Shown: one piece after another, positions 1 through 20,009 of the stretch
How the letters are laid out: the number at the start of each line of letters is the position of its first letter
Numbering within the stretch: position 1 is the first letter of the stretch
Virus record (IMG/VR): IMGVR_UViG_3300025030_000482
Coordinates: 1-20,009 of that record
Length of the DNA stretch: 20,009 nt
From: a virus
Strand: one strand, 5' to 3'
The notes under the pieces: generated by a model
The model's input: only the letters and a program-made list of their open reading frames with translations
Databases searched by the model: none
What the model was told of the DNA's origin: nothing
Made by a program: the position numbers and the translations under genes

Positions 1-113
1 CGCTTGCCCGCCCGCAGGGCTTGAATCGGCGGAAAGGACCCGTATTTTAATGAGAGACAAAAATCCACCGACCCGCCACCCGCGCGGGTTTGCAGACGCC
101 CTGCCCGACTCAT
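1..113 (-). CDS. Start of an unidentified leftward gene (truncated by window edge)
   Basis: An ATG at 113-111 overlaps the stop of the upstream minor-tail-Z-like gene in an ATGA arrangement. The frame then stays open for about 37 codons to the window edge. The visible N-terminus begins MSRAGRLQTRAGGGSVDF and has no motif I recognise. The overlap matches the translational-coupling style of many genes in this window, which is the main reason to believe it. Only the first few dozen residues are visible, so function cannot be assigned; a late structural or packaging gene would fit the position, but that is inference. Confidence 0.4.
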   Translation of the reverse strand, partial: MSRAGRLQTRAGGGSVDFCLSLKYGSFPPIQALRAGK

Positions 114-817
114 CGCCCGCCTCGGTTCAGGTAGAACTCCAGCTCGTGCATGAATGTGCGATCCAGATCCGCGTCGATCTTAGCGACTATGGCGGCGTTT
201 ACATCCACCTGGTCAAACATGGATGCAATGGATATGGCGCTCTTAACGCGGATAGGGTAGCGGTCCTTGCCAGTGCGGATCAGGATGCCAACATGACCAG
301 ACCAAAAGGTTTGCATGAATGCGCTCTTGAGTTGTGTCCGCCGGCCCTTGATTACTTCAGTCTCTACGCCTTGGAACGCAGCCGAACGCTTCCTCGTCGT
401 CACGCCCTTGCGGGTGATAACCTTATTCCTGTTCGTTTGTTTTGCCCCAAAATACGACAGGGAAACAGACTGGCCACCGATCGTCAACGTGGCCTGGAGA
501 TCTTTCACTCGCCCCTCGAACAGATCCAGGCGCGCATCAAGTACTGCCTTCGGTACGTTGTAGCGCTTGCGGATCTCACTGGAAACCAGAGTCTTGACGG
601 ACTTCAGCACCTTGTTCATGGCACTGACCATAGCCTTGCGGATATCGCCTATCGTCTCTTCGGTGGCCTGTCCCATAGCTTCGGCAAAACCGGTACAGGA
701 AAACGACAACGTTTTTGACGTATCTTCACGACCCTCGAAACCGATAGGGTGATAAGCTCCATGGCCGCGAGTGCCGCTGATGAATATCCCATGTGGGTTG
801 TAACTGTTTCTTGCCAT
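110..817 (-). CDS. Prophage minor tail protein Z-like (tail completion) protein
   Basis: This 235-residue protein looks like the lambda gpZ / minor tail protein Z family, which acts at the head-proximal end of the tail during completion. Seen in the sequence: a helical N-terminal part with AMNKVLKSVKTLVSSEIRKR, a middle segment with SLSYFGAKQ, and a C-terminal signature SGHVGILIRTGKDRYPIRVK, matching the family pattern of a glycine-histidine turn, an arginine-rich strand and an R-x-PI motif. The ATG start has a strong ribosome site (AGGAGG, 823-830). It follows the 10-bp repeat array, whose outermost copies end right beside the ribosome site. Its position is odd: Z normally lies just upstream of the tail tube gene, but here it follows the replication module, far from the tail tube as drawn. 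Family assignment is by eye from motifs. Confidence 0.68.
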   Translation of the reverse strand: MARNSYNPHGIFISGTRGHGAYHPIGFEGREDTSKTLSFSCTGFAEAMGQATEETIGDIRKAMVSAMNKVLKSVKTLVSSEIRKRYNVPKAVLDARLDLFEGRVKDLQATLTIGGQSVSLSYFGAKQTNRNKVITRKGVTTRKRSAAFQGVETEVIKGRRTQLKSAFMQTFWSGHVGILIRTGKDRYPIRVKSAISIASMFDQVDVNAAIVAKIDADLDRTFMHELEFYLNRGGR

Positions 818-832
818 TGCCTTTTCCTCCTG
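813..832 (-). promoter_or_regulatory. Ribosome site plus start, duplicated at 4817-4836
   Basis: The 20 bases covering the Shine-Dalgarno sequence (AGGAGGAAAAGGCA on the minus strand) and the ATG of the Z-like gene are repeated exactly at 4817-4836, where they precede an in-frame internal ATG of another gene. The bases on either side differ. This supports both as real start sites and suggests copying of a translation-initiation cassette within the phage genome. Confidence 0.6.
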
Positions 833-1128
833 TCGTAGATTGTCGGAGATTGTCGGAGATGCTTTTTAGCTATCTCCGACAGAATAAACCTTATAAAACA
901 AATACTTTCTTTTTTGTCGGAGATGTCGGAGATAAAAACAACAATATAAAAAGCAATTCGGTTGTCGGTGTAGTGGAGATAATTCACGATTGCGTGCGCG
1001 CATGTACGTATTATGTTCAAACTATCTCCGACATCTCCGACAACCTCTATAAGTCTATGAAAGAACTAACTAAATCCTGTCGGAGATGCTTGTTTTTATC
1101 TCCGACACATCCCCGACAATCTCCGACA
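831..1128. repeat. Array of 10-bp TGTCGGAGAT repeats in both orientations; candidate replication origin
   Basis: Perfect copies of TGTCGGAGAT start at 841, 851, 915, 924 and 1078 on the plus strand. Its reverse complement ATCTCCGACA starts at 872, 1024, 1033, 1098 and 1119. Near-perfect copies lie at 831 (TGTCGTAGAT) and 1109 (ATCCCCGACA), and a degenerate one near 963. The pair at 915-933 and the pair at 1024-1042 each share one base and mirror each other around an interval of about 90 bp. The 880-960 stretch is AT-rich. The array lies immediately 3' of a primase/helicase gene. Phage P4 alpha protein, also a primase/helicase, binds decamer repeats in both orientations at ori and crr, so a replication origin is the leading explanation. 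Operator sites controlling the adjacent Z-like gene are the alternative. No convincing gene lies in 818-1159. Confidence 0.72.
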
Positions 1129-1151
1129 TTATTGATTTTAAAGATCAATAA
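1129..1151. repeat. AT-rich perfect hairpin beside the repeat array
   Basis: TTATTGAT (1129-1136) and ATCAATAA (1144-1151) form an 8-bp perfect inverted repeat with a 7-base loop. It sits between the stop of the primase/helicase gene and the last 10-bp repeat. It is too AT-rich to be a strong terminator. It could be a weak terminator or part of an unwinding or hairpin element of the proposed origin. Confidence 0.4.
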
Positions 1152-1159
1152 AGCCCACC

Positions 1160-3763
1160 TTAATACCCACTGGTAGCGGCGCCCGAAGCGAGGGGGGCGG
1201 GGGAATCAAGGCCGACGTCGGCGGGATCGGACAGCGACAGCCCCACCCATGCATCCTCGCGTGAGCTGGTGAGCTTGCCCTTGCGGACGGAGGGCATGAC
1301 ACGCTTGAACTCCCTGCCGAAGTGGATGCGGTTGTGAGGCGTAAAATTCCCCTCCCCACACCAAGAGCGATACGCCTTATAAAGTGCGGCTACGCCGACG
1401 CGATAGGTGTCACTATCGTGACACAGTAGCCGCTCTTGGCAGAAGACACGCACCGGATCGTTGGTGGCCTTGTACTCGCACAATGTCGCCTCCATATCAT
1501 CCGACCAGGTAAACTCCCCCAGCTCATACAAGCGCTCCAGCCCAGCCAGTGACCAGGCGAATATACCGTCCAGCTCGGCCAGCAGCTTGTCGATCAGGTT
1601 GAGGTCTTTGCCGGACGCCACGGTCAGAAACTGGCGCTTGAACTGGATCGGCAGCAGCCGCCTCCAGTAGCCATCCGAATTGTCCAACACCTTCGGGAAG
1701 CGGTTGGAGGCAAACACGATCTTGCCGTCGAAGCGGAACTCAAAGAAATCCTTATGCTTGAAGCAGGCCGAGACCAGCGAGCCGTCGATCAGCTTCTTGA
1801 ACCACTCCGAGGTAAACGCCCCGGAATCGAACTCCGCAGAAACGTTCAGACGCTTGCCAAACAGCGAGGCCCTGTAGAACTCCTTCTCCAGATCCTTCAG
1901 GCCCACAGCAGAGCAATTCTGCTCACCCAACAACGCCGTCAGCACATCCAACACGATGGACTTGCCGTCCGCCCCAGGGCCGAACATGAACAGACACTTC
2001 TGGAAGCGGGTCGATGACACCAGGCAGTAACCAAAGAACTCCTGCAGCGCCATGATCGTGCCGGGATCCTGTACCGTCTCGCCCAGGAACTGCAACCAGC
2101 GATCGCAACGCGGATCACCCTGGGGATTGAACTCCACCCCCAGCATGAAATTAAAGAATTCGTCTTTGGTATGCGGCCGGGTCTCGCCCGTCTCCAGATC
2201 AAACAGGCAGTTCTTCAGGCAGATCCAGCGCTTTGAATCGTTCATCTTGCGCCCATGCTCCAGGCTGGACAAGATCTTGACCATCGTGGCCGCGTCCGAG
2301 GAGCGCGCCGTGGACGCCTCCAGTTCCAGCATCTGCAGCGCCTTTTTCTGGATGTGCACGATATTGTGCAACTCCCAGTAACGCTCATTCCAACGGTACA
2401 TCAGACCCGAGTCGGTATCCGATACCACGTCCAGATCCTTCAGTATGGCCTGGGCCAGCAGCGCAGGCTTGAAGGCATTGCCATTGCGGCCGCCAAAGAA
2501 GCGCTTGGGCGTCAACGGCGGTGCCTTCTCCGGAGGAGAAAACGTCCCGGCCGTCGCCAGCAGGTCTTTTAGATCGGCCAGACAGCGGCCGCGCTTGACA
2601 AAAAAGTCGGTCAGGTCCTCGCCATGGTTGGCAGGCCACAGCGCACCCTCGGACTGGACGAATTCGGAAAACTTCTGTTTCGGATCGTCCAGGGGATGCG
2701 GCGTACCTTCATACATGGATGCTGGCCAGCGGATGAAACGGAAAAGTTTTGACACCGGAGCCAGAGCCAGGCCAACCTTCTCGGTACCGGCCAACCCGAC
2801 CTTGTCGGCGTCATAGCAGTTGATGACTTCACACCCATCGAAATGCTCGGTCCATTCATCCTTCCAGATCCGCGCCCCGGTGGTCTTGGTGACCGCATTC
2901 AGCCCCTGGGAGAGTGCGCAGATGAGATCCGGTTCGCCCTCAACCTGCCACAATGGCCCAGGCCCCCACTGGGAGGGGGGAGGGAGGAGGCGCGCCTCGC
3001 CCCGACCGGCACAGGAACAAATCTTCTCATCCGCCTCGGTACGATCCCAGGGGAGATAAAAACGGACATTGCGCAGATCACCAGCATCATCGATCACAGG
3101 AATGGCAACACGGCGCTGGCCGAACGCCATCCGACACTTGAACAGCTTGCCGCGTTCCTTTGTGTGGATGTACTGGCGCAGCTGTAGCTGTTCCATCACC
3201 GCACGAGACCAACCCCGCTCCTTGACCAACCGATCCAACCACTCATCAGGGAGGGGCGGGAGGGCGTTAAACTGTTTCCAGGGGATAGGATCAAGCACGG
3301 CCTCGGCTTTCGGCTCGACATCGGCGGGTTTTGGTTTTGATTCATCAAGTTCAAACGGGGGAGGATCGGCGGGTTTTGGTTTTGATTCATCAAGTTCAAA
3401 CGGGGGAGGATCGGCGGGTTTTGGTTTGGGAGTTGCTTTCTTGGCTGGTTTTGGAGCGGAGGCGGAGTCCTGATCTTTCTCGATGCCGAATTGCTGACAG
3501 AAGGCTTTGAACCCGCCCATGTCACGCTTCATGCCCTGGTTGTAGCACCACAGATCAATCAGGTCGCCCTTGAAACCGCAGGCCATGCAATTGCCCAGGT
3601 CTTTCCTGTAATTATAGCTGTAGGAGGGTTTGTTCTTATCGTCATGGGCCGGGCACAGGCCGTGCAGCTCGCCCTTGTTGGCCATGACTTCCTTGACAAC
3701 GAACAGGCCGCGCGCAATCGTGGCGCGCTGTTCCTCAGTCATGTGCTCTTCACAAAATCTCAA
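1160..3763 (-). CDS. Phage/plasmid primase-helicase (P4 alpha / D5 type)
   Basis: This 867-residue replication protein has, in order: a CHC2-like zinc site (C37-x2-H40, C59-x2-C62); a Pro/Lys linker with a tandem repeat (about 114-148); a Toprim-like primase region (E275 onward and YDAD around 317-320); and a superfamily 3 helicase with Walker A GPGADGKS (595-602), Walker B-like NVSAEFD (640-646), motif C FASNRFP with sensor Asn 687, and an RR pair at 701-702. It should make RNA primers and unwind DNA to start phage replication. The first possible start is TTG at 3763-3761, with AGGAG five bases upstream; an ATG at 3742 gives a protein seven residues shorter. It is the last gene of the leftward early operon and is followed by the 10-bp repeat array, as expected for an initiator lying next to its origin. 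Confidence 0.88.
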   Translation of the reverse strand: MRFCEEHMTEEQRATIARGLFVVKEVMANKGELHGLCPAHDDKNKPSYSYNYRKDLGNCMACGFKGDLIDLWCYNQGMKRDMGGFKAFCQQFGIEKDQDSASAPKPAKKATPKPKPADPPPFELDESKPKPADPPPFELDESKPKPADVEPKAEAVLDPIPWKQFNALPPLPDEWLDRLVKERGWSRAVMEQLQLRQYIHTKERGKLFKCRMAFGQRRVAIPVIDDAGDLRNVRFYLPWDRTEADEKICSCAGRGEARLLPPPSQWGPGPLWQVEGEPDLICALSQGLNAVTKTTGARIWKDEWTEHFDGCEVINCYDADKVGLAGTEKVGLALAPVSKLFRFIRWPASMYEGTPHPLDDPKQKFSEFVQSEGALWPANHGEDLTDFFVKRGRCLADLKDLLATAGTFSPPEKAPPLTPKRFFGGRNGNAFKPALLAQAILKDLDVVSDTDSGLMYRWNERYWELHNIVHIQKKALQMLELEASTARSSDAATMVKILSSLEHGRKMNDSKRWICLKNCLFDLETGETRPHTKDEFFNFMLGVEFNPQGDPRCDRWLQFLGETVQDPGTIMALQEFFGYCLVSSTRFQKCLFMFGPGADGKSIVLDVLTALLGEQNCSAVGLKDLEKEFYRASLFGKRLNVSAEFDSGAFTSEWFKKLIDGSLVSACFKHKDFFEFRFDGKIVFASNRFPKVLDNSDGYWRRLLPIQFKRQFLTVASGKDLNLIDKLLAELDGIFAWSLAGLERLYELGEFTWSDDMEATLCEYKATNDPVRVFCQERLLCHDSDTYRVGVAALYKAYRSWCGEGNFTPHNRIHFGREFKRVMPSVRKGKLTSSREDAWVGLSLSDPADVGLDSPAPLASGAATSGY
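3321..3427 (-). repeat. In-frame 45-bp tandem repeat in the primase-helicase linker
   Basis: A 45-bp unit occurs at 3321-3365 and 3366-3410 without a visible mismatch, and its first 17 bases recur at 3411-3427. It encodes two copies of a 15-residue unit (KPKPADPPPFELDES) plus a partial third. The unit joins the zinc domain to the primase core and looks like a flexible, expandable linker. The copies are near identical at the DNA level, so the duplication is recent. Confidence 0.9.
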
Positions 3764-3803
3764 AACCGCTCCTGGTCAACACAATGCAATAAATTCAATC
3801 AGA

Positions 3804-4151
3804 TTATGCTACCAACAAATCACCCTGCACATCGATCACCGGAGGCCGCACCGCGAATATTTCGAATGCCTTGCGGTGATGCTTGATACATAGCTCGACA
3901 GCCACAACAACCTTGAGGCGATCCTCCTCATGGATGGCGCTGTTGATGGCTAGAAAATCAGCCTTGAGCTGCCTGACCACATCCGGTCGTTTATCCCGCA
4001 GCCACTCCATGGCGCCGTCTGGATAAAACGAATTAATCAGACTGACGCCATCCCGCAGCACCTGGACAGCGCGATCCAGGTCAAACGGGGGATGTGCTGC
4101 CACAGCCTGGAACTGCCGCACGGCGGGGATGTTCTTGGAAAAACGGCTCAT
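3804..4151 (-). CDS. Hypothetical early phage protein, 115 residues
   Basis: The start is taken as the ATG at 4151, where ATGA overlaps the stop of the upstream gene (4148-4151) and GGGGTG precedes it. A longer in-frame start at 4217 would run deep into the neighbour. The protein begins MSRFSKNIPAVRQFQAVAAH, is predicted mostly alpha-helical and has no recognisable catalytic motif. It lies 40 bp upstream of the primase-helicase gene in the early operon, so a role in replication or host takeover is possible but unproven. Confidence 0.6.
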   Translation of the reverse strand: MSRFSKNIPAVRQFQAVAAHPPFDLDRAVQVLRDGVSLINSFYPDGAMEWLRDKRPDVVRQLKADFLAINSAIHEEDRLKVVVAVELCIKHHRKAFEIFAVRPPVIDVQGDLLVA

Positions 4152-4420
4152 GCCTGCACCCCCTTTGCATCCACTCCGTAACGCTCCGACAGCACCATAA
4201 TGGCCTTGATGCAGCATGACGCCACCTGAGCCAGTTCACGAACCACACCATGTTCACCATGCAGATCTCCAACAGCCTCAGCTCCACCCGCCTCCACCAT
4301 CAGCTCGTGGATGATTACCGGCATCATTTGTTCCAGGGTGTAGTCATGCCAGTCGCCATACTTCACGATCGACGCTTCGCGCTCCTCCAGAATCATATCC
4401 AGCGCATCGAGCAGGGTCAT
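4148..4420 (-). CDS. Small helical protein, possibly MazG-like, 90 residues
   Basis: The gene is bounded by ATGA overlaps on both sides (4417-4420 and 4148-4151), which fixes its start and shows coupling with its neighbours. It is acidic and all-helical, with IIHELMVEAGGAEAVGD, then an HGEHG turn, then RELAQVASCCIKAIMVLSER. This resembles small phage proteins of the all-alpha NTP pyrophosphohydrolase type (MazG-like), in which Glu/Asp residues on two helices bind magnesium. The likeness is weak and the full metal-binding motif is not clear. If right, it would act on nucleotides during phage replication. Confidence 0.55.
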   Translation of the reverse strand: MTLLDALDMILEEREASIVKYGDWHDYTLEQMMPVIIHELMVEAGGAEAVGDLHGEHGVVRELAQVASCCIKAIMVLSERYGVDAKGVQA

Positions 4421-4989
4421 ACCGACAAACCTCTAACGTTTTCGACAAAACGGGCGGCCATAACAATGGCTGCGCCGGGCTTGAGGCCGGACAGCTTGAC
4501 CAGACAGGAGCGCTTGACATCATCAAACGCATCATCCAGGGCCAGGCACAGCAACTCGTCAACGCTCAGCGCCACCCTCCGGCCACTGGCGTCAGTTACC
4601 GAAGCAATTGATCCATGATCCAGCACCTCTTCAACCTGGGCCTTGGCAGCCTCTTCGACGTGTTTAATCACCTTTAACGCACCAGCAATCGGGCTGGAAC
4701 CCCTATGCGACGGCTCACCAGCCTCGCGCTTGGCCTGGGTGAAATGCGCCTTGCACATCCCATCGGTTTTATGCTGTTCTGTTTTTGTGCAACCCGTGAC
4801 TTTGCATTTTTTAACGGCCATTGCCTTTTCCTCCTGGACTACTATTGTTTTTGCGGCCTGCCAGGCCTCGCAGCCCCGGCAACTCATAGATGCGGATTTT
4901 CTATATGAGATGCACTTGCCGTCACCAGGCACAATATGCAGACTCAATTCACAACCATATTCATTTGGTATCGCGGGTGGATAGGTCAT
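4417..4989 (-). CDS. Two-part cysteine-rich protein with internal in-frame start
   Basis: The ATG at 4989 lies just after the stop of the 56-residue upstream gene and opens a 190-residue frame. Residues 1-56 carry Cys13, Cys26 and a CRGC motif (Cys37/Cys40). A second ATG at 4821 (Met57) has a much stronger ribosome site and starts a 134-residue product beginning MAVKKCKVTGC. That part has a zinc-finger-like motif (Cys62, Cys67, Cys79, His82 in the long form), a type common at the start of phage proteins of unknown function. The rest is helical, ending ARFVENVRGLSV. Either one long protein is made, or two nested products. Function is unknown; nucleic-acid or protein binding through zinc is a guess. 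Confidence 0.6.
   Translation of the reverse strand: MTYPPAIPNEYGCELSLHIVPGDGKCISYRKSASMSCRGCEAWQAAKTIVVQEEKAMAVKKCKVTGCTKTEQHKTDGMCKAHFTQAKREAGEPSHRGSSPIAGALKVIKHVEEAAKAQVEEVLDHGSIASVTDASGRRVALSVDELLCLALDDAFDDVKRSCLVKLSGLKPGAAIVMAARFVENVRGLSV
4817..4836 (-). promoter_or_regulatory. Strong internal ribosome site inside an open frame
   Basis: AGGAGGAAAAGGCA precedes an ATG (4821-4819) that is in frame with the gene already being read from 4989. The same 20 bases drive the Z-like gene at 813-832. This is a good reason to expect a separate 134-residue product. Confidence 0.6.
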
Positions 4990-4996
4990 TTTTATC

Positions 4997-5167
4997 TCAA
5001 TCAATCCGTGGCAATCTGGGCGGCCGGGTGTTGCGCGGGACAACATCGATCAACTGATCCATATCCCGACCGGCCCTGCCAGAAACAGCACACAGGCACA
5101 TAACCACTACCCCGCACAGCCCACCCAGAAAGCAGCCCACTCCAAAGCCAACCCAAACCGGACTCAT
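4997..5167 (-). CDS. Small membrane protein, 56 residues
   Basis: A short frame starts at ATG 5167, sharing ATGA (5164-5167) with the stop of the upstream membrane protein, and ends at 4997, eight bases before the next start. The translation begins MSPVWVGFGVGCFLGG and continues as one hydrophobic stretch to about residue 29, followed by a basic, proline-rich tail ending PRLPRID. This predicts a single-span membrane protein. It is too short to stand out alone, but the overlap, the exact fit between neighbours and the sensible hydropathy support it. A longer frame over the same bases (5001-5201) looks like a shadow. Confidence 0.58.
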   Translation of the reverse strand: MSPVWVGFGVGCFLGGLCGVVVMCLCAVSGRAGRDMDQLIDVVPRNTRPPRLPRID

Positions 5168-5382
5168 CGACCACCTCGCGCCTGCAACTCCATGCGGGCA
5201 TTAATGGCGGCGGTCTGCACAGCCAGCGTCTGCCGGGCCTGTGTAGCCAGCCAGGCCTTATCGGTATGCTGAAGATATGGCCGAGACGGGGCCGGAACCT
5301 CGATCACAGCCCAGCCGCAAACACCCATCAACACCAGCCAGAGGCACAACCCGAACATAGTGGACACAAAACCCTCACGCAT
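5164..5382 (-). CDS. Small membrane protein, 72 residues
   Basis: The start is taken at ATG 5382, which has GGAGGGG at good spacing; an upstream in-frame ATG lacks this. The protein begins MREGFVSTMFGLCLW and has one hydrophobic segment (about residues 8-27), then a helical part ending RMELQARGGR. It would have a short N-terminal tail and one membrane span. It is directly coupled to the following 56-residue membrane protein, so the two may act as a pair. A paired arrangement can recall phage spanins, but neither has a lipobox or signal peptide, and the location is early rather than in a lysis cassette. Confidence 0.6.
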   Translation of the reverse strand: MREGFVSTMFGLCLWLVLMGVCGWAVIEVPAPSRPYLQHTDKAWLATQARQTLAVQTAAINARMELQARGGR

Positions 5383-5569
5383 AACACCCCTCCAATCCAT
5401 GATAATTATCAGACTCGAACAGTGGGCAACCCTCTGTGGTACGCCCCTCAATCCAGGCAATCATCAACTCCCGGCACACAGCCGCTCGCATCACACAGCG
5501 CAGCTTATCGCGGCAACTATCGCACTCAGGCCACGGAGGCGGGTCTGGTTGTGCTTTGACCATGGTCAT
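5375..5569 (-). CDS. Small cysteine-rich early protein, 64 residues
   Basis: The frame starts at ATG 5569 (or ATG 5563), just downstream of a GGGGGG ribosome site, and overlaps the 3' end of the upstream gene by about 44 bases and the next gene by eight. It contains CDSC, then further cysteines (RCVMRAAVC, GCPLF, GCYA), spaced so that one or two metal sites are possible. Such short Cys-rich proteins are common in phage early operons and usually have no known role. Coding is supported by the ribosome site and the packed context only. Confidence 0.5.
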   Translation of the reverse strand: MTMVKAQPDPPPWPECDSCRDKLRCVMRAAVCRELMIAWIEGRTTEGCPLFESDNYHGLEGCYA

Positions 5570-5840
5570 AACCCCCCTGGAGCAGACTGCGTGAACCATT
5601 CTTCACATCTTCCAACTGGGTCATATAGCGGTCAAAGACCGCCTCGGCAAACGACGTCACACCATATTGAGCGGCCAGTGGCAGCATCAGCAGACGCAGG
5701 CCGATGATCTGGTGCGTTTTCATAAAACCGACCAGAGTCGCATCCTCATAACGGGTGCATACCGATATCCCGTTGACCGTATCGCGCACGATATCCCGGC
5801 AGGTAGCGGACAGAGCCCGCAGGAAGTCATCACCGGTCAC
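5526..5840 (-). CDS. Hypothetical early phage protein, 104 residues
   Basis: It begins with GTG at 5840-5838, overlapping the stop (TGA, 5839-5837) of the previous 48-residue gene as GTGA. The sequence starts MTGDDFLRALSATCRDIV and appears to be a soluble helical protein with a hydrophobic central part (IIGLRLLMLPLAAQYG). I do not recognise a family. It lies in the leftward operon between the HTH regulator and the small Cys-rich and membrane proteins. Confidence 0.55.
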   Translation of the reverse strand: MTGDDFLRALSATCRDIVRDTVNGISVCTRYEDATLVGFMKTHQIIGLRLLMLPLAAQYGVTSFAEAVFDRYMTQLEDVKNGSRSLLQGGYDHGQSTTRPASVA

Positions 5841-5983
5841 TTACGTACCCCGCCGATCTTGCCCTCACAGCGCAGCTTGTAGATAAACGCGCCCAATGCC
5901 TGCCACGCGTCACGCTGCTCCGGCGTCCACACCTTTTCGTATGACTCAGCCATGCTCATCGATTTGGATTTTGACGGTGCCAT
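5837..5983 (-). CDS. Very small early protein, 48 residues
   Basis: ATG 5983 comes one base after the stop of the HTH regulator, with GAGGTGG as ribosome site inside that gene's last codons. The frame runs MAPSKSKSMSMAESYEKVW and then a helical core with TPEQRDAWQALGAFIYKLR, ending in a TGA that overlaps the GTG start of the next gene. The overlap at both ends and the plausible amphipathic helix support a real gene. Function unknown. Confidence 0.6.
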   Translation of the reverse strand: MAPSKSKSMSMAESYEKVWTPEQRDAWQALGAFIYKLRCEGKIGGVRK

Positions 5984-5984
5984 A

Positions 5985-6542
5985 TCATTCCACCTCACCC
6001 GGTTTATGGTGGCCATGCTCGATGCACTTCTGTTGCTGGTGATCCTCTACCATGCGCAGATCATCCTGGGTATGCAGGCCGGAACGAAGCAGCTCAAACT
6101 TCAGGATCTCGATGCCGCGCTCCACATCGACCACCTGCTCCATCTCCTCGACAAAAGCCTGCATATAATCCGGGCGGGATTGAAAATCCTTGTCCGAAAA
6201 GCGCTCCATCAGGCGCGTCAGGGCAGCCGCCCCTTCGTTCATCTCCTTGGCCAGGCGCGCGGCGATCACAGCCGGATCTGTGCGGATGTTGTTCAGGTCC
6301 GGGTATTTTTTCAGCATAATGTGCTGACGGATGGGGCAGAGATCGCAGTGATGAATGAGGATATCGATAGAGCCAAGCGCATCGGCAATGCGGATCAGGG
6401 TGCGGGAGTCGGGGGCATTTGCCAGTCCATCATTCTCATACCCCGACATAGAAGCACCGGTCATGCCCGCCATTTCCGCAAGCGCTTTTTGGGTCATCCC
6501 CTTCCTCTTACGCGCAGCCGTTATCTTCTCGCCCAGGGTCAT
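5985..6542 (-). CDS. XRE-family helix-turn-helix regulator (early, Cro/CII position)
   Basis: A 185-residue protein with an N-terminal XRE/Cro-type DNA-binding domain (about residues 4-62): LGEKITAARKRKGMTQKAL, then a recognition helix region with MTGASMSGYEND. The C-terminal half is helical, contains a CDLCP motif and ends HHKPGEVE; it has no LexA-type protease signature. It is the second gene of the leftward operon, transcribed divergently from the CI-like repressor, so it occupies the place of Cro or CII in lambdoid switches. The start at 6542 has AAGGA eight bases upstream. It may bind the operator sites at 6832-6941, or activate early genes; the sequence cannot tell which. Confidence 0.8.
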   Translation of the reverse strand: MTLGEKITAARKRKGMTQKALAEMAGMTGASMSGYENDGLANAPDSRTLIRIADALGSIDILIHHCDLCPIRQHIMLKKYPDLNNIRTDPAVIAARLAKEMNEGAAALTRLMERFSDKDFQSRPDYMQAFVEEMEQVVDVERGIEILKFELLRSGLHTQDDLRMVEDHQQQKCIEHGHHKPGEVE

Positions 6543-6557
6543 GATTCATTTCCTTTT

Positions 6558-6782
6558 TTAGTAGAGGGTATGCATCTTATAGTCATCACAGATGCCGTCT
6601 TCACTGACCCAGCAATTGTGTAATTTACACTTAAGGATGTGTATATGCAGTGGATGGCTATTCTTTGGGGTTAGAAGGCTGTCTCCTTGTCGGCTTTGGT
6701 GGCAATATTTACACAGGTCCGCCATGCGGTATGATTTCGGGCTCGACAATCCTTCTGATGTATTAAGATCTTCAATATTCAT
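6558..6782 (-). CDS. First gene of the leftward operon: small Cys/His-rich protein, 74 residues
   Basis: The ATG at 6782 has GGAGGGG just upstream and lies about 59 bases from the predicted start of the leftward promoter. The protein starts MNIEDLNTSEGLSSP, then has CKYCHQSR, a histidine-rich LHIHILKCKLHNC and a final CDDY. The CxxC plus later Cys/His residues look like a small zinc-binding fold. As the first gene after the switch it may be a regulator or a host-takeover protein, but I recognise no family. The gene stops 15 bases before the HTH regulator starts. Confidence 0.6.
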   Translation of the reverse strand: MNIEDLNTSEGLSSPKSYRMADLCKYCHQSRQGDSLLTPKNSHPLHIHILKCKLHNCWVSEDGICDDYKMHTLY

Positions 6783-6831
6783 AACCCCTCCCGCATTTTT
6801 GTTGCTTAGATTGACAAAACAGCCTTTCGTG

Positions 6832-6941
6832 TTAGGTATGGCCTAATCTTATATTTAACTATTACCTAAACGTCAAGCTTTTTATTTATCCATTGTTTAA
6901 CTAGTGCCTATACTAAGGAGTTATTTTTAGGTAATTTAACT
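6832..6941. promoter_or_regulatory. Four operator-like sites in the divergent control region
   Basis: Related 15-bp elements with TTA-type and TAA-type ends lie at 6832-6846 (TTAGGTATGGCCTAA, a near-perfect palindrome), 6855-6869 (TTAACTATTACCTAA), 6897-6911 (TTAACTAGTGCCTAT) and 6927-6941 (TTAGGTAATTTAACT). The best half-site is TTAGG / CCTAA. The first two cover the start point and the spacer of the leftward promoter. The third overlaps a TATACT (6909-6914) that could be the -10 of a rightward promoter. This is the expected layout for repressor and Cro-like binding. Confidence 0.65.
6848..6876 (-). promoter_or_regulatory. Leftward early promoter (PR/PL-like)
   Basis: On the minus strand, TTGACG (6876-6871), a 17-bp spacer and TATAAG (6853-6848) make a strong sigma70-type promoter. 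The predicted start is near 6841. It would drive the leftward operon beginning at 6782. One operator-like palindrome covers the start point and another fills the spacer, so repressor bound there should shut it off. Confidence 0.72.
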
Positions 6942-6976
6942 TTATTTATCAAGTATTTAAATGTTATTTAAATACT

Positions 6977-7012
6977 TTGACAATGGCGAAATAATTCTTT
7001 TTAATGGGGTCA
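6977..7012 (+). promoter_or_regulatory. Repressor promoter giving a leaderless message
   Basis: TTGACA (6977-6982), exactly 17 bp, then TTTAAT (7000-7005). The expected start point, seven bases after the -10 box, is the A of the ATG at 7012 that opens the repressor frame. Lambda cI made from PRM is leaderless in the same way. A second candidate -10, TATACT at 6909-6914, lies further upstream with a poor -35. Confidence 0.62.
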
Positions 7013-7545
7013 TGAAAATAAACAAAGTGGAATTGGGTAAAAGAATAAAAGAGGCGCTTGATAATGCGGGGATTAACCAACGGCAATTAAGTCAGGCCCT
7101 TGGCGTCAAGGATCCGTCCGTAACTGCATACATTCAGGGAACCAGTAATCTACCGGCATATGCATATGCAACTATCTCCGAATTATGTCATGTATCAATC
7201 GACTGGATTATTAAGGGAAAGAACGCTGCAGGTGTGGCACCAAAGCCGGAGATAACCTACCCGCTCGCCGAAACCGAAAAGAACGCGCTCCAAACAGCCG
7301 AGAGCATCATCGAGCGCTTCGGCCTGGACAAACGTTTCCAGGTGGTAGAGATCCATCACATGCCAGGACAGCACGACATAACAATGACCGAAGATGAACA
7401 GAGATTATTCAAAGCATTCCGGAGTCTGGATCCCCGTCGCCAGGAAAGATTGATCGAGGATGCAGAGGACATGGTTTTGGCGCGGAAAGAATCGCTAGAA
7501 AAAGGGCACACAGGCGGCGGCTTAATGGATCAGAGCTGCGGATAG
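7012..7545 (+). CDS. CI-like phage repressor without peptidase domain
   Basis: The start is placed at ATG 7012, giving 177 residues beginning MKINKVELGKRIKEALDNAG; an ATG at 6961 in the same frame adds residues unlike the family. Residues about 8-65 form an XRE helix-turn-helix (INQRQLSQALGVKDPSVTAY). The C-terminal half is short and helical, with MTEDEQRLFKAFRSLDPRR, likely for dimer formation. No S24/LexA-type Ser-Lys catalytic region is present, so it is probably not cleaved after RecA activation like lambda CI. It is divergent from the early operon and heads the rightward unit that leads to the integrase, consistent with maintenance of lysogeny. Confidence 0.8.
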   Translation: MKINKVELGKRIKEALDNAGINQRQLSQALGVKDPSVTAYIQGTSNLPAYAYATISELCHVSIDWIIKGKNAAGVAPKPEITYPLAETEKNALQTAESIIERFGLDKRFQVVEIHHMPGQHDITMTEDEQRLFKAFRSLDPRRQERLIEDAEDMVLARKESLEKGHTGGGLMDQSCG

Positions 7546-7625
7546 AAATGGTAAGGCTTGGCTGGAGAGTGGTTTAAAGGTGGATTCTCGAATATTGAAA
7601 TGATGCAAAAATAAATGGAGCGTGC

Positions 7626-7943
7626 GTGAAAATTATCATTATGGTCTTTGTAACATTTTTATTGGTACACACGGCCTATGCAGCAACCGGACAAGACTAT
7701 GATCGGGTTACAACTTATGCGACCCTCATTGGCAGATCTGTCGCTTGCGGACAGAATATCCAATACGGCTCGAAAAGGGTTGGTGCCTGGATGGATAGAA
7801 CTTTTTTCGGCAAAGAAAAATCAGCACAAATATTGGTTTTCACCACAGCGGTCCAATACGCCGCTGAACAGCAAAAGGCCGGTAATAGCCCTGATACTTG
7901 TCGGAGCGTTGTCAAAACATACAACAAGATCGACTGGCCATAA
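7626..7943 (+). CDS. Small exported protein, 105 residues (possible lysogenic-conversion gene)
   Basis: The start is a GTG at 7626 with GGAG five bases upstream. The first 19 residues (MKIIIMVFVTFLLVHTAYA) form a typical Sec signal peptide with an A-Y-A cleavage site. The mature part of about 86 residues has two cysteines (VACGQ and DTCRS), which could form a periplasmic disulfide, and ends NKIDWP. I recall a similar layout in small uncharacterised proteobacterial proteins but cannot name a family. It sits between repressor and integrase, where phages often carry genes expressed in the lysogen. It might alter the envelope or exclude other phages; that is inference. Confidence 0.68.
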   Translation: MKIIIMVFVTFLLVHTAYAATGQDYDRVTTYATLIGRSVACGQNIQYGSKRVGAWMDRTFFGKEKSAQILVFTTAVQYAAEQQKAGNSPDTCRSVVKTYNKIDWP

Positions 7944-7979
7944 GGACATTATTAAAAGCGTTAGTATTGAAGGATTCAT

Positions 7980-8708
7980 ATGTCATACATCATAGCGGCC
8001 GCATTTTTAGGTGCAAGTATTGGCGCCCTTTTGTGGGGTACAGCAGGATCAATCGTCTTTATGATACTGGCAGCAGCTATAATGTATTGGGCACGGCCGA
8101 ATGAAACAAGGACTGATAGAAAACCAATGATGTCAGCCAAACAAACAGCCCCGCGGGAACCCCTCAAAACCACCACAAGTGATCCAATAGCCACATCCAT
8201 GATAATATCCATGCCGAGTCTAACCAGAGCCAATACAAGTTATTCAATCAATGAAATTGATTTATCTTGTTCTTGCCCTGACTTTCAAAAATCGAGATCG
8301 TATTTTGCTGCGGATGACCCAAGAAAACTTTGCAAACATGTCATCAAATTTTTATGTGAAAACCAACAGCAGCATCAATTTGAATTGTTCAAAGAAAAAC
8401 TTGATTGGTGTTATGAAAAAGAGAGGGGTTTTCCTTTGTTTGGCGAGCAATTCAAATCAGCCGACAATGAATTCGAAATAGTTGGATTTATGCCAAGTGA
8501 GAACCAGTGGAACTTCAACAGCGAAGGTTTTTGGATCGAACTTTATTACAAAAATACACGGTTTGCATTCAATCCGGTTTTTCAAACATGGACCAGAAAT
8601 CGTAAAATATTGACAGATGATGTCAACATGGAGAAAGCCATTCTGCAGCAGATATTACCCAATTATCCTGCATGGAGAAAATATCAACGGCAGTTAGACA
8701 GAGCATGA
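7980..8708 (+). CDS. Membrane-anchored SWIM-type zinc-finger protein
   Basis: This 242-residue protein starts at ATG 7980 with AAGGA five bases upstream. Residues about 4-37 are hydrophobic and can span the membrane as a hairpin or one long segment. A linker follows, and then a SWIM zinc-finger pattern: SCSCPDF with Cys97 and Cys99, then CKHVIKFL with Cys118 and His120 (C-x-C-x18-C-x-H). SWIM motifs bind DNA or protein in other systems. The C-terminal 120 residues are rich in aromatic and charged residues, with no known fold by eye. Its stop overlaps the integrase start as ATGA (8705-8708), so the two are translated together. Base composition is more AT-rich than the integrase, suggesting a separate origin. 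It may be an accessory factor for recombination or an unrelated lysogen gene. Confidence 0.72.
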   Translation: MSYIIAAAFLGASIGALLWGTAGSIVFMILAAAIMYWARPNETRTDRKPMMSAKQTAPREPLKTTTSDPIATSMIISMPSLTRANTSYSINEIDLSCSCPDFQKSRSYFAADDPRKLCKHVIKFLCENQQQHQFELFKEKLDWCYEKERGFPLFGEQFKSADNEFEIVGFMPSENQWNFNSEGFWIELYYKNTRFAFNPVFQTWTRNRKILTDDVNMEKAILQQILPNYPAWRKYQRQLDRA

Positions 8709-10189
8709 AGGCGACTACCGCTGCCATCTACATCCGTAAATCGCGCGAGGAAAAAGACAAACCCTCCCACCGCCTCACCGTCCAACGTGAACAACTCCCC
8801 GCCCATGCCCGCGCTCAGGGATGGACTCCCGCGATCTATGACGACGGCCACGCCTCTGCCGCCAGGGGCAAAACGGAATCCCTTCCGGAACGTGCCCGGC
8901 TCGAGCGCGACATCCGCGCCGGCAAAATCAATGTCATCCTCTGCATCGAACTCTCCCGACTCTCTCGTGACGACACCATGCAGGATTACATCGCCTGGCT
9001 AACCCTCTGCGCCGATCACCGCGTCAAACTGGCCACCCCCAGCCGCAGCCTTGACCCGGCCCAACATAGCGACTGGATGCTGCTGCTGATGGAAGGCGGG
9101 TTTTCTTCAGTCGAAATGAAGGTGCTGCAATCCAGAATGAAGGAAGGACGGGACGAAGCCTACAGGGCAGGGAAGTTCCTCGGAGGCGGTTGCCCCCCAC
9201 CATATATTTACGACAAGGCACAGGGACGGCCGGTGGTAGATCCGGAACTATTGCAACAGATGACCCAGATCTGGACCATGGCCGAGACCATGAGCGCGCG
9301 CAGCATCGCCAGCGAACTCGGCCGGGCCGAATCATTCATAATCCGCAGCCTCTCCGACGATCGGCTGTTGTTCTACCAGGCAAAGCGGGTGGATCAGCAG
9401 ACAGGCGAGCTGATACCATGCGACTGGCAGCCTGTGATGACTCAGGAACAGGCCAAACAGATCAAGGTTGCCCGCAGTACACGCCACAACAAGACCAAGG
9501 GTGTTAAAAAACATCCCGCCGCCTTGCTTTCCAACCTCGGAATCATGTTTTGCGGGTACTGCGGACGGACCATTAAAACATGGTACAACACTAAAGAAAG
9601 GGCCGATGGAAGCCGTCTTAACTACTATGGCTGCGCAAGCAAGGACACCCGTTTAAAATGCGATCGCGCCCGGCTCATCGCCCAAGACGTCATTGATTTT
9701 TATGCGACCACAAACATCTTCAACACTCTTGAGAACCTGGAAGAATTAAAGGGAATATGGGAACAACAACAAGGCAGGGTTAACAGCGGGGAAGAACTCA
9801 AAAGGATCAACGAGGAAAAGAAGAAAAACGAGGAAAAGAAAAAGAGATTAATCACCGCCATCACGAATGGAATAATGAATCTGGCCGACGCCAAAGGCGC
9901 CATGGATGAAATCAAGGCAAAAATCGAAACCCTTCAGCACCGGGCGGACCAGATTGCCGATATCATCAAGAGCCCACCCAACTGGGATGCAATTGACCTG
10001 ACTAGGGAAGATTATAACCAACTCGACAGAATAAATCGAAGAGAGTTTATCCGGACGATCATTACGCGCATCGACATCTACAACATGCACGCCATAATCA
10101 CCTACACATTCCCCCGCAAACCAGACGGCACCGCCACCGCAAAAATCAACCTGCCTGCAACACACCGTGGAAAAAGGATCGACAAATAG
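8705..10189 (+). CDS. Large serine recombinase (phage integrase)
   Basis: This 494-residue protein has all large serine integrase parts: a catalytic domain with AIYIRKSREE (nucleophile Ser13, Arg11), ELSRLSRD (82-89) and the later SVEMKVLQSRMKEGRDEA helix; a recombinase domain around GKFLGGGCPPPYIYD (157-170); a zinc ribbon with Cys283, Cys286, Cys310 and Cys319; and a charged coiled coil (about 342-420). It should integrate the phage by cutting attP and attB through a Ser-DNA link. ATG 8705 is chosen because it overlaps the previous stop (ATGA) and starts at the right point for the family; an ATG at 8672 would add 11 unlikely residues. The gene ends directly before the terminator and half-tRNA region, the likely attP. 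Confidence 0.93.
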   Translation: MKATTAAIYIRKSREEKDKPSHRLTVQREQLPAHARAQGWTPAIYDDGHASAARGKTESLPERARLERDIRAGKINVILCIELSRLSRDDTMQDYIAWLTLCADHRVKLATPSRSLDPAQHSDWMLLLMEGGFSSVEMKVLQSRMKEGRDEAYRAGKFLGGGCPPPYIYDKAQGRPVVDPELLQQMTQIWTMAETMSARSIASELGRAESFIIRSLSDDRLLFYQAKRVDQQTGELIPCDWQPVMTQEQAKQIKVARSTRHNKTKGVKKHPAALLSNLGIMFCGYCGRTIKTWYNTKERADGSRLNYYGCASKDTRLKCDRARLIAQDVIDFYATTNIFNTLENLEELKGIWEQQQGRVNSGEELKRINEEKKKNEEKKKRLITAITNGIMNLADAKGAMDEIKAKIETLQHRADQIADIIKSPPNWDAIDLTREDYNQLDRINRREFIRTIITRIDIYNMHAIITYTFPRKPDGTATAKINLPATHRGKRIDK

Positions 10190-10212
10190 AAAAAGCCCGC
10201 AAGCGGGCTTTA
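10186..10212 (-). terminator. Intrinsic terminator, stronger leftward
   Basis: AAAGCCCGC (10192-10200) and GCGGGCTTT (10203-10211) form a 9-bp perfect stem with a 2-base centre. Read leftward, the stem is followed by a T-rich run (TTTTTCTATTT including stem bases); read rightward, only TTTAAG follows. It therefore mainly ends leftward transcripts from the tail genes and from the promoter at 10365-10394. It may also act weakly on the integrase message. Confidence 0.75.
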
Positions 10213-10229
10213 AGTTGTTAACGGTTTGT

Positions 10230-10260
10230 TCACCTGCTCTACCGACTGAGCTAATGGGGA
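10230..10260 (-). other. 5' half of a tRNA gene (tRNA-Asn-like); candidate attP core
   Basis: Read leftward from 10260: acceptor strand TCCCCAT, then TA, D stem GCTC, D loop AGTCGGTA, D stem GAGC, A26, then GGTGA, which is the 5' side of an anticodon stem. The D arm pairs perfectly. After that the sequence leaves the tRNA pattern (ACAAACCGTTAAC), with no 3' anticodon stem, T arm or acceptor strand. The 5' TCC start and the later GTTAA recall tRNA-Asn, but the identity is tentative. It lies 41 bp after the integrase stop. A tRNA half beside an integrase suggests integration into a host tRNA gene, with the phage supplying the 5' half. A degenerate phage tRNA or an RNA mimic of a tRNA D arm are alternatives. 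Confidence 0.62.
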
Positions 10261-10364
10261 AAGAGGTTTTCCAGCTGACGCCCTGTTTATGTGGCTTGAA
10301 AGGTGTTTTTGCTCTGCAAATACGCCTTAAAAACCTGCTAAAACCCGTGCATCAACGAGGTGGG

Positions 10365-10394
10365 TTTATAGCATGTTATTTTTTATCGTGTCAA
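10365..10394 (-). promoter_or_regulatory. Strong leftward promoter in front of the half-tRNA
   Basis: On the minus strand, TTGACA (10394-10389), an 18-bp spacer and TATAAA (10370-10365). CTATAA at 17 bp is an equally good reading. The predicted start is near 10358, about 98 bases before the tRNA-like 5' end and about 170 bases before the terminator. There is no convincing reading frame in the transcript, so the product is likely a small RNA or a tRNA precursor leader. Confidence 0.65.
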
Positions 10395-10422
10395 TAGTTT
10401 ATTACTCAGCAGCCGTCGGTTT

Positions 10423-12870
10423 TCAGCTTTCCAACCCCTTCAGGAACGCGAAAATTGTGTCTGCTATTTGGTAATATCCTTCAGTTGCAGGGTGAACTCC
10501 ATTGCTTTGCCGCGCGACGGTTACCGATGTGCGGCTATTAGCTGGCGCAGGGGAGTATCTCGGCATGTTGTTAACTGTGTCGAGATTACTGTTTATCGGT
10601 ACGACATATATTCCGGATCCGGTTCTCCCGCCAAATTGATCAATGAGATGCCTCCACAGAATCATCAAATTGCGCCTGAATCTCCAGCGGGTTTGCCCGC
10701 ACAGATAGGAAACGCCCCACCCATCCTGAGAATATGAGGGGGGGCTTGTCAGCGCGATGCCGATTTTCATGGCGGCGTTATAGGTATGCATTGACGTAAT
10801 CATGCTTTCATAAATTCCGGCCATGCTGGCGGCGACAGCCAGTGCTCCGGCATCGGTTGCGGCGCTGAATATATCGTTTATCCCCAGGTTTATGATTGTC
10901 ACGTCGCAGCCAGCAAAACCGTTGGTCGAGATGAACTGCGGGAAATTAAATACTCCTGAGAATACAAATGCCGATGTTACGTCGGTAAAATGTTGCTGCG
11001 CTGTCCAACCGCTCACCCCCTCATGCAGGTCTATGCCCGTGCCCCTGGTTCCGATGCAGGTGATATTCATGGCGTCAGCCGAAAACAGATTGTTGAGTTC
11101 GATAGTCGTGGTATTAGCAGCTGTAGTCGAGTCGCCAATTACTAACAGACGGCGGGTTAACCCTGTACCCGCAGCAGCAGACGCCACGATTAGACTGGCC
11201 TGCGTCGCGACTTTTAGTGCCGTTTGCGCGCCTTTGGCAAAGACGCTGATATCCAGGGTCGTTGTGCCGCTAGCCTCAGACACATAGGTCCACCGCTCCG
11301 ACTGTTGACGACCGAGCGTACAGGTGACATCCCAGTTGAACTCATTTGCATCCAGCGAGATCAGATTTTCAAAATAAACATTCATCTCGTGGCCAACAAC
11401 CGCGTAAACGGCCGGGGCCAGGACAATATCTATTGATTCCAGCATTTGCAGGGACAGAAAGCTGTCGAGGGTGTCATACGAAACAGAGCCGTCAGCTGGC
11501 GGAAGCCCGCCCGGCAGGGACGAGATGCCAATGACAGCGGCTTCTGAAGAGGACAGGCCGGTTGCATTAAGCAATTCGATGCTGATGCAGTAATCCGGGC
11601 CATTGTCCGCCCAGACCGTGGTCTTGTAATATGAGTTGCCCTGATATATGCCGCTGGTGATCACGCCGATGCATTCCGCCACCGAGCACGCGGCGCCATT
11701 GATATCGGTGGCCGTATACCCGACAAAGTACGTCGTCCCAAAATCGGCGTTAGACAGAGATGTGAGCGCCAATGTGGCCGGATCTCTCAGGGCGATGCTT
11801 AGTCCCGTCTGCTCCGCAGATGACGGGTCAATATAGCTGGTGCCTACAGCCAGCAGCGTCCCGGTAGGGCCTATATCTCTGATCTCGATATGGATAGCCT
11901 TCCATGCGCCTGTGTCAGTATATGTAATATTCGGTATCCTGGCCAAATTGACTGTCCAGGCTCCTATATTGTTGTATTTAGAGCCCCAGCCGGTAAAGGG
12001 CAAAACCTTGGCCAGGGTGTTTTGGTGCGAAGTTTCCGCGACGACCGGAGTTTCACCGTTGTGCGTTATTTGGGTCACAACTGTGTAACTGAGTGTACTT
12101 AAAAATTCATCGGACGCGGCGGCCGAGGTCTCCAAATTATTGACATCTGCGAGTAGAGCCGCAATGTGATCGACGGCATCCTCCAAATTGATGTACGCTT
12201 CAAATGCCGTAGCGGATGTGCCTTGTTCGACCTGCAGCGTTGATTTCCAGACGGTACCCACGGCAAATGTGGAAAATCGGAGATAAGCGGCACCGGCCGG
12301 TGCCAGTACTGTGATATTCGAACCGCTGTTCAATTCCCCCGAAACGAAAACATAACTGGTGTTGTACCACGCGACCCGGTTGAGGTTTGAAAACGTGTAA
12401 TATTGCCCCGCTGTAACGGCTATATATCCCGAGGCGTTGTATGTTGCGTTTATATCCAGAGTGCCGGAGAGCTGATTAATATAATATCCATAAGTTATTG
12501 ATGCGGAATAAAAATCAAATAGGTTTTTCCCGACAACATTTCTGGCCTTGGCCGCGACTGCCTGTTCCACGACGGCTACCCGGTCGAAACTGCTCTGCAC
12601 CCACGTTCCGGCACCGCTGGCGCCTGATTTCCGGTACGTGCCGTTATTGGCGGGTGTTGTGTCCGAGGTGACATATGCAACCGCTTTATCCGGGAGTGAG
12701 AGGTCGGCTAGCAAATTAGCCTTGGTCGCATATCCGGCAACCCCGGACGCCTGCCCGGTCAGGGCCGCATCCACGCCGTTGGCCAGCGTTGTGAAGTTGC
12801 TGTCGATCTGTGTTTTTACCAGCTTTTGGGTCTGGTTCCCGCGCAGATTCATTTGCGATAGAATTGTCAT
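10423..12870 (-). CDS. Tail fibre/receptor-binding protein with C-terminal SGNH/GDSL esterase
   Basis: This 815-residue protein begins with a short helical tail-attachment region (SQMNLRGNQTQKLVKTQ), followed by beta-rich, Ala/Thr/Gly-rich domains to about 560. The C-terminus (about 573-813) is an SGNH hydrolase: VIGDSTT (nucleophile Ser581), EGVSGWT (block II), NLGIND (Asn665) and SNGVHP (His793). The position three before the catalytic His, normally Asp, is Asn790. Such domains on phage tails remove acetyl or other ester groups from surface polysaccharides during adsorption. The start at 12870 has AAGGAGAG. The gene is last in the tail operon, the normal place for host-recognition proteins. 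Confidence 0.82.
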   Translation of the reverse strand: MTILSQMNLRGNQTQKLVKTQIDSNFTTLANGVDAALTGQASGVAGYATKANLLADLSLPDKAVAYVTSDTTPANNGTYRKSGASGAGTWVQSSFDRVAVVEQAVAAKARNVVGKNLFDFYSASITYGYYINQLSGTLDINATYNASGYIAVTAGQYYTFSNLNRVAWYNTSYVFVSGELNSGSNITVLAPAGAAYLRFSTFAVGTVWKSTLQVEQGTSATAFEAYINLEDAVDHIAALLADVNNLETSAAASDEFLSTLSYTVVTQITHNGETPVVAETSHQNTLAKVLPFTGWGSKYNNIGAWTVNLARIPNITYTDTGAWKAIHIEIRDIGPTGTLLAVGTSYIDPSSAEQTGLSIALRDPATLALTSLSNADFGTTYFVGYTATDINGAACSVAECIGVITSGIYQGNSYYKTTVWADNGPDYCISIELLNATGLSSSEAAVIGISSLPGGLPPADGSVSYDTLDSFLSLQMLESIDIVLAPAVYAVVGHEMNVYFENLISLDANEFNWDVTCTLGRQQSERWTYVSEASGTTTLDISVFAKGAQTALKVATQASLIVASAAAGTGLTRRLLVIGDSTTAANTTTIELNNLFSADAMNITCIGTRGTGIDLHEGVSGWTAQQHFTDVTSAFVFSGVFNFPQFISTNGFAGCDVTIINLGINDIFSAATDAGALAVAASMAGIYESMITSMHTYNAAMKIGIALTSPPSYSQDGWGVSYLCGQTRWRFRRNLMILWRHLIDQFGGRTGSGIYVVPINSNLDTVNNMPRYSPAPANSRTSVTVARQSNGVHPATEGYYQIADTIFAFLKGLES

Positions 12871-12888
12871 TATCTCTCCTTTGCCGCG

Positions 12889-15504
12889 TCAGGCGGAATA
12901 ATCGTCGCTGTAATCATCTTCCGCGTAGGGCCAGTCTACGTGATCCAGGACCGACAGGCGGATGGTATCCATGCTGTGTGCTGCGCCTGGCGCAATCTCC
13001 GGGGAGACAACCGTGCCGATAATGCCCCCGGCAAACCCCAGCGTAACCTGGTCACCGAAGATTAATTCCTCGTTTTCCAGGTAGGTTTCAAAGGTGTGCA
13101 TCCTCGCGCGTCGGGATTGGGCATTCAGGTAAAAATTAGCGATTGACTGCGCCATAAAGGCGTCGCAGATAAAATCGCACATAAACAGGTCTTGTTGCTC
13201 GTGCTCGCCGTAATACAGGATTGATTCGGCATCCCGCCCAGCGATCAATCCGTTATAGGCCTCCGCGCCGCGGGACTGCCGCCAGTCCCGGCCATAACGC
13301 AGGTTGATGACGTTTATGATATCATCCAACGATATTTTTTTGATGCTGTGGACCATACGGCCATTGTCGATCCGGCAGACGGTGATGGTTTTGGTCGGGA
13401 TGGGGATATCGGGGCGCACGATCAGTTTTGAAATACCGCGCTCGCGGCAGAACCAGGCGCGAGACTGGAACGCCAGAGAATCCAGCCAGTAGCGGGCGTC
13501 TTTATATTCGCTGATGACCACATCCAGGCGATAGCCAGCGGGGAAGTCCCCTGTCTGCTGCAGGGTGGTATCATTGCACCAGGTGCTGAGGATGTCTGCT
13601 GCAACCGCGGCCGGTGTGTAGATATTGCGGGTTACATCCACCAATACGCCGTTGGTGACCAGAGTTACCGTGTTATCGCCGGTCAGGGCGGTGGGATCGC
13701 CGGTACGGGCCACGCCAGCAGCGGGTTCTGTGGTTGTGACGGAATCATAAATTACTGATCGTTGGGCGGAATTGATTGTAACGGTTACATTTTGCGAACC
13801 GCACGTGACCTGTATATTTGGTAACCCTACAGTGGAACCCGACCATTTGACCGAGGGCGAGGATGCCAGGCCGGACTGTACCAGTGACCCATTGACATAC
13901 ACGTTTTTCGCCAGGGCATTGCCGCCATAGGCAAAATCATAACTGTTCGTTTGTTCGATAATACCCGAGATAGCAGCATAGGCCGGGGTGACTGTAACGC
14001 TGGTGGATGTTGACCCGCCATACTGCACCCCGATATTGGTCGCTATCTGCAGCCGGTTGCCCTGTGTCTCGTGGGTGTGTTCCCCCTGGTCGACCGCGAT
14101 GTCTTCAACCACACCCAGGGCCGCCAGCTGGTTGATCGTAAACCGGCCCGGCATGCTGACCACTGCGCGGCCGGGGTATCTCCCGGACGGATGCGCGTTC
14201 CCTGCCTGTCCGGTGTACAGCGTGCAGACGCTGGTGATATCCAGCTCTGTGTCCGCATCCATGCGCGCCAAAACCTGGTTGATGCTGTCCACGGCCACTC
14301 CGGCGGCAATAAACACATATTCCGATAATTGTTGCCAGGCCGTAGCGCCCTGGTTATGCACCGCCGCCAGGGTAGCATTGATGCCGCGGGTAACGGTGGC
14401 CGTGGACCCGTTGATAGCGGTCACCAGCATTTCCTCGCTATCGATAACCAGTGTGTGCCCGCTGGCCCAACCAGCGCCACTGGATAGGGTGAGGGTGGAA
14501 GCGGTGGCGGTGATTGCCGCCGCCAGGGTGGTTTTGAGGCCGACATCGGCACCCAGGGCCGGATACGGGCCAGGATCACCATAGGGGATCGGCAGCATCT
14601 TTCCGACGTCCCTGGTGTCGGCGTTCGGATATGTGCCGCTATCCAGCAGAGTGCCGATTTTATTGTTCAAGCGGATGGATTCATCTTCCAGTTCCAGCCG
14701 GTAGATTGTTTCATCGGCGGCCTCGGCGTCGCGGATATGGCCCCGCCATTTTTCCTGCGGCGGACTGGCAGCGGCATCCAGACCGCGAAACCAGAGATAG
14801 AGCACGGCCGGGTTTTGCTCGATCTCGCAGGTTTCATACAGGGTTTTGATATTAGTGGCCGCCTCTGGATCGGGATCCACTAACACGTCGCAACTGAAAC
14901 CAGAGGTTTTATATTCGCGTAGACCGTTGGTAACACCGCCCTGCACCACACCAAAACTTTTGATCCAGGGCAGTGTGGTGATATCGATGCCCCCCCAGCC
15001 GGTGATGGTGATGGCCGATCCGGACAGGTAATAGTCGCTGGCTTCGACGGTGATTTTTAATATCCAGATCGGGCAACTGCCAGTAGCGGCGTTTTTAGCC
15101 GTATCCCAGTCGGCAACTGCAGGCGGATCGAGGTCCGCATCTTCTTGCAGCTCTATTTCCAACCTATGCTGATTGGGGCCAATCTGCCGGTGGCGCAGTT
15201 CGGGGGCGAGGTAACGGACTGTGTGCGGGACTCCCAGATGATCCCACCAGACAAACGGGTTTTGCATGCCCTGGGCGGTGATCTCCAAAAACGTGCGGGC
15301 CGAGGCCAGGGTGGAATCAGGAAGCCGTGGGAAAACTATGCGGTGTACCGTGCGACTCACCAGGCGGTCGTAGACATGCAGTGCGCCGGCGGAATCAAAT
15401 CCTGAGGCTTGGATCAGCTGCGGTTGCTCGCCCCCCTCGCGGAGCGGCGGGCTGTTGAACTGCAGGGTTGTCAGGCCATTTGTGCTGATGAATAGGTTTT
15501 GCAT
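12889..15504 (-). CDS. Tail hub / tail tip protein, 871 residues
   Basis: Placed between a Dit-like protein and the tail fibre, the expected site of the siphophage tail hub (lambda J / Tal position). The first 125 residues resemble the upstream 119-residue protein. A middle part (about 140-320) is followed by a repeat-like module with TLTLSSGAGWASGHTLVI and VTRGIN (about 325-393), seen in phage tip proteins. The C-terminus ends in acidic and aromatic residues (DVDWPYAEDDYSDDYSA-like). The protein should cap the tail tube and carry the fibre. Its ATG overlaps the previous stop by one base (TGATG, 15502-15506). Family assignment rests mainly on order, size and the beta-rich style. Confidence 0.7.
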   Translation of the reverse strand: MQNLFISTNGLTTLQFNSPPLREGGEQPQLIQASGFDSAGALHVYDRLVSRTVHRIVFPRLPDSTLASARTFLEITAQGMQNPFVWWDHLGVPHTVRYLAPELRHRQIGPNQHRLEIELQEDADLDPPAVADWDTAKNAATGSCPIWILKITVEASDYYLSGSAITITGWGGIDITTLPWIKSFGVVQGGVTNGLREYKTSGFSCDVLVDPDPEAATNIKTLYETCEIEQNPAVLYLWFRGLDAAASPPQEKWRGHIRDAEAADETIYRLELEDESIRLNNKIGTLLDSGTYPNADTRDVGKMLPIPYGDPGPYPALGADVGLKTTLAAAITATASTLTLSSGAGWASGHTLVIDSEEMLVTAINGSTATVTRGINATLAAVHNQGATAWQQLSEYVFIAAGVAVDSINQVLARMDADTELDITSVCTLYTGQAGNAHPSGRYPGRAVVSMPGRFTINQLAALGVVEDIAVDQGEHTHETQGNRLQIATNIGVQYGGSTSTSVTVTPAYAAISGIIEQTNSYDFAYGGNALAKNVYVNGSLVQSGLASSPSVKWSGSTVGLPNIQVTCGSQNVTVTINSAQRSVIYDSVTTTEPAAGVARTGDPTALTGDNTVTLVTNGVLVDVTRNIYTPAAVAADILSTWCNDTTLQQTGDFPAGYRLDVVISEYKDARYWLDSLAFQSRAWFCRERGISKLIVRPDIPIPTKTITVCRIDNGRMVHSIKKISLDDIINVINLRYGRDWRQSRGAEAYNGLIAGRDAESILYYGEHEQQDLFMCDFICDAFMAQSIANFYLNAQSRRARMHTFETYLENEELIFGDQVTLGFAGGIIGTVVSPEIAPGAAHSMDTIRLSVLDHVDWPYAEDDYSDDYSA

Positions 15505-15863
15505 CAGGCGTGCCTCAGTTTTACCGTACAGATATGCAGATCATAACTCCGCTCGGATATCTCCGGCAGAACTGGCGAGGCAAACCGGACAACGGTGGCC
15601 ACGCCAAAAGCATCGCGATAAGTGAATGGGTATATGGATCCGCGCACGGTAGTGTTCCAGAAGGCGAGGAATTCCGCTTTTTCAACGGTGGTCATGCGTA
15701 ATGGGAGATCAAAAACGGCGTCTTTGACATACAGCGGATAGGCAAAACGGGTTGCCCCGGCTGTTTCCTCGGCGGCCTGCTGGAAAGACAGTGCGTTGTC
15801 GCCTCGGGCGGGAGCACGGGTAATGGTTACATTGCCAGCGTCATGGATGAACGAGATCGACAT
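15504..15863 (-). CDS. Dit-like distal tail protein, 119 residues
   Basis: A small beta-rich protein (MSISFIHDAGNVTITRAPAR) between the tape measure and the hub. It contains YPLYVKDAVFDLPLRMTT and a later PFTYRDAFGVATVVRFASP, the pattern of short phage distal tail or minor tail subunits that ring the tail tip. Its fold appears again in the first 125 residues of the hub. It starts three bases after the tape-measure stop, with only a weak ribosome site, so it is likely coupled to that gene. Exact family name uncertain. Confidence 0.62.
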   Translation of the reverse strand: MSISFIHDAGNVTITRAPARGDNALSFQQAAEETAGATRFAYPLYVKDAVFDLPLRMTTVEKAEFLAFWNTTVRGSIYPFTYRDAFGVATVVRFASPVLPEISERSYDLHICTVKLRHA

Positions 15864-15866
15864 GAT

Positions 15867-18221
15867 CTATGCCGCCCGTTGGCGCGCCGCTATTTTCTGG
15901 ATTTCCGGCCAGACCTGACGGGCGAGTTCGGCGGCGGTGGTTTGGTTGGTTACATTGGGGAGGGTGAAGGTGAGGCCACCCTGGATGGTGATGGAGGCAC
16001 TATTTTGTCCCGGAGGAGTTTTGCCAGCCGGAGTGATATAACCGCCTTTGTTACCCATGGTCAAAAATTCGGCACCATTCTCGTTAATGCGATAGGTAGT
16101 GTAGGGTTTTACCGGGCCACCCGACGCGCGGCCATCTATTACGCTGGTGCCGGCTTCTGCCAGTTCCCCATTGGCCCAATAGGTGTTGCCGCCCTGGGTA
16201 TAATAGTCGCCATAATGTTTTGCCGCAGAAGTGGAACCGGTATTTTGCATAATGCCGGGGATGCTTTGCAGATTGGCGAGGCCATTGACCCGCAGGTTGA
16301 TATCTATTTCCTTGACCCGCGGCAGGTTTTGTAACATCTGGTCCAGCACACGGACACGATCTTCGGTGGCCTTGATCCGGGTTTGCCAGGCGTCTGATTC
16401 CTGGGCCGCGGCAATTGCGGATTCTTCCATCTGGCTGATCTGACGCTTGCCAAGTTCCTCTATTTTGCGTTCCAGACTTTCACGAGTGGCACGGGCGTTA
16501 TAGATTGCTTCCTCGGCAGAAACATTGGCGATACTGCCGGTGCGCGCCAGCTCCATCTGCTCTTCTGATTTTTTGATCAGATCGTCGTAGGCCTTGGCTT
16601 TCTTTGCCAGAGATGCCGGACTCCAGGCGGCCTCGTTGTCGAGATCACTCTCGGCCTGCGATAGTTCATTGCGGACGCGGTAATATTTTTGATAGTCGTC
16701 TTCGGCTCCGCGCAGGGCCACGGCCTGCTCTTCTGCCCGTTTTTTATCGCGCTGCGCCTTGGATTCGCTGACCGCCTCCATGGATTGCCGGAAGCTTTCC
16801 AGTTGTGAGACCCGTTCTTTGTACTGGTCTGCAAGTCTGGCCCCATATTCCTTCTCGATGTTCAACAGCGATTTAACCCGATCTTTTTCAATATCAAGGA
16901 TGCCACGGGCCTTGTCCTGAAAGGCTTTGAAGGCGGCGTCTTTTTGTTTTTCAAATTCCTTTTTCTGATTTTCTCCGGCAGCTTTGGCCCGTTCGGCCGC
17001 CTCTTTGGTTTTGGCCTGATCGGTCTTGACCGTTTCCGCGGCAAGTTCGGCGTCGGTTTTTTTAGACGATACCGGCGCAACAGCAGCGTCTTTGGCGCCG
17101 GAACGGATAGCGCGCATCAATACTGGCGAGACGGCATAACCCAGGCTGGATAGCCAGCCGGGAGGGGCTTCACGCATGGTCTTCATCATGTTGGCCATTG
17201 CGCCGGCCATGGTGTTCAGGGCAGGCATCAGGGTGGTGCCGATGGCTGCAGCGGTGGACTTGACCTCGTTGTTGAAGCGGTTGATGGCCGCCTGGCCACC
17301 CTGCGCGGATTTCGTGGCCGACTCGCCATAGGTCTTGTGCAGTTGTTCAGCCAGTTTCGGCAGCACATCAGCCGACATCAGCTTGCCCTGCTCCATCTGT
17401 TTGAGCAGTTCAGCCGTGGTCATGCCCATGGCATCGGCGGTCAGTTTGAGCGCGCCGGGCAGCCGTTCGCCCAGTTGGCCGTTCAGCTCTTCTGCGGAAA
17501 TCTTGCCCTTGCTCATCATTTGCGACAACGCCAGAAATATGCCGTTGGCTTCGTCCCCGGAGAGCTTCATCGCCGTGACGGCTTCCGATACCCCGACAAA
17601 TATTTTACGGGTGGCTTCACCCTCAATGCTGGTGTTTTTGGTAGAGGCGGAAAACTTGGCAAAGGCGCCAGCGGTCTCTACAAAATTAAGGCCCAGGCGC
17701 TGTGATTCTTCCCGGATGAATTGAATCTCACGGGCAGCCGCTGCGCTGGATCCGGCAGTCGCCTCCATGGCGGCGGTATATTTTTCAGTTGCCAGGGCCG
17801 CAGCAATCGAGGATTTAGCCAGCATGCCCAGTACTGCGGGACCGGCCAGGCGGAGAATGGACTCGGAAAGAATATTTACATGGCCGGTAAGTCCTTGCAC
17901 ATCCCCGGCGGCATCTTTTGCGCCACGACCGACATTCTGCATGGCGGAGCTTTTGTCGATGTCCGCCAGCTTGGACTGCATCGCAGATTGTGCCCGCTCG
18001 ATATCTGCCGCGCTGGCGACCCCTGATTGCCGGATTAGCTCGAATGCGGTCCGGGCACTGTCTTTTTGCCGCTGGAAAACCGCATCCGAGGTGGTACCCA
18101 GGCGCTGAAAGGCATAACCCATCAGCTTGGAAACATCCTCGCCGCGGTCTTGCATGGCCTTCATTTCTGCGATGGCCTTGTCCGCAGAAGCGGATATGAG
18201 GAACCTGACGTCTTTTGCCAT
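15867..18221 (-). CDS. Tail tape measure protein
   Basis: At 784 residues it is the longest protein of the leading part of the tail module and shows the tape-measure N-terminal domain signature KGKISAEELNGQLGERLPGA (238-257) followed by LTADAMGMTTAELLKQMEQG. A hydrophobic stretch lies near 124-145. Residues about 385-640 are highly charged and coiled-coil-like, then there is a beta-rich C-terminus with SITIQGGLTFTLPNVTNQTT. It sets tail length and is threaded with the chaperones during assembly. Using the usual 0.15 nm per residue, the tail would be roughly 115-120 nm, shorter than lambda's. ATG 18221 has GAGGAA upstream. It starts right after the frameshift product ends. Confidence 0.9.
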   Translation of the reverse strand: MAKDVRFLISASADKAIAEMKAMQDRGEDVSKLMGYAFQRLGTTSDAVFQRQKDSARTAFELIRQSGVASAADIERAQSAMQSKLADIDKSSAMQNVGRGAKDAAGDVQGLTGHVNILSESILRLAGPAVLGMLAKSSIAAALATEKYTAAMEATAGSSAAAAREIQFIREESQRLGLNFVETAGAFAKFSASTKNTSIEGEATRKIFVGVSEAVTAMKLSGDEANGIFLALSQMMSKGKISAEELNGQLGERLPGALKLTADAMGMTTAELLKQMEQGKLMSADVLPKLAEQLHKTYGESATKSAQGGQAAINRFNNEVKSTAAAIGTTLMPALNTMAGAMANMMKTMREAPPGWLSSLGYAVSPVLMRAIRSGAKDAAVAPVSSKKTDAELAAETVKTDQAKTKEAAERAKAAGENQKKEFEKQKDAAFKAFQDKARGILDIEKDRVKSLLNIEKEYGARLADQYKERVSQLESFRQSMEAVSESKAQRDKKRAEEQAVALRGAEDDYQKYYRVRNELSQAESDLDNEAAWSPASLAKKAKAYDDLIKKSEEQMELARTGSIANVSAEEAIYNARATRESLERKIEELGKRQISQMEESAIAAAQESDAWQTRIKATEDRVRVLDQMLQNLPRVKEIDINLRVNGLANLQSIPGIMQNTGSTSAAKHYGDYYTQGGNTYWANGELAEAGTSVIDGRASGGPVKPYTTYRINENGAEFLTMGNKGGYITPAGKTPPGQNSASITIQGGLTFTLPNVTNQTTAAELARQVWPEIQKIAARQRAA

Positions 18222-18225
18222 TTAT

Positions 18226-18884
18226 CTATTCCTCGGGGGTTTGCATCTCCTGGTGGATGATCGCCAGAAAGTCCAGTTCGTCAATGGTTACATCATGCAG
18301 CCGGAATATCGTGTCCGCGTTAGTTAATCCTCGCAATGCCTGACAATGATCATATATGCGCCGGTAACGATCGTGTCCGGGGGGCGGCGCAGGGATCGGG
18401 CATCCTTCAGCAGTTTTGCAGGCGGGCAGCTGGGCGTCCAGTTGCTCGGCCTCCCGGCAGGCCGCGCAGGACATATCTCTGTAGTCCTGGCGGGCTTGCA
18501 GGTATTCGGTCAGCTTTTTTTTTGCTGTTCCCGTTCGGCATCCAGCATAGCGGCTAATGAAAGGGGCTTGCCAAACAGCGCCACCCGGAACTCGGTCACC
18601 TTGTCGGAGATGTAATTGATGTTTTCCGGCGTGCACAGATAGGGCGCATCACCATCAGCAATGCCTTCCCAGGCGACCGTAACCCGGGCGGCCAGTTCAT
18701 GGCGGAATAGATCTTCGTCCAGGGTACCAACCAGTTTGCCGTCTTTTTCTTCTTTGATTTTGCAGGATTCACGCAGGGCGTCATATTCGTCCTGTGATAT
18801 GTGCGTGAACTGCGCCCGGAATTCGTCCACAATCGGGACCCAGGCCCGTGTCCCACCGGTTTTTATTTTTGATACGTCGAGCAT
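18226..18884 (-). CDS. Tail assembly chaperone, -1 frameshift extended form (219 residues)
   Basis: Reading from 18884, a -1 shift on the A run (minus strand, 18523-18515) joins 123 residues of the short form to 96 residues of the overlapping frame (joint ...REQQKK/KLTEYLQARQD), ending at the TAG 18228-18226 just before the tape measure gene. The extension is charged, with CAACREAEQLDAQLP, and should contact the tape measure or tail tube, like lambda gpGT. The extra frame has no credible start of its own: the only upstream ATG-like codon lies deep in the short gene and lacks a ribosome site. That makes frameshifting the best explanation. Confidence 0.75.
18510..18884 (-). CDS. Tail assembly chaperone, short form (lambda gpG-like role)
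   Basis: A 124-residue protein starting MLDVSKIKTGGTRAWVPIVD, with AGGAGA eight bases before ATG 18884. It sits between the tail tube and tape measure genes, the fixed place of tail-assembly chaperones in long-tailed phages. It is helical in its second half (HELAARVTVAWEGIADGD, SDKVTEFRVALFGKPLSL). The frame stops (TGA, 18512-18510) just after the nine-base A run where the -1 shift occurs. No sequence motif alone would identify it; order, size and the overlapping second frame are the evidence. Confidence 0.8.
   Translation of the reverse strand: MLDVSKIKTGGTRAWVPIVDEFRAQFTHISQDEYDALRESCKIKEEKDGKLVGTLDEDLFRHELAARVTVAWEGIADGDAPYLCTPENINYISDKVTEFRVALFGKPLSLAAMLDAEREQQKKS
18515..18524 (-). other. 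Slippery site for programmed -1 frameshift
   Basis: Minus strand, zero frame: CAA AAA AAA AGC TGA. The heptamer A-AAA-AAA lets both tRNA-Lys slip back one base, after which reading continues AAG CTG ACC. The zero-frame stop is only four bases after the slip codons. This is the classic bacterial A-run site. I did not find an obvious strong downstream stem, which A-rich sites in bacteria do not always need. Confidence 0.8.
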
Positions 18885-18915
18885 GTTTGTTGTCTCCTGT
18901 CGGACAAAAAGGCTA

Positions 18916-19971
18916 TCAGGCCAGCAGGCTGGCGCTGATCTTGTTGGTCACGGTGATCCACAGGGGATCGGTGATGCCGACCATGCCGGCCGGGGCGACG
19001 GTTGCGCCCAGGACTTCATATTCCCGGCTGTTCTTGATGATGCCGGCCTCGTAGGGGTTTTCGTACATCTTCGGCTTGAGGTGCGGCATCTGGATCTTGA
19101 ACAGGTAGGGGATGGCACCCTCGATGATCGGGCCGGTGCAGATGATCTCGCACTTTTTGGAGATATTGTCCTTGAGATCGGCGCGGGCCGCCAGGCTGGA
19201 CGTGCGGGGAAACTGGAGTTTGAGCGAGACATCGAACATGCCGTCGCCGGTGGGCTCATCGATCAGGTCGCGGGGGGCGGCATCCGCCGAGGCGAACGAT
19301 CCATATACCCCGGACAGCTTGCGCTCGATGGTGAGTTCGATGGAGGATGGCCCGATCTTGTCGCCGGCGGCCAGGGCAATGGCGGACTGAGCGTTGATCC
19401 GGATCTCGGTCTGGCCCATGTAAATACGATTGGCGCGCTCCAGGATGGTGACGTTGTTGAAGGTGGTGGTGTCGTTGACGCCATCCACAACCACGTCGGT
19501 ACCGGGGCCGGATATGGTGATCTGGACAGGTTTGCCTGTCTCGAATTTGAGCACCGCCTTGCCGGGCTTCCATGAGGGGATCTCCTCCACGCCCAGGGCG
19601 CCGAGCATGCCGCACAGGGTGCCGAACAGGCCTGCGGTGGTATTGGCGACCTTCATGATGTGGTCGTAGGAAATTGCGCCGGCGGCGTGCAGATCAGGGA
19701 CAGCGGAGGTGCCCATGATCATGGCCAGCATGGTGAGCAGTGTGCCGTCGTTGTAGCGCAGGTAGGCCGGTACCTCGCCGTCGCACTTGACCTCACCGGC
19801 GCTGGTATCCACAGAAAACAGCTGACCGCGGGAATCATCCTTGATGTTGGTGGTGTCGGCCTTGAGGCTCAGGTCCAGCCCGAGAAAACCGTTGCCGGCG
19901 CCCAGCTGAATGGCCGTATTCCAGTCCGCGCCTTTTTTGAATCCGTAGCGGAGTTCCGTTCCGTTGCTCAT
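18916..19971 (-). CDS. Major tail tube protein
   Basis: A 351-residue beta-rich protein beginning MSNGTELRYGFKKGADWNTA, with repeated Gly/Asp/Thr strands (TDVVVDGVNDTTTFNNVTI, KLSGVYGSFASADAAP), typical of long-tailed phage tube subunits that stack as hexameric rings. It lies just upstream of the chaperone and tape measure genes, matching lambda V or equivalent. ATG 19971 has a GGGAGGGG ribosome site and overlaps the end of the gene coming from the right. The assignment is from gene order and composition. It is larger than many tube proteins and may carry an added Ig-like or head-side domain. Confidence 0.75.
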   Translation of the reverse strand: MSNGTELRYGFKKGADWNTAIQLGAGNGFLGLDLSLKADTTNIKDDSRGQLFSVDTSAGEVKCDGEVPAYLRYNDGTLLTMLAMIMGTSAVPDLHAAGAISYDHIMKVANTTAGLFGTLCGMLGALGVEEIPSWKPGKAVLKFETGKPVQITISGPGTDVVVDGVNDTTTFNNVTILERANRIYMGQTEIRINAQSAIALAAGDKIGPSSIELTIERKLSGVYGSFASADAAPRDLIDEPTGDGMFDVSLKLQFPRTSSLAARADLKDNISKKCEIICTGPIIEGAIPYLFKIQMPHLKPKMYENPYEAGIIKNSREYEVLGATVAPAGMVGITDPLWITVTNKISASLLA

Positions 19972-20009
19972 TGTTCATCCCCTCCCTTCTGATCTTTATG
20001 TTTTTTGCC
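19968..20009 (-). CDS. 3' end of an unidentified gene upstream of the tail tube gene
   Basis: One frame stays open from the window edge to a TGA (19970-19968) that overlaps the tail tube ATG as ATGA. The visible C-terminus is charged (GKKHKDQKGGDEQ). The other two frames are less convincing: one has an early stop. By position this would be a tail terminator or other head-tail joining protein, but only 13 residues are visible. Confidence 0.4.
   Translation of the reverse strand, partial: GKKHKDQKGGDEQ

Follow-up and report, generated by a model that had tools for sequence, protein, structure and literature searches.

It has long been asked how self-loading SF3/D5 helicases come to sit as two rings on duplex DNA. 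A two-way cluster of decamers directly behind a D5-type primase/helicase gene brings this question to one phage locus: is the cluster the origin at which this protein starts replication, and how would the protein be arranged on it? The DNA analyzed here (the window) is a complete virus record of 20,009 bases (G000), a phage fragment without head genes. It encodes a serine integrase, two helix-turn-helix regulators, and a tape measure among other tail proteins. On the minus strand, the primase/helicase gene (1160-3763) comes first, the array follows, and a Z-like neck gene (110-817) comes next. A first-pass annotation of this DNA had placed the repeats in a full tailed phage. The record itself is a fragment, and the full phage rests on a relative, the 39-kb virus contig L009, which encodes terminase, portal, head protease, capsid and integrase.

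Twelve decamers form a dyad downstream of the primase/helicase gene

The first-pass annotation had reported ten perfect and at least two near-perfect decamers in under 300 bp, five each way. Our count agrees: 831-1128 holds ten perfect copies of TGTCGGAGAT and two copies with one mismatch, six per orientation in all.

110-817, minus strand: Z-like (neck) gene; phrog_27 at 8e-29, Pfam Minor_tail_Z at 4e-13
841, 851, 915, 924 and 1078, plus strand: perfect TGTCGGAGAT decamers
872, 1024, 1033, 1098 and 1119, minus strand: perfect TGTCGGAGAT decamers
831 (plus strand) and 1109 (minus strand): TGTCGGAGAT with one mismatch
1024-1128, minus strand: primase-proximal half-site (1119-, 1109- with one mismatch, 1098-, 1078+, 1033-, 1024-), reading > > > < > > on the minus strand
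831-933, plus strand: Z-proximal half-site, its mirror image (831+ with one mismatch, 841+, 851+, 872-, 915+, 924+)

In orientation, the twelve sites make an exact dyad about a spacer of 90 bp, > > > < > > on one side and < < > < < < on the other. Counted past the primase/helicase stop in the direction of the gene, they start at 32>, 42>', 53>, 73<, 118> and 127> in the first half and at 227<, 236<, 279>, 300<, 310< and 320<' in the second (a prime marks a mismatched site). The gene does end right beside the array, as had been noted, with the nearest site starting 32 b past its stop codon. One-base-overlapping pairs had also been described as mirrored around about 90 bp. The pairs 915/924 and 1024/1033 indeed mirror each other across 934-1023, exactly 90 bp, but the dyad extends beyond these inner pairs to all twelve sites.

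Allowing up to two mismatches, we found 43 matches to TGTCGGAGAT in the window against 15.6 ± 4.2 in dinucleotide shuffles; none of 100 shuffles reached 43. Counting the decamer across the phage, which had been proposed as a check, shows that it is not common: the 20,009-b record has one other perfect copy, at 18602 within a tail ORF, which we take as a chance occurrence. There is no second array in the window (a phage fragment) or in the 39-kb contig L009. Neither the window nor the whole L009 contig shows a GC skew switch at the array, and we list this against the origin reading.

The adjacent protein ends in a predicted winged helix

The gene next to the array encodes a protein of the following make-up.

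1160-3763, minus strand: D5/P4-alpha-type DNA primase/helicase, putative initiator; 867 aa, TTG start, PHROG 864 (DNA primase) at 2e-82
1484-2476, minus strand: SF3 helicase part, residues 430-760, Walker A GPGADGKS
1229-1468, minus strand: C-terminal winged helix, residues ~766-845, putative origin-binding domain, from the AF2 model of residues 760-867

Its Pfam matches are D5_N, DUF5906, Pox_D5 and a weak CHC2 zinc finger. P4 alpha likewise joins a primase to an SF3 helicase in one protein and has a Pox_D5/winged-helix region at its C-terminus. Performing structure prediction on residues 430-867 (AF2, pLDDT 84), we obtained the SaPI5 primase-helicase 7ola as the top PDB fold match (E 5e-20, TM 0.67). 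For the winged-helix model (760-867), the best Foldseek match was the RFX1 DNA-binding domain 1dp7 (E 1e-4, TMt 0.79). The P4 origin-binding domain and Rfx1 have been placed in the same winged-helix family (PMC10516667), and both the window winged helix and the P4 alpha origin-binding domain match Pfam Pox_D5. The top 50 fold matches for the C-terminus include RFX domains and do not include 1KA8, the P4 origin-binding domain. By hhalign, the window C-terminus alone has no detectable sequence likeness to the P4 origin-binding domain (probability 3%), and a longer helicase region reaches a probability of 99% with the helicase region of P4. Pfam finds a Toprim domain in P4 alpha and none in the window protein.

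Two features of this ORF are noted separately. A TTG start is found in four of four homologs (window 3763, L009 5001, L013 2379, L014 6001) together with a conserved internal ATG at codon 8, so that either a weak start is kept or the start is misplaced. The window protein also carries a tandem duplication, PKPADPPPFELDES, in the zinc-finger/primase linker (~3325-3424, minus strand, residues ~114-147), which is absent in the relatives.

Each half of the array has the layout of P4 ori

In the GenBank record of P4 (NC_001609), crr is annotated at 4291-4590, 46 b past the end of the alpha gene (stop at 4636), and ori is annotated at 9086-9809. The window array thus sits directly 3' of its helicase gene as crr does. 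The type-1 iterons of P4 ori (9310-, 9320-, 9331-, 9353+, 9396-, 9406-) number six, > > > < [43] > >, with spacings of 10, 11, 22, 43 and 10; the window halves are spaced 10, 11, 20, 45 and 9, and the fourth site is inverted in both. When the P4 layout was scored blind to the word, each window half reached 39 of 40, and the 13 close loci described below all reached 33-40 of 40. None of 1000 random layouts equaled the observed score in 11 of these 13 loci. Summed over the 13 loci, the P4 layout scored 485, while random layouts gave 340.7 ± 14.0 with a maximum of 401. In shuffled DNA of the same loci the P4 layout scored at most 29; we give more weight to the random layouts because the likeness to P4 had been noticed before it was tested. 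The P4 helicase is only ~25% identical to that of the window.

These results strongly support the proposal of a P4-like but sequence-distinct origin, with the position of P4 crr and, in each half, the layout of P4 ori. The comparison with ori and crr stands for layout and position, and is revised in that one array holds two mirrored P4-ori-like halves. P4 differs in its iteron word (GGTGAACA) and in keeping two separated cis elements: its ori, equal to one half, and its crr, in which a five-site version occurs twice in the same direction, lie ~4.7 kb apart. In the window, two inverted halves are merged, and the window fragment and the L009 contig have a single array.

Since P4 separates ori from crr, the window array might be a crr-like accessory element only, bound by the initiator while replication starts elsewhere. 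Its position, equal to that of crr, would suit such a role. However, no second array that could serve as the start exists in the window fragment or the 39-kb relative contig, and the array already contains two complete P4-ori-type halves. We consider an accessory role improbable and retain the array as the origin itself.

Arrays recur behind related helicase genes with changing words

The close set comprises 13 loci, the window included; L030, whose contig ends before the helicase stop, was left out. L013 is from a Geobacteraceae MAG and L014 from a deltaproteobacterial one; L009 is the 39-kb virus contig, and the others (L026-L033, L054, L055) belong to genomes of the same class or phylum. 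The search for arrays downstream of related primases, suggested by the first-pass annotation, was positive throughout: all 13 close loci with downstream DNA have a two-way array within ~700 b past the helicase gene, in about seven words. L013 and L014 share both the word TGTCGGAGAT and the 12-site layout with the window. L009 and L026 have this layout too, with the word TGTCCGGC and with a few sites decayed or missing. The remaining words are listed here.

L027, L029: array word TGTCCGGG
L028, L031: TGTCCGGC-like array words
L032: array word TGCACCAT
L033: a GTACCC array word
L054: array word GGTGGTCC, starting at +385 after the helicase stop
L055: array word GTGTCAGG, starting at +368 after the helicase stop

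In the other close loci the array starts within ~150 b of the helicase stop, and in L028 inside the ORF end. In the two MAGs with close relatives, TGTCGGAGAT is concentrated at the equivalent array and nowhere else: 11 of 27 copies lie there in G002, inside 290 b, and 9 of 22 in G001.

We extended the search to 59 non-redundant helicase loci, including relatives of ~25-33% identity, taking an exact 7-mer word in the first 370 b after the helicase at p≤0.01 versus shuffles. A significant array was present in 27 loci, with 0.6 expected. About half of the distant helicase loci had no significant exact-word array in these 370 b, so the rule is not universal. More distant helicases are commonly accompanied by a minimal form, in which 75-100 b separate a pair from its mirrored counterpart (L010, L044, L058, L059, L060 and L065). 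No array was found in the tailed phages Rowa, KLEA5, 9NA, Vibrio 1.027.O and Albright, which have distant D5 primases.

Two kinds of candidates were rejected. Six viral contigs (L018-L023) have lone 19-bp overlapping pairs that lie near no such primase and are not arrays. L042 has ten same-direction tandem copies of GTCCGGTA with a 12-b period, +376 to +491 past a distant helicase, which is not the two-way layout.

The word is inherited with the helicase and winged helix

Comparing the proteins part by part, we find that the word sorts with the type of helicase and winged helix (window/L013/L014 versus L009/L026) and not with the primase half. Residues 1-415 are 60-80% alike among the window, L013, L014, L009 and L026; over this part the window has 74-77% identity with L009 and 69-76% with L026. 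Against the same two relatives, its helicase is only 42-44% identical and its winged helix 26-27%. Between L009 and L026, which share TGTCCGGC, identity in helicase and winged helix is 89-96%. L013 and L014, which share TGTCGGAGAT with the window, are 61-99% identical to it from residue 430 to 760 and 60-80% in the winged helix. By these alignments, helicase and word have been swapped together in nature on an otherwise similar protein. In L029 and L031 (genomes G067 and G129) the primase and helicase halves are separate ORFs, and the array lies 3' of the helicase ORF. This placement, together with the way the word sorts, points to the C-terminal half as the putative reader of the word.

The same comparison bears on a second possibility, that the array is an operator at which a transcription regulator, or the initiator acting as a repressor, controls the Z-like or late genes. 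The outermost decamer adjoins GGAGG (826-830), the ribosome-binding site of the Z-like gene, as the first-pass annotation had pointed out, and the array has an early gene on one side and a late gene on the other. However, the word goes with the helicase half; it does not go with the Z-like protein, whose identity to that of the window is 70% in L009, 64% in L014, 48% in L026 and 39% in L013: L009 has another word despite 70% identity, and L013 has the same word at 39%. L014 has another ORF in between, most other arrays have no detectable Z-like neighbor, and a dyad of two six-site halves in P4-ori geometry would be atypical of an operator. Control of the Z-like gene as the main role is thus unsupported, because the word does not follow that gene, and we regard an operator array as very unlikely. 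Two-way repeat arrays are found at partition sites too, but a centromere-like parS array of a phage-plasmid is the least credible explanation, given that the window proteins scanned have no ParA/ParB-like family match, that a serine integrase is present, and that the word co-varies with the helicase half. The origin remains the reading that we carry forward.

The spacer holds an A-rich stretch and a CG-rich alternating tract

Three features mark the DNA between the halves.

934-1023: spacer between the inner pairs, 90 bp, 62% A+T versus 46% A+T in the record
931-958: A-rich stretch inside the Z-proximal pair, 77% A+T in 30 b
991-1011: alternating purine-pyrimidine tract TGCGTGCGCGCATGTACGTAT, at a near-constant place in relatives

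The spacer is the probable melting/loading region, and the A-rich stretch is a candidate unwinding element; a similar A-rich stretch runs alongside the P4 ori pair. A CG-rich alternating tract (ATACGTACATGCGCGCACGCA in the window) occurs in the spacer of all 13 close loci, with CG/GC-step enrichment at p≤0.006 each versus shuffles. It starts ~12-28 b inside the primase-proximal pair in 12 of the 13; neither P4 nor any of eleven distant minimal arrays has it. The tract may form Z-DNA, supply easily deformed steps, or serve as a host-factor or priming site. The gap between the halves varies by more than 25 b among the close loci and the geometry within the halves is nearly fixed, which fits two separate assemblies. 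Separately, TGTCGGTGTAGTGGAGAT at 962-979 of the window resembles a decayed overlapping decamer pair; none was seen in L013 or L014.

A model for origin function

We conclude that the array is very probably the replication origin of a temperate phage, bound by the C-terminal winged helix of the D5-type primase/helicase. In the proposed mechanism, the winged helix of the adjacent protein would recognize the decamer. A half-origin would consist of six decamers starting at ~0, 10, 21, 41, 86 and 95 in the orientation > > > < > >, with a second, inverted half ~90 bp from the first. Each half could assemble one helicase hexamer, a ring count that we infer from the two halves. The two rings would meet across the spacer, its A+T-rich part would melt, and the rings would load on single strands and depart in opposite directions while the primase half lays primers. 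For two-ring loading, a 6 + 6 dyad with a variable spacer makes concrete predictions.

More tentatively, D5-type initiators in general might share a fixed origin grammar. It would comprise a rigid six-site half (0, 10, 21, ~42, 86, 95; > > > < > >) that stays the same as the word and the winged helix that fits it change together, by drift or by exchange. Origins of tailed phages would then be inverted dimers with one half per helicase ring, P4 ori would be one half, and the previously undescribed spacer CG element of the window lineage would be needed for opening or loading. We hold this broader proposal as possible and somewhat doubtful.

Relation to known origins

The position and general plan of the array are already known from PICI/SaPI, P4 crr, Sfi21 and pRN1. 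PICI/SaPI origins provide a published model as close as P4 (PMC6092414, PMC7581432). By definition they lie directly behind the initiator gene, on its 3' side, and have an AT-rich region flanked by two sets of iterons; a plasmid carrying a PICI rep-ori segment is maintained in E. coli DH5alpha (PMC6092414). The window matches them with its two six-site halves around an A+T-rich spacer, and SaPI5 PriRep is the best structural match. PICIs are helper-dependent satellites without full virion genes of their own, whereas the window has tail genes and L009 has head and terminase genes; the window array is carried by a tailed temperate phage, and the likeness is drawn from position and general plan. 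We class the array as neither P4 nor PICI, since neither a separate ori/crr pair nor helper-dependent gene content was found. An origin organization described as peculiar to PICIs (PMC6092414) thus also exists in tailed temperate phages.

The record of Streptococcus thermophilus phage Sfi21 annotates an origin of replication right after a D5-type primase, and this region acts both as replication origin and as a copy-number-dependent phage-resistance element (PMC6356513). Like the window array, Sfi21 ori/PER is a non-coding region with a pair, a spacer and a mirrored pair; it differs in being a minimal form with 8-bp repeats and four clear sites, with no 12-site dyad and no CG tract. In pRN1-type plasmids, an essential site lies just 3' of the gene for a primase/SF3 helicase/winged-helix protein, orf904 (PMC4234260), but it is a 100-nt stem-loop with no iterons.

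Three things are new: a tailed temperate phage has a 12-site dyad made of two P4-ori-like halves, helicase and word have been swapped together in nature, and the spacer has an alternating CG tract. In the open papers searched, those on P4 ori/crr layout among them, we found no description of the half-site likeness to P4 ori, of the co-swap or of the tract. A repeat cluster thereby becomes a testable origin model of constant geometry and variable word, and offers a simple way to locate origins beside D5-type helicase genes.

Other genes of the window and its relatives

A DnaN-like sliding clamp gene with three beta-clamp Pfam domains lies just past the Z-like gene in L009 (8710-10248), L013 (6414-7589) and L014 (9929-11581); the window stops short of this position. 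A large virion protein encoded at 10423-12870 of the window (minus strand) has a C-terminal GDSL-like lipase/acylhydrolase domain and is possibly a tail fiber enzyme. Close to its terminase genes, the L009 contig also encodes a reverse transcriptase (phrog_1423, RVT_1), at L099:16511-17677 (~36.5-37.7 kb of the contig), which is possibly part of a diversity-generating retroelement.
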